A DNA stretch of 64,000 nucleotides from Saprospiraceae bacterium (GTDB lineage Bacteria; Bacteroidota; Bacteroidia; Chitinophagales; Saprospiraceae): contig JAHBTU010000003.1 of the NCBI GenBank assembly GCA_019638455.1, positions 1,054,001 to 1,118,000 of the forward strand, read 5' to 3'. This document shows, piece by piece, positions 1 through 64,000 of the stretch. The position numbers and the translations under genes were made by a program. Below the pieces are notes generated by a model. It searched no databases and was not told where the DNA came from. It was given only the letters and a program-made list of their open reading frames with translations. Positions within the stretch are counted from its first letter, which is position 1, and each line of letters begins with the position of its first letter.

Positions 1-3000
1 TCCAACGAAATGTTTCAATTCCAATCTGGTGCGATTAAGAGCGTGCCGACAAAAACGCTGGAACATGAAACGACCTTTGTTTCAATTCCAATCTGGTGCG
101 ATTAAGAGGCTTTCTGCGCTCGGTGGACTTTGGCGAGCAGGTGCGTTTCAATTCCAATCTGGTGCGATTAAGAGTCTGCAACGCCAGATGCAACGCACGA
201 AACGGTAATGTTTCAATTCCAATCTGGTGCGATTAAGAGAAAACGGCGCTTACGGAGAACTCCACCGCACGACCCTGTTTCAATTCCAATCTGGTGCGAT
301 TAAGAGTTCTCCGAATCCGGGCGGAACCAACGCTCAGGCAAGTTTCAATTCCAATCTGGTGCGATTAAGAGGTTTTGGGACGAAGAAGAAAACCAAACGA
401 AGGAAGGTTTCAATTCCAATCTGGTGCGATTAAGAGACCGGGCGATTTCCGTTAGAATTGTGCGAAATAATGTTTCAATTCCAATCTGGTGCGATTAAGA
501 GCAAAAAAACTGGGGTCGAATACCCGGCTCTTAGCGAGTTTCAATTCCAATCTGGTGCGATTAAGAGCATTCTGATTAGAAACGGGAACTCTTTCGTGAC
601 GATGTTTCAATTCCAATCTGGTGCGATTAAGAGTATCAAAGTATTTGCCAAGACCGGCACGACGAACGCGTTTCAATTCCAATCTGGTGCGATTAAGAGG
701 TTCACGTCCAGCGCCTCGGCGGGCGCGACGGTGTGTTTCAATTCCAATCTGGTGCGATTAAGAGGTAAACAACCCCCGGTATAGTGTTCAAACCCATATG
801 TTTCAATTCCAATCTGGTGCGATTAAGAGCGGATACATTTCCTGCATCAAGGAAGGGCAGCAATGTTTCAATTCCAATCTGGTGCGATTAAGAGGAGAAA
901 TGACAACCGACTTGGCAGCCTACGAAATGTTTCAATTCCAATCTGGTGCGATTAAGAGTTCAAACTTGAAAAGGTCGGTGAGCATACGGCGGCAAGTTTC
1001 AATTCCAATCTGGTGCGATTAAGAGCGTGTTGAAATTCTTCTCTATTACCTTCTGCCCTTTCTGTTTCAATTCCAATCTGGTGCGATTAAGAGCTGATAA
1101 AATGGTCGAGGGCTTGCAAAGCCGAATCTGTTTCAATTCCAATCTGGTGCGATTAAGAGAGAATTGACCAACTAACTGAATCGTTAATCAACAAAGTTTC
1201 AATTCCAATCTGGTGCGATTAAGAGAGTTTCGACAAGGGACGCGACTTGAAGGGCGCAGCCAGTTTCAATTCCAATCTGGTGCGATTAAGAGCCTCCGGG
1301 GAAAAGAAATTGTCCTTGTATGTTGTCTGTTTCAATTCCAATCTGGTGCGATTAAGAGTTATTACTTTCATCACTTATTCGAGTGGCCTTCAAAGTTTCA
1401 ATTCCAATCTGGTGCGATTAAGAGGGCGTAGCCAAAGCCTCAAGGAGTGGCATAAAGAAGTTTCAATTCCAATCTGGTGCGATTAAGAGTTTTGGGGTTT
1501 GCCTCACGTTGGAGTTCCTGCAAAAGTTTCAATTCCAATCTGGTGCGATTAAGAGTTCATGGATTCGAGGCTTTTGTAATCCGGGACTTGTGTTTCAATT
1601 CCAATCTGGTGCGATTAAGAGCCTGTACAACATACCCTCTTTTCCTCAAGGAAGAAAGTTTCAATTCCAATCTGGTGCGATTAAGAGCCCAACGCTCGTC
1701 CACCAGTACAAAGGCGGCGGCATGTTTCAATTCCAATCTGGTGCGATTAAGAGAAACCTGACGACAAGAAGAAAAAGAAGAAAAAACAAGTTTCAATTCC
1801 AATCTGGTGCGATTAAGAGCCAGCGTTTCAGCATCAATGCTTTGCGCGTAGGCAGTTTCAATTCCAATCTGGTGCGATTAAGAGTAGGCAGTTTCAGGAT
1901 GCGAAAACCGAAGCCCAAAACGGTTTCAATTCCAATCTGGTGCGATTAAGAGGCTGCCACAATGGGCGGGCATCGCCGGAGCCGACGCGTTTCAATTCCA
2001 ATCTGGTGCGATTAAGAGCCGCCGGAGCTATGAATTTTATAGGCGGTATCGCCTTGTTTCAATTCCAATCTGGTGCGATTAAGAGCCGCTTGTTTCCAGA
2101 GGTCATGTTGTCAGAGCCGGTTTCAATTCCAATCTGGTGCGATTAAGAGCCAGTCGGCTTTATCAATGAGGCCAAGCGAAATTTGTTTCAATTCCAATCT
2201 GGTGCGATTAAGAGCTAACGGCTACGGAGGTGGACGGTAGCACGACCAAGTTTCAATTCCAATCTGGTGCGATTAAGAGGCAGAAACATTCCATCCGGCA
2301 CACGGCCAATGCAAGTTTCAATTCCAATCTGGTGCGATTAAGAGCCTGAAAGTTCGCGTCTCGGAAAAACGATACCCGCGTTTCAATTCCAATCTGGTGC
2401 GATTAAGAGGTATTCTGCAATTCAGCGACACGACTCCCTCGTAAGGTTTCAATTCCAATCTGGTGCGATTAAGAGCCTCATAGGTCGCGGTCACAATCAC
2501 GCCGCATGGCGGTTTCAATTCCAATCTGGTGCGATTAAGAGGAATGCACTTGTATGATATGTGTTTTTTGTTTCTAAAGTTTCAATTCCAATCTGGTGCG
2601 ATTAAGAGCTTCGATGATGTAGGGCACCTGTCTTTCAAAGCCGGTTTCAATTCCAATCTGGTGCGATTAAGAGCGAAAATCCACAACAAGACCGACACAA
2701 CTTGGGTAAGTTTCAATTCCAATCTGGTGCGATTAAGAGCAGCGTGCATCCGTGTAATTAAACTGATGTCAGAGCAGTTTCAATTCCAATCTGGTGCGAT
2801 TAAGAGGTAGAGTTTGTTGTTGCCGGGTGAGGCTGAGTCGTTGTTTCAATTCCAATCTGGTGCGATTAAGAGCCGCAAAACCCAAACCCGCCGCCTAAAC
2901 GGATTCAAGTTTCAATTCCAATCTGGTGCGATTAAGAGCGCAAAACCCAAACCCGCCGCCTAAACGGATTCAAGTTTCAATTCCAATCTGGTGCGATTAA

Positions 3001-4854
3001 GAGACCCCACCCCAAAACACAAAACAAAACCATAAAAAAGTTTCAATTCCAATCTGGTGCGATTAAGAGAATAACCGCAACCGAGGTTGACGGGTCGGTT
3101 TCCAAGTTTCAATTCCAATCTGGTGCGATTAAGAGCAAAGTGGGGGGATGAATCGAATTTGCCGGAATTTGGTTTCAATTCCAATCTGGTGCGATTAAGA
3201 GAGATTGAAAGCACATTTAGACACACCGACATTGTTGTTTCAATTCCAATCTGGTGCGATTAAGAGCTGCATCCATTTTTCTCCCATAGGAAAAGCAAGT
3301 GGGTTTCAATTCCAATCTGGTGCGATTAAGAGACCAACCCCGCACCGGAGAAACAACCCTCACACAAGTTTCAATTCCAATCTGGTGCGATTAAGAGTCG
3401 CCCGACCTGCCGACCGTCGTAATTATTGGCAAGTTTCAATTCCAATCTGGTGCGATTAAGAGCAATCCGCCATTGTGTGACGGGACGCCGGAAAGTATGT
3501 TTCAATTCCAATCTGGTGCGATTAAGAGCGTTGAAACGACGCCCGCCAACGCGGAACAATGGAGTTTCAATTCCAATCTGGTGCGATTAAGAGCAAAAAC
3601 CCGTGTAATGAATTACCATTTGGGGAAATTGTTTCAATTCCAATCTGGTGCGATTAAGAGCGAATGATGTTTCGCGCACGTCGCCGCGCTCCATGGTTTC
3701 AATTCCAATCTGGTGCGATTAAGAGGGTTCCGGCAAGAAAACGGCTACGAGTTCACAGAAGAGTTTCAATTCCAATCTGGTGCGATTAAGAGCCCTGGCG
3801 GCAATATTGGCCGTTTCGTGTAGGGTCAGGTTTCAATTCCAATCTGGTGCGATTAAGAGAAGCGGCGTCGAATAATATACCGCTTTGGCTGTTCTGTTTC
3901 AATTCCAATCTGGTGCGATTAAGAGGCAGTGTAAACATCGGCAAATTCTACGCCGACTACATGTTTCAATTCCAATCTGGTGCGATTAAGAGTCGAAGTC
4001 AAAGTCAGCGATGATGTACTTTTCTAGTTTCAATTCCAATCTGGTGCGATTAAGAGCGGTCGTCACGGTCCAGCCGATTATCCTGCAAACGAGTTTCAAT
4101 TCCAATCTGGTGCGATTAAGAGCCCTGAGCATAGTAGAATTTACGGAGTTTTAGGTCGGTTTCAATTCCAATCTGGTGCGATTAAGAGGAGTTCAATTTA
4201 TGTGGGACAATCCGGAGTTGCCCAAGTTTCAATTCCAATCTGGTGCGATTAAGAGCCGAACGTAAAGCGTGAAGCATGGGGACGGCTTGGCATGTTTCAA
4301 TTCCAATCTGGTGCGATTAAGAGGCGGGCGATTCCGCAAATTCTCAAATTCCGAAAATTCGTTTCAATTCCAATCTGGTGCGATTAAGAGTTCGTCTGGA
4401 ACGGTGACTATCAGCGCAACGGAGGTGTTTCAATTCCAATCTGGTGCGATTAAGAGCCATCAGGAAACATCCAGCCGAGCCAGGCAGATATGTTTCAATT
4501 CCAATCTGGTGCGATTAAGAGCGTTCACGAGATTGCTCAATGTTCCTCACATGGCAAGTTTCAATTCCAATCTGGTGCGATTAAGAGCATGAATTTCAAG
4601 TGAAATTCAACGGCAAAATCCTGTTTCAATTCCAATCTGGTGCGATTAAGAGCCGCGCCGCAAAATCGGCACTCCAACACCGCCGAGTTTGTTTCAATTC
4701 CAATCTGGTGCGATTAAGAGGGTGCGGAACGGTTTGTTTTGCAACCAATAAATCCGGGTTTCAATTCCAATCTGGTGCGATTAAGAGACAACGTTACCGT
4801 GTGCGTTGTGGCGGCGCTTGTATTGTTTCAATTCCAATCTGGTGCGATTAAGAG
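1..4854 (-). CRISPR. Type I-B CRISPR array, 74 repeats in view, open at the left edge
   Basis: I counted 74 copies of a 30-bp repeat (first 12-41, last 4825-4854) with 73 complete spacers of about 33-38 bp. Bases 1-11 are the end of one more spacer, so the array continues outside the window. On the + strand each repeat starts GTTTCAATTCCAATCTGG and ends GCGATTAAGAG. The reverse complement ends in ATTGAAAC, the 8-nt 5' handle of type I-B crRNAs, so the array is transcribed leftward, away from cas2. The leader-proximal repeat is then the one at 4825-4854. I saw no degenerate repeat, as expected when the old end lies outside the window. Many small ORFs here are only translated repeats. Confidence 0.98.
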
Positions 4855-4978
4855 CCGTTTGACTAAAATGTTTAACAGCCTGAATAACAGGCCATTAATT
4901 AAACAGATTTCTGCTTTTTGGCAATATAAAAGTCGTCGAACCCCGATAACGCAAAAATACTTGGCGACCGACGACTTT
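4855..4978 (-). promoter_or_regulatory. CRISPR leader between cas2 and the array
   Basis: This 124-bp AT-rich stretch has no credible ORF and separates the cas2 stop from the newest repeat. Its position on the handle-defined upstream side of the array makes it the leader, expected to hold the array promoter and the site where Cas1-Cas2 integrates new spacers. I could not identify a clear promoter box. It contains the inverted repeat listed separately. Confidence 0.75.
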
Positions 4979-4979
4979 T
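4928..4979 (-). terminator. Inverted repeat at the cas2 3' end, possible terminator
   Basis: AAAAGTCGTCG (4928-4938) is perfectly inverted as CGACGACTTTT (4969-4979), 30 nt apart. The right arm touches the cas2 stop codon. On the minus strand the stem ends in TTTT followed by AT-rich sequence, so it could terminate the cas operon before the array promoter. The loop is long for an intrinsic terminator; a binding site for an integration host factor is an alternative. Confidence 0.45.
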
Positions 4980-5242
4980 CACAAGAAATTGTCCAGTTTA
5001 TTCTTCTCCCGCCCAATTATCTCCTTCTCCAACCACCGCTCTTCCCGACTGGCAAAAATAATCAAACTGTCCTCTTGCAAGTTCATCAACTTCCGGGCAT
5101 GATGCTGCAACTCCCGCAACCGAACCTCCGTTATCTCACCCTCGAACACCGAATTCTGAATCCAATGCAAATAACGCCTGCACAACTTGAGCATCTTGGC
5201 GACTCGTTTTTCGCCGACATCGTACACGAGAATAACATACAT
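4979..5242 (-). CDS. cas2: CRISPR-associated endonuclease Cas2
   Basis: This 87-residue protein has the normal Cas2 length and opens MYVILVYDVGEKR, the first beta strand of the ferredoxin-like fold with the conserved Asp (D8). Cas2 dimers bridge two Cas1 dimers in the spacer-integration complex. It is the last gene of the cas operon, 46 bp after cas1 and directly next to the leader, the usual order cas4-cas1-cas2-array. The ATG at 5242 is the only sensible start. Confidence 0.95.
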   Translation of the reverse strand: MYVILVYDVGEKRVAKMLKLCRRYLHWIQNSVFEGEITEVRLRELQHHARKLMNLQEDSLIIFASREERWLEKEIIGREKNKLDNFL

Positions 5243-5288
5243 ACGGGTGAGTGCGTGAGCGGTTGAAGGAAAGAGTATATGAGCGGTA

Positions 5289-6296
5289 CTACCACCAGAT
5301 TTTGAATGGCTTATAGGCGGGTTCCATACCTAGGATGTATTTGGTTAGTTTGTAGCACTCCAGCCGGACGAGGTATTTGTACGATACCTTTTTGTTCAGC
5401 GTCCGGTGCTGGATGGTTTCCTTGAGCCGCTCCTCGAGTGCCTTGAGGAACACCTGCTTGCCCGCGTTGTTGAGAAAGCAGCCGTTCACCGCATTGTCGA
5501 AATGCTTGGCCTGTAGCTCGCGCTTGTTCACCACGGTGAAAATGGTGCGGTCCACCAAAATGGGTTTGAACACCTCCGCCAAGTCGAGCGCCAACGAGTA
5601 GCGCCGCGCGCCCGGCTCGTGCAAAAAACTAATGGTGGGATTCAGTTGCGTGTGGTAAATCGCGTCCAGCACCTGCGAGTAGCACACCATATTGCCGAAC
5701 GAAATGAGCGCGTTCACCTCGTTGCCCGGTGGCTGCTTCATGCGGCCGCCCATCTCAAACTCGTTCAGGATGTGGTCGAACGCCGAGTAGTAAGTCTGCC
5801 GCACGTTGCCCTCCAGCCCCATCAGCGCGGGCACGTCGCGCACATCCGCAAGCCCCTCCCGATACTGCTCAATGGCCGCCATCTGGCCTGAAAGGTCGCG
5901 CCCCCGACCGGAGTAGTACTTCAGGTTCCGTAACATATTGGCCGATGCGCCTTCCACAAAACCGCACGCCAAATGCAAACGCCGCGCCGGGTCGAGATAA
6001 GCCCGCGTCTGCTCCACCTGCATCTTGCCCGCCAACAAATACTCCTTGGGCTGAAACGACCCCGAGTAGTGCTCATAGTAATCGAAAAAATGCACGCTCA
6101 CGCGCTTCTTGCCCAAAAACGTGTACAGCGCACTGTTGGCGTCCAGACTGCCAAACACAAAAAGCGTTTCCAGCCCCTCCACCGGGATGAACTTGGGCGG
6201 CAGCTCGCGTCCCTGCTCGTCCTTGGGCACAAAGCGCAACGTGTTGTCCTGGCGTTCGAGGCGGCCGGGGTTGAAGAGATAGTAAGTGTCTTTCAT
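5289..6296 (-). CDS. cas1: CRISPR-associated endonuclease/integrase Cas1 (I-B type)
   Basis: The 335-residue protein has normal Cas1b length. The metal-binding residues are visible: Glu in LMGLEGN (about residue 160), His in SFLHEPG (about 225) and Asp in LALDLAEVFKP (about 240). Cas1 cuts and joins new spacers at the leader-proximal repeat together with Cas2, and Cas4 usually helps select PAM-containing spacers. The start at 6296 lies only 10 bp from a hairpin repeat block, which separates cas1-cas2 from cas4 by about 1.7 kb. The adaptation genes may therefore have lost transcriptional coupling to the effector genes. Confidence 0.96.
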   Translation of the reverse strand: MKDTYYLFNPGRLERQDNTLRFVPKDEQGRELPPKFIPVEGLETLFVFGSLDANSALYTFLGKKRVSVHFFDYYEHYSGSFQPKEYLLAGKMQVEQTRAYLDPARRLHLACGFVEGASANMLRNLKYYSGRGRDLSGQMAAIEQYREGLADVRDVPALMGLEGNVRQTYYSAFDHILNEFEMGGRMKQPPGNEVNALISFGNMVCYSQVLDAIYHTQLNPTISFLHEPGARRYSLALDLAEVFKPILVDRTIFTVVNKRELQAKHFDNAVNGCFLNNAGKQVFLKALEERLKETIQHRTLNKKVSYKYLVRLECYKLTKYILGMEPAYKPFKIWW

Positions 6297-6306
6297 GTTG
6301 AAAAAT

Positions 6307-7340
6307 GTCAGAACATTGATTTGTGGGATTTCGGGATTGCCTTGATTGTTCGACTTTTTGTAAAAAAATCAGGTTGTCCCCAATTTCCCGAAAAAAATCA
6401 AGCACATCCCAAAATCCCACGAATCAAGGTTCTGACGAGTGACTGGTGATTTCTTTGTATTTCATGGCGGATTGAGTTGTTGAAAAATGTCAGAACCTTG
6501 ATTTGTGGGATTTCGGGATTGCCTTGATTGTTCGACTTTTTGTAAAAAAATCAGGTTGTCCCCAATTTCCCGAAAAAAATCAAGCACATCCCAAAATCCC
6601 ACGAATCAAGGTTCTGACGAGTGACTGGTGATTTCTTTGTATTTCATGGCGTATTGAGTTGTTGAAAAATGTCAGAACCTTGATTCGTTGGATTTCGGGA
6701 TTGCCTTGATTGTTCGACTTTTTGTAAAAAAATCAGGTTGTCCCCAATTTCCCGAAAAAAATCAAGCACATCCCAAAATCCCACGAATCAAGGTTCTGAC
6801 GAGTGACTGGTGATTTCTTTGTATTTCATGGCGTATTGAGTTGTTGAAAAATGTCAGAACCTTGATTCGTTGGATTTCGGGATTGCCTTGATTGTTCGAC
6901 TTTTTGTAAAAAAATCAGGTTGTCCCCAATTTCCCGAAAAAAATCAAGCACATCCCAAAATCCCACGAATCAAGGTTCTGACGAGTGACTGGTGATTTCT
7001 TTGTATTTCATGGCGGATTGAGTTGTTGAAAAATGTCAGAACCTTGATTTGTGGGATTTCGGGATTGCCTTGATTGTTCGACTTTTTGTAAAAAAATCAG
7101 GTTGTCCCCAATTTCCCGAAAAAAATCAAGCACATCCCAAAATCCCACGAATCAAGGTTCTGACGAGTGACTGGTGATTTCTTTGTATTTCATGGCGTAT
7201 TGAGTTGTTGAAAAATGTCAGAACCTTGATTTGTGGGATTTCGGGATTGCCTTGATTGTTCGACTTTTTGTAAAAAAATCAGGTTGTCCCCAATGCCCCG
7301 AAAAAAATCAAGCACATCCCAAAATCCCACGAATCAAGGT
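6307..7340. repeat. Tandem 182-bp hairpin repeats, six copies
   Basis: Five complete hairpins (6307-6436, 6489-6618, 6671-6800, 6853-6982, 7035-7164) and a sixth (7217-7340) repeat with an exact 182-bp period. Each 130-bp hairpin begins GTCAGAACCTTGAT and ends ATCAAGGTTCTGAC; the first copy has one change (ACATTGAT). The arms also pair internally (GGGATT and CCTTGATT with AATCAAG and ATCCC). The 52-bp linker carries, on the minus strand, the first seven codons of the adjacent GxxExxY gene (MKYKEIT) and then runs into the hairpin. Each unit therefore looks like a GxxExxY copy reduced to its start. Arms of copies alternate slightly (TTGTGGG or TCGTTGG). Confidence 0.9.
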
Positions 7341-7711
7341 TTAAATTTGTTATTATGTAGGCGTTTATACTCAACAGAACGGCTGCCAAAGTTGATGAGT
7401 AGGCCGATTTCGAGATTGAACGCTTCCAGATAATTGATTCCCTGTGCGAGATGAACATCTTCCAGTTTGATAACCGCCTTAATCTCTACGCAAATCACAC
7501 CTTCTACCAGAAAATCCACGCGCCGTGTGCCAATCTCGATGCCGCGATAAAAGATGGGCATTTCTTGTTCGCGCAAAAAACTCATACCCTGGTGGCGCAT
7601 CTCTATTTCCAATGCCCGCTGATAAATTACTTCTTGAAAACCATTGCCCAGTGCATTGTGCACCGTGAATGCGCAGCCGATAATCTTTTCGGTGATTTCT
7701 TTGTATTTCAT
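7334..7711 (-). CDS. GxxExxY family protein (PD-(D/E)XK nuclease-like)
   Basis: The 125-residue protein opens MKYKEITEKIIGCAF and has the family motif in GNGFQEVIYQRALEIEM. It also has RRVDFLVEGVICVEIKA, a likely D-(x)n-ExK nuclease core (about residues 63-79). The cellular role of the family is unknown; members often sit in repeat-rich DNA. Its start codon and first seven codons are the same sequence found in the linkers of the neighbouring 182-bp repeats. Its last codons (KP, stop) lie in the arm of the hairpin at 7217-7340. The gene is thus embedded in the repeat, with hairpins on both sides, and sits inside the cas operon in the same orientation. Confidence 0.85.
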   Translation of the reverse strand: MKYKEITEKIIGCAFTVHNALGNGFQEVIYQRALEIEMRHQGMSFLREQEMPIFYRGIEIGTRRVDFLVEGVICVEIKAVIKLEDVHLAQGINYLEAFNLEIGLLINFGSRSVEYKRLHNNKFKP

Positions 7712-7734
7712 GGCGTATTGAGTTGTTGAAAAAT

Positions 7735-7996
7735 GTCAGAACCTTGATTCGTTGGATTTCGGGATTGCCTTGATTGTTCGACTTTTTGTAAAAAAATCAG
7801 GTTGTCCCCAATGCCCCGAAAAAATCAGACTCTTCGTGGCTCTACATAAGCGAGTGATTGAAGTTGGGTTTGCCGCAAGTGAAAAATCAAATCCACCCCC
7901 GAAACGATATACCGAAAAAAATCAAATCCATCCCCGAAACGATATACCGAAAAAAAATCAAGCACATCCCTAAATCCCACAAATCAAGGTTCTGAC
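7735..7996. repeat. Expanded hairpin repeat at the cas4 3' end
   Basis: This is a seventh copy of the hairpin, with the same outer arms (GTCAGAACCTTGATT, inverted at 7982-7996) but about 262 bp long because the centre is expanded. The extra sequence includes a direct duplication (AAATCC, CCCCGAAACGATATACC) at about 7880-7950. Its right arm overlaps the last codons of cas4. It shares the variant CAATGCCCC with the copy on the other side of the GxxExxY gene, whereas the five tandem copies read CAATTTCCC. Confidence 0.85.
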
Positions 7997-8496
7997 GAGT
8001 AGCAAAAATCAAAATAACTACAGCTCTTGCAAATAGGCTTGTCAAGCACCGGCGGGCACCGTTTCAGCCCCACGATGCGCCGCACTTCCCCCTCCCAGCG
8101 CTCAATTTCCCGCACATCGGCCTCCGTCAGCGCGGCCACAGGCTCCGTCCTTTTCAGGTCCGGGTATTCGATGATGCCCGTGGCGCCTGACGCCCCGTGC
8201 TGGCGGAGCTTGTAGAGGTAGTACCGCACTTGCGCACGGTGAGCAGCCTCCACCGCCCGGCCCCGCTTGGTCTCGTGTACCACTTTGTTTTTGGGGTCAA
8301 AGAAGTCTATCTTGATACCGTCGAGTTCGACCTGGGTGTACTTGTCGGCCCGGCGGTCGTAGGCCGTGTCGCCGATGAGTTTGCCCTCTGCCACGAGGTC
8401 GCTGGTGTGTTCCATGCGGATTTCGTTGGCGTGGAGCCAGAGTTCCCGGTGGCAAACGTGATATAAGTTGATGAGTGTGGCCGTGATGTTCTGCAT
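7984..8496 (-). CDS. cas4: CRISPR-associated exonuclease Cas4
   Basis: The 170-residue protein has the Cas4 layout: an N-terminal Cys in YHVCHRELWL, a RecB-type nuclease core (GIKIDFFD, then VHETKRG) and three C-terminal Cys in PICKSCSYFDFCY for the Fe-S cluster. Cas4 trims prespacers and checks the PAM during adaptation. It starts 2 bp after cas3, so it is cotranslated with the effector operon. The final residues SSEP and the TGA stop come from the arm of the hairpin repeat at 7735-7996, so insertion replaced the native end of the gene just after the last Cys. It is probably still functional. Confidence 0.93.
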   Translation of the reverse strand: MQNITATLINLYHVCHRELWLHANEIRMEHTSDLVAEGKLIGDTAYDRRADKYTQVELDGIKIDFFDPKNKVVHETKRGRAVEAAHRAQVRYYLYKLRQHGASGATGIIEYPDLKRTEPVAALTEADVREIERWEGEVRRIVGLKRCPPVLDKPICKSCSYFDFCYSSEP

Positions 8497-8498
8497 AG

Positions 8499-11321
8499 TC
8501 AGAAAAAGTTGTCTGCATTTTCAAGTTTTGACTCATCCAGACCGGATTCTAATTTGTATAAATCTTCGTACCGTGTGAGCACGAAGTAATTTTCAAAGCA
8601 GTCCGTTTCATCGCAAAAACACCGTAATCCCAGCCGGTTTTTGGGGCTGTCGAATGTCGAAAGCGTGAACTTTGACAAGATGCCTTGCAAGGTTTTCTGT
8701 TCGATTTTGCTGACAACGTAATCCGCTGGCTTTTCTTTGTTTGCACAAAGTTTCCGATAAAACTGCCAGACGGCCGCACCATTTATTTCGGGGCAATCTT
8801 TTTTCCAAATGCCCGATTTTTCTAAAAAGTGGAGTTCGTTTTCGTTGAAAAAATCTTCTTGTTCACCTTTTTCGTTTTCAATTTTCAAGGGCAAAGCCAG
8901 TGGGACAAACACCGAAAGCGTCGGTTGGTCAATGAGTTTGAATTTTTCGTGTGCTGCCGGGAAATCCAATTTTTGAAAAAGCGGCAGGTAGTTGTCTTGA
9001 AAATTTTCCATTACTGTGCTGCGGTTTTGCTGTTCGATTCTGTCAAAAACCCGATCGTATAATTTCCCGAAGTCTTTGTCTTCCAAAACAGCGCGGCGTT
9101 CAATGGCCGACATCTCTCGCATGGCTTCCAAACGGAAATCCTTACCATATAGAATGCCCGGCTCATTCACTTTAAACAACCAAACCTCGCAGCCCTTTTT
9201 GTTCACATTGCGGTTCACCCGCCCGGCAAGTTGTTCGTCAGAGTCAATCAGCGACACGTTTTTGAAGCCCAAATCCATGTCAATGTCCACGCCCGCTTCC
9301 ACCACTTGGGTGGTGATGAGCAATACCTTCAACCCTTTTGTTTGTTGGTGTTTTTTCAAAAAAGCGATGATTTCGCGGCGGCGGCTTTCCAAAATTGTCC
9401 CGGACAGTACGAAGATTTCGTCAAAAAACTCGTCCAACTTCTCAAACTCGCCTCTGAACTCGGTAGCCGATTTTTTGAAAATAAACTCGACTATCGTGAA
9501 CACGCGCCCCTTGTATTCGGGCAGCGTAGCGCGGGCGCGCGATTTTTCCAAGACAGTAGCCGCCAGTTCAGGCAAGGTGATAGGCTCTTTGCCAGATGCT
9601 TCCAACAAATCGAACCGGAAAGTTACCCGCCCCCGAAAATTCGGGTTCAGGAAGTATCGCTTCGGGTCAGGCAGCAAATCTGTTACCTGTGGCAATGGTC
9701 TTTTGGCAGCACGGCGCACGGCTTCGATTTTATCCAATCGTGGCAGGGTGGCCGACATCAGGATGAAGCGGATGTTGAAGCATTGGCCATATTCGTTGAG
9801 CAAAAAAAGCATTTTGTCCCATTGTTTAGGCGGGTACGATTGCAATTCGTCAAGGACTACCACCGAGTTCGCTAAGCGGTGCATCAGGTAGATGTCGTCT
9901 TTGCGGTCGGATTTCAGGATGTCGAAAAAGCGGATGTGCGTCAGCAGCGTGAAAGGGTAGAGCACGAAAAGATTTTGCAAAAAATCCCGCTTTTTGTCGC
10001 CGCAAGTGCCATCTTCTTTGGCCTCCTCGCCCTCATCTTCTTCCCCTGTTGCCGTTTCTTTCACTTCTGATAAGGTTTGAAAACCCGCCCGACTGTGCAG
10101 CAGCGCGATATCGTCGTCGCTCAGAAGCAAGGTGTCTTTGATACTTTTGTGCGTTTGCGTTATGAGTGTGGTGTACGGAAAGACGTAAAAGACCTTGTTC
10201 AACTCAGGGTTGGCTCGCATCAGTTCGGCTACTGCCAGCATTGAAAGGTTGGTTTTTCCGCCGCCCGTCGGGGCTTCGAGGTAAAAAAGTCGCTGGTCGC
10301 GGTGCCGTTCCAATTGTCGCAGCACTTCTACCGTCATTTCGGTGCGCAACAGGTTCAGGTTGTCACCGTTTGGCTCGGTCGGATGTTGGAGCGGATTACT
10401 CGATTCAAAAAACTTGTAAGCGAGGGCATTGTACTCTTTTGCTGTTCGAGCAGCGCGGATGAGTGCGGCCCGTTTGGCCTCGCTGAACACCCCCCAATGC
10501 TGCTCCGTCTCCATCTCCATTTCATAGCCATAGTGCCAGGTAGCCATGTAGTCCGAGGCCGTGAGCAGGGAAAAGTTGAGGCGAAGGAGGGCGAAAAGGG
10601 CGAAATCAGTCGGCTTTTGAGCAAACATCTTTAACACGCCTTCAATGTTTTGAAAATACTTTTCAGAAACCTCAACGGCTGGAAACCCTATGTACATCTG
10701 CAAATAACCGCCCAATTGAGCGCGAAACTTCAGAAACTGGCTGTTCGTCACGCGCTGTTGCGGCTGTTTCAATTTCGGGCTATGGTGCAACAAAATCGTG
10801 TTGCAAAAAAGCAAAGCCAACACTGAGAGTTTCTTCTGGTCGTCTGTCGAAGGCACTTCCAAGCGGATTTTTTCCAAATGATAGACTGAAAAAATATAGC
10901 CGCCCAAATCCGAATGCCCGGAGCAAGGTTGGAATATCTCCGGGAAATTGCCTTGAAACAGCGTATCTTCATTTTGCATCCGCTTTGTTTGAAAATGCTC
11001 GTTGACTTTGCCGAAATCATGAAAAGCGATTGTGTTGACAAAGAAGGTCAATGCCCATTTGGCTGCGGCAGATGGGTCGTCAAACTTCAAAGATTCGACA
11101 AGTTGGCACGTCAATCGCTCCACAACGGCATCCAAACCATGCAACTCGCAAATTTTCCGAGCATAACCAAGCACCAAGTCCAAATGCTCGCCCAGTGTTT
11201 CTGCCTTCTTGTCAGCGGGGTCGCCAGGTTTCGGAATGTGCGCAAGGTATTTTTCGGCGTTGGCCAACAAGCCGTTTTCGACCCGTATGGCCTCGCCGAG
11301 CATGATGGACAAATGTTTCAT
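8499..11321 (-). CDS. cas3: CRISPR-associated helicase/nuclease Cas3 with N-terminal HD domain
   Basis: The 940-residue protein degrades target DNA after Cascade binding. HD nuclease residues are visible in TLGEHLDL (about 44) and AFHDFGKVNEHF (about 100). Helicase motifs follow in order: Walker A EAPTGGGKTNLS (about 350), DExx-type LDELQSYPP, motif III LMSATLP, then TTQVVEAGVDID and DEQLAGRVNRN (motifs V and VI). All key residues appear intact. It starts 3 bp after cas5 and ends 2 bp before cas4, a tight operon. Length and the HD-helicase fusion are normal for type I-B. Confidence 0.96.
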   Translation of the reverse strand: MKHLSIMLGEAIRVENGLLANAEKYLAHIPKPGDPADKKAETLGEHLDLVLGYARKICELHGLDAVVERLTCQLVESLKFDDPSAAAKWALTFFVNTIAFHDFGKVNEHFQTKRMQNEDTLFQGNFPEIFQPCSGHSDLGGYIFSVYHLEKIRLEVPSTDDQKKLSVLALLFCNTILLHHSPKLKQPQQRVTNSQFLKFRAQLGGYLQMYIGFPAVEVSEKYFQNIEGVLKMFAQKPTDFALFALLRLNFSLLTASDYMATWHYGYEMEMETEQHWGVFSEAKRAALIRAARTAKEYNALAYKFFESSNPLQHPTEPNGDNLNLLRTEMTVEVLRQLERHRDQRLFYLEAPTGGGKTNLSMLAVAELMRANPELNKVFYVFPYTTLITQTHKSIKDTLLLSDDDIALLHSRAGFQTLSEVKETATGEEDEGEEAKEDGTCGDKKRDFLQNLFVLYPFTLLTHIRFFDILKSDRKDDIYLMHRLANSVVVLDELQSYPPKQWDKMLFLLNEYGQCFNIRFILMSATLPRLDKIEAVRRAAKRPLPQVTDLLPDPKRYFLNPNFRGRVTFRFDLLEASGKEPITLPELAATVLEKSRARATLPEYKGRVFTIVEFIFKKSATEFRGEFEKLDEFFDEIFVLSGTILESRRREIIAFLKKHQQTKGLKVLLITTQVVEAGVDIDMDLGFKNVSLIDSDEQLAGRVNRNVNKKGCEVWLFKVNEPGILYGKDFRLEAMREMSAIERRAVLEDKDFGKLYDRVFDRIEQQNRSTVMENFQDNYLPLFQKLDFPAAHEKFKLIDQPTLSVFVPLALPLKIENEKGEQEDFFNENELHFLEKSGIWKKDCPEINGAAVWQFYRKLCANKEKPADYVVSKIEQKTLQGILSKFTLSTFDSPKNRLGLRCFCDETDCFENYFVLTRYEDLYKLESGLDESKLENADNFF

Positions 11322-11324
11322 GGC

Positions 11325-12182
11325 TCAAAAAAGACAGATGATTTTGGCTGTTCCGTCGGACAATCTGACTTGCCAAAGGGGCGGCATTTTGGCGTTCTCC
11401 CGAAACGTGCAATCTGTAAAGGCGAACTCGGCAAGGTCATATTGGACAAACTTCATCGGCTTGACTTTTCGAGGTTCTGTGCTGACGGATGAAAACAAAT
11501 CCGGTGTTTCAGTCTCTTCGGGGTCGCCAACGAAAAACTTAATCGGAAGCCGCTCGAAATTGATGTAACTGGCCGCATTGACCATTTTGCCCAAATCAAT
11601 GTCAAAATCCAACTCGGCTTTCCCTTCTTTCACAGAGCCTTTTCGCACAAAAACCGAGCTCACCCGAAAATCGCCCGTCGCCGCGAAAGGTTTAAATTCA
11701 TATTCTCGCACCGATTCAGCCTCCCACCAGGCGGCACACTCATTCTTCCCAAAATAAGGCAAATATTCAGCCTCACCTGCCTGAATGCGCTTGTGCAGAA
11801 GTGCTTGTTCTTCCACGTCGAGGTCAAGCAGCAAGTACACTCGATAAGCCGGGCGACGCAGGGTTTGCTCCGTGACGATAAGGTTGCCGTCGGCATTGGC
11901 ATAGCCCACCGTGTTGGTGTATTTGATAACGGTTTTGACAAAATTGCCCTTATCGTGCCCGAGCGGCTCGACGCCCACACGCAAGTCCCGGAATTTGTGA
12001 TAGTATTCCGGGAAAACACCCTGCCGTTGGTAGCCCTCCAAACCAGCTATTGCACCAAGTATGCCAAGCAAAGCAGGCTTATGCAGAAGGTTGAAGGTCA
12101 GTTGCAAGCCCTCGTTCACGTCCGGCTTTTTAAAGACGCCGAAGTCGCCCTTCAAGTCGAAGGAAATCAAGGTCTGTCGCAT
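11325..12182 (-). CDS. cas5: Cascade subunit Cas5 (I-B, Cas5h-like)
   Basis: The 285-residue protein opens MRQTLISFDLKGDFGVFKKPDVNEG, the typical first strand and loop of Cas5b/Cas5h, followed by LLHKPALLGILGAIAGLEGY. Cas5 is a RAMP-fold subunit that caps the 5' handle of the crRNA in Cascade. It is packed between cas7 (3 bp) and cas3 (3 bp). The subtype call rests on gene order and this N-terminal pattern; I did not compare it with a profile. Confidence 0.9.
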   Translation of the reverse strand: MRQTLISFDLKGDFGVFKKPDVNEGLQLTFNLLHKPALLGILGAIAGLEGYQRQGVFPEYYHKFRDLRVGVEPLGHDKGNFVKTVIKYTNTVGYANADGNLIVTEQTLRRPAYRVYLLLDLDVEEQALLHKRIQAGEAEYLPYFGKNECAAWWEAESVREYEFKPFAATGDFRVSSVFVRKGSVKEGKAELDFDIDLGKMVNAASYINFERLPIKFFVGDPEETETPDLFSSVSTEPRKVKPMKFVQYDLAEFAFTDCTFRENAKMPPLWQVRLSDGTAKIICLF

Positions 12183-12185
12183 GGC

Positions 12186-13130
12186 TTACTGGTGAATTTC
12201 GTGATGAATAGCCCCGGCTGGCACGCCCTTGACAGTCGAAGCGGTGGAGTCATACCAGATTTCGATTTTCTCGACGGCATCCTTGACGTGGGGGCGGGAG
12301 AGGATTTCGCCCACTGCCGAGAGGTCAATCGTGCGTTTGTCATCGTCACCGATGCTGACGAGTTCCACAAAAGAAGGCAGCACCAATTTGGAGCTGGGTT
12401 TCAGCTGCACCCACAGCAGCAGTTCGTTCTCAGTGCCGGATTTGGCCGAAGAGTCGTACAGCGTTACGCCGCGCGAAAGGCCGGCTTTGAGTTTGGAGAT
12501 GTCGTCGTCATTCAGGGCTTCGCCGCCGGAGAGGGCAACGAGGTCGCTCAGGTTGTGCGGGTTGACGGAAAAATGATGGACGTAGTGGCCCTCGCGGAGT
12601 TTGAATTGTGTGCCGAGGGTGGTTTGCATCGAATCGGCACTTTTTTCATTGGCGTTTCGGAAAGGCGAGGCAATCTGCTCGGAATAAATGGCATTTTCAG
12701 GAAAACGATTGACACCGTGCGTGATTTGTGCCGTGCCGTGAATCGAAAGGCTTACTCCTTTTTCCGCGAACGTGCCGCCGAACAGGCGCACATCTGTACA
12801 GGTGAGCAGGTTTTTCAACACCTCTTTCCGGTTCTTCACATCCTTGTCTTTTCCCTCGTTTTTGGGAAACTCGCCGAACAATTTGATGTAGGTTTCGCCC
12901 AAGTCGCGGGGCTGCATCTCGTCGCTCAAGGTTTTGAAATAAAACACTTCGCGGGCGTTGTGGACCTTGTTCAACCAATTTCGTACGCTGTATTTCAACA
13001 CTTTGTCGGTGGCATACACCGTACCATCGGGCAGGGTGCGGGGCTGGTGGGTGAAGTCGGCGTTGTAGTTGGAGTTGATGGACTTGACGATGACACATCC
13101 GAAGACGCGGTTTTGGAATGCAGTGGCCAT
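12186..13130 (-). CDS. cas7: Cascade backbone subunit Cas7 (Csh2-like)
   Basis: The 314-residue protein resembles Csh2-type Cas7 of type I-B: an N-terminal FGCVIVKSINSNYNADFTHQP, then TDVRLFGGTFAEKG and SIHGTAQITHGVNR in the middle. Several Cas7 copies coat the crRNA guide and flip out every sixth base. The same geometry makes the guide-target mismatch pattern in the cas6-cas8 gap meaningful. It starts 33 bp after cas8 and ends 3 bp before cas5. Confidence 0.93.
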   Translation of the reverse strand: MATAFQNRVFGCVIVKSINSNYNADFTHQPRTLPDGTVYATDKVLKYSVRNWLNKVHNAREVFYFKTLSDEMQPRDLGETYIKLFGEFPKNEGKDKDVKNRKEVLKNLLTCTDVRLFGGTFAEKGVSLSIHGTAQITHGVNRFPENAIYSEQIASPFRNANEKSADSMQTTLGTQFKLREGHYVHHFSVNPHNLSDLVALSGGEALNDDDISKLKAGLSRGVTLYDSSAKSGTENELLLWVQLKPSSKLVLPSFVELVSIGDDDKRTIDLSAVGEILSRPHVKDAVEKIEIWYDSTASTVKGVPAGAIHHEIHQ

Positions 13131-13163
13131 GATTTTGTGAATTTGAGTTTAGAGGTGAGGGAA

Positions 13164-15038
13164 TCAGTTTGTAGTCGTTTCAGTTTCTGGAGCATTGACA
13201 TCGGATTTTTTATCCGAGACTAACAGGTTTTCAGAAAAAACACCTGCAAGGAAAAGAGGCAGCAAATCGCGCACATTGCCGTTTTTGGGGTAAGCGAGCA
13301 CTTCTGCACTTACTGCTTGAAACCGCTGAGAATAGTTGACGTGCTTGTACCGTTTGAAAAAATTCGCAATGGCGAGTTTTAGGCGCGCAGAATCAGTCTG
13401 TGCCAAAAAAGGTTCGAGGTAGCCGAAACTTTTGTCTCCGGATTTGGAACTCCACGAGATGCGGTCAACGACTTGTCCGGCAGCAAATGCGAATTGCTCG
13501 TCGGTTTCAAGATGAGCCTCGCCCCGTGCTACCGCGTCTGTGTGCTGGCGGAGTTCGATGATATTGTCAGGCATAAAACGTGGGTTGGGTTTGGTTGAAA
13601 AATATGAGTGTAGGCTGAACAACAGGTTCAGTTTGGTGCGAATATTCAGGCTTTCGGAGTTGTACTTTCCCTCCCATTTGTCCAATCGGATATCGTCCAA
13701 AATACCTGTCAGCAAAATTTCCTCGATGGCATTCCCGGTCACGCTCTGTCGCTGGCTTTTGTAGATGAAGTCGTAGAAAGCCTTGCGGTATTTCATCGCC
13801 AACAGAAAGGCGTTATGGGTTTTGGTGTAAGCGGGGTCCATGTCGTCGAACCAGTGGAAAATCCAGTCTTTGTCTTTTCTACGCACTACAAGGGCATTGT
13901 TGAACATAGGTGGCAGTACCCGATTCATCAAATCCACGACCGTCGTCAACGACATGTATTCGTTCGTGCCGAACAAGTCGCGCACCTTCCATGGTGAGCC
14001 GTCAGGACTAAGGTTAAAGTCAAAGCGGCTGACAAAATCGAAATCCCGGATTTCTCCGAAAGCCATAAAAAGCAAGTAATAATTACCCACTTCGCCGTGT
14101 TTCTTTTTCCACAATTCCTCTATGATTTCGAGATAACCTTTGCGCTTTTCGCCTCCTGAAACAGCGTCGTCCCTGAAAATTTTGAACGCCTGCTCGCGTT
14201 CGTCGGCCATGATGAACAATGGCAAGGGATTGGGAAACAATTTGCGGCGGCTCAAATCCGAAAAATCATAGAGCGTTTGCGCCTCTTCGGAGGAGATGCG
14301 CCCGGCGATGTCGAATGTGGCCGATTGATGCAGAAGAAAAGGTTTTTTCAACGGGAAGCCGTTGAACCAGTTGCTCGTGCCGTGCAATAAATCGGGCCTT
14401 TCAGAGTCTGCCAAATTATAATCTGAAGTATTGAACAGTTTTTCTTTCAGGTACTTGCGGTTGGCTGCTACATACGTCTCGAGGGGCAAGTCAAGATAAA
14501 AAATGACGTACTCTCCATCTTTCACTGACGGATATACCTCCGCTTTTGCCAGCCAACTATGCAAACGGTCGCGGTCGCTCAGTGCAGCTCGGAAGGCTTC
14601 GGCGATGCGTTTTTCTTCGTCGTTTTCGAGCAACGCGACAGCTTTAGCAAAATAACCATTAACCCGGTCGTACACCTGCGACTTTTTTTCTGCCTGATTG
14701 GTCAGGTATTGGTCGCCGCCTTCCAGATTAGTGCGTTTTAGAGCAAAGCAGAATGGCGAAGCAGAATGAATGGCTTTAATCGGCGTGTCGAAGCATTTAT
14801 TGGTGTCCACCATCCAGGCGACCTGCGACCAAGCGGCGCACTTTTCAAACCAATCTTCTACCGTAGTTTTTTTACTGAATACACCTGCAAAGGCCAACTC
14901 GTCGGCAATGCTGATTTGCTCAGGAGTGCTTTCTACCCGAAGGACGATGTGCAAACCTTCTTTCGGTGCGAGGTTGAGGTTGCGGAAAATCGGGTCGTCA
15001 ACGACTGTTTGAGTGAATTGGACAAGTTCTTTTAGCAT
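13164..15038 (-). CDS. cas8b: Type I-B Cascade large subunit Cas8 (Cas8b/Csh1-like)
   Basis: From the ATG at 15038 this is a 624-residue protein starting MLKELVQFTQTVVDDPIF. An upstream in-frame TTG at 15110 would add 24 residues, but ATG is preferred because MLKEL is a natural I-B large-subunit start. It is assigned as Cas8 because it is the large, poorly conserved gene between cas6 and cas7. The large subunit recognises the PAM and recruits Cas3. A predicted promoter lies about 160-190 bp upstream in an unusually long gap, so the effector genes probably have their own transcript. That promoter overlaps the predicted target of the crRNA-like RNA. Confidence 0.85.
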   Translation of the reverse strand: MLKELVQFTQTVVDDPIFRNLNLAPKEGLHIVLRVESTPEQISIADELAFAGVFSKKTTVEDWFEKCAAWSQVAWMVDTNKCFDTPIKAIHSASPFCFALKRTNLEGGDQYLTNQAEKKSQVYDRVNGYFAKAVALLENDEEKRIAEAFRAALSDRDRLHSWLAKAEVYPSVKDGEYVIFYLDLPLETYVAANRKYLKEKLFNTSDYNLADSERPDLLHGTSNWFNGFPLKKPFLLHQSATFDIAGRISSEEAQTLYDFSDLSRRKLFPNPLPLFIMADEREQAFKIFRDDAVSGGEKRKGYLEIIEELWKKKHGEVGNYYLLFMAFGEIRDFDFVSRFDFNLSPDGSPWKVRDLFGTNEYMSLTTVVDLMNRVLPPMFNNALVVRRKDKDWIFHWFDDMDPAYTKTHNAFLLAMKYRKAFYDFIYKSQRQSVTGNAIEEILLTGILDDIRLDKWEGKYNSESLNIRTKLNLLFSLHSYFSTKPNPRFMPDNIIELRQHTDAVARGEAHLETDEQFAFAAGQVVDRISWSSKSGDKSFGYLEPFLAQTDSARLKLAIANFFKRYKHVNYSQRFQAVSAEVLAYPKNGNVRDLLPLFLAGVFSENLLVSDKKSDVNAPETETTTN

Positions 15039-15196
15039 AGTAATTTCGTTTGATGATGCAGTAGGGATCAATACGTCAAGGTAGATTGGACCTGCTTCGA
15101 CTACTAACAACCCTCATCCTCTGGGTTTGGAAGCCGAAGGATTCTATTAAGGCGATGTTCATAGATTATGCGACGACCCCTCTGCATCAAGTGACG

Positions 15197-15228
15197 CAAA
15201 GGTAAAGGCTAAAAAATAATCAAAACAA
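15197..15228 (-). promoter_or_regulatory. Predicted cas8 operon promoter (TTG-N21-TACCTTTG)
   Basis: On the minus strand, TACCTTTG (15204-15197) fits the Bacteroidota -7 consensus TAnnTTTG. TTG (15228-15226) lies 21 nt upstream as the -33 element. Transcription would start near 15190 and give a leader of about 150 nt to the cas8 ATG. The same TACCTTTG box precedes plsC and ctlX in this window, which supports the reading. Confidence 0.55.
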
Positions 15229-15251
15229 TAGGTGGTTAAATTAAATTTTTT
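15220..15251 (+). promoter_or_regulatory. Predicted target site of the crRNA-like RNA in the cas8 promoter
   Basis: Bases 15220-15222 are TCA, a PAM used by several type I-B systems. From 15223 the sequence AAACAATAGGTGGTT aligns without gaps to the guide AAACAGGAGGTTGTT at 12 of 15 positions. Mismatches are at 6, 7 and 12; after position 15 the match falls to chance level. Positions 6 and 12 are not base-paired in type I effector complexes. The site covers the predicted -33 element of cas8. The limited match would favour binding without Cas3 cleavage. Confidence 0.5.
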
Positions 15252-15331
15252 CAAACCCAAAAATATTTAGACCTTCGTGGGGCGGTTTTTCAAACTCATT
15301 TATTTTAAACAACTGAAAATCAATTGTTTTA

Positions 15332-15450
15332 CTCGCAATCGCACCGTTTTGGAATTGAAACAAACAGGAGGTTGTTTTTTTTAAATCTCCATTTTAATCG
15401 CACCATTTTTGGATTCCCAACGGCTGCCAGCAACGGCAGCCGTTTTTGTT
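15332..15450 (+). ncRNA. CreA/CreR-like crRNA-resembling RNA (pseudo-repeat, guide, pseudo-repeat, terminator)
   Basis: Pseudo-repeat 1 (15332-15361) matches the array repeat in crRNA orientation at 25 of 30 positions and keeps the full ATTGAAAC handle. A 29-nt guide follows (15362-15390, starting AAACAGGAGGTTG). Pseudo-repeat 2 (about 15391-15421) keeps TTAATCGCACCA but has lost the handle (ATTCCCAAC). An intrinsic terminator closes the unit. It lies antisense to cas6-cas8 in the gap where CreTA and CreR elements occur in other I-B loci. The promoter is not clear; the AT-rich TATTTTAA at 15302-15309 is the best candidate. It could instead be a dead mini-array, but the retained handle and terminator argue for a functional RNA. 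Confidence 0.65.
15421..15450 (+). terminator. Intrinsic terminator of the crRNA-like RNA
   Basis: CGGCTGCC (15421-15428), loop AGCAAC, GGCAGCCG (15435-15442), then TTTTTGTT. The 8-bp stem is perfect and the T-run lies only on the + side. It therefore terminates rightward transcription coming from the pseudo-repeats, not the leftward cas transcript. It begins at the last base of pseudo-repeat 2. Confidence 0.85.
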
Positions 15451-15509
15451 TTCCGCCACAAATCTCCCTCACCACCCTCCGAACCCATTTCCCAACCCCC
15501 TCCACTTTT

Positions 15510-16301
15510 TCAACTTTTTTGCAGAATAGCCCCACAACCGAAGCCTTGTGCATTTTCTTTGCCAAATCCCGCCAGCAACCCCAATTCCAGCAATTCCTGC
15601 GGCACGTCCAGTTCAAAATCGAACATCCACCCCTTCACCCGCGTCTGTGCCAAAGTGCCGCTTTTGATGGTGACAAGTTTTGACTTCGGTGCCGGCCCCA
15701 CCGGGCGAAACCCGAACTGCGCGGCATCCCAGAATTTGGGCGGCTTGTGACCGGTAGCGGCGGCGTATTTGTCCAACAGGTTGAGAAACAGCAACCTGTT
15801 GAAATCCGGGTCGTCGGGGTGCAGATATTCGTCGGGCTGGTGATCGGGGCGTTTGCGGGCTATGACCAAAGGCGACAGCGTACGGATGCGCACTGGCTCA
15901 GGGCCGTTGGGCAGTTGCGGCGGGCGCATTTCCACCGTCTGCACCACGAAGCGCACTTGACTAAGGCGGTCGCCAAGGCTGAATTGTTGTTCTTGGAACA
16001 AGCCGCGCACAAACTCTTCCGCCGTGCGGTCGAGGTAAAAGCCGATGACGAAAGAGATTTCCCGGCTCCCGATGTGCAGCCGATCGCCCTCTATGCTGCG
16101 CCTCGGCACGTTGAGTTGGGAGAAACAAAAGAGTTTGAAGGACTTGCGCCCGGTGGCGTACCCGCGCTGGTGCAAAAAGGCGGAGTATTCGGCATCGGCG
16201 TTTTGCAACACCTTGTATATCCATGCCGAGAGTTCGTACTGATAATTGACTGGCAGCACGGGTTTTTCGTCGAGGCAGCGAAGCGTGATGTTGAATTGCA
16301 T
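15510..16301 (-). CDS. cas6: CRISPR pre-crRNA endoribonuclease Cas6
   Basis: The 263-residue RAMP protein has the Cas6 C-terminal glycine-rich loop LLAGFGKENAQGFGCGAI and normal length. Cas6 cuts each repeat 8 nt from its 3' end and leaves the AUUGAAAC handle. That cut would also process pseudo-repeat 1 of the crRNA-like RNA just downstream. The gene is separated from the WYL regulator by 103 bp and from cas8 by about 470 bp. It may be transcribed with the regulator and apart from cas8. Confidence 0.92.
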   Translation of the reverse strand: MQFNITLRCLDEKPVLPVNYQYELSAWIYKVLQNADAEYSAFLHQRGYATGRKSFKLFCFSQLNVPRRSIEGDRLHIGSREISFVIGFYLDRTAEEFVRGLFQEQQFSLGDRLSQVRFVVQTVEMRPPQLPNGPEPVRIRTLSPLVIARKRPDHQPDEYLHPDDPDFNRLLFLNLLDKYAAATGHKPPKFWDAAQFGFRPVGPAPKSKLVTIKSGTLAQTRVKGWMFDFELDVPQELLELGLLAGFGKENAQGFGCGAILQKS

Positions 16302-16404
16302 TTTTTTGGTCGGATTGGTTATGCGATTGATTGATTTGACAGGGCAAAGGTTGAGCAGGTGAGAGGGAACTGACTTCCATACCCCCCCTCGTACCGAATT
16401 TTTT

Positions 16405-17325
16405 CTAAAACCTCATTTTCTCCACTTCCCGCTGGAGGTGTTTGCGCAAAGAATCGGGCGCGACCACCTCAATATCGAGATGGTAAAAGCCAAGAATGAA
16501 GTTGGAGAGGCCGTAGAAATTGCGGTTGACATCGGCCTGAAAGTCGAAGAATTGAGGATTGTCCGTCGGTTCTATGTAATTGCGCGTCAGAGGATACCGC
16601 TCGATGAGTTCGTTGTAAGCTCCCACACTGAGGCGCAAATGAACATTCGTCTGCTGGTTGGTGACAATTCTGAAGGGGTCTGTCTTCATGATATTGTGAT
16701 GCCCCTCGTGCTGCCAGGGGTGGTCAGTGAGTTTTACGCGCACAAAGCGCGTAATCCGAAAATGCTGGACTGCATTTTTACTTGTCTCAAAGGCATGAAG
16801 CATATCGTCGCCAGCGGCGATGTGAAAAGGCTCCACGAGACGGTCGCTAATCTGACCACTGTGAGAGGAGCGATACTCTTCGAGCACCACCATCCGTTTT
16901 TCGGCTTTTGCCTGCTCGAGCAAGTCAATCTTGGTCAGGTGCGGCTTGCGCAGGTTGGCAAAACCAAGTCGGCTGTAGTCGTAAAGCGAGTGCAATTTTT
17001 GCTTTAGCGCCGATTGTCTTTCGGGTGTAGTGCGCAGGTTGTCAATGGCTTCGTAGAGCAAAGCCCGTTCTTCTTCTGAAAAATAGAGCAACTCGCCCGC
17101 TTTTTTCAAAGGCTTGTCTTTGATGAAAAAATAGCGGTATTTTTCATCGTAATCCATCTCAAATCCCGCGTTCACGAAGGCTTCAAAATCGCCAGTGATA
17201 GTGTCTGGGTGTACCGCGTAATTCGTGGCGAGTTCCTGCTTGGTGTAGCGTTTCGGCTGCTCGATGATGGCACGCAGGATGCGCAGCAGGCGTATTTTAG
17301 TGCCATATTCTCTATCTTTTGGCAT
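16405..17325 (-). CDS. WYL-domain transcriptional regulator of the CRISPR locus
   Basis: From the ATG at 17325 (MPKDREYGTKIRLL) the protein has 306 residues; an upstream TTG at 17346 is less likely. The N-terminus is a winged helix-turn-helix (YTKQELATNYAVHPDTITGDFEAF). The C-terminal half resembles a WYL ligand-sensing domain and WCX extension, although the literal Trp-Tyr-Leu is replaced by DDMLHAFE. WYL regulators commonly flank type I and III cas operons and are thought to sense nucleic-acid ligands. As first gene of the leftward operon it probably controls cas6 and perhaps itself, alongside the RNA in the cas6-cas8 gap. Confidence 0.82.
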   Translation of the reverse strand: MPKDREYGTKIRLLRILRAIIEQPKRYTKQELATNYAVHPDTITGDFEAFVNAGFEMDYDEKYRYFFIKDKPLKKAGELLYFSEEERALLYEAIDNLRTTPERQSALKQKLHSLYDYSRLGFANLRKPHLTKIDLLEQAKAEKRMVVLEEYRSSHSGQISDRLVEPFHIAAGDDMLHAFETSKNAVQHFRITRFVRVKLTDHPWQHEGHHNIMKTDPFRIVTNQQTNVHLRLSVGAYNELIERYPLTRNYIEPTDNPQFFDFQADVNRNFYGLSNFILGFYHLDIEVVAPDSLRKHLQREVEKMRF

Positions 17326-17862
17326 TGGCAAGATTGTTATAGTCAACGCAAATCAGCCCCGTCCGCTTTACTTGGCCGGGCAATCCCCTGAGTACAGGGT
17401 CTGACAAGGTGGTTTTGAACGAACGGCGCTCGCAATCCTTTGAAAATTATACAAATCAATCAAGGAAGTCCCTGCCTTGCCAACCGGCAGGTTCAAATCC
17501 TCTTCAATCTGGGTATAAATTCGTGTTTCTGGTGCAATGATAACAACTCGCCCTAAAAACCACTCAATATAACAGTGCCTTTTTCCCAAAAAAACGGCCC
17601 CGCCCAACCAACGGCGCCTCTCGCCCAACCAACGGTCGCTCCAGCCCACCTTCGACCGTTCCTCAATTGATAGCCGCCACTCGCAAGGTTTTCCGGCAGC
17701 CGCGTAGCATGGCACCTGCACTTTTGTGTCATCAATGCAATCGCGACCATTCACCACAATATCTTGGCATGAAAACCCTCCTACTGTTGCTGCTTGCGCT
17801 ATTAGTGGCTCTAATGCCTCGATTCGTACCTGTCATCGCAAACATTTAAACTTATCCAACAC
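17326..17862. other. Intergenic region with a dispersed GC-rich repeat
   Basis: No credible gene was found in these 537 bp between the divergent WYL regulator and a T9SS cargo gene. A 129-residue minus-strand ORF has no signal peptide or recognisable domain. Bases 17357-17383 are one copy of a dispersed repeat also found at 34151, 34431 and 45530. A duplicated CGCCCAACCAACGG lies near 17600-17632. Promoters for both divergent genes should be here, but no strong TAnnTTTG box stood out. Confidence 0.6.
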
Positions 17863-18345
17863 ATGAAACACATTCTGATTCCACTGTTCGCCCTCTTCAT
17901 CTCGGCGGCGCTATGTGCCCAGACGATGGAACGGCAAGTCATCGGCGCGGGCGGCGGCTTCACGCAGACCACCGCAGGCTCCCTCCACTGGACGGCTGGC
18001 GAAATGGCCGTCTCGCCCCGCACTGCCCTCAACATCTACTGGGGCGAAGGCTTCCAGCAAGTGTGGGTCGCGCCGACGGTCTCCACCGATGGCCCCGATG
18101 CCGCGCCAGCCATTGCCCTCACCGTGTATCCCAACCCCGCCGCTGACTATCTGCGCGTAGAGTGCGACACGCCCTTGCAGGCGCAACTCTTCGACCTGAG
18201 CGGTCGGCCCGTGAGCGGTCTCGTGACCGTGAACAGCATGGCCGAATTCTACCTCGGCAACTTGCCCGCAGGCCTCTACCTGCTTCGCGCCTTCGACGAA
18301 CAAGGGCGCATGGCCGGTGTCGCCAAAGTGCAGCATATCCGTTGA
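17863..18345 (+). CDS. Small secreted protein with T9SS type A sorting domain
   Basis: The 160-residue protein has a signal peptide (MKHILIPLFALFISAALCAQ). It ends in a typical type A sorting domain, starting about residue 85: VYPNPAADYLRV, LFDLSGRPV, LPAGLYLLRA. Such domains direct export through T9SS and are cleaved or used for surface attachment. The short region between signal and sorting domain (WTAGEMAVSPRTALNIYWGEGFQQVW) occurs in many small Bacteroidota cargo proteins of unknown role. It may be cotranscribed with the downstream S74 gene (60-bp gap). Confidence 0.88.
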   Translation: MKHILIPLFALFISAALCAQTMERQVIGAGGGFTQTTAGSLHWTAGEMAVSPRTALNIYWGEGFQQVWVAPTVSTDGPDAAPAIALTVYPNPAADYLRVECDTPLQAQLFDLSGRPVSGLVTVNSMAEFYLGNLPAGLYLLRAFDEQGRMAGVAKVQHIR

Positions 18346-18405
18346 CCATTATTTCAAACAAAAACGCCTTTTTCTTTTCCCACAGATTTTTCGAGTAACA
18401 CAGCT

Positions 18406-19899
18406 ATGAAACACATTCTTTCCATTGCGCTGGCCTTGTTCAGCGCCCTCACGCTCTTTTCCCAAACGGGCGCTCCGCAGGGGTTCAACTACCAAGCCGT
18501 GCCGCGCAAAGCCGATGGCAGCACCTTCAACATTGGTCAAAATCTCAAAGTCCGCTTCTTCATCCGCGAGAACAGTGCCAACGGCACCGTGCGCTACGCC
18601 GAGGAACAAACCCTGACCGTCAACCAACAAGGCGCCATCAGTGCCGTAATCGGCGCAGGCAACCCCGTGCAAGGCAATCCGAACAACCTGCAACTCGTGG
18701 ACTGGGGCGCTGCCGCCTACTTCCTCGCCGTCTGGATGGACGTGAACGGCAACAACACCTTCGAGGCCAACGAAAACTTTGGCGCGACACAACTCATGTC
18801 GGTGCCTTACGCCCTCTACGCCCAAAAATCGGCCAGCAGCATACCCGGCCCGCAAGGCCCTCCGGGGCCACAAGGGCAGCAAGGCCCCGCTGGCCCGCAA
18901 GGTCCCGCCGGACCACAAGGGCAGCAAGGTCCACAAGGCCCGCAAGGTCCCGCCGGAGCGGGCGGCATCGCCGGGGGCGGCACGGTGAACTACATTCCGA
19001 AATTCAGCACCAACGGCACCACGCTCGGCAACTCGGTGATAGCAGAACAAAACGGTAACATCGGCATTGGAACAACCGATTTGGGAGTCAATAAGTTAAG
19101 AGTCATGGGTGATTTGCGGGTAGATGGATACCTGCGTTTGGCAGATGCTTCCGGCGGCTTTGGTATGATCTACAAATCGGGTTCTGATTTAGTTGCCAGC
19201 CAAACTTTTCGCCCTGCTTCCAGCAATACTGCTTTGGGCGGAAGCGCCCACCGCTGGGACCTTTTTGCCTCAGATATTGACGCGAGCGGCAACGTTCTTA
19301 TCAGTGGCAACATCAATTTCGGGCAAGGCAAAACCATCAGCAACGGCTCCGGTCAGACCATCACCTTCAACGCAGGCCTGCTTCCAAGCATTGACAACAC
19401 CCGCTCGCTGGGCAGCTCGGGTAGCCGTTGGACGCAGGTTTGGGCCACCAACGGCACCATCCAAACCTCCGATGCTCGCCTCAAGCGCGACATCCAACCC
19501 CTCGCTTACGGCCTGAACGATTTGATGAAACTCCGCCCGGTCTCTTATCACTGGAACGAAAGCCGCGAGGGCGAACACCGCCACATCGGCTTCATCGCCC
19601 AGGAGCTACAGGCCACCCTGCCCGAAGTCGTGCTCGACCGCGAGTGGGCAGTCACCGACGAGGATAAAGGCACGGGCGAATGGCGCCCCACCGAGCGGCT
19701 TGGCGTGGCCTATTCCGAAATCATCCCCGTCGCGGTAGCGGCCATTCAAGAACAACAGGCTCAAATAGAGGCATTAAAAGCCGAAAACGAAGCCCTCAAA
19801 GCCGATATCCATGCCCGCCTGAGCACCCTCGAAGCCACCTTGCAAAAATTTGATTCGACTCAAAAGACCGCCGACTCGAAATTGGTTTTTGAAAAATAA
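18406..19899 (+). CDS. Tail-fibre-like surface protein with S74 chaperone domain and collagen-like repeats (paralogue 1)
   Basis: 497 residues: signal peptide (about 1-20), a conserved N-terminal domain starting [18 protein letters not shown], a collagen-like stretch of Gly-Pro-Gln triplets (about 146-185), a beta-rich stalk, and a C-terminal S74 domain from about residue 355 ([15 protein letters not shown]). The domain is followed by a coiled coil ([19 protein letters not shown]). S74 domains trimerise fibre proteins and then cleave themselves at the Ser of SDxRxK. It is probably a trimeric secreted fibre. Two paralogues follow at 20481 and 23333. Confidence 0.88.
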
Positions 19900-19922
19900 A
19901 TGTCACTGTCAAATGAAAAACC

Positions 19923-19950
19923 CCGCCGCGCGGAAAAGCCCGCGCGGCGG
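19923..19950. repeat. Perfect GC-rich hairpin after S74 paralogue 1
   Basis: CCGCCGCGCGG (19923-19933) and CCGCGCGGCGG (19940-19950) form a perfect 11-bp stem with a 6-nt loop. A-rich sequence precedes it on the + strand and no T-run follows, so as a terminator it would work better on the minus strand. It may be an mRNA-end stabiliser or a REP-type palindrome. Confidence 0.6.
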
Positions 19951-19996
19951 CCATCTCAAACCTCTCAACACTCTCAACCATCAACTTTTTTTAGCT

Positions 19997-20383
19997 ATGA
20001 AGACCATTCAATTTTTCCTGACCCTCTGCCTCGCCACCGCGCTCTTTTCAGCGTGTAAAAAAGACAACGACTCCGGCAATGCCACCATGCAAGGCACTTG
20101 GCAGGGCAAATGGGGCAGCGGCAATCAAGCCCCCTCGTACTTTCTCAAATTTAAAATGGAGGGCAACGGAAATCTGCAACGATTAGACGAGCAGAACAAA
20201 GTCATTGCCACCGGCATCTGGGCACTCAACGGCATCGAGTTCGAGTGCACCTACACCCACAGCGACGGGCAGGTTCACCGCATCGGCGGGCTTTACACCG
20301 ATTTCGACAACACCATCATTGGTCGGTGGGGCTATTCCCCCAGCAAGGCCAACGGCGGCGAGATTGAATTGGTGAAGCAGTAA
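19997..20383 (+). CDS. Putative lipoprotein of unknown function
   Basis: The ATG at 19997 gives a 128-residue protein with a lipoprotein signal (MKTIQFFLTLCLATALFSAC, Cys about 20) followed by a charged linker KKDNDSG. Upstream in-frame codons from 19850 overlap the previous gene and are rejected. The rest (MQGTWQGKWGSGNQAPSYFL and GRWGYSPSKANGGEIELVK) looks like a small beta-barrel of the lipocalin-like type seen in many Bacteroidota lipoproteins. No enzymatic motif is visible. Confidence 0.78.
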   Translation: MKTIQFFLTLCLATALFSACKKDNDSGNATMQGTWQGKWGSGNQAPSYFLKFKMEGNGNLQRLDEQNKVIATGIWALNGIEFECTYTHSDGQVHRIGGLYTDFDNTIIGRWGYSPSKANGGEIELVKQ

Positions 20384-20398
20384 ACACGCGATGCCAAA

Positions 20399-20428
20399 GA
20401 CTTTCCAAGTTTTAAAACTTGGAAAGTC
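20399..20428. repeat. Perfect 30-bp palindrome
   Basis: GACTTTCCAAGTTTT is followed directly by its exact inverse, giving a 30-bp perfect palindrome between the lipoprotein gene and S74 paralogue 2. Palindromes of this type are common intergenic REP-like elements in Bacteroidota. It may also act as a weak terminator. Confidence 0.7.
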
Positions 20429-20480
20429 CGAACTCGCGCTTCCTCCATTTTCATTTTGAACTTTAAAAAGACGATTTCCC

Positions 20481-21977
20481 ATGAAAAATATCTTGTTCGT
20501 GGCCGCGCTGCTCTGGGCAGGAACAACGTTTGCCCAAGTTCCGCAAGGCTTTCACTACCAAGCCGTGCCGCGCAAAGCCGACGGCACCACATTCCCCGCA
20601 GGCAGCGTCTTGAAAGTGCTTTTTCAAATCCGCGAAAACACCGCCGACGGCCCCGTGCGCTACGCCGAGTTGCAAACGCTCACCATCAACCCGCAAGGCG
20701 CTCTCAGCGCGGCAGTAGGCCGGGGCGATGCGATAGTCGGGCAGCCACACGACTTTGAAGAAATAGAATGGGGAAAACACCCGCACTTCCTCGCCGTGTC
20801 GGTGGACCTGAATGGCAACGGCTCGTTCGAGACCGACGAGAATTTCGGCGCTACACAAATGCTCTCAGTCCCTTATGCACTCTACGCTGCCGAGTCGGGC
20901 AGCAGCCTGCCCGGCCCCCAAGGGCCGAAAGGCGACAAGGGCGACAAAGGTGACAAAGGTGACGCTGGCGCGCAAGGCCCCGGAGGGCCGCAGGGTTTGC
21001 CTGGCCCCCAAGGGCCAAAAGGTGACAAGGGCGACAAAGGAGATGCAGGGCCTCAAGGCCTTCCCGGCCCGACTTACATGGCGGGGCAGGGGATTAGCAT
21101 CAATAACACAACTATTACGAACACTGGGGACTTATCCCCTGTAAACGAACTACAATCACTAATGCTCAATGGCAACCAACTGTCTATTTCTCAGGGCAAT
21201 TCTGTGACTTTACCGGGCGGAATCGGCGGGAGTGGCAACGCAGGACGTCTCCCTATTTTCACTCAGACAACAATGCTGGGCAACTCCAACATTCGGGAAT
21301 CCGCCGACGGACACGTTGGAATCAACGGCGCGACCCCACATTCGCAGTACGGATTGACGGTAAATGAAGGCGCCATCATCGCAGGGAATGTGAAGTTCAC
21401 GAGCGACCTTGAAGTGCTGGATGATGTGATTATCGGTGATGCGCTCAGTTTTTCGAGCAATGACATGACCGTTCGGGCTTTGTTGTCGGGTTTGCAATTT
21501 TTTGGAGGGCTGTTTCCATCTATGGACAATACGCATTCTTTGGGTCAATCCAGTTTGCGTTGGAAAAACGTTTGGGCCACCAACGGCACCATCCAAACCT
21601 CCGATGCCCGCCTCAAACGCGACGTCCAGCCCCTCGCTTACGGCCTGAACGATTTGATGAAACTCCGCCCGGTCTCTTATTTCTGGAACGATAGCCGCGA
21701 GGGCGAACAGCGCCACATCGGCTTCATCGCCCAAGAGCTGCAGAGTGCCCTGCCCGAAGTGGTACACAACCGCGAATGGGTCGTCACCGACGAGGAAAAA
21801 GGCACGGGCGAATGGCGCCCCACCGAGCGGCTCGGCGTGGCCTATTCCGAAATCATCCCCGTCGCGGTGGCGGCCATTCAGGAGCAGCAGCGCCTCATCG
21901 AAAAACAGGCACAGCAAATCGAGGCGTTGGAGGCCCGCTTGCGGGCGTTGGAAGCCACATCAAGTCAAGTCAAATGA
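20481..21977 (+). CDS. Tail-fibre-like surface protein with S74 domain and collagen-like repeats (paralogue 2)
   Basis: 498 residues with the same plan as paralogue 1: signal peptide, [18 protein letters not shown] domain, collagen-like segment (about 140-200), stalk, then S74 domain from about residue 373 ([15 protein letters not shown]) and a coiled coil. The collagen-like part differs, being rich in charged KGDKGDKGD triplets, so the repeat tract has diverged while the ends stayed nearly identical. The stop codon overlaps the start of the next small gene (ATGA), indicating translational coupling. Confidence 0.88.
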
Positions 21978-22246
21978 TTCACTCCGAGCATCTGGAGCAG
22001 TTTTCCGAAAAACTCGCCCGCATCGTTCGGGAAGAAGCGGAACGGGGCAACCGCGTCGTCGAAACAGCGAAAGGCTGGCCCGAAACGCGCACCATCATGG
22101 TCTTTTTGGAAAAACCTTTTGTAGGCGATTACAGGCATCTGGAACTGACATTCAGAAACGTGGACGACCCGCACTATTGGAAATCGGAGTATTTCGACGA
22201 ACAAACAGGCCATGTGCTTGCCTGCAAATTCGGGGACAGCATCTGA
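21974..22246 (+). CDS. Small conserved protein of unknown function
   Basis: A 90-residue protein starting [21 protein letters not shown], with its ATG overlapping the stop of the upstream S74 gene by 4 bp. It has no signal peptide or membrane segment. The first 30 residues are probably helical, followed by a beta-rich part ([21 protein letters not shown]). I do not recognise the family. Coupling to the S74 gene may reflect a shared role or simply compaction. Confidence 0.65.
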
Positions 22247-22256
22247 ACACGCTATC

Positions 22257-22556
22257 ATGAAAATCGCTGCAATCATCCTGACGGTCGTCTGCACCTTGCT
22301 CATTCCGGTTGCCGGGTTCATGGCGCTGTTCGCGGGCATGGCGATGGATGCGCCGGGAAGCGACAAATCGGTCGGCAAGTGGCTGTTCGTTTTTTCGATG
22401 ATGTTTTCGCCCATTGCTTTGCTTGGAGCAGTCATCAAGGCTTGGGCGAGCATCATTCGTCATGAGTATTCAGTCGCCTTGTGGTCGTCGTTGCTGGGGC
22501 TGCTCCCCTTCGCGCTGGCGATGCTGCTGCTTCATTTCAACTGGTTTGAAAAATAA
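22257..22556 (+). CDS. Small integral membrane protein
   Basis: The ATG at 22257 gives 99 residues with three predicted membrane segments (IIAAIILTVVCTLLIPVAGFMALF-type at about 3-25, VGKWLFVFSMMFSPIALLGAVI at about 39-60, and ALWSSLLGLLPFALAMLLL at about 74-93). It starts 10 bp after the preceding gene. No family recognised. Confidence 0.65.
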   Translation: MKIAAIILTVVCTLLIPVAGFMALFAGMAMDAPGSDKSVGKWLFVFSMMFSPIALLGAVIKAWASIIRHEYSVALWSSLLGLLPFALAMLLLHFNWFEK

Positions 22557-22566
22557 TAAAAACGCC

Positions 22567-22725
22567 ATGACTTGGCTCATCCTGACCGCCGCCAGCATAG
22601 CCCTCTTTCACCTATGGCTCTACCTGTGGTATTTTCCAAAACACTGCCTCAGCGACAGAAAAGTGACGCTCCGCGAGCGATACGCGGCATTTTTAGACTT
22701 CATTTTGAAAACAATGCGACGCTAA
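22567..22725 (+). CDS. Very small membrane protein
   Basis: A 52-residue protein, MTWLILTAASIALFHLWLYLW followed by a basic tail (KVTLRERYAAFLDFILKTMRR). It has one N-terminal membrane helix and starts 10 bp after the previous gene, so it is probably cotranscribed. Its short length keeps the call tentative. Confidence 0.5.
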   Translation: MTWLILTAASIALFHLWLYLWYFPKHCLSDRKVTLRERYAAFLDFILKTMRR

Positions 22726-22751
22726 CAAAAACAACTCTCAACCATTTCGCT

Positions 22752-23267
22752 ATGAATAATACACATTTCCTTCGGCTGATGTCAGCATTCATGTTTCTGA
22801 CGGTCAGCACCCTGAACGCCCAAATCGCCGACAGCCTTTTTGAAACTGAAAAAGAAGCCATCCGCCGCGTGGTCGCCAAAGAAACCGAGGACTATTACCG
22901 ACAGGACTTCGAGGCATGGAAAAGCAACTTCGTGCAAGCCGACTACTTCCGCCAACACGGCTATTGGGAAGGCTATCCCGAAAAAGTGAAGTACTACAAC
23001 GGCTTCGACACCCTTCAGCAGGTCAAGGCCTCGCAGTTCGAGGAAAACCGCACCATCTGGAAAGGCTCTTACGAAAAGCGGCAAAACGAAAACTTCCGAA
23101 TTTTCGAAGATGTGGCTTGGTACACCTCCGAGCAGGAATCCTTCGACGGAACGACCCACCAGTTTCTCGGCAAATCGGTGGAAATCAGAATTTTGGAAAA
23201 GCACGACGGCAAGTGGAAAATCGCTTACCTGGGGTTTCACTACCTGCCGTTGAACGAAAAGGGATAG
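22752..23267 (+). CDS. Secreted SnoaL/NTF2-like protein
   Basis: The ATG at 22752 gives 171 residues with a signal peptide ending in TLNAQ. Then comes EKEAIRRVVAKETEDYYRQDFEAWKSNFVQADYF, the usual helix of NTF2/SnoaL-like folds that hold a hydrophobic pocket. The C-terminal strands (VEIRILEKHDGKWKIAYLGFH) match the same fold. A function cannot be assigned; such exported forms are common in Bacteroidota. Confidence 0.72.
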   Translation: MNNTHFLRLMSAFMFLTVSTLNAQIADSLFETEKEAIRRVVAKETEDYYRQDFEAWKSNFVQADYFRQHGYWEGYPEKVKYYNGFDTLQQVKASQFEENRTIWKGSYEKRQNENFRIFEDVAWYTSEQESFDGTTHQFLGKSVEIRILEKHDGKWKIAYLGFHYLPLNEKG

Positions 23268-23332
23268 CCCGAACGCGGCTTTACCAGTCACCTCGCAACA
23301 CCATTCCTTATTTTTTAAACACAAATTAAGTC

Positions 23333-24472
23333 ATGAAACAAATCATCACAATGGCGCTGGCACTTTGCTGCGCCGCCACACTCTTTGCCCAAACGGGCGC
23401 CCCACAGGGGTTCAACTACCAAGCCGTGCCGCGCAAGGCCGATGGCTCCACATTCCCGGAAGGCGCCAATCTGACGGTGCGTTTTCTCCTCCGCGAAAAC
23501 ACTGCCGACGGACCCGTGCGCTACGCCGAAGAGCAAACCCTGACCGTCAGCCCGCAGGGCGCCGTCAGCGCAACCATTGGTGGCGGCAGCGCCGTCGCAA
23601 ACCTGCCTCACGACATGGGCGCGGTGAATTGGGGCGCGTTCCCGCATTTCCTCGCCGTTGCCGCCGACATGGATGGCAAGGGCAATTTCGAGGATTTTGG
23701 TGCATCTCAACTGCTGTCAGTTCCTTATGCGCTCTACGCACAAACTGCCGGCAACAACACATTCGATTCGGATGGCCCGGAAGCCAATATCAACGGAAGC
23801 GGAACGACCAACTTTATACCCAAATTCACTGGCAGTTCATCCATCGGAAATTCTATCTTGAGAGAGGCGAACGGCAAAATAGGCATCGGGGTCAATCCCT
23901 CTTGGCGACTTCATGTATCGGGGGGCGACATAAAAGCGACTGGCGATGTCATTGTTGATGGTGCGGTAGCCTTTAACTCATCCATGAAATTAGGTTTAGG
24001 ATATGGCGGCATCGCTTGCACCGCCCCGTTTATCAGTTCTCAGACGTACTTCAACTTGGGCTCAAGCACCCGCAAATGGGGCGCGCTGTGGGCTGTGAAT
24101 GGAACTATACAAACTTCCGACATCCGGTTCAAAAAAGACATCCAACCCATCGGCTACGGCCTGAAAGAAGTGATGAAACTGCGACCTGTGAGTTATCAGT
24201 GGCGCGACGAAAATCTGGGGCGCAAGACACATTTGGGATTCGTGGCCCAAGAACTGAAAACCGTGCTGGACGAAGTGGTGCACGACGAGGAATACATCGT
24301 CACTGATGTGGAAAAAGGCACGGGCGAATGGAAGCCTACCACATCGCTTGGTGTGGCCTATTCCGAAATCATCCCTGTTGCAATAGCAGCCATTCAAGAG
24401 CAACAAGCCCAGATTGAAGCCCTGAAAGCCGAGGTCGAACAATTGAAGAAATTGCTGACTGATAAAAAATAA
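23333..24472 (+). CDS. Tail-fibre-like surface protein with S74 domain, no collagen-like tract (paralogue 3)
   Basis: 379 residues: signal peptide, the shared [18 protein letters not shown] domain, a short stalk (GTTNFIPKFTGSSSIGNSI) and an S74 domain from about residue 261 (SDIRFKKDIQPIGYG), ending in a coiled coil. It lacks the Gly-Pro-Gln or Gly-Asp-Lys triplets of the two paralogues, which accounts for its shorter length. The N-terminal domain and S74 core are closely similar across all three, suggesting local duplication with turnover of the central tract. Confidence 0.88.
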   Translation: MKQIITMALALCCAATLFAQTGAPQGFNYQAVPRKADGSTFPEGANLTVRFLLRENTADGPVRYAEEQTLTVSPQGAVSATIGGGSAVANLPHDMGAVNWGAFPHFLAVAADMDGKGNFEDFGASQLLSVPYALYAQTAGNNTFDSDGPEANINGSGTTNFIPKFTGSSSIGNSILREANGKIGIGVNPSWRLHVSGGDIKATGDVIVDGAVAFNSSMKLGLGYGGIACTAPFISSQTYFNLGSSTRKWGALWAVNGTIQTSDIRFKKDIQPIGYGLKEVMKLRPVSYQWRDENLGRKTHLGFVAQELKTVLDEVVHDEEYIVTDVEKGTGEWKPTTSLGVAYSEIIPVAIAAIQEQQAQIEALKAEVEQLKKLLTDKK

Positions 24473-24502
24473 TTTTGCCCACACGAAAAAAACAAAAAAG
24501 GT

Positions 24503-27500
24503 GTGACCCGACTTGTCGCCATCGCCCTTGCCCTTGCTCCGCTATTCGCGGTGCAGGCACAGTTGCCGCAATACCATGCGCAGGTATTCGGGGCAGAGCA
24601 AGGCATCGGTGGTGGCGGCATTGCCGATATGTTCAAAGACAAGCAGCAATTTTTGTGGGTGGTGAACATCGCTTCGCTCCAGCGATTCGATGGCCGCAAC
24701 GTGCGCACTTACCCCTTTGAGCGCAACGTCCGGCAAGCGATTTGCGCGCGCGACAATCGTGTGTGGGCCATTTCGGGGCAAAAAGTGTGGCGCAATCACG
24801 CAAACAAAGACGGCTTCGGCGAAATGCCCTTCGACACCACCGGCGGCGCTTTTCCCATTGCTTTGTTCCAAATGCCCGACCAGCCGCTATGCGTGTTGGC
24901 TTTGAATGGACTATTCGCATGGCGCGACAAGGAAAACCGTTTCGAGCGCCTGCCCCAATCGCCGCCGATACCCCGCAACTACACCAACCTCTGGCGTTTC
25001 GATGTCTGTGGCAACACACTTTTTTATCAAGGCAAAGACAGTGTTCATGCCTACGATGTGGCGACGCATAAGGCACGCTCGTTGCCTTTTGAACATGAAA
25101 TTGCGTACATGTACGCGCTCACGCCCGATTTGGTCGCGCTGACCGATTACAACTCGCAGACCTTTTGGTTCGACTTCGCTCGTAAAACGGTCAAACAGCT
25201 CGATCCACAACACTACGGGCTTTCGGAAGGCCGAACCATCGTAGGCATCACAGGCGCAGCGCCGTTGGGCAATGGCCGCTACCTGATGACCTCGCGCGTC
25301 GGCACCTTGCTCTACGACTTGCCCAATGACCGTTTCACCCGCGAGCGCATCTATGCCGATGGAAAGCCCCTCGAACTGGAAGACCTCTTGGCGAGAGTTT
25401 GGACAGACGAAAATGGCACCCTCTGGGCACACAATGTGAACAACATCGTCGCGGCAGGAAACCTGAGCCAGACACTCGGCCTGCTGCGAAATCCTTACCC
25501 CGAACCGCCCAAAGCGTGGAGCAGTCGCACCATCGGGGTGGCAGCGGACGACCGTGGCAACCTGTGGTTTGGCGGCGCGGGTGGGTTCAAAAAACTCGAA
25601 TTGCGCACCGGAAAAATAACACCCTACCACGCCGTGGAGGGTGCTGCCGACCAGCTTGGCCATCCGAGCGTGAGGGGTATGGGGTTCGACGGGCGCTACG
25701 TCGTCGTCGGCCCGACGGACAAGGGCGTGTGGCTGTTCGACCCGATTGCGGAGCGGTATTGCCGCCCCGTATATGCCAGCGACAGCGTGCGCCGCGAATC
25801 GGAGCGCGATTTCATCGACCACCTCGCAGTGCTGCGCAACGGCGACATCGTGGTGGCGGGGCGTTTTCATCCCTATCGCATCGAGGCCACGACGTACCGC
25901 ATGGATTTTATCTCGTTTCCGGGCGATGGCAGTAATATGAACGCGGTTTTTCAAGACAAACAAGGCAGGGTTTGGCTGGGTGCGCACGGAGCCGTTTTTT
26001 GCCTCGACGAAAACTACCGTCTGCTCGCCACCTATCCCACCGAGGCCGTTTTTTGCCTGCTTGAAGGCAGCGCGGACGATGAGTTGCTGATTGGCACGGA
26101 CAAGGGTTTGCGCCGCCTCTCGCTCCGCAACGGCGCTGCCAAAATGGACACCATCCCTATCCCGGCGGAGGGTAGCGGCATCACCAGTATGTTGCGCGAT
26201 TCCTTGCAACGCCTTTGGTTAGGCTCGCTTGGCGGGCTTTTTTTGGCCGACCGAAACCTGACCGTTTTTAAAAAATTCGACTTTGCCGACAATATACAAG
26301 GGCTGGTGTTCAATGGCAGTTCTTGCCTCCAAGCGAGCAACGGCATGGCCTTTTTTGGCGGCATCAACGGCATCAATTACTTTTTTCCTGAAAAAATCGC
26401 CATGGACGCTCATCGGCTCTCCGTCAGCATACAATCGGTGCGCATCAACGACCGCGACAGCGTGGCCTGGTGGCAGCCTGCGACAAAATTTGAGGTGTCT
26501 TTTGGTCAAAACACTTTGAGTTTTGAAGTGGCAGCGCCCTACTTCAATAACGCGGGCAAAGTGCAGTACCGCTACCGGCTCACGGGGCAGTCGGACGAAT
26601 GGGTCAGCAACGGCGCGAGCAACCAAATCCGGCTGGCCAAATTGCCGGCGGGCGACTATCGGCTCGAAGTGGCGGCGAGCGTCACGGGCAATGTATGGCA
26701 CGAAGCGCCGGATGCCCTCGAATTCAGCGTGTTGCCGCCGTTTTGGCAGACGTGGCCGTTCAGGCTTGGCGTGTTGGCGGCGCTGTCCGGCCTCTTGTTC
26801 GCCTTTGTTCGGTTCCGGGAAAACCGTTTGAAAAAACAACAACAAGCGCAGTTGGAATTGGAAAAACTGCAAAATACCAACCTGCTCTACCAACTCGAAA
26901 CCGAACAGGTCATCAACTATTTCAGCCGCTCCATCGCCGCCAAAAGCACGGTGGACGAGGCGCTGTGGGGCGTGGCACAGCAGTGCATCGCCCGCTTGGG
27001 TTGGGAAGATTGCGTGATTTACCTGCTCGACGCGGAGCGCAACGTGCTGGTGCAAAAAGCCGCTTGGGGGCAAAAATCCGCTGCCGGGCAAACCATCGTC
27101 AACCCCATCGAAATCCCCGTCGGACAAGGCATCGTGGGCACAGTGGCTGCCACCGGAAAAGCCGAACTGCTCCACGATGCCGCCGCCGACCCACGCTACA
27201 TCGTGGACGATGCCGCCCGCGCCTCCGAACTCGCCGTGCCCATTCTGGCCGAGGGCCGCGTCATCGGCGTGATTGACAGCGAACACTCGCAACAACATTT
27301 TTTCACCCCCTGGCACTTGCAAATCCTCACAGCCATCGCCTCCCTGTGCAGCAACAAAATGGCATTGGCGCAAACCGAGGAGGAAAAACGCCGCGCTTTG
27401 CTGGAAGCAGTGGAAAATCAGCGCCAAGCCGCCGAAGCGAAACTCCAAAGCATGCGCCTGCAGATGAACCCGCATTTTTTGTTCAACGCGCTCAACTCCA

Positions 27501-28057
27501 TCCAGCAAATGACGCTGAGCGGCAACGGCGACGGCGCGGCCATGTACCTCTCCAAATTCTCCAAACTACTACGCATGGTGCTCGCCCATAGCGACCACGA
27601 GAAGGTCAGCCTGCGCGAGGAAATAGCCATGCTCCAACTTTATCTCGAACTCGAGTCCCTGCGCTTCGACGACACCTTCGACTACGCCCTCGACTGCCAG
27701 GACGCTCTCGACCGGGACGAATTCAAAGTGCCGCCCCTGCTCATCCAGCCTTTTGTGGAAAACGCGATATGGCACGGACTGCTCCACAAAGAAGGGCATC
27801 GTCACCTCAAAATTCACTTCGACACCACGGCTGACGACCGCCTCCGATGCACCATCGAGGACAACGGCATAGGCCGCGCTGCCGCCCAAACATTTTCTCG
27901 CAACGGCGCGCACGCCGGCGCCGCCACGCGCGTCGGCAACGAACGCATCGAAACCCTCAACCGCCGCTATGGGCAAAACAATACGCTGGAAATTGTTGAT
28001 TTGCAGGATGCAAACGGCACCTCAGCGGGAACAAGAGTTGTGATAGAATTCGATTAG
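24503..28057 (+). CDS. Hybrid sensor: two-component-regulator propeller, Y_Y_Y, GAF and LytS-type histidine kinase
   Basis: 1184 residues from a GTG start that directly gives a signal peptide (VTRLVAIALALAPLFAVQA). Order: periplasmic propeller repeats (about 30-640), Y_Y_Y domain (about 656-740), membrane helix (about 750-770), GAF domain (about 810-960), then a LytS-type kinase with the phospho-His motif QMNPHFLFNALNSIQQ (about 988) and ATP-binding PFVENAIWHGLLHK (about 1080). It should sense an external ligand and phosphorylate the LytTR regulator at 28858. An IS1 element sits in its stop codon; the original TAA became TAG, so the protein is unchanged. Confidence 0.9.
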   Translation: MTRLVAIALALAPLFAVQAQLPQYHAQVFGAEQGIGGGGIADMFKDKQQFLWVVNIASLQRFDGRNVRTYPFERNVRQAICARDNRVWAISGQKVWRNHANKDGFGEMPFDTTGGAFPIALFQMPDQPLCVLALNGLFAWRDKENRFERLPQSPPIPRNYTNLWRFDVCGNTLFYQGKDSVHAYDVATHKARSLPFEHEIAYMYALTPDLVALTDYNSQTFWFDFARKTVKQLDPQHYGLSEGRTIVGITGAAPLGNGRYLMTSRVGTLLYDLPNDRFTRERIYADGKPLELEDLLARVWTDENGTLWAHNVNNIVAAGNLSQTLGLLRNPYPEPPKAWSSRTIGVAADDRGNLWFGGAGGFKKLELRTGKITPYHAVEGAADQLGHPSVRGMGFDGRYVVVGPTDKGVWLFDPIAERYCRPVYASDSVRRESERDFIDHLAVLRNGDIVVAGRFHPYRIEATTYRMDFISFPGDGSNMNAVFQDKQGRVWLGAHGAVFCLDENYRLLATYPTEAVFCLLEGSADDELLIGTDKGLRRLSLRNGAAKMDTIPIPAEGSGITSMLRDSLQRLWLGSLGGLFLADRNLTVFKKFDFADNIQGLVFNGSSCLQASNGMAFFGGINGINYFFPEKIAMDAHRLSVSIQSVRINDRDSVAWWQPATKFEVSFGQNTLSFEVAAPYFNNAGKVQYRYRLTGQSDEWVSNGASNQIRLAKLPAGDYRLEVAASVTGNVWHEAPDALEFSVLPPFWQTWPFRLGVLAALSGLLFAFVRFRENRLKKQQQAQLELEKLQNTNLLYQLETEQVINYFSRSIAAKSTVDEALWGVAQQCIARLGWEDCVIYLLDAERNVLVQKAAWGQKSAAGQTIVNPIEIPVGQGIVGTVAATGKAELLHDAAADPRYIVDDAARASELAVPILAEGRVIGVIDSEHSQQHFFTPWHLQILTAIASLCSNKMALAQTEEEKRRALLEAVENQRQAAEAKLQSMRLQMNPHFLFNALNSIQQMTLSGNGDGAAMYLSKFSKLLRMVLAHSDHEKVSLREEIAMLQLYLELESLRFDDTFDYALDCQDALDRDEFKVPPLLIQPFVENAIWHGLLHKEGHRHLKIHFDTTADDRLRCTIEDNGIGRAAAQTFSRNGAHAGAATRVGNERIETLNRRYGQNNTLEIVDLQDANGTSAGTRVVIEFD

Positions 28058-28063
28058 GTAGTG

Positions 28064-28540
28064 TCATTTTATGAGTGATATGTTGTAGTTGTAGACGAAC
28101 AAATGGAGGTACAGTTCGTGCATTTCATCGGATTTTGAAAAGGATAGCGTTTTTCTGACGAATCGACAAATTCTCTGGCGAAGGGTGTTGTTCCAGCGTT
28201 CCACATGAGAAGTTTCCCCGGATTCTTTTCCCACCATCTTGTGTTTGCCTGTATCAATAACCGCGGCGTATGCCTCCCAAAAATCGCTGAACGTTCGGCA
28301 TTTTCGATATTCAGGCGGAATCAGTTCCCAAAACCGCCGACAAGATTGTTCGCTTCGGTCGCCGATGAAAAAAGAGACAATTTGACGTGTTCTGCGGCAA
28401 AGTGCTATCCAAACCCAGCGTTTAAAGTCTTTGCAATAGACAAAAGACCATAATTCATCCAGTTCGAGAACGTCTTTTTTCTTGGCCGGAAGCAACGTGG
28501 TCACGATGTCGGGAAGGGACTGCGCTTTTTTTTTATCCAC
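28064..28540 (-). CDS. insB: IS1 transposase InsB frame (DDE domain)
   Basis: The frame starts at a GTG inside insA and carries the catalytic domain: LELDELWSFVYC (first Asp), FSDFWEAYAAV (second Asp) and SHVERWNNTLRQR (Glu). It is expected to be made as an InsAB fusion by -1 slippage on a run of nine A (28534-28526 on the minus strand), with insA continuing into this frame. It ends 7 bp inside the left end of the element. Confidence 0.9.
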   Translation of the reverse strand: MDKKKAQSLPDIVTTLLPAKKKDVLELDELWSFVYCKDFKRWVWIALCRRTRQIVSFFIGDRSEQSCRRFWELIPPEYRKCRTFSDFWEAYAAVIDTGKHKMVGKESGETSHVERWNNTLRQRICRFVRKTLSFSKSDEMHELYLHLFVYNYNISLIK

Positions 28541-28776
28541 CTCAGAGCCGTTTGGTGACTGATGCCAAAGGTTCTGGCAAGACCCCGTGACGAACTGCGT
28601 TCTTGGGCCGCCCTGACGACCATTTCTTTAAATTCCTCGCTTTTCCGAAGCGTTTGAAACACCCCGCCGAAGCCGCAAGCCTTGCATTTGTACTTCGGAT
28701 TGCCTGATGCGTTCGACCCGTTTTTCACAATGTGTTCAGAGCCACATTTATGGCAGCATTTTACATCTAATACCAT
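28501..28776 (-). CDS. insA: IS1 InsA protein (zinc-finger and HTH, DNA binding)
   Basis: A 91-residue protein from the ATG at 28776. It has an N-terminal four-Cys zinc ribbon (VKCCHKCGSEHIVKNG, then KYKCKACG) and a helix-turn-helix (SSRGLARTFGISHQTALRWIKK). Alone it would act as a repressor; when the ribosome slips at the A-run it becomes the N-terminus of the transposase. Upstream codons to 29640 belong to an antisense ORF over the LytTR gene and are excluded. Confidence 0.9.
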   Translation of the reverse strand: MVLDVKCCHKCGSEHIVKNGSNASGNPKYKCKACGFGGVFQTLRKSEEFKEMVVRAAQERSSSRGLARTFGISHQTALRWIKKKRSPFPTS

Positions 28777-28857
28777 TTCATAAAGTTTGACGCAAAAATA
28801 CCAAATCACCCCCAAAATGACACTACCTTCGATTAAAAATGACCTAATGACGGAATC

Positions 28858-29601
28858 ATGCTCAAAGCCCTCATCATAGACGACGAACCCCGCGCTTCCG
28901 GCATCCTCGAACTGATGCTCGAACGGTTCGTGCCCGAAATAGAACGGGTGTGGTGCTGCAACGACGCGCGCCAAGCCGCCGCCATGATTCACGACCTGAA
29001 ACCCGACCTCGTGTTTCTCGATATCAGAATGCCCTACATGGACGGCTTCGAGGTGTTGAGCCAAATCCGCGACAAACGCTTCAAAATCATCTTCACCACA
29101 GCGTACAACGAGTACGCCTTGCAGGCCATCCGATTCAGTGCCTTCGACTACTTGCTCAAGCCCGTGGACGTGCAGGAACTCATCAACGCCGCGCAACGCT
29201 ACCTCGCCAGCCGCGACGAACTGGCCTTTCAGCCGGAACAATTGCGCAACATACTCGCCAACCTGCAGACCAATGCGCCCGACCAATTTCGCCTCGCCGT
29301 GCCCACCAAAGAGGGCATTCATTTTTTCCTGCCCTCCGAAATCGTGCGCCTCGAAGCGATGGGTGCTTACTCGCAAATCCATTTGGCCAACAAGCGCCAC
29401 CTGCTCGTTTCCAAAACCCTCGGCGAATATGAGGAACTGCTCCACGAGCACGGCTTTCTGCGCACCCACAAATCGCACTTGGTCAATCGCGCCTTCGTCT
29501 CCTTCCTCGACCACGAGGGCTTTGTGGTGCTGCGCGACGGTGCGCGGGTGGAAGTGTCGCGGCGGCGCAAAGAGGAAGTGGGCGCGTCGCTGCGAGGGTA
29601 G
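28858..29601 (+). CDS. LytTR-family response regulator
   Basis: 247 residues: receiver domain (acidic pocket IIDDEP, phospho-acceptor Asp in LVFLDIRMPYMDGF at about 58, FTTAYNEYAL and LLKPVD with the Lys), then a LytTR DNA-binding domain (IVRLEAMGAYSQIHLANKRHLLVSKTLGEYEELL and FLRTHKSHLVNRAFV). It is the likely partner of the kinase at 24503; the two would be adjacent without the IS1 copy. The insertion puts 771 bp of reverse-oriented DNA upstream of this gene, so its expression may now be reduced or driven separately. Confidence 0.93.
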   Translation: MLKALIIDDEPRASGILELMLERFVPEIERVWCCNDARQAAAMIHDLKPDLVFLDIRMPYMDGFEVLSQIRDKRFKIIFTTAYNEYALQAIRFSAFDYLLKPVDVQELINAAQRYLASRDELAFQPEQLRNILANLQTNAPDQFRLAVPTKEGIHFFLPSEIVRLEAMGAYSQIHLANKRHLLVSKTLGEYEELLHEHGFLRTHKSHLVNRAFVSFLDHEGFVVLRDGARVEVSRRRKEEVGASLRG

Positions 29602-29746
29602 GATGCTGCCAAAAAACTGTTTTTGTAAATATTTAGGCAAGGGGCAGGTTTGCCTCTATTCTGGGCTTAAAAGCGCCACCTGTTCAAAATCATGGCCGTC
29701 TAACAAACCCCGGCGAAGCATGGTATATTTTTACAGTGGCTTTGAC

Positions 29747-29754
29747 TACTTTTG
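29747..29754 (+). promoter_or_regulatory. TACTTTTG -7 box close to a start codon
   Basis: TACTTTTG fits TAnnTTTG and ends only 9 nt before the ATG at 29764. If it is used, transcription would begin within a few bases of the start codon and give a very short or absent leader. Confidence 0.4.
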
Positions 29755-29763
29755 TCACTATTC

Positions 29764-30738
29764 ATGCTTTTCGATGAACCCATATCGCCATTAGAACACA
29801 TCGCCGAACATCCCGGAAAGGAAGCAGGCATATCCTTGTTCGTCAAGCGCGACGACCTTCTGCACCCCCACATTCAGGGCAACAAGTGGCGCAAGCTCGA
29901 GCCAATCATCCCGATGGTGAAGCAATCGTATCCCAGCGGCATCATCACCTTTGGTGGGCCGTTTTCCAACCATCTTCACGCAGTGGCAGTGGCGGGGCGC
30001 GTGTTCGACATTCCCACCTTCGGCATCGTGCGCGGCGAACACGCCGATTTGAACAACCCCACGCTCCAAGCTTGTTGGTTCAATGGCATGATGCTTTTTC
30101 GCATCACCAAAGAGGAATACGACGCTTGCAAAAATCGTGGGGAGGAGTTGCTTGGGCGCGATTTGCCAAGACATTACGTTTTGCCGGAAGGGGGGGCCAC
30201 CGGTATGGGGGTGGAAAATTGCGCGAACATCGCGTGGGAAATTTTCATCCAACTGCTTCAATATGACCAGGCTCGCCAATTGCCCCAGCCACTTTATATC
30301 TGCGTGTCTGCCGGGACGGGCTGCACGGCAGCGGGCATCGTGCATGGCTTCGACGTAGATAATGGCCAAGTCTTGGTTTTTCCGGTGGTGAACAAGGGCT
30401 TCGACACACGATATGTGCTTGATTTACTGGAAGAAACCCATGTGCGCAACAGGGACGAACTTGTTGAGCTGGAGCGGCGATTCAGCATCGTGCGCGACTA
30501 CGAGTTCGGCGGCTTTGCAAAAAAACACGAGACGTTGCTCAAGTTTGCCAAAGACTTTCATGCACAGACGAGCATCCTGCTCGACCCCGTTTATACCTCG
30601 AAAATGATGTTTGGCATCTTCGATATGCTTGCCAAAGGCGATTTTTTGCCGGGCAGCACCGTGGTGGCGGTGCATACGGGCGGCTTGCAGGGCTGGGAGG
30701 GGTTTAGCGAGAGATATGGGGAGCCACTGATTTTTTGA
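29764..30738 (+). CDS. PLP-dependent ACC deaminase / D-cysteine desulfhydrase family enzyme
   Basis: The ATG at 29764 gives 324 residues; an in-frame TTG 12 bp upstream is less likely. The fold-type II PLP motif is clear: KRDDLLHPHIQGNKWRKLEP (PLP-binding Lys), GGPFSNHLHAVA, LPEGGATGMG and a C-terminal VAVHTGGLQGWEGF. The family deaminates 1-aminocyclopropane-1-carboxylate or removes sulfide from D-cysteine, and the two cannot be told apart by eye. In non-plant bacteria the D-cysteine activity is more usual. Confidence 0.86.
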   Translation: MLFDEPISPLEHIAEHPGKEAGISLFVKRDDLLHPHIQGNKWRKLEPIIPMVKQSYPSGIITFGGPFSNHLHAVAVAGRVFDIPTFGIVRGEHADLNNPTLQACWFNGMMLFRITKEEYDACKNRGEELLGRDLPRHYVLPEGGATGMGVENCANIAWEIFIQLLQYDQARQLPQPLYICVSAGTGCTAAGIVHGFDVDNGQVLVFPVVNKGFDTRYVLDLLEETHVRNRDELVELERRFSIVRDYEFGGFAKKHETLLKFAKDFHAQTSILLDPVYTSKMMFGIFDMLAKGDFLPGSTVVAVHTGGLQGWEGFSERYGEPLIF

Positions 30739-30792
30739 AAAATTGCAAAAGATTAGGCAGGGCAGCAACAAGGGTGGAAACAAATAACAAAA

Positions 30793-30821
30793 CCGCCTTG
30801 CCGATTTGCACGACAAGGCGG
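30793..30821 (-). terminator. Intrinsic terminator after the Cys/His-rich gene
   Basis: CCGCCTTG (30793-30800) pairs with CAAGGCGG (30814-30821). On the minus strand it is followed by TTTTGTTATTTG, fitting termination of the leftward gene at 30841. It may also serve the rightward gene ending at 30738. Confidence 0.7.
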
Positions 30822-30840
30822 CTGGTTCAAAAAGGGGCAT

Positions 30841-31413
30841 CTACTGGCGCGGGCTTGCTGAGCGCGATTTGGTGCCCGGAGCGGAAGGGGCGGGTTTGGC
30901 GGTCGGCATTGGGCGTGTTTTCACCTTGGCGGTAGAGGCCGGGTTGCGCCGCTGGGTTTGTGGTTGTTGGGTTTGTGGCTGCTGACGGGAATTGTCTCCA
31001 CGGTCGTTGATGCCCCAGTCGTTGCCTCGCTCGTCGTTGCGGTCATTTCGGCCTCGGCGGTGGCGAGCGTCGTCGTCGTCGCAATTGCGCTTTGTGTTGC
31101 TTTGGCAACGATGCTGGGTACAGGTGCAGTCATGTTTCCCGTTGTGGTTTTTATGCTTGCCATAGTGATTGCCTTTTCCTTTGCAATCATTGTGTTTCTT
31201 CGATTTTTTCTGCTTCTGGCACTTGTGGCAATCGCAGTGTGCGCGGTCGTAACTGCGGCTGTTGAAAATGTCGAGATGTTGTTCCGCCGTTTGTCGGGCG
31301 AGCTGTATGGCATCGGTTGACGATGGGGTGCCAGCGTATGTAAGTGATTGGGCCTGAACAGCGACGGCTGTTGCCGCAACAAAAAGAACACTGAAAACAA
31401 GATGCTTCTCCAT
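30841..31413 (-). CDS. Secreted Cys/His/Lys-rich low-complexity protein
   Basis: The ATG at 31413 gives 190 residues with a signal peptide (MEKHLVFSVLFVAATAVAVQAQ). The centre is rich in Cys and His (AHCDCHKCQKQKK, HDCTCTQHRCQ), with GKHKNHNGKHD-type stretches that could bind metals. The C-terminal half is Arg/Asn/Asp- and then Pro/Gln-rich and probably disordered. A longer reading to 31752 lacks a signal peptide at its start and is rejected. Function unknown. Confidence 0.65.
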   Translation of the reverse strand: MEKHLVFSVLFVAATAVAVQAQSLTYAGTPSSTDAIQLARQTAEQHLDIFNSRSYDRAHCDCHKCQKQKKSKKHNDCKGKGNHYGKHKNHNGKHDCTCTQHRCQSNTKRNCDDDDARHRRGRNDRNDERGNDWGINDRGDNSRQQPQTQQPQTQRRNPASTAKVKTRPMPTAKPAPSAPGTKSRSASPRQ

Positions 31414-31522
31414 GGGTAAAATGTTATTTGTGAAGAATGAATTTACCCATTTGTGCAGACAGACGAGCAAAGGGAACCACTCTCGGAGCAACCTTAACAG
31501 AACGCTAACCAAGCGGCTCCTC

Positions 31523-31566
31523 CCCAAAAACAAGCCCCGCAATCCCAAGTGACCGGGATGCGGGGC
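31523..31566 (-). terminator. Strong intrinsic terminator
   Basis: GCCCCGCAATCCC (31534-31546) and GGGATGCGGGGC (31555-31566) form a stem with one bulged A. On the minus strand it is followed by TTGTTTTTGG. It fits the end of the leftward gene at 31604. Confidence 0.8.
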
Positions 31567-31603
31567 ATTGCTCTCATGGTATGTTTGCTCCTTGGAGCGG
31601 TAA

Positions 31604-32038
31604 TTATGGGTTTCCACCACGCTCGCGCTGATTGGGCGTGGTTTCGGATGGCTGCTTTTTTGGCTCAGCCTTTTTTTGTTGAGGCTCTTGTTGTTTTGCT
31701 GGTTGAGGCACATCGCCGCTCGGTTTTTTGTTCTTAGATGCGGGTCGAGCATCTTGCTGGGCTTCGTCAGTGGTGGGTCGCTGTTTTGCCTTTTTTGCTT
31801 TGCTTTGCCCCTTGGCTTTGCCTTTGTTGTCTTTTTGTTTTTCCATCATGTCCTTTTCACCGCCTTTGCCTTTTCCGCTATATGCAGCGCCGTTGGATTT
31901 TTCTTCTGCTTTTTTCATCTGTTCGGTTTTGTCTTTTGAAACGGCAGGACGTTGTGCGGGAGATGGCTCTGTTTGTGACCACGCTTTGGCGAAAGTGATG
32001 AGGCCAAAAACGAAAGTGAGGACGAGTGCTTTTTTCAT
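31604..32038 (-). CDS. Secreted Lys/Gln/Pro-rich low-complexity protein
   Basis: 144 residues with a signal peptide (MKKALVLTFVFGLITFAKAWSQ). The mature chain is almost wholly Lys, Gln, Glu, Pro and Ala (KDKTEQMKKAEEKSNG, AKKAKQRPTTDEAQQ) and likely disordered. No domain is recognisable. A 37-bp region and a strong terminator follow it, and the next leftward gene (30841) encodes another charged secreted protein. Confidence 0.6.
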   Translation of the reverse strand: MKKALVLTFVFGLITFAKAWSQTEPSPAQRPAVSKDKTEQMKKAEEKSNGAAYSGKGKGGEKDMMEKQKDNKGKAKGQSKAKKAKQRPTTDEAQQDARPASKNKKPSGDVPQPAKQQEPQQKKAEPKKQPSETTPNQRERGGNP

Positions 32039-32200
32039 GTCTGAAAGCGGTTGGTGAGAAAATCGAACTATAAACGTTTCAGAAACGAAAGGTCACCACC
32101 CTTTGTTGGTAGCTAATGGATATTTACCTGAAAATAACGTTTTTTCGCGCTCAATAGCCTCGTAATAAAACCAGCAATTCCGCAAATCAACATTTCAACA

Positions 32201-33478
32201 ATGAAATCGCCTAACCGTCGCAGCTTTATCCGCCAAACCGCCACCTTGCTTGGTGGGCTTGCTTTGCATCAGCATTTTGCTTCAGCCTTCCCGACCGTTC
32301 CAACTATGCCGGCAGACCGAATCAATCCTTTGGATGCCGATGAGGAAGAATTCTGGCGGCAAATTCGTCAGGCTTTCGCAGCTAATCCGAACATCATCAA
32401 CCTCAATAATGGGGGCGTGTGTCCCTCGCCCCGTGCCACGATGGATGCTTTGGATTACTACAACCGTATGTGTAGCGAAGCTCCTTCGTACTATATGTGG
32501 CGAATACTTGACGAGGGGCGTGAGCCGCTTCGCTTCAATCTGGCACAGCTCGCTGGCGTAAGTCCCGATGAAATCGCGCTCAACCGCAACGCGACCGAGG
32601 CGCTCAATACCATCATTTTCGGATTGCCGCTCAGGGCAGGCGATGAAGTGGTGCTCTCCAAGTATGACTATCCAAACATGATAAATGCTTGGAAACAACG
32701 CGAGCAGCGCGATGGAATCAAACTCGTCTGGGTAGATTTGGATTTGCCTTCCGAAAATGAGGAGTACTTCGTGAATGCGTTTGTGTCGAAGTTTTCGGCC
32801 AGAACCCGACTGGTTCACCTCACCCATGTCATCAATTGGAATGGCCAGATTCTGCCCGTGCGCAGCATCGCCGATAAAGCCCATGCGCAAGGTATCGAGG
32901 TATTGGTTGATGCGGCACATTCATTTGCCGTGCTCGACTACAAAATACCGGATTTGAACTGCGACTACTGGGGCACGAGCCTGCACAAATTTCTCTGCGG
33001 ACCTTTTGGCAGTGGCTTGATTTGGGTGAGAAAAGATAAAATAGCGAATCTGTGGCCGTTGCTTTCCAGCCCTGAGCCTACGAGCGACAACATCCGCAAA
33101 TTCGAGGCGCTGGGAACGCGTAGTTTCCCCATCGAAATGGCGGTAGGCTATTCGCTTGATTTGCACAACTTTATCGGCGGCCCCCGCAAGCGTTCGCGTC
33201 TTCATTTCCTCAAAAACTACTGGATGGAACGTGTGCGCGACGTGCCGGGCATAAAATTTTACACCAATCCGCATCCCAATTGGAGTTGCGCCATTGGCAA
33301 TTTTGGCTTAGAGGGGAAAAAGCCCGGCGATGTGGCTGCCGAGCTGTTCAACAAGTGGAAAATTCATACCGTTGCTATTGAGTGGGAAAAAATCAGCGGG
33401 GTGCGCGTCACGCCTAATGTTTATACCACAACAAATGAACTGGACAAACTTGTGATGGCGATTAGGGGAATGGTTTGA
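32201..33478 (+). CDS. Tat-exported class V aminotransferase fold PLP enzyme
   Basis: 425 residues beginning with a twin-arginine signal (NRRSFIRQTATLLGGLALHQHF). The PLP domain has VLVDAAHSFAVLDY (Asp and His near the cofactor) and TSLHKFLCGPFGSG, with the Schiff-base Lys in HKF. This fits the isopenicillin-N-epimerase-like or cysteine-desulfurase-like branch of class V; the substrate is unknown. The stop codon is the TGA of the first GGTTTGA unit of the tandem repeat that follows, so the repeat abuts and ends the reading frame. Confidence 0.88.
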   Translation: MKSPNRRSFIRQTATLLGGLALHQHFASAFPTVPTMPADRINPLDADEEEFWRQIRQAFAANPNIINLNNGGVCPSPRATMDALDYYNRMCSEAPSYYMWRILDEGREPLRFNLAQLAGVSPDEIALNRNATEALNTIIFGLPLRAGDEVVLSKYDYPNMINAWKQREQRDGIKLVWVDLDLPSENEEYFVNAFVSKFSARTRLVHLTHVINWNGQILPVRSIADKAHAQGIEVLVDAAHSFAVLDYKIPDLNCDYWGTSLHKFLCGPFGSGLIWVRKDKIANLWPLLSSPEPTSDNIRKFEALGTRSFPIEMAVGYSLDLHNFIGGPRKRSRLHFLKNYWMERVRDVPGIKFYTNPHPNWSCAIGNFGLEGKKPGDVAAELFNKWKIHTVAIEWEKISGVRVTPNVYTTTNELDKLVMAIRGMV

Positions 33479-34150
33479 GGGTTTGAGGGTTTGAGGGTTT
33501 GAGGGTTTGAAGGTTTGAGGGTTTGAAGGTTTGAGGGTTTGAAGGTTTGAGGGTTTGAAGGTTTGAGGGTTTGAAGGTTTGAGGGTTTGAGGATTTGAGG
33601 GTTTGAAGGTTTGAGGGTTTGAAGGTTTGAGGATTTGAGGGTTTGAAGGTTTCTGGTTTGAGGGTTTGAAGGTTTGAAGGTTTGAGGGTTTGAGGGTTTG
33701 AAGGTTTGAGGGTTTGAAGGTTTGAGGGTTTGAAGGTTTGAGGGTTTGAGGATTTGAGGGTTTGAAGGTTTCTGGTTTGAGGGTTTGAGGGTTTGAAGGT
33801 TTGAGGGTTTGAAGGTTTGAGGGTTTGAAGGTTTGAGGGTTTGAAGGTTTGAGGGTTTGAGGGTTTGAAGGTTTGAGGGTTTGAAGGTTTGAGGGTTTGA
33901 AGGTTTGAGGGTTTGAGGGTTTGAGGGTTTGAAGGTTTGAAGGTTTGAGGGTTTGAGGGTTTGAGGGTTTGAGGGTTTGAGGGTTTGAGGGTTTGAGGGT
34001 TTGAAGGTTTGAGGGTTTGAAGGTTTGAGGGTTTGAGGGTTTGAGGGTTTGAAGGTTTGAAGGTTTCTGGTTTGAGGGTTTGAAGGTTTGAGGGTTTGAG
34101 GGTTTGAGGGTTTGAAGGTTTGAGGGTTTGAGGGTTTGAGGGTTTGAAGG
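33472..34150 (+). repeat. Telomere-like GGGTTTGA minisatellite, left arm
   Basis: About 85 tandem 8-bp units alternating GGGTTTGA and AGGTTTGA, with three TTTCTGG interruptions. Runs of at least four GGGTTTGA units (for example 33478-33510 and 33950-34010) meet the simple pattern for a G-quadruplex on the + strand: GGG separated by 5-nt loops. The array starts at the aminotransferase stop codon. The inverse arm is at 34457-35006. Confidence 0.97.
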
Positions 34151-34456
34151 CTTGTCCGGCTAAGCGGAGCGGACGGGGGGGTGAGATTGGACAGATGGTT
34201 GTTTTTGCCGAGAGTATCTACAAAACTGTGTCACCCCAATTGGGGCAATGAGAAAACACAGAGACACGGGGGCGCAGAGTTTTGGCTTTCAATAATTTAC
34301 GCTTCTTTGAGTGCAGTGTTTGCCGTCTAAAAAAACATATGGGAAGGTTTGACACGCTTTTCTGAAGTCTCTCTTTTTGCCAAGTGCATCTATCTTTGCC
34401 CGAAGCCAACCATCATCTGTCCAATCCCCCCCCCGTCCGCTCCGCTTGGCCGGACA
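34151..34456. repeat. Centre of the large inverted structure with inverted GC-rich motifs
   Basis: Bases 34151-34181 (CTTGTCCGGCTAAGCGGAGC, then GGACGGGG) are inverted at 34431-34457 with one mismatch. Just inside, ATTGGACAGATGGTTG (about 34186-34201) is inverted at about 34408-34425 with a 3-nt insertion. The remaining roughly 200 bp has no recognisable gene. It includes ACACAGAGACACGGGGGCGC, resembling a common interspersed Bacteroidota repeat. Confidence 0.85.
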
Positions 34457-35006
34457 AACCTTCAAACCCTCAAACCAGAAACCCTCAAACCCTCAAACCC
34501 TCAAACCCTCAAACCCTCAAACCCTCAAACCAGAAACCTTCAAACCTTCAAACCCTCAAACCCTCAAACCCTCAAACCAGAAACCTTCAAACCCTCAAAC
34601 CCTCAAACCCTCAAACCCTCAAACCTTCAAACCCTCAAACCTTCAAACCCTCAAACCTTCAAACCCTCAAACCCTCAAACCTTCAAACCCTCAAACCTTC
34701 AAACCCTCAAACCAGAAACCTTCAAACCTTCAAACCCTCAAACCCTCAAACCCTCAAACCTTCAAACCCTCAAACCTTCAAACCCTCAAACCTTCAAACC
34801 CTCAAACCCTCAAACCCTCAAACCTTCAAACCCTCAAACCTTCAAACCCTCAAACCAGAAACCTTCAAACCTTCAAACCCTCAAACCCTCAAACCCTCAA
34901 ACCTTCAAACCCTCAAACCTTCAAACCCTCAAACCCTCAAACCCTCAAACCCTCAAACCCTCAAACCCTCAAACCTTCAAACCCTCAAACCTTCAAACCT
35001 TCAAAC
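34457..35006 (-). repeat. Telomere-like minisatellite, right (inverted) arm
   Basis: About 69 units of CCTCAAAC and CTTCAAAC, the reverse complement of the left arm, with the same interruptions seen as CCAGAAACC. It stops 16 bp before the ATG of the enoyl-CoA hydratase. Three apparent plus-strand ORFs of repeating KPSNPQTL peptide run through it; they are repeat translation and are not annotated. Confidence 0.97.
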
Positions 35007-35022
35007 AACTCAAACCTAAACC

Positions 35023-35799
35023 ATGCAACACATCCTTTTTTCCGTAGAGAACGGAGTCGCCCGCATCGCCTTCAACCGCCCGCAAGTGTTCAATTCTATG
35101 AACCACGCCATGCGGCAAGAGATATTGGAGGCGCTGTCGGTTTGCGAACAAGACACAGCCATTCGCGCTGTTTACGTCACGGGCAATGGCAAAGCCTTTT
35201 GTGCAGGGGAGGATTTGCAAGAAGTGACCGACCCTAATGGCCCTTCCCTGACCGAAATCATATCCACTGGGTACAATCCCATCGTGCTGAAAATCAGAAA
35301 TATGGGGAAACCCGTCGTGGCGGCTGTGAACGGTGTGGCGGCGGGTGCGGGAGCCAATATCGCGCTGGCTTGCGATATTGTGGTGGCGACACAATCGGCT
35401 TCGTTCACACAGGCTTTTTCGAAGATTGGCCTCGTGCCCGATTCCGGCGGCACTTGGACGCTTCCGCGTCTGGTAGGGCTTCAAAGGGCTGCGGCGCTGA
35501 TGATGTTGTCCGACAAAATCGCAGCCTCCGATGCTGCCGCGTTCGGCATGATTTGGAAAGTATTCCCCGACGAGTCTTTTGTAGCGGACAGCTGGCGATT
35601 GGCCGAAACGCTGGCCCAGATGCCCACCAAAGGGCTTGCTTACACCAAACATTTGCTGAACCATACTTTTTCCAATGATTTCTCCGCCCAACTTGCTTTG
35701 GAGGACAAATTCCAAACCGCCGCAGGCGAGACGGAGGACTATCGAGAGGGCGTGGCAGCATTTTTGGAAAAAAGAAAACCTGTCTTCAAAGGTCGTTGA
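35023..35799 (+). CDS. Enoyl-CoA hydratase/isomerase family protein (PaaG-like)
   Basis: 258 residues with crotonase motifs: FNRPQVFNSMN, GKAFCAGEDLQEV (oxyanion-hole region), KPVVAAVNGVAAGAGANIALACDIV, and SKIGLVPDSGGTWTLPRLVG. The PDSGGT signature and overall pattern resemble PaaG-type isomerases of phenylacetate breakdown, but no other paa gene is nearby, so a general hydratase role is possible. Its promoter region is the tandem repeat. Its stop overlaps the next start by one base. Confidence 0.88.
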   Translation: MQHILFSVENGVARIAFNRPQVFNSMNHAMRQEILEALSVCEQDTAIRAVYVTGNGKAFCAGEDLQEVTDPNGPSLTEIISTGYNPIVLKIRNMGKPVVAAVNGVAAGAGANIALACDIVVATQSASFTQAFSKIGLVPDSGGTWTLPRLVGLQRAAALMMLSDKIAASDAAAFGMIWKVFPDESFVADSWRLAETLAQMPTKGLAYTKHLLNHTFSNDFSAQLALEDKFQTAAGETEDYREGVAAFLEKRKPVFKGR

Positions 35800-36626
35800 T
35801 GAGTTGGCACCACAAATTCCTCGTGTTTCCACCGGGCTATGCGGAAAGGAAAGGACAAGGCACCCGGGTTCTAGGTGTGCTATTGGTGTCGTTTGCACTG
35901 GCGATGCTCGTCAGCCCGTGGCTGCGATATGAGGTGGTATCGCTGTTTGAATATCCATTTCACTACAGGGAATACAAACAGTTTGGCATCCGCATCCCAC
36001 GCGGGTTCTCGGTGCATGGTATTGATGTGAGCCGTTACCAACAGCGCGTGGATTGGCGACGGGTCAAGAAAATGCAAGTGGGCGATATCCGCATCATGTT
36101 TGCTTTCATAAAGGCCACGGAGGGCGCGGGGCTAAAAGACCCTCACTTTGAGCAGAACTGGCAAAACGCCAAGGATGCGGGCATCATTCGGGGGGCTTAT
36201 CACTATTTTTTGCCCCACATCAGCCCAAGAGACCAAGCCAAACATTTTATGAAAACGGTGCGGCTGCGTTCGGGTGACTTGCCGCCAGTGGTGGATGTGG
36301 AGGAGACGCGCGGCATGAGCAAGGCACAGATACAGCGATACACCAAAACGTTTTTGGATTTGCTCGAAAAGCAGTACGCAGTGCGCCCGATTCTCTACAC
36401 CAACCGCGATTTCTACAAACGCCACTTCGCGGGGCACCCGGATTTCAAGGGCTATATCTTCTGGATTGCGCATTATCATGTGACCAATCTTGACATGCCT
36501 GGTGAGGAAGACTGGCATTTCTGGCAACACAGCGACCGGGGCAACGTGAGTGGCATCAACGAGCGAGTGGATTTCAATGTCTTCAACGGAGACAGTGCGC
36601 AGTTGCGCCGACTTTGCGTCCCGTGA
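35799..36626 (+). CDS. GH25 family lysozyme, membrane-anchored
   Basis: 275 residues from the ATG at 35799, which overlaps the upstream TGA by one base. A membrane helix (VLGVLLVSFALAMLVSPWL, about 25-45) is followed by a GH25 muramidase domain: HGIDVSRYQ with the first Asp, FIKATEGAG, GAYHYFLP and VVDVEETRG with the catalytic Asp/Glu pair, and DFNVFNG at the end. It cleaves peptidoglycan between MurNAc and GlcNAc. The one-base overlap with the hydratase implies cotranscription. Confidence 0.92.
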   Translation: MSWHHKFLVFPPGYAERKGQGTRVLGVLLVSFALAMLVSPWLRYEVVSLFEYPFHYREYKQFGIRIPRGFSVHGIDVSRYQQRVDWRRVKKMQVGDIRIMFAFIKATEGAGLKDPHFEQNWQNAKDAGIIRGAYHYFLPHISPRDQAKHFMKTVRLRSGDLPPVVDVEETRGMSKAQIQRYTKTFLDLLEKQYAVRPILYTNRDFYKRHFAGHPDFKGYIFWIAHYHVTNLDMPGEEDWHFWQHSDRGNVSGINERVDFNVFNGDSAQLRRLCVP

Positions 36627-37176
36627 GGGGCTATGGGCTGTCTCACAAGTTCAAATTTCGACAGAATTGACAAGATTTACAGGTTTTTTCCAAAAACAAA
36701 GGTGCTAATCCTGTCATCAACTATCACTTGTGAGACATCCTCAGCGCCAACGAAAAAAGCCCCGCTGGGTAGCGAGGCCATTTCGTTGTGGGGGGTAAAA
36801 ATCGGTTCAGGGTGCAGGGTTTGCGGGATTAAGGCTAAGAGGTCTGCGTTGTAAGTTAAATCGGTTTGAGAGTTAGGTCTGGGGCAGATATTTCTGCCGG
36901 TTTGCACATTGAAACGACGAGCGCAAAAAAAGTAACTGACCGACAGGGACATTTTGAATTTTATTTGCGAGCGGAGATGTTTTGTTTAACAAATGCAGAC
37001 GCTTCTCGCAAACCCAATCGCCAGTCGCGCGTGTCAAATTCCTCCCATGCAATGTACCTTCGCGCCCAATCAAACACAGTCTGTTCTGCTTAGCCGGGCG
37101 GGCCCGCCCGAACCGTTCGGACGGACAGGCAGTCGTAAATCGTAAATCGAACCAATCGTAAATCGAATACTCCTTG
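36627..37176. other. Intergenic region with a 97-bp inverted-repeat element
   Basis: No gene was identified. GTCTCACAAGT (36640-36650) is inverted as ACTTGTGAGAC (36726-36736) around sequence with GACAGAATTGACAAG and AATCCTGTC, a MITE-like or REP-like design. Near 37130-37167 the motif TCGTAAATCG is repeated three times just before the glycosyltransferase gene. GGGCGGGCCCGCCCG near 37100 is a GC-rich palindrome. Confidence 0.65.
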
Positions 37177-38772
37177 ATGCAAACGCTACTCCACCACTTG
37201 CGTGCTTGGCCCGACCGCTACCTGCTTCTTGTCATTCTCATTTTGTTTTTTCCGGCGCACCTCATCAATTTGGGCGTGGCTGCCTTCAACGGCGACGAGG
37301 CCATTCGGGCTTGGGTAGCGATGGAGATGGACTTTTCGGGCAATTATATCGCCACCACGATGCATGGCGCTCCTTACATCAATAAGCCGCCGTTGTTCAA
37401 CTGGATGATACTGGGCGTCACAAAATTGTTCGGAGGTTTTCACGAACTTCCCTCAAGGCTCGTGACCGTGTTTTTTCTCTGTGTTTTCGGCTACACGGTG
37501 TTTAGGATAGTGTGCAGACATTTTGAGACCGACTTCGCTTTGTTGGCTGCCATGACGACGATTACGAGCGGGCGTTTCCTGTTTTACGATTCCATGCTCG
37601 GCCTGATTGATACCACGTTCACCTGGGTTACTTATTTGCTCTTTATGAGTATATGGTATTTGGGAAAACGCGGTGAGTGGCTGCGGCTCTTTTTGGCTAG
37701 CTACTTTTTGATGGCTGTCGGTTTTTTGCTGAAAGCGTTCCCCGCCGTGGTGTTTCAAGGGTTGTCGTTGCTCGCGGGTTTGATATATTTTGGTCAATGG
37801 CGGCAGCTTTTCTCTTGGCGGCATTTCTTGGGCATAGCCGTAGCGGTGGCCATCATCGGCGCTTGGTTGGGCATTTACGTCCAATATCGCCCGTTGGAGG
37901 TGCTGATTCCAAACTTGGTGGAAGAATCGGTGAAGCGCACCGCCGTGGAACATTCGTTCAGCAACACGATTTACCACATCGCCAAATTCCCGTTCGACTC
38001 CATCTATCATTTTCTGCCTTACTCGTTGCTGCTTGTTTTTTGGCTTGACAAAAATTTTTGGAAGAGAATCCGCCAAAACGAGTTTGTGCTTTTCAACTTC
38101 CTGATTCTGGCCGTCAATCTCCCGGTTTATTGGACCTCCTCGCAAGTGATGGCGCGATACCTGCTCATGTTTATTCCCTTGTTCAATGTGATAGGATTGT
38201 ACCTGCTGACGCAGCATCGCGCCGAGAACACTTGGCGCTCCAAGGCCTTCTACTGGATGATGGGAAGCCTGCTTGCGCTTGGCCCGGTCGCTACGCTTGC
38301 CATGCCCTTTATCAAGGAGGTGAACTGGCTACAAGGCATCTGGCCGATGTCCATCGTGCTGACGCTGGCGCTGGCCTTGGTGGTGGTGATGTATTTTGTG
38401 GATAAGGCTCGATTTCTGTGGTGGTTCGTCATTGGGATGCTGGTCGTGCGCATTGGTTTCGACCTCATCATTCTTCCGGTGAGGCACCACGAGAACGACA
38501 CATCCATCGCCCGCCGGGATGCCATTCAGATGGCTGAAAAACACAGCAACCGGCGTTGGTATGTGTGGGCAGATTCCGAAACCCGCGAACCAGCCATGTT
38601 TTACGCCACCGAGCGGCTTGGATACATCATAGAGCGCACCGACGACATGAACATCCCCAATGCGCTCTATTTGGTGAATTTGCGCCAGTACCCCAATTTC
38701 GATGGCCGCTGCCTCGACACCTTGCGGACGGATTACAAAACCACGACGCTGCTTTTGATGGTCAGAGAGTAA
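37177..38772 (+). CDS. ArnT-like membrane glycosyltransferase (GT-C fold)
   Basis: 531 residues from the ATG at 37177 (a TTG one codon earlier is not needed). About 11-12 hydrophobic segments follow an early periplasmic loop with AAFNGDEAIRAWVAMEM (acidic catalytic loop) and HGAPYINKPPLFNWMILG, the layout of ArnT/PMT_2 enzymes. These use lipid-linked sugars to modify lipid A or proteins in the periplasm. The target here is unknown. The C-terminal soluble part (about 440-531) is small. Confidence 0.85.
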   Translation: MQTLLHHLRAWPDRYLLLVILILFFPAHLINLGVAAFNGDEAIRAWVAMEMDFSGNYIATTMHGAPYINKPPLFNWMILGVTKLFGGFHELPSRLVTVFFLCVFGYTVFRIVCRHFETDFALLAAMTTITSGRFLFYDSMLGLIDTTFTWVTYLLFMSIWYLGKRGEWLRLFLASYFLMAVGFLLKAFPAVVFQGLSLLAGLIYFGQWRQLFSWRHFLGIAVAVAIIGAWLGIYVQYRPLEVLIPNLVEESVKRTAVEHSFSNTIYHIAKFPFDSIYHFLPYSLLLVFWLDKNFWKRIRQNEFVLFNFLILAVNLPVYWTSSQVMARYLLMFIPLFNVIGLYLLTQHRAENTWRSKAFYWMMGSLLALGPVATLAMPFIKEVNWLQGIWPMSIVLTLALALVVVMYFVDKARFLWWFVIGMLVVRIGFDLIILPVRHHENDTSIARRDAIQMAEKHSNRRWYVWADSETREPAMFYATERLGYIIERTDDMNIPNALYLVNLRQYPNFDGRCLDTLRTDYKTTTLLLMVRE

Positions 38773-38776
38773 TCAT

Positions 38777-41700
38777 TCACCGCAGCAAAGTCACATCCCC
38801 CCATATCGCTTCTGGTTTGCCGTCGCAAATAATGTCAATGCGATAGACATACACATCGGAGGGGCCAGGCTTGCCAGCGATGGAGCCATCCCAAAAGACG
38901 TTGCCTCGATTTTCATACACTTTTTCGCCCCATCGGTCGTAAATCGTGAGGCTGCCAATGATTTCAAAGCCCTCATAAGGCGCCACGCGAAACACGTCGT
39001 TCACGCTGTCGCCGTTGGGCGTAAAAGCATTGGGGATGCGCAGGCGGCGGGCATCGCAGGGTGGGCCAAGCAACACCCGATACACAATCAATCCGCTGCA
39101 ACCATTGGCATCGGTGACGAGCAGTTGATATTCCACAAAGGTGCTGTCGGTCAGAATCGTGATGTTTTGGCAGTTGGGGCAATTCGGCACGTTGGGCCAC
39201 CAAGTGTAGGTGACGTAACCATCTGGGCCATTGAGCACAAGTGGCTGACCGATGATGCCCACGAGGGTGTCCGGGTCGGTCACGGGGGGGCGGGCAAACG
39301 CTGTCGCGTTGACGCAATACAGGCTGTCGCAACCATTGGCAGCGATGTATGTGCGACATACTCGACCACTCTGGGTGATGACGGTATCGAGCAAAAACAA
39401 CGTGTCGCCCACACAAAATGAAAAATCATCCTCCCTGAAAGCAGGCGGCAGCACGTCGAGTTGCTGGTAAATGATGCTGTCGCAGCCAGCGATATTTTGC
39501 AACACACTGGAATAAAGCCCGGGCACATCGGTCGTGTTGCCCAGTACCACCACGGGGTCGCCTTGGCAAGTGATGAGGCCAGGTAGCAAGGTGGTATCTG
39601 GCAGGGCTACGAACACGGTGGTGGCCACAGTCTGGGTGCAGGTGCTTGGGAAGGTCACGGTCACCGTGTAAGTGGTGGTGACAATGGGCGACACGGTGAT
39701 TTGCTGTTGGCTGGGGAGGCTTCCCGGCGACCATTGATAATCATTGCCCGGCGGTTGCGCGATCAGAATGGCGCTCTCTCCTTTGCAAATCGCCGGGTTG
39801 TTCACCATGATGGACGCGGGTGGCGTGCCGAAGGTGAATTCAAACTGGTGAAGCACCATGCAATCTCCCGATTTTTCCTCCAAAACAAGCGTGACGGGTT
39901 GGCCGGGTGGGGTAGAGGCGGGTGGCGTGTATTGCGTAGAGGAGCAAGTCGGGCAAGCGATGCCTGTCGCTGTAAGCCACTGATATTCAAAGCTGGGTTG
40001 TTCCGCTACCCCAATGTTGACGGTTTGAATGTCGCAGTATTCCTGCCGCTGGTATGTTAGGTTGATGTTGTTGAGCCGCAATGTCTGAGTGGCGCAAATA
40101 CAGTTTTCTTCGGCTGGCAAAACAAAAAGCAGACCGCACAACGTCGCGGGCTGAACGCCCAGCAATGCCGACAGGTCGAAACTGCCGCCCGGCAAAAGTA
40201 CCTGCTCGTTTTCAATGGTTTGCAGCAGCACGTCGCCTGCCGACAAGGTTCCGTCGCCATCCATGTCTTGCCAAATTTGGGCAGTGGCGCCGTTGGCTGG
40301 CACGTTGCCGATGTTGTTGATACCGATGTTAAGACTGATTTCGGTGCCGTTCACATTGGCGTTGACGCTGCCCAATTGCAGTTCGGGGCGTTGCAGACTT
40401 ATGCTCAGAGTAGCCTGCCCCGTCGCGGCGTATATCGCACAAGGTGCTCCCAATGTTGGGCAAAAAACTTCCGAGCGAAGCCTCGTTTGAACGAGCAATA
40501 CGGGGTCAATGCAGCCTGCCGTTGCGTCAAAAAAGGCATCGAATCGGAATTTTATGACTCCGGCTCCCGCGTTGGGGAAGGGCAAACGGAAGCCTTGTGC
40601 ATCTATGCCGGGTGGCCCTGTCGGAGCGCCGTCGAGCGGAAGGTAAGAGCCGGGCAAGTATGAAACACCCATTGGCAGCGACACATAGATGCTGTCTCCA
40701 TCGGTGGGCAAACCCAACGACACAATGGTCACCTCAAACGACTGCGAACCGCCACAAAAGGCTGTGCCACTGCCAATCGCTGAGAACTGGATAGCCACAT
40801 TGAGACCCGTGTTCACGCCGCTGATTTTCAAGGGTTCGCCGGGCTTGTTCAGCACATTGGTGGAGCGTCCGCATGGCTCCGTGCCGCGTGTGCCGTAAAT
40901 CACTTGCGTATTGGCCACGAAGCCACATTCCGCATAAGTTTTGAATCGAATCCGCAGGGTGTTCAGCGGGGCCTTGTCCACCCCGGGCAAGCCATTGGCG
41001 GCGATGGCTGCCACGATGGAGTCAATGGCCCATTGAAACAAATTGCCAGTCAAGTCGGTCGGGTCGGGAATGTTTTGATAGGCGCTTCCCGCTGGATAGG
41101 AAACCTGGCAGGAGCCCGGCACGATGAAAATGCCGGGCGGTAGTTTCACGGTAGCGAACGGGTCGTAGGCAAAACCCGTTTTGGCGTTGAAAATCTCAAA
41201 TTCAAAATAATCGGAACTATCACAAACGGCGATGAAATTCGGCTCTTTGAGCACGTTCAGTTCCAATTCGGGTTTTTCCAAACGCAGCTCCAGCCAATAG
41301 GTATCACGTCCGCAAGCGGTTTGCTCCAGCCCTGCGACGGGCGCACAGTCCCAGCCGAAAATGATGAGCAAGGTATCGGGGCCGCAGGAGCCATTCAAGC
41401 CTTGCAATCGGAAACCCTGCTGGCTGAACCCGCCGATGTTGCCTGTTTGAAAAATACCGTTTTGGATTGCGACTGGCTGATTTTGAGGGACTTGAATCAC
41501 TTCAAAGTTGGTGGCGTTGCCATTGGGCGACACTACTGCCACCCACGAATTGAAAGCAGTGGACACTACGTTGTTTTTCAAGGCAAAATTTAACTCAAAC
41601 GCTTTTGTATTGCCCACCAAGATGCTGTCCGGTGTTTCAAAACGCAAATCGGGTGCGTTGGAAAAAAATCCTATTTGGTTGGTGATGGAATCCGTGACGG

Positions 41701-44700
41701 AGGTATTCGACTCCAACGGAACATGGTACTCCAAGGTGATGTACTGACGCGACGAATCGGGCATATCGTACGAGCAATCGGGTTTGAAAGCGATATTGGT
41801 GCGCAGCATGAATCCCTCATCCACAGGCTCTTCGAAGGCTGGCGCAAAATCAATGGACAAGATGCCGGGCGATTGCTGGAATGGCAAGTCGAGATTGTTC
41901 CATCGTGCCACACTGTCCTGCAAAACGAGGTATTCCAATTTGACAGAAAGTGCTTCGAGGTCATCCGGCACGGTCTGCCAGTAATCGGAGATGCGAGCGA
42001 TGGGGCGCACCTCGTGCGTGAACATATTTTCGCGGGCGATGCGGAGCGTTTGGCGGAATCGCCGGGGTTCCAGCGAAGGCTCGCAAGGACGGATGGAATG
42101 CTGATTGGCCGAGCGCGTGATGTTTAGACCCGAGTACTGGAGTTTTTTGAAAGGCTGTTCATTGTAGGCATACACCTTTCCGCCGCCACTCAAAGCCGTG
42201 CGAAAGCCCACCAACGGCGGGTCGGGATGGTTGCTGGAGAGGGGGCGGTAGTTCAGGTCAATTTTGAAATCCGTATAAACAAAAAGCGAGTCGCCCAAGT
42301 CGAGAGTTCCTTTGGGCAAACAGCCCGCGTCGTGAAGGTTTTCCAAAGAAAAATAAAACCTGAATCGCTGCGTGGCAATTTCGTCAACCTTCGCGGGCGG
42401 CCATGTATTCACCTGATTCACAGAGAAAAAGTTTTCATCGTTGATGCTGACGAGGTCGCTCAGCGAGCAGGCGACCTGCGATCCATCGGCATATCGGATG
42501 CGGATGCTGTCTGCCAGAAAACGAAACCGATTAGAATTGCAAAAGGTGTTGGTGGCTGATTGGGTGAGGAACACGTCGTTGCCCTGCGTAATCATGTCGC
42601 TGCCGACCACCTCGTGCCAGATGGTGCGTGCAAAATGCACCAGCTCGCCTCCCGAGTCCACCGCGCCGCAGTATTCCACGCGCAAGGTATCGCCAGCCAA
42701 AAAGCGGTCGCGGCGCACCAATGGCGCATCAGGGTGCAACAGTGCGTTGCTATCGGCACGGCGGTCGTCATTATTGTCCTCAAATCCGTAGTTGAGCCGA
42801 TACACCTCGAATCGGCTGTTGAAACCCGGCAATGGAAACACGATGTCAAGGACGGTCGTATCACCTGCGCCCGGGTCGTCCTCTATGGGCAGGCAGCTAG
42901 TGTTCACCACCATGCGCAGGGAATCGCAGTCGCTGATGGCACAGGAAAAAGGCGTGTTGAGTTGAGGCGTCCAATAGGTGTGGGTGCTTAGCTGGAGGAA
43001 GCAAGCGATGGGGCAGTCGCTCGAATAAACGACCACCGTGCCATCGGCTGGCTCAAAATCTTTGAGGCAATTCATTGTGGTATCGCAGTCGTAGCGAAGG
43101 CAAAAGTCCATGTTGAGCGAATCGCTCGGCAGCGGCAGCGCCCAAGTCAAATGCACGGTGTACCCGCCATTGGCCGAAGGTTCAATCGTCGTGAAGTCGG
43201 GTGCGGCCCCGCCAAGCAGCGCAGGGCAGTTTTCATCGAACGAAAGCCCTTGCGACATATCGAACGTGACGTGCCAAAAGCCGTCGTCCTCTACGAGCCG
43301 CTTCGACACTGCCTGATAATTGAACACATAACTGTTGGCATCTTGAAGGCAAACGCCGGCCTTGAACCCGACAAACCCATTCACGGTGTATTCGCCGTCG
43401 GGTACAATTAGCAAAGTGTCGGACACAAAACCATTTTCAGGGCAAGGTTTGCGATAGAAGTACTCGACCTGCACGGTCGGCAACACCTGCTCGCACGAGG
43501 TCTCGCAAGTGAAAGCATCAAAGAGTAGCAAGACGGAGTCCTGCGCTGCCACCATGGGGAGCACCAGCGACGCATCGTTCGTCACCGACAGCCCACACAC
43601 ATCCAGCGTGTTGAACGAGGCAAGATTGGGCGCCAGCGGGGTCGAGATGCCGTTGTGCACCACGCGGAAAGAATTGTTGCCCATGCCCGCTTTGCTCTGG
43701 TTCATGTCTTGCACACGCAGCCGCACAAAGACATCCTTCGCCTCTGACTTTCCAATGTTGTTGATTTTCGCGCCGATTATAGCAGGCGTGTTGCCGCAGT
43801 GGTCCGTTGGTGCGTTCCAGATTTGCTCAAAAACCAGGTCCGGCACTTTTTTCGATTCCTTGATTTCGATATTGACCAACACGCTGTCGTAACGACACAC
43901 TTCCCCCTCGCACCCCCAACCCACGCGCAGCAAGGATGTGTTGAAAAACGGGGGTGTGCCGCAATCCGTGATGATGATTCTTTCGGCGAAACAAACGGTC
44001 TCGCCCACGTCGAGCCAATGGTCGCCATTGCCGACGGCGGCGAAAAAACTGCCATCGAAATCAGCGACCGAAAGTTCGGGCAGGTTGGTTTGGCTGGTCG
44101 CCCCCACGATGCTGAGTTCGATGCCCGGTTTGTGCGAATCCTCAAAATGCAGGTTGCCGATTTTGCCCAGTCGAGTGTTTCTCACACAAATTTTGCGCAA
44201 CAGGGTATCGCCTTTTTCGCCGCTCATCAACGGGTTTTCCACACTTTCTATCAAAATCAAACCTGTTTCCAGCGTAAAATTGGTGGTGGCAATCGAAGCA
44301 TTGCCCACCGACGATTGCACCGCGATGTTGGCAATGAACAGCTGCCCGGCATCCAACGCGGCGGCGGCGGCGCAGGTGGCCGTCAGGAGCAGCGACACCG
44401 TTCCCATTGCCCCCGGAGCAAGGCTCGGCAGCGCGAACACGGGTTGCTGAGGGTTGGTCACGTTCACTTGGGTGGCGCCATTGATGGTGCCGGGCAAATA
44501 AGCCACCCCAACGGGCAGCGTCAGATGAAGCGCCCCGTCGAGCATGGGGGCCGCGCCGGTGTTTTGCACCTGAACGAAAAACGTATCGGTGCCACAGACG
44601 AACAACGAGTCGCTTTTTTGATAACTGATGAGGATGTTCTGCGCGGCAATGGGGTGAAGGAGAAGGCAAAAAAGTGCCTTGCACAGGAAGCGAGTGACCA

Positions 44701-44707
44701 TTTTCAT
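38777..44707 (-). CDS. Giant T9SS adhesin with CHU_C gliding-motility C-terminal domain
   Basis: 1976 residues: signal peptide (MKMVTRFLCKALFCLLLHPIAAQ), many beta-sandwich repeats of the DUF11-like or PKD-like kind (TGAAPMLDGALHLTLPVGVAYLPG; SLGLPTDGDSIYVSLPMGVSYLPG repeats it later), a PKD-like region near 1700, and a type B sorting domain at the end (IPNAFTPNGDSVNDVF, LTIYDRWGEKVYEN, DVYVYRID). Such proteins are exported by T9SS and fixed on the surface, often as adhesins. It is convergent with the glycosyltransferase gene, with only 4 bp between them. Confidence 0.92.
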   Translation of the reverse strand: MKMVTRFLCKALFCLLLHPIAAQNILISYQKSDSLFVCGTDTFFVQVQNTGAAPMLDGALHLTLPVGVAYLPGTINGATQVNVTNPQQPVFALPSLAPGAMGTVSLLLTATCAAAAALDAGQLFIANIAVQSSVGNASIATTNFTLETGLILIESVENPLMSGEKGDTLLRKICVRNTRLGKIGNLHFEDSHKPGIELSIVGATSQTNLPELSVADFDGSFFAAVGNGDHWLDVGETVCFAERIIITDCGTPPFFNTSLLRVGWGCEGEVCRYDSVLVNIEIKESKKVPDLVFEQIWNAPTDHCGNTPAIIGAKINNIGKSEAKDVFVRLRVQDMNQSKAGMGNNSFRVVHNGISTPLAPNLASFNTLDVCGLSVTNDASLVLPMVAAQDSVLLLFDAFTCETSCEQVLPTVQVEYFYRKPCPENGFVSDTLLIVPDGEYTVNGFVGFKAGVCLQDANSYVFNYQAVSKRLVEDDGFWHVTFDMSQGLSFDENCPALLGGAAPDFTTIEPSANGGYTVHLTWALPLPSDSLNMDFCLRYDCDTTMNCLKDFEPADGTVVVYSSDCPIACFLQLSTHTYWTPQLNTPFSCAISDCDSLRMVVNTSCLPIEDDPGAGDTTVLDIVFPLPGFNSRFEVYRLNYGFEDNNDDRRADSNALLHPDAPLVRRDRFLAGDTLRVEYCGAVDSGGELVHFARTIWHEVVGSDMITQGNDVFLTQSATNTFCNSNRFRFLADSIRIRYADGSQVACSLSDLVSINDENFFSVNQVNTWPPAKVDEIATQRFRFYFSLENLHDAGCLPKGTLDLGDSLFVYTDFKIDLNYRPLSSNHPDPPLVGFRTALSGGGKVYAYNEQPFKKLQYSGLNITRSANQHSIRPCEPSLEPRRFRQTLRIARENMFTHEVRPIARISDYWQTVPDDLEALSVKLEYLVLQDSVARWNNLDLPFQQSPGILSIDFAPAFEEPVDEGFMLRTNIAFKPDCSYDMPDSSRQYITLEYHVPLESNTSVTDSITNQIGFFSNAPDLRFETPDSILVGNTKAFELNFALKNNVVSTAFNSWVAVVSPNGNATNFEVIQVPQNQPVAIQNGIFQTGNIGGFSQQGFRLQGLNGSCGPDTLLIIFGWDCAPVAGLEQTACGRDTYWLELRLEKPELELNVLKEPNFIAVCDSSDYFEFEIFNAKTGFAYDPFATVKLPPGIFIVPGSCQVSYPAGSAYQNIPDPTDLTGNLFQWAIDSIVAAIAANGLPGVDKAPLNTLRIRFKTYAECGFVANTQVIYGTRGTEPCGRSTNVLNKPGEPLKISGVNTGLNVAIQFSAIGSGTAFCGGSQSFEVTIVSLGLPTDGDSIYVSLPMGVSYLPGSYLPLDGAPTGPPGIDAQGFRLPFPNAGAGVIKFRFDAFFDATAGCIDPVLLVQTRLRSEVFCPTLGAPCAIYAATGQATLSISLQRPELQLGSVNANVNGTEISLNIGINNIGNVPANGATAQIWQDMDGDGTLSAGDVLLQTIENEQVLLPGGSFDLSALLGVQPATLCGLLFVLPAEENCICATQTLRLNNINLTYQRQEYCDIQTVNIGVAEQPSFEYQWLTATGIACPTCSSTQYTPPASTPPGQPVTLVLEEKSGDCMVLHQFEFTFGTPPASIMVNNPAICKGESAILIAQPPGNDYQWSPGSLPSQQQITVSPIVTTTYTVTVTFPSTCTQTVATTVFVALPDTTLLPGLITCQGDPVVVLGNTTDVPGLYSSVLQNIAGCDSIIYQQLDVLPPAFREDDFSFCVGDTLFLLDTVITQSGRVCRTYIAANGCDSLYCVNATAFARPPVTDPDTLVGIIGQPLVLNGPDGYVTYTWWPNVPNCPNCQNITILTDSTFVEYQLLVTDANGCSGLIVYRVLLGPPCDARRLRIPNAFTPNGDSVNDVFRVAPYEGFEIIGSLTIYDRWGEKVYENRGNVFWDGSIAGKPGPSDVYVYRIDIICDGKPEAIWGDVTLLR

Positions 44708-44780
44708 GGATAGGCGAGCAAGCAGGTTTGGTGTGAAGACGTTCGGCGCGTAAAGATAGCTGCCCGTCCCCAGCCTTTCC

Positions 44781-44788
44781 TACCTTTG
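44781..44788 (+). promoter_or_regulatory. TACCTTTG -7 box before plsC
   Basis: A TAnnTTTG match 20 bp before the plsC start codon. A GTCCCCAGCC-rich stretch precedes it and no clear -33 TTTG is visible. Confidence 0.45.
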
Positions 44789-44807
44789 CTCGCCATTTTT
44801 CGACATC

Positions 44808-45527
44808 ATGACCATTTTTAAAAAAATATGGGCCGGCTACGCGGTGTTGCTCTTCCTGATGCTGATGCTTGTTAGCCTACCCGTGCTGCTGGTTTTCATG
44901 GCTTTCACGCCGGGCGAACGAGCGTTGCGCAACAATATCTTTTACCTGCACCACATTTTCACGCCACTGTTTTTGACGCTCGTCGGCATCCGGCTAAAAG
45001 TAGAGGGCCGTGAAAAGCTCGACCCGAAGCAATCCTATGTCATCGTTGGCAATCATCGTTCGGCGCTCGATTTTATCGTGCACGCCCATGCCTTTCCCGG
45101 CGTGTTTCGTTTTTTGGCAAAACAGGAATTGCAAAAAATTCCCGTGTTCGGCTGGGTGGTGAAAAAAATGTGTCTGACCGTTGACCGCAGCAGCGCCATG
45201 AGCCGCGCTCGCAGTGTGGTGGCTTTGAAGGAAAACCTCGCCAACGGCTGGAGCATTTTCATCTACCCGGAGGGCAGCCGCAATAAATCCGACGACCTGC
45301 TCGGCCCGTTTTACGACGGCGCGTTCCGCATCGCCATTCAGACCAAGGCGCCGCTTGCGGTGGAGACGATTGTGAATATGTCGAAAATCGCATCCGGTTA
45401 CGGCCTTCGCCCCGGCACCGTGCGCATCGTGTGGGATGAGCCGATTCCGACGGGCGGAATGACGGCAGCGGATATCCCGGCGTTGAAAGAAAGGGTGGAG
45501 AAGATGATGCTGGGGAGGTTGGTCTGA
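44808..45527 (+). CDS. plsC: 1-acyl-sn-glycerol-3-phosphate acyltransferase
   Basis: 239 residues: an N-terminal membrane segment (YAVLLFLMLMLVSLPVLLVFMAF), then acyltransferase motif I NHRSALDF (HX4D), a downstream FLAKQELQKIPVFGW, and motif III YPEGSRN. It makes phosphatidic acid by acylating the sn-2 position of lysophosphatidate. It reads away from the adhesin gene, with a TACCTTTG box 20 bp upstream. A dispersed GC-rich repeat starts 3 bp after its stop. Confidence 0.92.
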   Translation: MTIFKKIWAGYAVLLFLMLMLVSLPVLLVFMAFTPGERALRNNIFYLHHIFTPLFLTLVGIRLKVEGREKLDPKQSYVIVGNHRSALDFIVHAHAFPGVFRFLAKQELQKIPVFGWVVKKMCLTVDRSSAMSRARSVVALKENLANGWSIFIYPEGSRNKSDDLLGPFYDGAFRIAIQTKAPLAVETIVNMSKIASGYGLRPGTVRIVWDEPIPTGGMTAADIPALKERVEKMMLGRLV

Positions 45528-45529
45528 GA

Positions 45530-45557
45530 CTTGCCCGGCCATGCGGAGCGGACGGGG
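45530..45557. repeat. Dispersed GC-rich repeat copy
   Basis: CTTGCCCGGCCATGCGGAGC followed by GGACGGGG. It matches the copies at 17357, 34151 and 34431 with few changes and lies 3 bp after the plsC stop. The rest of the 45528-45814 gap holds no gene, only a C-rich tract near 45748-45770. Confidence 0.8.
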
Positions 45558-45814
45558 TTTCTGCCTACCCGGATGAACATTTGTTCGGATGGGGGTTCGG
45601 GGCTTCACTCAGATAGGGAATGACGCTTGCTTGCGCCAACTGAAAGTGGCGTCACCTATATCCTCCATCGAAGTTTTTACAATTGCGCGTTAAAATTCGC
45701 ACGGAATTGTGGGGCATGACATAGTTTTGTAGCGCATTGCAAGCCCCCCTCCGCCCCCCCCCAGACTGACGCGCTCCCAATCGAATCCATCCTATCATCC
45801 AATCCGTCGAATCA

Positions 45815-47662
45815 ATGACCGAACATCTCGTCATCCGAAATCTCCAGCAAGTCTTCACAGGGGAGTTGCGCTATCCGACCCTTACGCGCTACAACCGCTT
45901 GGAGGCACGCCCACGCACCAACAATTTCACCCGTGCCCTGCATGCCGAGGTGCGTGACCCCCTTTGGCTCCTGTGCAAACAGTGGCAAATGGGCGAGTTT
46001 CTCGGCGACGATGCGGGCACTCCCGTGTATGCAAAAATTCACGTCGAGGGCCAGCGCATCACCAAGTACCAGCCAGCGGGAGCATCGGTGCAAAAGTTTG
46101 CCCACGACACCCCCTTGGAAGCGACGGTGGAGCGGCGGGCGTTCCCCTTCGCCGTGGGCACGCAGAAAATGTCGCTCGACCTGAGACTGCTGATGGGGCG
46201 TCGATGGCTCAAAATGATTCCAGCAGCGACGGCACCGCTTTTCAAGGATGCCTACCCCATAGAGCCGCCCAACCCCGCGAGCAAGGCGGATGCGGCCATT
46301 TGCGCCCACCCGGAGGTGTGGCAACAGTGGAAGGCGGTAGCAGGCCGGGCGATGGATGGCGCACAGTTGTATTTTCACTTAAAAACACCGGGCAATGTGG
46401 CATCAGACGACATCGCGGGGCTTTCCGTCGCCGACAAGTCGAGCATTGATGCGGCGGGTGTGGAATTTGTGCGGTGGTTCGAGGCGCTCTATTTCCACCC
46501 CTCCGAAACGAGCGATGCTTGGCAGCCGGAGCGGTTGGAGTACCAATTTGACTGTGCTGTGCCAGATGGGCAAGGCGGTGAAAAAGTGCTGAACGCCGAG
46601 GAGTATTACCACGAACGATTGGATTGGTACAATTTCGACTGGGAAAAGGGCAAAACCCTTGATGAACCAGCGGAAGCGGCCCCTGAAGCCCCTGTGGAGG
46701 CGCGATATACGACCCAAAGTTTTATACCCGCCCCTGTTCGTTTCGATGGGATGCCCGACACGCGCTGGTGGGCGTTTGAGGACGGCAAAACCAATTTTGG
46801 CGACATCAAACCCGGCACGACGGATTTGGCCAAACTGTTGTTCATCGAATTTGGGCTGGTGTATGCCAACGACTGGTTCGTCCTGCCTTATACGGTGCCA
46901 ACGGGTTCGGTGCTGAACATCCGGGGGCTTGCGGTCACCAACACGTTTGGCGAACGCTACTGGATAGAACCCGCAGGGCGCGGCTCCGACGAGGCTTGGC
47001 AGCGGTGGAATATGTTCAGCCTCAACATAAAGGGCGAAAAAGAGGAACCTGCCGACCTGACATTGCTCGTGTTGCCGACGGTGCCAAAAATTCAGGAAGG
47101 CCAGCCTATGGAAGAGGTCGCCCTTATCCGCGACGAAATGGCCAACATGGTGTGGGGCATCGAGACGGCGGTGCCGCTGGCTCATGGCCGCACCAAGCCA
47201 GGCAACATAGCGGCTGCCGAATTCCACGACTTCTTGCAAGGGCTTATCCCAACCGCTGTCCCCGTCGCAAAACCCGCATGGAAAGCGCCTTTCCGCTACG
47301 ACATCATGACTTCCGTGCCCGAAAACTGGATTCCTTTTGTGCCCGAACACATACCCGGCAGCAATCGCCGGATTCAATTGCGCCGCGCCGCCATGCCGCG
47401 TTTTTTGGAAAACGAAAACCCGCCCATCTTTGAGCGGGTGCGACCGCGCACCGTGCTGTTGCGCGAAGGACTTGACCAAGGCACCCCCTACCACATCCAC
47501 GAGGAAGAGGTGCCGCGTGCGGGTGTGCATGTGTTGCAGGCTTTTCAGCGCACCCGCTGGACGAACGGCAAGGTGTTTACTTGGCTGGGCGTGAAAAAAC
47601 GCACCGGACGCGGCGAAGGCCACAGCGGGCTAGCGTTTGATAGGCTCGTGCCTGCGGACTGA
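45815..47662 (+). CDS. Large conserved protein of unknown function
   Basis: 615 residues without a signal peptide or membrane segment. The N-terminus has a striking block, HAEVRDPLWLLCKQWQMGEF followed by LGDDAGTPVYAKIHVEG. Related blocks occur in uncharacterised proteins of other phyla, as I recall; this needs a search. Later landmarks are MPDTRWWAFEDGKTNFG, LVYANDWFVLPYTVP and TLLVLPTVPKIQEG. The composition is aromatic-rich (many Trp) and probably soluble and cytoplasmic. It stands alone between plsC and a phosphoesterase. Confidence 0.7.
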   Translation: MTEHLVIRNLQQVFTGELRYPTLTRYNRLEARPRTNNFTRALHAEVRDPLWLLCKQWQMGEFLGDDAGTPVYAKIHVEGQRITKYQPAGASVQKFAHDTPLEATVERRAFPFAVGTQKMSLDLRLLMGRRWLKMIPAATAPLFKDAYPIEPPNPASKADAAICAHPEVWQQWKAVAGRAMDGAQLYFHLKTPGNVASDDIAGLSVADKSSIDAAGVEFVRWFEALYFHPSETSDAWQPERLEYQFDCAVPDGQGGEKVLNAEEYYHERLDWYNFDWEKGKTLDEPAEAAPEAPVEARYTTQSFIPAPVRFDGMPDTRWWAFEDGKTNFGDIKPGTTDLAKLLFIEFGLVYANDWFVLPYTVPTGSVLNIRGLAVTNTFGERYWIEPAGRGSDEAWQRWNMFSLNIKGEKEEPADLTLLVLPTVPKIQEGQPMEEVALIRDEMANMVWGIETAVPLAHGRTKPGNIAAAEFHDFLQGLIPTAVPVAKPAWKAPFRYDIMTSVPENWIPFVPEHIPGSNRRIQLRRAAMPRFLENENPPIFERVRPRTVLLREGLDQGTPYHIHEEEVPRAGVHVLQAFQRTRWTNGKVFTWLGVKKRTGRGEGHSGLAFDRLVPAD

Positions 47663-47686
47663 GCCACGCGGTATTGCTCCACACAA

Positions 47687-48352
47687 TTAGACACTTTCGT
47701 GAATAATGGAAACGCTCGCCTCGCTCCATTCCACCAAAAAAGGCTTGTTTTTCATGTGGTAGTTTTCATCCAACACGGAAACGTTCAGAAACAAAGTGCC
47801 GCCCACTTCGCACCGTCCGTAGCCTTCGTGGATGTGGCCGAACACATGAAGCTTCAATTGATGCAACTCGCTGACTTTGTGCAACAAATCGCGGCAGCCG
47901 ACGGGGCGTGGGTCGCGCACCACCTCGTCGAGTATGCCATAGGGCGGCCCGTGCGTGATGAGCAGTTCGGTATCTGTGGGAATCAAATCCCAGTGGCGGC
48001 GAATGTCGGCTCCGCGCTGTCGGTTGAATGCCCAATCGAAAAACCACGGCTGAATGGGGCTGCCCCAGATTTTGATGCCTTCGACCTCGCGGCCCGAATC
48101 GTTGAGATAAATCACGTTCTTAGGGAGCATGCTCTCGAGCAAGGCAGGCTCGTTTTCAGCGATAAAATCATGATTGCCAGCCACAAGCACTTTGTGCCGA
48201 TGCGGCTGTGCCGAAAACCAATCGAGAAATATCTGTGCCTCATGCACCAGCCCGCGCCGCGAAAAATCGCCCGCATGGACAAGCATATCGCCCGGCGGCA
48301 ATGGCAGGTTGTCATGTTTCAGGTGGGTGTCGGAGATGAGTACGATACGCAT
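47687..48352 (-). CDS. Calcineurin-like metallophosphoesterase
   Basis: From the ATG at 48352 the protein has 221 residues and opens MRIVLISDTHLKH, so the first metal-binding motif (DxH) is right at the N-terminus; the upstream extension to 48409 is rejected. Further motifs: VHAGDFSRRG (GDxx), VAGNHDF (GNHD), ITHGPPYG and VFGHIHEGYG (GHxH). All dinuclear-metal ligands appear present. The substrate is unknown, with phosphodiesters being usual. It is convergent with the 615-residue gene (24 bp apart). Confidence 0.9.
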   Translation of the reverse strand: MRIVLISDTHLKHDNLPLPPGDMLVHAGDFSRRGLVHEAQIFLDWFSAQPHRHKVLVAGNHDFIAENEPALLESMLPKNVIYLNDSGREVEGIKIWGSPIQPWFFDWAFNRQRGADIRRHWDLIPTDTELLITHGPPYGILDEVVRDPRPVGCRDLLHKVSELHQLKLHVFGHIHEGYGRCEVGGTLFLNVSVLDENYHMKNKPFLVEWSEASVSIIHESV

Positions 48353-48400
48353 TTTTCGCAAGGTTAAAAGGAAGAGGCAATTCAAATTGTCGTAAGTAAC

Positions 48401-48552
48401 ATGAGTCATCCCGAATTTTGAAAAACAGATTTTGGCCCACTATTTTGCTAAAAATCAAGATTTCTAACTGCCCCGCTGGGGCTTAGGCTTGTTTGAGGGC
48501 GGTATTTCTACCGATATTCCGCCCCGCTGGGCAAAAATTCAGGATGACTCAT
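48401..48552. repeat. MITE-like 152-bp inverted-repeat element
   Basis: ATGAGTCATCCCGAATTTT (48401-48419) is inverted at 48534-48552 with one mismatch. The interior carries two CCCCGCTGGG motifs. No ORF. The rest of the 48353-48689 gap includes CTTCGTGTCTTTGTGGCAAA near 48665, a sequence type repeated at 56545-56625. Confidence 0.75.
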
Positions 48553-48689
48553 GATATGCCGGAACAGCGTTTCGGCGTACAAGGCGACAGGTCGAAATGC
48601 CCTTGCCTAAGTAGTTGTAAAAGTTGATTGCAAGTCTTTGGTGCCTTCGCCCGGTAGTTATGGTCTTCGTGTCTTTGTGGCAAAATTCA

Positions 48690-50132
48690 TCACTTCAACT
48701 TCTCCTCCAGCAATCGCGTCGCCGTTTTTGGCTCGGCCTTCCCCTTGCTGGCTTTCATCAATTCGCCCATAAAAAAGCCGATAAGTCCTTTTTTTCCTTT
48801 GCGGTATTCGGCCGCTTTCTCTGGAAAACGTGCCAGCACCTCGTCGGCTATTTTTTCCAAAAAATCGGCATCGGCGTTTTGGAGCAGGTTCATTTCAGTG
48901 GCCAAAAGGGTAGGGGAGTGCTCAGGTTCTTCGAGTAGTGCCGGGAACAGCCGTTGATAAGCGGTGGAGGCGCTGACTTGCTGGTTTTCTATCAAATTCA
49001 AAAACTCGAGCCATGCCGTCGGGGGCACGGGGCATGCGTTCAGGGGTGTTCCGGTCGAAGCAGACCACGGGAGCAATTTGTTGATAATCAGGTTGGCGAT
49101 TTGTCGGGGTGGGATTACTGGTTGTGGGTTGTTGTGGGTTGTGAGTTGCAGAAAATAGTCGGCGATTTCGCGTTCCTGCGTGAATAGTGCCGCGTCGTGA
49201 GTGGACAGGCCGTATTTTGTTTGAAATGTTTGCTCCATCACCTGCGGCAAGGGCGGCATTTCGGATTGAATTTTTTCCAACAGCGCCGCTGAAATCACGA
49301 CGGGCGGCAAGTCGGGTTCGGGAAAATAGCGGTAATCGTGCGCTTCCTCTTTTTCTCGAAGCGAATAGGTGGTTCCGGTAGCCGCATCAAAACCACGAGT
49401 TTCTTGCTCCACTTTTCCGCCTGATTCGAGGATGCCGATTTGTCGTTTCACCTCGAACTCGATGGCGCGGCGGGCAAAGCGCATGGAGTTCACGTTTTTG
49501 ATTTCGCAGCGTTGGCCGAGCTTTTTCTCGCCCGATTTTCGCACCGACACGTTCACGTCGCAGCGCAACGAGCCTTCTTCCATGTTCCCGTCGCTGATGC
49601 CGAGCCACCGCACGAGGCGGCGAATTTCGGACATGAAGGCCGCGACTTCCTCGGCGCTGCGCAGGTCTGGCTCGGTCACGATTTCGAGCAGGGGCACGCC
49701 TGCTCGATTGAGGTCAATGAGCGATTCGTGCGGCGTTTGGTCGTGTAGGCTTTTGCCTGCATCTTCTTCTAAATGAATGTGATGCAAACGCGCGGTGCGC
49801 CGTCCGCCGTCCACCGTGAGCTGCCCGCCAAGGCAAATGGGATTGTTCTGTTGGGTCGTTTGAAACCCCTTTGGCAGGTCGGCGTAGAAATAGTTTTTTC
49901 GGTCGAAAGTGCTGTGGCGGGCGATGTCGCAGCCAAGCGCGAGGCCGAGCCTCACGGCGTATTCGATGGCTTTTTTGTTCAAGCGTGGCAGGGTGCCGGG
50001 ATGGGCGAGGCTGACGGCGCTGGTGTGCGTGTTGGGTGCGCCACCGAACGAGGCATCGTCGCCGCAGAAAGCCTTGGAACGGGTGGCGAGTTGGACGTGG
50101 ATTTCGAGGCCGATGACGGTTTCGTACGACAT
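48690..50132 (-). CDS. gatB: Aspartyl/glutamyl-tRNA amidotransferase subunit B
   Basis: 480 residues, normal GatB length. The N-terminus MSYETVIGLEIHVQL and FDRKNYFYADLPKGFQTTQ, RLHHIHLEEDAG, and SLIDLNRAGVPLLEIVTEPD are classic signatures; the C-terminal helical YqeY-like domain is present. GatB activates mischarged Glu-tRNA(Gln) or Asp-tRNA(Asn) so that GatA-derived ammonia can amidate it. gatA and gatC are not in this window. It is 3 bp after the DUF3667 gene and probably cotranscribed with it. Confidence 0.97.
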   Translation of the reverse strand: MSYETVIGLEIHVQLATRSKAFCGDDASFGGAPNTHTSAVSLAHPGTLPRLNKKAIEYAVRLGLALGCDIARHSTFDRKNYFYADLPKGFQTTQQNNPICLGGQLTVDGGRRTARLHHIHLEEDAGKSLHDQTPHESLIDLNRAGVPLLEIVTEPDLRSAEEVAAFMSEIRRLVRWLGISDGNMEEGSLRCDVNVSVRKSGEKKLGQRCEIKNVNSMRFARRAIEFEVKRQIGILESGGKVEQETRGFDAATGTTYSLREKEEAHDYRYFPEPDLPPVVISAALLEKIQSEMPPLPQVMEQTFQTKYGLSTHDAALFTQEREIADYFLQLTTHNNPQPVIPPRQIANLIINKLLPWSASTGTPLNACPVPPTAWLEFLNLIENQQVSASTAYQRLFPALLEEPEHSPTLLATEMNLLQNADADFLEKIADEVLARFPEKAAEYRKGKKGLIGFFMGELMKASKGKAEPKTATRLLEEKLK

Positions 50133-50135
50133 TTT

Positions 50136-51251
50136 TTAAAAAATGAAAAACACAACAATGGAGCCTAAGATGAAGAGTACCACGAAGCCTGCCAAATAGA
50201 AAACACAGTATGTCAGCCACTTGGCGAGCGTCGTTAGCCAACTTTGACCGTAAAACCGCCACATGGCGAAATAAATGGCCAACGCGGTGCCGACGATGAA
50301 CACTCCGAGGGAGGAGAGTGGAAGCAAGTCTTGCCAGATAGCTATGATGGCCAGCAACATGACCAACAACGCACCCGTGTGAAAATGCAGCAAGAAGATA
50401 AAATACTCCACATAATAGCGTTTTTGCCTCAAGTAGAGCAGGCTCAACAGGCCCGCCATGACCGCCACTAGCGATAGCAGCGTCCATGTCAGACTGCCGA
50501 TGATGGAGTGCGCCAACGTATTGGGGTCGCGCATACTTTTGATGCCCTGCCTGACGGCAACTTGGTCTAATCGTCCTGTTATTTGGTACCGCTGAATGAT
50601 TTCGTCGGGTGTGTAGCGCCCCACGTCAAGCGCGGCGAGGCGAATCTCGCGGGTCACTAAGCCTATAGTGATTGTGTCAATGTCCAATGGAAGGGTGTCC
50701 GAAAGGCCAACGCCAAGTTTTGCCAGATACTTGCTTTGGTAAGATTTGAGCAGGCTATCCATGCACTGTTCCACTTCGGCGGTGCGCCAATCGGCGGGCA
50801 AGTGCCGATAGTCTTGTCTCAAATCCTCCAAGATGGCGCGGTATTCTATTCGCTGGAAAAAAGAGCGGCCATCAAGTCTCACCGTGTCGCCTCGTGCGTT
50901 CACGGCGAGGGTGCTGGTGTTGAAGAGATTGTTGGACTTTCGCGCTTGGGCATCTTTCAGCGCCGAATTGAGTATGAGCAGAAAGAAAAACATCGCCACG
51001 ACAAACAACCGGAAGGGATGCGGATAACGGGCTTGTTTGCCTTTGAAAAACTCCGACGTGACCATGCCCGGCACAAACAGTTGCCACGCGGTGCGCAAAA
51101 ATTTGCCTTCCAAATGGAAAATCGTCCGCCCAAGCCGCGACAACAGCTCCTTCATGGTGTATTTGCCATCGGTGTCCTTTTGCCCGCAGTGGGCACAGAA
51201 CTTGGCCTTGTATGGCATCGGGTGGAAGCAATTGTGGCAATACCTTTTCAT
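50136..51251 (-). CDS. DUF3667-type membrane protein with N-terminal zinc ribbon
   Basis: 371 residues: a four-Cys zinc ribbon at the start (YCHNCFHPMPYKAKFCAHCGQK), then YTMKELLSRLGRTIFHLEGKFLRT, a first membrane segment (LFVVAMFFFLLILNSAL) and a C-terminal cluster of four or five helices (about 250-371). The pattern fits DUF3667 proteins, frequent in Bacteroidota and of unknown role. A 120-residue soluble loop lies between the membrane parts. Confidence 0.82.
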   Translation of the reverse strand: MKRYCHNCFHPMPYKAKFCAHCGQKDTDGKYTMKELLSRLGRTIFHLEGKFLRTAWQLFVPGMVTSEFFKGKQARYPHPFRLFVVAMFFFLLILNSALKDAQARKSNNLFNTSTLAVNARGDTVRLDGRSFFQRIEYRAILEDLRQDYRHLPADWRTAEVEQCMDSLLKSYQSKYLAKLGVGLSDTLPLDIDTITIGLVTREIRLAALDVGRYTPDEIIQRYQITGRLDQVAVRQGIKSMRDPNTLAHSIIGSLTWTLLSLVAVMAGLLSLLYLRQKRYYVEYFIFLLHFHTGALLVMLLAIIAIWQDLLPLSSLGVFIVGTALAIYFAMWRFYGQSWLTTLAKWLTYCVFYLAGFVVLFILGSIVVFFIF

Positions 51252-51310
51252 GCAGGATTTATTTCAGCGCCAAATTACGCCTGATTTTTAACCCGCAAAC
51301 AAACTCACCC

Positions 51311-51318
51311 TACCTTTG
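51311..51318 (+). promoter_or_regulatory. TACCTTTG -7 box before ctlX
   Basis: A perfect TAnnTTTG box 52 bp upstream of the ctlX ATG. The same octamer precedes plsC and cas8. A CAAACAAACTCA stretch lies just upstream with no clean -33 TTTG on the + strand. Confidence 0.45.
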
Positions 51319-51370
51319 AGCGCTCAAAACGCCTGTCAACCATCATACTACCGAACACAAGCCACTATCC

Positions 51371-52303
51371 ATGCGTCAGCAAACCACTCCACACATTCTA
51401 ATGGTGCGTCCGGCCAATTTCGCCTTCAACGAAGAAACCGCCGCCAACAATGCCTTTCAAAGCCGTGATGGCAAGCTCAGTGCCGAAGCCATGCGGCAAA
51501 ACGCCATTCGAGAGTTCGACGAATTCGTGAGCAAGCTGCGTGCGGCTGGCGTGGATGTCATTGTCGCCGACGATTCGGCCTCGCCTGCCAAGCCCGATGC
51601 GGTGTTTCCGAACAATTGGGTCACTTTCCATCAGGAAGGCTATGTCGTCACCTACCCCATGTTTGCACCCACGCGACGGCGCGAGCGGCGCGAGGAGGTG
51701 ATTGCGGAAATCCTGCAACGCGGCTTTTCCTCCAACCAACGCATTCATCTCGAAAACGAGGAGGCCAACGACCGCTTCCTCGAGGGCACGGGCAGCATCA
51801 TTTTCGACCACCAAAACCGACTCGCGTATGCCTGTCTCAGCCCGCGCACCGATGCGGACTTGCTCGAAAATCTTTGCCAAAAAATTGGATATCAGAAAGT
51901 CGTGTTTCACGCACAGGATGCCAACGGGCAAGACATTTACCATACCAACGTGATGATGGCATTGGGCGAAACTTTTGTAGTGATTTGCCTCGACACAGTG
52001 CGCGACTCGCAGGAACGCCGTGCGCTGGAAGAAAAATTTGCCGCGACCAACAAAGAAATCGTGGATATCACGCTCGAACAAATGAACGCCTTCGCCGGGA
52101 ATATGCTTCAAGTGCGAAACACCACCGGAGACACGATTCTCGTCATGTCCGAGCAGGCGTATCGTTCGCTTTCGCCCTCGCAACTCAAAACCTTGGAGGC
52201 GCACACCAGACTGCTCCACAGCCCCATAGAGACCATTGAGACCTACGGTGGCGGCTCGGCACGATGTATGATGGCGGAGGTGTTTTTGCCGCACACGGTT
52301 TGA
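51371..52303 (+). CDS. ctlX: Citrulline-utilisation hydrolase / amidinotransferase family (CtlX-like)
   Basis: 310 residues of the arginine deiminase-like fold: HILMVRPANFAFNEETAANN, FPNNWVTFHQEG (Asn/Asp region), LEGTGSIIFDH (catalytic Glu region), YHTNVMMALGETFVVICLD (His) and GGGSARCMMAEVF with the C-terminal nucleophilic Cys. These match CtlX-type proteins that hydrolyse citrulline or related guanidines. All expected catalytic groups are present. The stop codon lies in GTTTGAAGG, the start of a small degenerate relative of the 33472 repeat. Confidence 0.85.
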   Translation: MRQQTTPHILMVRPANFAFNEETAANNAFQSRDGKLSAEAMRQNAIREFDEFVSKLRAAGVDVIVADDSASPAKPDAVFPNNWVTFHQEGYVVTYPMFAPTRRRERREEVIAEILQRGFSSNQRIHLENEEANDRFLEGTGSIIFDHQNRLAYACLSPRTDADLLENLCQKIGYQKVVFHAQDANGQDIYHTNVMMALGETFVVICLDTVRDSQERRALEEKFAATNKEIVDITLEQMNAFAGNMLQVRNTTGDTILVMSEQAYRSLSPSQLKTLEAHTRLLHSPIETIETYGGGSARCMMAEVFLPHTV

Positions 52304-52360
52304 AGGTTTTAGGGCTTAAGGTTTTTTTTGCGCTTCTGCCAACCCAAAACCCTCAAACTT
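52296..52360. repeat. Small degenerate relative of the GGTTTGA inverted repeat
   Basis: GGTTTGAAGG at the ctlX stop is followed within 60 bp by the inverted AACCCTCAAAC. As at 33472, the gene's TGA lies inside the repeat unit and an inverse arm follows, but only a couple of units are present on each side. Confidence 0.5.
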
Positions 52361-52458
52361 TCTCGCCCCCCCTGTAACCTACCTTCCATCCATGCTGTCA
52401 GAGGCGGCATCAACAACGTTCAGAACCACCTTTCCTCACAACTAAAAAAATACAGAAT

Positions 52459-52824
52459 ATGGAAGAAGGTAAAATGGCCATCATGTTCCTCTTTGGCGTC
52501 GTGCCAATCAGCACGTTTCTCATGATTTGGGGTATGCGCTATCTTGAAAACAAGGAAAACATGGCGATGATAGAGCGGGGGATGGACCCCAAAGCAAACA
52601 AAGAGCAGGAGCAGCGCCGCGTGAATCCCTCCAAGACCCTGAAAGACAGTCTTTTGTTTATCGGGGCAGGTCTTGGGTTGCTTCTGGCGATTGTGCTGTC
52701 CAAAGCACTCAGCATCAGTGGCCCCGGCCTCTACTTTGCGCTTATCGCCATTTTTGGCGGCCTTGGCATGTTGGGCGCTTATCTCTATGAGCGCAACAAC
52801 CCGCCGAAGGAATCGGGGCAATGA
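52459..52824 (+). CDS. DUF6249-like small membrane protein
   Basis: 121 residues: an N-terminal membrane helix (MAIMFLFGVVPISTFLMIWGMRYL), then a short cytoplasmic stretch with KENMAMIERGMDPK, followed by two more helices (LLFIGAGLGLLLAIVLS and LYFALIAIFGGLGMLGAYL). The pattern fits DUF6249 proteins, small Bacteroidota membrane proteins of unknown role. A strong terminator follows its stop. Confidence 0.75.
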   Translation: MEEGKMAIMFLFGVVPISTFLMIWGMRYLENKENMAMIERGMDPKANKEQEQRRVNPSKTLKDSLLFIGAGLGLLLAIVLSKALSISGPGLYFALIAIFGGLGMLGAYLYERNNPPKESGQ

Positions 52825-52851
52825 ACACGCGATTGGGGGGGGAAGTTTGCA

Positions 52852-52894
52852 GGGGTTCAATTGGTTGAAAGGCCAATTGAACCCCTTGTTTTTT
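52852..52894 (+). terminator. Intrinsic terminator of the DUF6249 gene
   Basis: GGGGTTCAATTGG (52852-52864) and CCAATTGAACCCC (52873-52885) form a perfect 13-bp stem, followed by TTGTTTTTTGG. Confidence 0.92.
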
Positions 52895-52919
52895 GGGGCA
52901 AGACGTTTGCCCATTCGAC

Positions 52920-52956
52920 AAAAAAAGCAGGCACCCAGCTTGCGTCGGGTGCCTGC
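52920..52956 (-). terminator. Intrinsic terminator facing left
   Basis: GCAGGCACCC (52927-52936) pairs perfectly with GGGTGCCTGC (52947-52956). On the minus strand a run of T follows (the AAAAAA preceding it on the + strand). It fits the leftward small gene at 53112 and makes a tail-to-tail pair with the terminator at 52852. Confidence 0.85.
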
Positions 52957-53111
52957 AAAACCTCCGTGTTATTGCTCTGCTATGGTTATGCTAAACTTGT
53001 TTTACAACTTGATTTGCCAAGATTTTTCAGATGAGCATGATTGATACTCTTGATTTTGAACGGATTGCGCCTTCAACCATGCGAAAAATTGACGGCGAGG
53101 GGCATAGAGTT

Positions 53112-53342
53112 TTATGAATTGGTTGCATATCGCGTTGCGCGAGAAGTGAATTTGCTTCGTTTGGCGCTGATGATGACCTCGGGCAACTTTTGCTCGGTCG
53201 TGTCTGGTTCGACGCTCGGCGCTTTTATCTCCACGGCTGGCAATGTTTGCTGCATGATGACTGGCTGATTTTTATCGAGATAATCAAGCACCAAAAAGAA
53301 CGTGGCGACCGAAAAAATGATGGAGATGGCGATGCTTTTCAT
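53112..53342 (-). CDS. Small membrane-anchored or secreted protein
   Basis: 76 residues, MKSIAISIIFSVATFFLVLDYLDK with a single hydrophobic helix, then an extended region (LPAVEIKAPSVEP, LPEVIISAKRSKF). Those two pieces resemble short recurring strand segments. No family recognised. A leftward terminator 150 bp downstream supports it being transcribed. The 53343-53712 gap upstream holds no other gene I can support. Confidence 0.5.
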   Translation of the reverse strand: MKSIAISIIFSVATFFLVLDYLDKNQPVIMQQTLPAVEIKAPSVEPDTTEQKLPEVIISAKRSKFTSRATRYATNS

Positions 53343-53712
53343 GGCTCTGAATGCTTTTTATATGGTGATGCCACAAAAATATCCTCCATTGCCCGCGAAA
53401 CGCCAGCGCAATGACGTGAATACAGCCCTGCATGCGACGAACTGGCAAAAACGCGCAGTGAGCCGGCATATTCCGACAGAACTCGCTATTGAAAAACGCT
53501 AACGGAAAGATGATTTGGTAAGAATGCAAGGTACTTTGGAGTTGTTTTCAAAAAGTTGCTCAATAGACTCGCAAGGCGGGGGCAAGGTTGCAGTAGGTGA
53601 TTGTTTTTTTTCTGGAATGTCAACGAACGCGATGTCCCAGCCTACGAACGACGTGTTGAGCGACGCAAATGCACTTTGCCTTCCATGTTCGTTTGGCACG
53701 CCCCTCGCCGAA

Positions 53713-54189
53713 TTACCCTCTTACTGCCTGCTCCATTGATTTCTCCATTTTAAAATTCAAGAAATCTGCGCCGCGCAGTGTCTTGCGCTGCTCGCCAGTC
53801 ACATGGAAACCTTGTTTTTCAAAAAATCCCTTAGCGGTGATGCTCGCCTCGGCGCTAAGCGTGGCGATGCCTTTTTTGCGAGCGACCCGCTCCACTTGTT
53901 TGAACAATGCAGAGGCAATGCCTTTGCCCTGAAAATTTTTATGGACGAACAGAAAGCCAATCACCCCCTCGGCAGTAAGGCTGATGAATCCTACAATTTC
54001 TTTCTGACATTCCACCACAAAACAAAGCTGGCGGTCGAGCTGTGCCCAAGCTTCGCGGTCTGGCTCGACAGGTGCCCACGCCGTCAGCTGGTCAGGGGCA
54101 TAGTCTCGGGCATTGATGGTGTGCACCGTGTCGAAAAAGAGTTGCTGTAGGTGTCTTTTGTCGTCGTGCCGATAGGCTCTCAGGAACAT
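53713..54189 (-). CDS. GNAT-family N-acetyltransferase
   Basis: From the ATG at 54189 (MFLRAYRHDDKRHLQQLF) the protein has 158 residues, the more usual GNAT start; a longer form to 54216 is possible. The acetyl-CoA motif A is VIGFLFVHKNFQGKGIASALF (Q/RxxGxG/A), and ASITAKGFFEKQGFHV is the family C-terminal strand-helix. It transfers an acetyl group to an unknown amine substrate. Confidence 0.87.
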   Translation of the reverse strand: MFLRAYRHDDKRHLQQLFFDTVHTINARDYAPDQLTAWAPVEPDREAWAQLDRQLCFVVECQKEIVGFISLTAEGVIGFLFVHKNFQGKGIASALFKQVERVARKKGIATLSAEASITAKGFFEKQGFHVTGEQRKTLRGADFLNFKMEKSMEQAVRG

Positions 54190-54419
54190 GGGTTTACCGA
54201 AAATTAACTTCGGCACAAAGGAACATTTACCTGTGTTACCGGATGTTTAAATTATCGTTACGTTTTGCTGCCTTTGCCCCAAAGCCAAAACCAAACGCAC
54301 CCGTTTCCAATGATGTTGGTCGAAGCCCTTGTGAACAAAATCCTAAATTTTTACCCGCTGCGTCCAAAAAGATAATTTTGCCCCCGTTTTTTAAAGCCAA
54401 TAGTTTTTTTGAAATACTT

Positions 54420-55979
54420 ATGTCCTTGCTCGGAACGCTGATACGCAGAGGCGCGCAATTAGGCTCTTTGGCCGAACGCCCGCGCCTTTCTCCCCATGAC
54501 CTTCAGTACAATCAACTGCTGACGCTGTTGCAAAAGGCCAAACGCACAGCCTTTGGGCGCTATCACGGGTTTCACGAAGCACTCCTCTCGCCCGACCCTA
54601 CTAAGGCGTTTGTTCAGCAGGTGCCCGCCACCGATTATCAAGGCATCTACGACCGCTGGTGGCACAAGGCACATCTGGAAGACCAGCCCGATGTCTGCTG
54701 GCCGGGCGTGATTCCTTACTACGCCCTGTCGAGCGGAACAAGCCAGTCGTCCACCAAGTATATCCCCGTCACCGAGGATATGCTGCGCGATATGAAGCGC
54801 GGCTCGCGGCGGCTTTTTTTCGACATCACCAAATTTGGCCTTTCCTCCCGGCAGTTCACCAAACAGATGCTTATGGTTGGCTCTTGCACCATGCCTAAGC
54901 GGGAAGGCCTGCACTGGACGGGCGACTTGAGCGGCATCATCGGGCTGAACCGCCCGATATGGCTGGAGCGCTCGTATCGCCCGGGACGTCACATCACGGA
55001 TTTGCCCGAATGGAGCGAACGCATCGAGCGCATCGTGGCAGAAGCGCCCACATGGGACATCGGCTTTTCGGTGAGCAACCCCATGTGGTTGCAACTCATT
55101 CTGGAAAAAATAGTGGAGCGATACAAGCTTCGCAACATTCACGAACTGTGGCCCAATTACGAGGTGCTGGTGCATGGCGGTGTCTTCTTTGAGCCATATC
55201 GCCCCACGTTGGAACAACTCTTTGGTCGCCCCATGCACTATGTGGACAGCTATATGGCTTCCGAAGGTTTTTTTTCATATCAAAATCGGCCCGACACCCG
55301 CGCCATGCGTATGCTGACGGATTGTGGGGTCTATTTTGAGTTTGTGCCATTCAACGACGAAAATTTTGACGAAAACGGCGACCTGCGTTCAGCGTTCCCG
55401 CCCAGCCTTGGCCTTGAGGAGGTGAGCGAGGGAGCGCATTACGCCACGCTCATATCTACCAGCGCGGGCGCATGGCGCTATTTGTTGGGCGACACGATTC
55501 AATTCACCAACCTTCGGCGTTGTGAGTTTCGGTTGACAGGCCGCACCAAGCAGTTCCTTTCGGTGTGCGGCGAGCATCTGTCCATTGACAATTTGAACGC
55601 TGCCGTACACCGCGCCGATGAAATGCTGAACGCGGGTGTGCGCGAGTTTACGGTAGCGGGTGTACGGGAAGGCTCTTATTGGGCGCACCAGTGGTACGTC
55701 TCTGTGGAAAATCCGACAGTCTCCCCCGAAGCATTTGCTCAGGTCGTTGATGCGGAGCTTCGACGTCTCAACGACGACTACGCTGTTGAGCGCGATTATG
55801 TACTTAGAGTCGTGCGCGTGCAATTGCTGCCCAATGAGATATTTTTGGAATGGCTCGGCAAACGCGGCAAGTTCAATGGCCAAGCGAAAATCCCTCGTGT
55901 CATGAAAGGGGAGCAATTGGCGAATTTTATGACACATATTAATAGTAAAGGTGTGGCCACTCGAATTGAAACGGCATGA
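54420..55979 (+). CDS. GH3 auxin-responsive promoter family protein (acyl-adenylate enzyme)
   Basis: The ATG at 54420 (MSLLGTLIRRGAQLG) gives 519 residues; the longer reading from 54243 adds an unlikely tail. Markers: GVIPYYALSSGTSQSSTKYIP is the ATP-binding loop, YMASEGFFSYQ and SAGAWRYLLGDTIQFTNL match GH3 motifs, and the C-terminal subdomain follows. GH3 enzymes conjugate carboxylic acids to amines via acyl adenylates. Bacterial members are of unknown substrate. The next gene overlaps its stop by 4 bp. Confidence 0.88.
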   Translation: MSLLGTLIRRGAQLGSLAERPRLSPHDLQYNQLLTLLQKAKRTAFGRYHGFHEALLSPDPTKAFVQQVPATDYQGIYDRWWHKAHLEDQPDVCWPGVIPYYALSSGTSQSSTKYIPVTEDMLRDMKRGSRRLFFDITKFGLSSRQFTKQMLMVGSCTMPKREGLHWTGDLSGIIGLNRPIWLERSYRPGRHITDLPEWSERIERIVAEAPTWDIGFSVSNPMWLQLILEKIVERYKLRNIHELWPNYEVLVHGGVFFEPYRPTLEQLFGRPMHYVDSYMASEGFFSYQNRPDTRAMRMLTDCGVYFEFVPFNDENFDENGDLRSAFPPSLGLEEVSEGAHYATLISTSAGAWRYLLGDTIQFTNLRRCEFRLTGRTKQFLSVCGEHLSIDNLNAAVHRADEMLNAGVREFTVAGVREGSYWAHQWYVSVENPTVSPEAFAQVVDAELRRLNDDYAVERDYVLRVVRVQLLPNEIFLEWLGKRGKFNGQAKIPRVMKGEQLANFMTHINSKGVATRIETA

Positions 55980-56461
55980 AAAAACTCACCTTCCCCGATT
56001 TTGTTGCCAAATTTCCCCCCATCGCCATGCCCGTCACGCTTGGCGAGGATACCCACCATACTTTTAGCACCGAAAACTCGCCCCTATCCGACGAGTTGAT
56101 TGCCCAGTTTATCATCCCGACGGAGGCGACAACGCCCGACGACGAATTCACCGAGTATGTGCCCTGCTTCGCCATTGACGACACGAAGGATTTTGTCGCG
56201 CTGGTATGGTGGAAGGCCGAGCTGATGAATTACGAGTATGTGTTGGCCACCTTCAACATGAAGGGGCATTTGATTGACCGCGAGGTAATCGCCTACACCC
56301 GGGTGGATGCTGGCAAAGTGTCTCGAGCTGTTGCCACCATTAGTGAAGGATTGGAAATCAACATCGCCGCAGGCGCCTCGCCGGAGGGCAGCGACACTTA
56401 CGACCCTGCTACTTCACGGATGCTGGAGATGGAGATTTTGCCGACGGGAGAAATTGCCTGA
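55976..56461 (+). CDS. Conserved protein of unknown function, coupled to the GH3 gene
   Basis: 161 residues, MKKLTFPDFVAKFPPIAMPVTL, with no signal peptide. The ATG overlaps the GH3 stop (ATGA). The chain is probably alpha/beta, with a repeated Asp/Glu-rich acidic character and a beta-rich core (FVALVWWKAELMNYEYVLATFNM). I do not recognise the family. The tight coupling suggests a joint function with the GH3 enzyme, such as a partner subunit. Confidence 0.7.
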   Translation: MKKLTFPDFVAKFPPIAMPVTLGEDTHHTFSTENSPLSDELIAQFIIPTEATTPDDEFTEYVPCFAIDDTKDFVALVWWKAELMNYEYVLATFNMKGHLIDREVIAYTRVDAGKVSRAVATISEGLEINIAAGASPEGSDTYDPATSRMLEMEILPTGEIA

Positions 56462-57215
56462 TGTTTTGTATGGACTTGCCCGACTGCGTTGACACTTCTC
56501 AGGGGAGCGTGCGGACGACCACATCACACTACTGGAGATTATTTTTGTGCCGCAAAGACACAAAGGCACCAAATGCGGCAAATCAATGAGTATTTTGCCT
56601 TGCGTCTTTCTGACTTCGTGGCAAATTTGAAAATGTCCAGCAGTGTGCAACCACATTTTCACAATGTTTTTTCCCCTTTTGTGCGAGCAGTATTGGCAGA
56701 CCAAGCCTGTTTTTCTCTTTAAAAAATTCATTGTCAATGTTTTGTGACGAACACGGAAAAATTTTTCGTATCGAAAAAAAAATCGCCTTTGGCATGATTT
56801 TTTCCGCTCCTACCGATACCTTTGCCATTGAATAATTCTTTTTAATCCTTTAATCCGCAAATCTCATGGAGAGAATATGGCGCATAGGCGCATGAAAACC
56901 CGCCCTTTTTTTGTTCCCGGCTTTTCTCTTTCCTCTCCTCTGTTTTTTTTCCCATCCCGATTTTACAGGTGCCCTTATGTGGTATGCCTGTTTTATTTGT
57001 TTGTGTCTGTTTGGCCGTGAGTTCCGACCATATATCAAAGCCGCTGTGAGCTTGTTGGCTATTTCAGTTCGGACTTGAGCAACTGGCGCTCAGCTAATAA
57101 TTGTCACAACTCGCCCCTAGATACCGGGATTGCTTATCGCATTGTACTTGGGCATTATCGTCTTTGTTTTTCAAAGCCTGAAATAAACTTTTAACATTAA
57201 AACATTTTTTTTCTC
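56462..57215. other. 754-bp intergenic region, dispersed repeat and promoter candidates
   Basis: No supported gene. Bases 56545-56625 carry TTTGTGCCGCAAAGACACAA and TTCGTGGCAAATTT, an interspersed sequence related to one near 48640-48690. A TACCTTTG box lies at 56817-56824, and an ATTAAAACATTTTTTTTCTC stretch directly precedes the 57216 start. A long untranslated leader or small RNA is possible but not shown. Confidence 0.55.
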
Positions 57216-57641
57216 ATGACAAAGTTCTTTCCTAGTTTACGCAAATCGCTTGCGTGCATGGTAGTCTTTGCATTGGCTGCTTTCTTTTTTGCGGAAAGCG
57301 CAAATGCACAAGGGATTCCTAAACCCGCTGGCGAAAATTGGAAGCCCGAAAGCGTGGCTGTGTCTGCACTCAACCAGCAGATTGCGGCTATGGACCAGCA
57401 GCTGCTCGGACCGCCAAACGAACCGCTGCTCTACAAGCGCAAATTTTATGGAATCATCGTCTTCAATCTGGAACAAGGCCAGGCAGTTCTCAATGCTGTC
57501 AATAATTCCTATTTGAAGTTTGTTTCGCAAGGCAGCTACGGCACTTCCGCATCAAGTCAGGTCGAAATCCCCAATCCGCTTTCGGTGGCGGTATGGCAAG
57601 ACTATCATCAGGAAGTGACTACTTTGCTACAGAATGACTGA
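57216..57641 (+). CDS. Small secreted protein of unknown function
   Basis: 141 residues with a clear signal peptide (MTKFFPSLRKSLACMVVFALAAFFFAESANAQ). The mature part is small and compact (VAVSALNQQIAAMDQQLLG, PLLYKRKFYGIIVFNLEQG) with no known motif. It precedes the giant secreted protein by 54 bp, with a similar AT-rich leader, so the two may be expressed together. Confidence 0.68.
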   Translation: MTKFFPSLRKSLACMVVFALAAFFFAESANAQGIPKPAGENWKPESVAVSALNQQIAAMDQQLLGPPNEPLLYKRKFYGIIVFNLEQGQAVLNAVNNSYLKFVSQGSYGTSASSQVEIPNPLSVAVWQDYHQEVTTLLQND

Positions 57642-57695
57642 ATCATTCATTCTGAGAGCTAATCAATCATCTTTCATCATTAAACAATAATTCTC

Positions 57696-60600
57696 ATGAT
57701 TAAGAAATTTACGCAAAGCATTACTTCGAGTGCTTCGCTGTATGCCACTAAGTGGCTTTTGGTGCTTGGTCTGCCATTTTTGGTGAGTCAAGTGGCCAAT
57801 GCTCAATTGCCTTATGTGGCTACTGCTTGTGCCGACCCTTATGTGGTAGCGCAAGGGCAGGCAGGCACGACCCTTATCGGCACAGGTGACGACGTTCAAT
57901 TTACGGTTGCTTTGCCATTCACATTTGCCTTTTATGGCATCAACTACACCCAAATCAGGGTCAGCACCAACGGCTTTGTCGTATTCCAGCCGGGTACCGA
58001 CCGCGGGTTGGGCAACATCGCGCTTCCCACAGCAATTGCTGGCGCGGCACTGTATCCCTTCTGGGACGACCTTATCGCCAGCGCGGTGGCCGCGCCGCTT
58101 TCGGGGGTGTATCAACGTGTGGATGGCGTAGCCCCCAACCGTATTTTCACCATCGAATGGTTTGAAATTGGCCATTTCGCCGCTGTTGCGGGCCAACACA
58201 TTACTTTCCAAACTCGCTTGTTTGAAAATGGTAACAGAATTCAATTCAAGTATCTGGACGTAGTGTTTGGTGGTAGCCAGGCAGGTTTCGATAATGGTCT
58301 TAGCGCCACCGTCGGTCTGGAGGGCGAATTGCCAGCTCCACGTCCATTCACACAGGTGGGCTTCAACTCAAACTTCTTGACCAACGGTCAATGTATTGAG
58401 TTTGTGCAACCAGCTTCTTGCAACCCGATTGCAGGCCCGACTCAAAACGTAGGCACCGCACTTGGCACTTGTGTAGGCTCGGCTACAGTTGCTATTCCAA
58501 CTTTTAGCCCTGCTGGCTGTGCCAATGGCACTTCGGTAGGCCTTCGTTATAGCGTGAATGGTGGTGCTTTCATCGTCGTTCCGCTACCAGCAGCTAACGT
58601 GACCATCACAGGCTTGCCAAAGGGCACCAATGTCATCACATGGCAGACCTTTGTCGTTTCCAATGGAGCAACCTCTGGAACGGCAAACCAGATAATCAAC
58701 GTCGCGGACAATGAAGCGCCCACGATTACCTGTCCCTCTAACGTCACACTCAATCTTGCTCCGGGCTTCTGCGCGGCTTTGTATAGTTACAACGTAACGG
58801 CGGTTGACAACTGTCCTGTAACTGCGGACGGCTCGGCTGCCAACATCATCACCGCCGACCCCGGTTTCGGTCAGGCTGGTCACATGTTTACGGTGGAGAA
58901 CCTTCAACCGTTCCCCATCACTATCAACAGCTTTGACTTCAATATCCGCCCGGGTTTGGCTTCCATTACTGTAGAGGTGTGGGCTACTACCACCGCCACT
59001 ACCCACGTCGGCAACCAGACTAACCAAGCCGCTTGGACGAAAATTGGCCCTAATCAGGTGCTCAATGCTCCCTTCGTCCTGCTTAACCTCAGAAATGTTA
59101 GCGCAGCGCCCGGTATCGTGATTCCGGCCAACTCTTCGCGCGGCATTTATGTGACTTCCCAACAGTTCTTTGCAGGTGGACCTTTGGTTGCCCAAATGGG
59201 ACAGACTGGGTTCATACAAGATGCAAACATTCGCATCAATAAGACAACGGGCAACTTAGTGAACTACCCATTTGGCACACCTAACGTATTCCCAGACTTT
59301 ATTTTTGCGGGTCGGGTCAACTATAGCTTCGCTGTTGACCCGCTTATGCTCGTCGCTGGCTTGCCCTCAGGCTCTGAATTCCCTATTGGCACTACGACCA
59401 ATATCTGGAAAGCAACTGACCTCGCCGGTAATATGAGCACTTGCTCCTTTACTGTGACAGTAAATGAGTTCCCGAATCCCATCTCTTCACTTATCTGCAA
59501 CGACTTCGTGAACGTGTCGCTGGATGCGTCTTGCACCTTGGTGCTCAACGCCGACCAAATCCTCGAGGGAGGCCCTTATGGCTGCTACGACGACTATATC
59601 GTTCAGTTGGACAAAGTGCCGCCCTTCGGCAATGGCCCGTGGGTACCCGGCGTATTGGGCCCGCAGGACATTGGCAAAACCTATGCCGTGCGTGTGGTTG
59701 ACCCCGAAACTGGCAACAGCTGCTGGGGCAACCTGCTCGTCGAAGACAAGTTGGCCCCAGTATTGGTTTGCACCAATAAAACGGTGGCATGCAATTCGGA
59801 TTTGAATCCTGCTGCACCCTCCGTGCCCATTACTGCTTCGGGTAGCGCCAACTTCTCGATATTGGATGCCACGACAACAACCACTAACATTAACATCCCT
59901 ACAAATGCAACTATCACGGATGTGAATGTGGTGTTCCGTACCAACCATACTTGGGTGGGTGACATCAGCGCCCGTTTGACTTCGCCTTCTGGCACGGTGG
60001 TTCAACTGTTCGACCGTCCGGGTGTTCCCGCTACGGCGTTCGGCTGTGCGAATGATGGCATTGATGTCGTTTTTGATGACCAAGCTACACTTACTGCCGC
60101 TCAATTTGAAAACACTTGCAATGCTACACCCCCTGCCATCGGCCCGGGCACTTATCAGCCTATCAACCCGTTGGCAAACTTCAATGGTCAAAATGCAAGT
60201 GGTACTTGGGTGCTCACAGTAGTGGATGCTGCTGGTGGCGATGCTGGCCCGGTAAGCTTTGTTCAAATCAATATCGCTGGCAACTCTCAAAGCCCCGGCT
60301 TCCCGAATGACTTGCAACTCAACGTGAATGTGTTCCCTGCTGGCGGCGGCAATTATGTTGTGCCTGCTGGGGCTGGCTCACCTGCTTTGGAGAACTGCTC
60401 CGATGTGACCTTGAGCTATCTCGACACAGAAGTGGCACAAGACTGCGCTTCTGGCTTGACGAAGAGAGTGAATCGCAAATGGACGGCTGTAGATGCTTCT
60501 GGCAACACAAAAACTTGCCTCCAAGTGATTAGCCTCCAGCGTCCTAATTTGAACGACGTGGTGTTCCCGCCTGACTACGACGACGTAGATGCTCCGGCGC

Positions 60601-63600
60601 TTCCCTGTACCGCTGGCTACCCGACGCCGCAGTACGTTCAGGGCTTGGGCCTGCAAGGATTCCCCACGGTGTTTGGTAGTTCTGATGGCTGCACCATCAA
60701 CTGGACTTACATAGACACCCGCGTTGACATCTGCGACGGCACCTACAAAGTCCTGCGCGAGTGGAAAGTGATTGACTGGTGCGCTGGTCAGTTCTTGCTG
60801 CACAACCAAATCATCAAGGTGCTTGACAAAGCTGGCCCCGCCATTTCCTGCCCAGCCGACCTGACGGTCTCCACCGACCCGTTCTCGTGCTGCGCCATCG
60901 TGAACCTGCCCGACGTGATTATCCGCGACAACTGCTCGCGCATCAACAACATCGGCGGCATGATAATCGGCATAGACCCGTTCACGCTGGACACCATCGG
61001 GATGTTCCCCATCGGCGGCCAGCTGACCAACTTCCCGGGCAACAACCTGTGGGACCTCGACACTTTGGGCGCCTTTGGCCTGACGCCGTGCCTGCCTGCC
61101 GGCACGCACACGGTCATCTATCAGGCGGAGGACGACTGCGGCAACACCTCGACGTGCTCGTTCCGCCTGACGGTTCGCGACTACGTCCCGCCGGTGGCGG
61201 CCTGCACCGAGTTCACGGTGGTGAGCATCGGGGTTGACGACCCGTACGACTGCTACGGCCCGGGCGGCTTCCTGGGCGTGCCGCCCGCGTTGGGCGACTG
61301 CGAGTTTGGCGGCGTGACGTGGGTGAAGGCCTCGACGTTCGACCAAGGCTCGTACGACAACTGCAACAACATCAAGTTCACGATACAGCGCATGGCGCCG
61401 TACTCGGACTGCATCAACTCGCTGAACTCCATCAACGGCTTTTTGCCGTGCGACGACCAGTTCCCGGACTTCCCGAGCGAGTTCGAGCGCGCGGTGGCGG
61501 AGCAGGACTCCATCAAGTTCTACTGCTGCGAGGTCGGCACGACGCAGACGGTGATACTGCGCGTGTACCAGTTGGACGCCTTCGGCAACTTCGCCATCGG
61601 CCCCGACGGCACGCCGATACACAACACCTGCATGATAGACGTGCTGGTTCAGGACAAAATCAAGCCGGTTTGCATCTCGCCGGCGAACGTGACGGTCTCG
61701 TGCGAGGCCTTCGACCCGAGCCTGTGGGCTTACGGCAAGCCGACGGTGCAGGACAACTGCTGCCTCGACGAGAACCGGGTGTACCAGGGCCAGTGCGGCC
61801 TCGAGCACTCGGCGAGCTACGCGCTGTTCGACACGCTGTGCAACCGCGGCACCATCACGCGGACGTTCCGGGTGTACGACTGCCACGGCCAGTCCACGCA
61901 GTGCACGCAGCGCATCGTGGTGACGTACGAGCAGGACTACTGGATACGGTTCCCCAACGACGTCATCGTGACGGTGTGCGACGGGACCGGCAACTACGGC
62001 GCGCCGACGTTCAACGGGGCGCAGGACTGCGAGCTGCTGGGCGTTTCGTTCGAGGATCAGGTGTTCACGGTGGTGCCGGACGCGTGCTTCAAGATAGAGC
62101 GGACGTGGACCATCATCAACTGGTGCACCTACAACCCGAACGCCAACTGCGTGACGGTGCCGAACCCGGAGCCGAACGCGACGGCGAACTCCCCGCAGAA
62201 CCTGACGGGCCCGACGGTGTCGCCGTGCGGCACGCCCGCTCCGTGGGCGCCGACGAACGTGGCCATCGCTCCCGGCCAGGCTCCGACGAACTTCTGCACG
62301 TTCTGGTCGGCGACGGCGAACTGCTACCGGTACAAGCAAATCATCAAGATAATAGACAACCAGAAGCCGACGGTTGACTGCCCGGCCTCCCCGGTAGAGT
62401 ACTGCGACCTTTCGGCGAACGACCCGCTGCTGTGGAACCAGTCGTACTGGTGGGACGGCGTGTCGCACGACCTTTGCGAGGGCGACGCCCCGCTGAGCAT
62501 CACGGCGACGGACGCCTGCTCCGGCGCGAACGTGAACATCACCTACCTGCTGTTCCTCGATTTGGACGGCGACGGCTCGATGGAGACGGTGGTGTCGAGC
62601 AACAACCCGCCGGCCCCCGGCACGGTGAACTACAACAACCTCGGCACGCCGAACTACTCTGGCGGCACGCCGCGGGTGTTCGACGGTCGCCCGGTGCCGG
62701 CCGCTCAGATATACCGCTGGGCGGTGCACTACACGACGAGCGGCACGAGCCGGACGGCGGCGGTGCAGTGGAAGACACAGGCGCAGCTGCCGACGCCTGC
62801 CAACCCGAACGGCACGTCCGGCGTGGTTCCGCAGCTGCCCTACGGGACGCACAAAATCAAGTGGACCATCACCGACGGCTGCGGCAACGAGGAGACTTGC
62901 GAGTACCACTTCGTGGTGAAGGACTGCAAGGCCCCGACGGTGGTGTGCCTGCACGGTCTGTCGGTGAACATCATGCCGACGAAGATGATAACGCTGTGGG
63001 CATCGGACTTTTTGCAGTACGGCGAGGACAACTGCACGCCGTCGAACCTCCTGAAGTACGGCATCCGCAAGGCCGGCCAGGGCACGGGCTTCCCGGTCGA
63101 CGCGCTGGGCAACCCCATCACGTCGGTGACGTTCACCTGCGCGGAGCTGGGCCAGCAGCCGGTGGAGCTGTGGGTGCAGGATTTGGCGGGCAACGCCGAC
63201 TTCTGCCTGACGTACCTTGACGTTCAGGACAACGCGGGCAACTGCGGCAACAACAACATCAACGTGGCCGGCGCGCTGAAGACCGAGGACGCGCAAGGCC
63301 TCGCGGACGCGAACGTGAACCTGCAGAGCGGTGCGATGAGCCACTTTACGATGACGGACGCCGACGGCAAGTACCAGTTCAACGGCCTGGTGGCGCAGAA
63401 CGCGCCGTACACGTTGACGCCGACGAAGGACGACAACCCGCTCAACGGGGTGTCGACGTTCGACCTGGTGCTCATCTCGAAGCACATCCTGGGCCTCGAG
63501 CCGTTGAACAGCCCGTACAAGATGATAGCGGCGGACGCGAACAAGTCGAACTCCATCACGACGTTCGACATCGTGGAGCTGCGCAAACTGATACTCGGCA

Positions 63601-64000
63601 TCTACACCGAGCTTCCGAACAACACCTCTTGGCGCTTCGTGGACAAGTCGTTCGCGTTCCCCAACACGGCCAACCCGTTCCAGACGCAGTTCCCCGAAAT
63701 CAAGACGGTGAGCGGCTCCGCGGTTGACCAGTTGAACGAGGACTTCGTGGCGGTGAAGGTTGGCGACGTGAACGGCACGGCCATCACGAGCTCGCTGCTG
63801 TCGGGCGACGACCGCACGGCCGGCACGCTGCTGTTCGACGTGGACGACCGCGAGTTGCGCGCGGGCGAGCTGGCGACGGTGACGTTCCGCGCCGCCGAGC
63901 GCGTGCAGGGCTGGCAGTTCACGCTGAACCTGTCGGGTCTTGAGGTGGCCTCCATCGAGGAGGGCGAGAAAGTGAAGGCGTCGAACTTCGGCGTGTTCGC
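57696..64000 (+). CDS. Giant secreted multidomain protein, 3' end outside the window
   Basis: The ATG at 57696 opens a frame with no stop up to 64000 (at least 2101 codons). Signal peptide: residues 1-37 (ends VANAQ). A beta-sandwich follows (about 55-230), then HYR-like segments (NEAPTITCPSNVTLNLAPG, about 335; KAGPAISCPADLTVS, about 1045). A proprotein-convertase P-type domain lies at about 711-864 (TNHTWVGDISARLTSPSG). There is a dockerin-like pair of Asp-rich loops (about 1910-1970) and a cohesin-like start (about 2044). It is probably a T9SS surface or matrix protein. Codon third positions become strongly G/C near 60,540-60,900. A 1035-codon antisense ORF here is a by-product of that bias. 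Confidence 0.9.
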   Translation, partial: MIKKFTQSITSSASLYATKWLLVLGLPFLVSQVANAQLPYVATACADPYVVAQGQAGTTLIGTGDDVQFTVALPFTFAFYGINYTQIRVSTNGFVVFQPGTDRGLGNIALPTAIAGAALYPFWDDLIASAVAAPLSGVYQRVDGVAPNRIFTIEWFEIGHFAAVAGQHITFQTRLFENGNRIQFKYLDVVFGGSQAGFDNGLSATVGLEGELPAPRPFTQVGFNSNFLTNGQCIEFVQPASCNPIAGPTQNVGTALGTCVGSATVAIPTFSPAGCANGTSVGLRYSVNGGAFIVVPLPAANVTITGLPKGTNVITWQTFVVSNGATSGTANQIINVADNEAPTITCPSNVTLNLAPGFCAALYSYNVTAVDNCPVTADGSAANIITADPGFGQAGHMFTVENLQPFPITINSFDFNIRPGLASITVEVWATTTATTHVGNQTNQAAWTKIGPNQVLNAPFVLLNLRNVSAAPGIVIPANSSRGIYVTSQQFFAGGPLVAQMGQTGFIQDANIRINKTTGNLVNYPFGTPNVFPDFIFAGRVNYSFAVDPLMLVAGLPSGSEFPIGTTTNIWKATDLAGNMSTCSFTVTVNEFPNPISSLICNDFVNVSLDASCTLVLNADQILEGGPYGCYDDYIVQLDKVPPFGNGPWVPGVLGPQDIGKTYAVRVVDPETGNSCWGNLLVEDKLAPVLVCTNKTVACNSDLNPAAPSVPITASGSANFSILDATTTTTNINIPTNATITDVNVVFRTNHTWVGDISARLTSPSGTVVQLFDRPGVPATAFGCANDGIDVVFDDQATLTAAQFENTCNATPPAIGPGTYQPINPLANFNGQNASGTWVLTVVDAAGGDAGPVSFVQINIAGNSQSPGFPNDLQLNVNVFPAGGGNYVVPAGAGSPALENCSDVTLSYLDTEVAQDCASGLTKRVNRKWTAVDASGNTKTCLQVISLQRPNLNDVVFPPDYDDVDAPALPCTAGYPTPQYVQGLGLQGFPTVFGSSDGCTINWTYIDTRVDICDGTYKVLREWKVIDWCAGQFLLHNQIIKVLDKAGPAISCPADLTVSTDPFSCCAIVNLPDVIIRDNCSRINNIGGMIIGIDPFTLDTIGMFPIGGQLTNFPGNNLWDLDTLGAFGLTPCLPAGTHTVIYQAEDDCGNTSTCSFRLTVRDYVPPVAACTEFTVVSIGVDDPYDCYGPGGFLGVPPALGDCEFGGVTWVKASTFDQGSYDNCNNIKFTIQRMAPYSDCINSLNSINGFLPCDDQFPDFPSEFERAVAEQDSIKFYCCEVGTTQTVILRVYQLDAFGNFAIGPDGTPIHNTCMIDVLVQDKIKPVCISPANVTVSCEAFDPSLWAYGKPTVQDNCCLDENRVYQGQCGLEHSASYALFDTLCNRGTITRTFRVYDCHGQSTQCTQRIVVTYEQDYWIRFPNDVIVTVCDGTGNYGAPTFNGAQDCELLGVSFEDQVFTVVPDACFKIERTWTIINWCTYNPNANCVTVPNPEPNATANSPQNLTGPTVSPCGTPAPWAPTNVAIAPGQAPTNFCTFWSATANCYRYKQIIKIIDNQKPTVDCPASPVEYCDLSANDPLLWNQSYWWDGVSHDLCEGDAPLSITATDACSGANVNITYLLFLDLDGDGSMETVVSSNNPPAPGTVNYNNLGTPNYSGGTPRVFDGRPVPAAQIYRWAVHYTTSGTSRTAAVQWKTQAQLPTPANPNGTSGVVPQLPYGTHKIKWTITDGCGNEETCEYHFVVKDCKAPTVVCLHGLSVNIMPTKMITLWASDFLQYGEDNCTPSNLLKYGIRKAGQGTGFPVDALGNPITSVTFTCAELGQQPVELWVQDLAGNADFCLTYLDVQDNAGNCGNNNINVAGALKTEDAQGLADANVNLQSGAMSHFTMTDADGKYQFNGLVAQNAPYTLTPTKDDNPLNGVSTFDLVLISKHILGLEPLNSPYKMIAADANKSNSITTFDIVELRKLILGIYTELPNNTSWRFVDKSFAFPNTANPFQTQFPEIKTVSGSAVDQLNEDFVAVKVGDVNGTAITSSLLSGDDRTAGTLLFDVDDRELRAGELATVTFRAAERVQGWQFTLNLSGLEVASIEEGEKVKASNFGVF

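Follow-up and report, generated by a model that had tools for sequence, protein, structure and literature searches.

Small crRNA-like RNAs that direct Cascade to a promoter near their own gene have been described in several systems. The cas-regulating RNAs named CreR (Liu et al. 2023, Cell Host Microbe; PMC13131331, PMC12737573, PMC12948488) are known, as these accounts summarize them, for types I-B, I-E and V-A (PMC13131331), and their repression is released by competition with crRNAs or by anti-CRISPRs (PMC12737573, PMC13131331). Haloarchaeal CreA contains a first pseudo-repeat (psiR1) with a handle and a second (psiR2) that lacks this handle and retains the 3′-handle part (PMC8501985, PMC9458426), and follows the rule that seed positions 1–5 and 7–11 pair with the target beside the PAM (PMC8501985). 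CrePA (Shu et al. 2025, via PMC12737573) and the viral Racr (PMC10651486) are further relatives in kind.

The mini-CRISPR unit reported here lies on the + strand at 15332–15444 of the window (the whole stretch of 64,000 nucleotides analysed), where it is flanked by cas6 and cas8b within a complete type I-B locus. It resembles CreR, as outlined in the accounts cited above, in being a mini-CRISPR with degenerate repeats inside a type I-B cas locus and in the partial, PAM-adjacent complementarity of its guide to a cas promoter, and it may also resemble CreR in being free of a coupled toxin, none being evident in the window; it differs in its Bacteroidota host, in a target lying over the −33 region of a TAnnTTTG promoter and in its YCA PAM, and autorepression is here a prediction. 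With haloarchaeal CreA it shares the cas6–cas8 interval, the psiR1/psiR2 handle pattern and the PAM-side pairing at positions 1–5 and 7–11 (PMC8501985, PMC9458426), whereas the promoter it targets reads into cas8b, the window yielded no conserved creT, and the trend of divergence is reversed, psiR1 being less diverged than psiR2 (25/30 versus about 22/30). As in the published summary of CrePA, a crRNA-like RNA would let Cascade repress a neighbouring promoter, here by prediction, but no KilA-N toxin gene was seen adjoining the unit. Like Racr, as far as that source describes it, the unit is a solitary repeat-like RNA gene; unlike viral Racr, it is chromosomal, stands in a cas locus and has a guide with a matching promoter site. 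Full-text literature searches, which left the host list of Liu et al. 2023 outside their reach, returned no case of a Bacteroidota CreR; the window unit is probably a further CreR of the type already described, and Liu et al. 2023 may already list it.

Structure of the unit and its cas locus

The cas genes are arranged as cas6-cas8b-cas7-cas5-cas3-cas4-cas1-cas2, all on the − strand. PADLOC profiles matched Cas8b, Cas7b, Cas5b, Cas3b and Cas6b, and the NCBIfam models for Cas1b and Cas5b scored above cut-off, in agreement with the original prediction of a Bacteroidota I-B locus. Profile matches place cas6, the presumed processor of the unit RNA, at 15510–16301, cas8b, the cas gene that the targeted promoter reaches first, at 13164–15038 (PADLOC Cas8b, E 2e-89), cas7b at 12186–13130, cas5b at 11325–12182, cas3 at 8499–11321, cas4 at 7984–8496, cas1 of the I-B type at 5289–6296 (TIGR03641, 434 bits) and cas2 at 4979–5242. 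A gene for a WYL-domain regulator (16405–17346, − strand; profile match) lies upstream of cas6, and the CRISPR array occupies 12–4854 on the − strand, with 74 exact repeats in the window, and runs on to its left. Between cas1 and cas4, tandem 182-bp repeats, mostly 97–100% alike, fill 6296–7323 and 7691–8000; a gene of the PD-(D/E)XK_3 family (7334–7711) is inserted in them, with one more repeat copy beyond it.

Within the unit, psiR1 (CTCGCAATCGCACCGTTTTGGAATTGAAAC; 15332–15361, + strand) agrees with the array repeat CTCTTAATCGCACCAGATTGGAATTGAAAC at 25 of 30 positions, keeps the 8-nt 5′ handle ATTGAAAC intact and is identical to the array repeat over its final 12 nt; it is the top non-array match to the repeat in 59 kb on both strands. 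It is followed by the 29-nt guide AAACAGGAGGTTGTTTTTTTTAAATCTCC (15362–15390), which starts AAACAGGAGGTTGTTTTT and is flanked by both pseudo-repeats, and then, beginning 59 nt downstream of psiR1 on the same strand, by psiR2 (15391–15421), in which the 3′ handle part TTAATCGCACCA is present and the final 8 nt are gone. As the runner-up among non-array matches, psiR2 agrees at 20/30 positions ungapped or at 22/30 with one inserted base (a by-eye count), and the third-ranked match (19/30) is unrelated. The degenerate repeat with its handle, the 29-nt guide and the handle-less second repeat of the original prediction were all found within the coordinates proposed. An intrinsic terminator had also been proposed, with a perfect 8-bp stem; the terminator (15419–15448, + strand) is present, and its stem, AACGGCTGCC-AGCAAC-GGCAGCCGTT at 15419–15444 followed by TTTTTG, is longer (10 bp) and slightly stronger (−19.3 kcal/mol, z −4.6). 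The hairpin is kept in the congener G311.

When the whole 5.77-Mb genome was searched by pattern, as in all our genome-wide tests, 142 repeat-like matches with at most 3 mismatches were found; among the matches listed, 141 share the strand of the array, and the unit is the only one on the other strand. A single spacer-like guide is enclosed by two degenerate versions of the local repeat inside the cas locus, and a chance origin of this repeat-guide-repeat unit is excluded. Rfam gave no match above gathering thresholds for the unit, the sole sub-threshold match (U12) being due to chance, and the unit's own promoter was not found. Immediately 5′ of psiR1 lies an inverted repeat, AAYTGANNNTCARTT, which was considered as a WYL operator and rejected, as it shows no enrichment upstream of cas8 (3 observed versus 2.2 expected, two of the three being orthologous).

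The degeneracy of the repeats, and a guide of 29 nt where the array spacers read are 34–38 nt, might be taken to mean that the unit is a non-functional fossil, either an array end or a misplaced repeat-spacer. We regard this as very improbable given the conserved handle, the retained terminator, the PAM-flanked promoter site and two features described below: guide and site evolve together, and independent lineages share this arrangement.

Target site at the putative cas8 promoter

The original prediction named no target. We found one at 15223–15251 on the + strand (AAACAATAGGTGGTT...), preceded by the PAM TCA at 15220–15222, with which guide positions 1–5, 8–11 and 13–15 pair. Mismatches fall at positions 6, 12 and 7; those at 6 and 12 are as expected for the flipped-out bases of type I R-loops, and that at 7 is a true seed mismatch, so that the seed (1–5 and 7–11) matches at 9 of 10 positions. 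This mismatch, common to the window and G311, is the main doubt on the site; in the CreA of H. hubeiense (Halorubrum/Haloarcula-type), all seed positions tested were essential (PMC8501985).

On the − strand, about 159 nt 5′ of the cas8 ATG, the sequence TACCTTTG (15197–15204) fits TAnnTTTG, the −7 consensus of Bacteroidota promoters (PMC9723704), and the spacing puts a putative −33 region TTGTTTTG at 15221–15228, overlapped by the PAM and the seed. The cas8 promoter is predicted to be of the Bacteroidota type. The offset from TAnnTTTG to the target is alike in the loci of G311 (L027), of a second congener, G386 (L038), and of an Arcicella MAG (L047) at 31–34 nt, and in that of a Bacteroides MAG (L044) at 27 nt; it is also alike in L039, from a record labelled Cellulophaga sp.

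In the 5.77-Mb genome the combined PAM and seed pattern YCAAAACANNAGGT has a single occurrence, the one at the cas8 promoter, and its reversed control has five; the probability of a chance match in a promoter region of 300 bp is accordingly on the order of 1e-4. One could still suppose that the guide is immune or trans-acting, with its true target in a phage or at another chromosomal promoter, and that the cas8 site is coincidental. The window seed, falling short of 10/10, would suit such a reading; yet the guide has no phage match, the pattern is found nowhere else in the genome, and ten other loci have equivalent sites upstream of cas8 with mostly unrelated guides, which makes it extremely improbable.

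Evidence for the PAM comes from a related I-B array in an Odoribacter MAG (L106), in which two spacers perfectly match Parabacteroides phage PDS1 and Bacteroides phage C1_85S2P, both protospacers being flanked by TCA (TTCA and TTTCA). Support for TCA is confined to these two perfectly matched spacers, since two weaker protospacer matches (92%) of related arrays are flanked by CCG and TTA. No spacer matching a phage turned up in four other arrays (L051, L050, L087 and L055). The window's own array likewise has none, and four of its newest spacers are absent from viral contigs, so that TCA is a putative PAM for the window's own genome.

Occurrence of the unit in relatives

A survey of 398 genomes of the family found 15 with a Cas8 homologue. 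Both congeners with a close Cas8 have kept the unit: G311 (92% DNA identity) and G386, in which both the repeat and the guide are different. The unit is present as well in another genus (G183, locus L109). Among 42 genomes of the genus, DNA of the unit was detected in G000 and G311 only, G386 being too diverged for that search; within the genus, the unit is confined to genomes with this Cas8.

Scanning 84,980 species genomes yielded 78 Cas8b loci, mostly of Bacteroidota. Taken together, unit, guide and site were found in 11 loci: those of the window and G311, and nine others, namely L038 of G386, L039, L044, L047, L109 and the loci of Chitinophaga qingshengii (L042), Arsenicibacter rosenii (L052), a Cytophagales MAG (L099) and a MAG labelled Planctomycetota (L065), where the unit lies on cas8's own strand. 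Guides are mostly unrelated between loci, and in each of the 11 a site flanked by YCA lies upstream of cas8; the seed matches perfectly in 9/11, that is, in all but the window and its genus-mate G311.

No detectable unit of this kind was present in 61 of 70 scan loci. Units occur in 8/27 loci in which cas8 is separated from the preceding gene by 200 bp or more or has no gap length assigned, versus 1/43 others, the one being L052, which falls there because an antisense ORF entered its gap calculation. Where cas8 stands close behind the preceding gene, a separate promoter for such an RNA to regulate is presumably lacking. With regard to absence or drift among relatives that keep the cas operon, which the original prediction had proposed to check, the result is thus mixed to favourable: the unit is retained in both congeners with this Cas8, and guide and site co-evolve and do not drift, while the unit is absent from most loci of the close-following kind. 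Co-variation of the pseudo-repeats with the local repeat is modest, being clear for psiR2 of L038 and L039 and for the handle of L042.

Pairing and co-variation of guide and site

In a strict screen of 72 regions (handle at least 7/8, seed 10/10, YCA, within 1 kb of cas8), 8 scored positive, versus 0.05 expected from first-order Markov shuffles. Dropping the PAM requirement gave nine sites in those eight loci, all nine flanked by YCA; matches in L073 and L078, which have no YCA, fit the shuffle background (mean 2.3) and were rejected. A seed of 9/10 with the PAM was found in 10/72 regions, the window and G311 joining at this level, versus 1.5 expected in shuffles. Because this background (1.5 loci per 72) is noticeable, the case for the window site leans on its relatives, on genome-wide uniqueness and on co-variation. 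A laxer handle criterion added the L039 pair; a pair in L041 was a palindrome artefact and was discarded.

Pairing beyond the seed was assessed in nine pairs, leaving out G311, a near-duplicate, and L039, which was found later and has positions 13–16 in its score. Positions 13–17, which lay outside the selection of sites, match in 34/45 cases (p ~6e-9 for a background of 0.33), whereas positions 6, 12 and 18 match at chance level (7/27), as do positions 19–29 (counted over 19–23 and 25–29). The pattern is that of Cascade R-loop pairing with a 6-nt periodicity, limited to about 17 nt.

Co-evolution of guide and site is seen in two related pairs of loci. In the first, the window and G311, a T-to-G change at position 14 of the guide is accompanied by the same change at site position 14; in the second, L047 and L039, guide and site share the changes at position 4 (G to A) and at positions 13–16 (TGGT to AATA).

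Small reading frames ahead of cas8

The position of the unit in the cas6–cas8 interval, as in H. hispanica CreTA, raises the question of whether it is the CreA of a CreTA/CrePA-type addiction module, in which the repressed promoter would drive a small toxin before cas8 and loss of Cascade would be punished. Some loci have candidate frames between promoter and cas8: one of 44 aa in L038, predicted to have a single membrane stretch, one of 39 aa encoding a zinc ribbon in L047 (and also in L039), and one of 70 aa in L044; CreT ORFs may, moreover, be as short as six codons (PMC8501985). Against this, the leader ORFs of the window have just 27 and 28 aa, are unlike those of G311 (29 and 18 aa) and are not conserved, the sites of L052 lie directly at the cas8 start and leave no room for a toxin gene, and in L099 the cas8 frame begins about 90 bp past the site. 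We therefore consider an addiction module unlikely for the window unit. It is somewhat less unlikely, though still doubtful, that the CreR-repressed promoter of Bacteroidota often drives a lineage-specific small protein, toxin or regulator, the RNA then acting as both thermostat and antitoxin with interchangeable cargo.

The zinc-ribbon frame (e.g. MKKHCVLVNRPVKCMNCGFASQLDIDEDCQICNNLFFIQ, about 40 aa) recurs in L047, L039 and, frameshifted, L042, about 60–130 bp upstream of cas8; the L047 copy has no Pfam match. The 44-aa frame of L038 (MLQNEKTFEINIWGLKIKCVNYPAWVVPIILIATIIILATIIML) spans about −131 to 0 relative to cas8, its 3′ end overlapping the cas8 start.

Predicted mechanism

The unit most likely represents a CreR, a crRNA-like autorepressor RNA of the cas operon (probability about 0.87 on the sequence comparisons given here). 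The original prediction of a CreA/CreR-type RNA is supported by the target at the cas8 promoter and by the guide-target rule in independent relatives; it had left the choice between CreA and CreR open, and we favour CreR because the promoter of the window reads into cas8b with no conserved toxin ORF between.

In the predicted mechanism, the unit would be transcribed from the + strand, its RNA cut by Cas6 within both pseudo-repeats, and the processed RNA would enter the I-B Cascade, which would then bind the TCA-flanked site at 15223–15251 over the −33 region of the cas8 promoter. Bound Cascade would sterically block the promoter; since complementarity ends after about 17 nt, binding should prevent transcription without recruiting Cas3 cleavage. 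Cascade would in this way repress its own operon by negative feedback and, by analogy to the published CreR model, array crRNAs or anti-CRISPR proteins may draw Cascade off the site, lifting the repression.

These results would place RNA-guided self-repression of Cascade in Bacteroidota, with strong comparative evidence of selection on the periodic pairing over about 17 nt. They also provide an estimate (YCA) of the PAM of Bacteroidota I-B systems and a natural design for promoter-blocking guides, and point to a possible readable sensor of anti-CRISPRs in these bacteria.

Other units seen in relatives

In Spirosoma fluviale (L062, 13689–13777) and a Spirosoma MAG (L063, 13763–13843), a single repeat-guide-repeat directly follows cas8-cas7-cas5 and is itself followed by a long terminator hairpin. 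Judged by ORF layout, no recognisable cas3, cas1, cas2 or array lies in the next 8 kb. The seed of the guide, TTTGG-T/A-AAGGA, is conserved and the remainder has diverged; a target of this guide was not found. Such an arrangement resembles a Cascade that lacks Cas3 and has a single, fixed regulatory guide.

Perfect 11-bp inverted repeats formed by the 5′ half of psiR1 and the 3′ half of psiR2, with the guide inside the stem, are present in L109, L047 and L052; the window unit has no such 11-bp inverted repeat. Upstream of cas8 in L052, three more ATTGAAAT handle-like sites occur beyond the unit on the strand opposite cas8, one of them within a full repeat copy.
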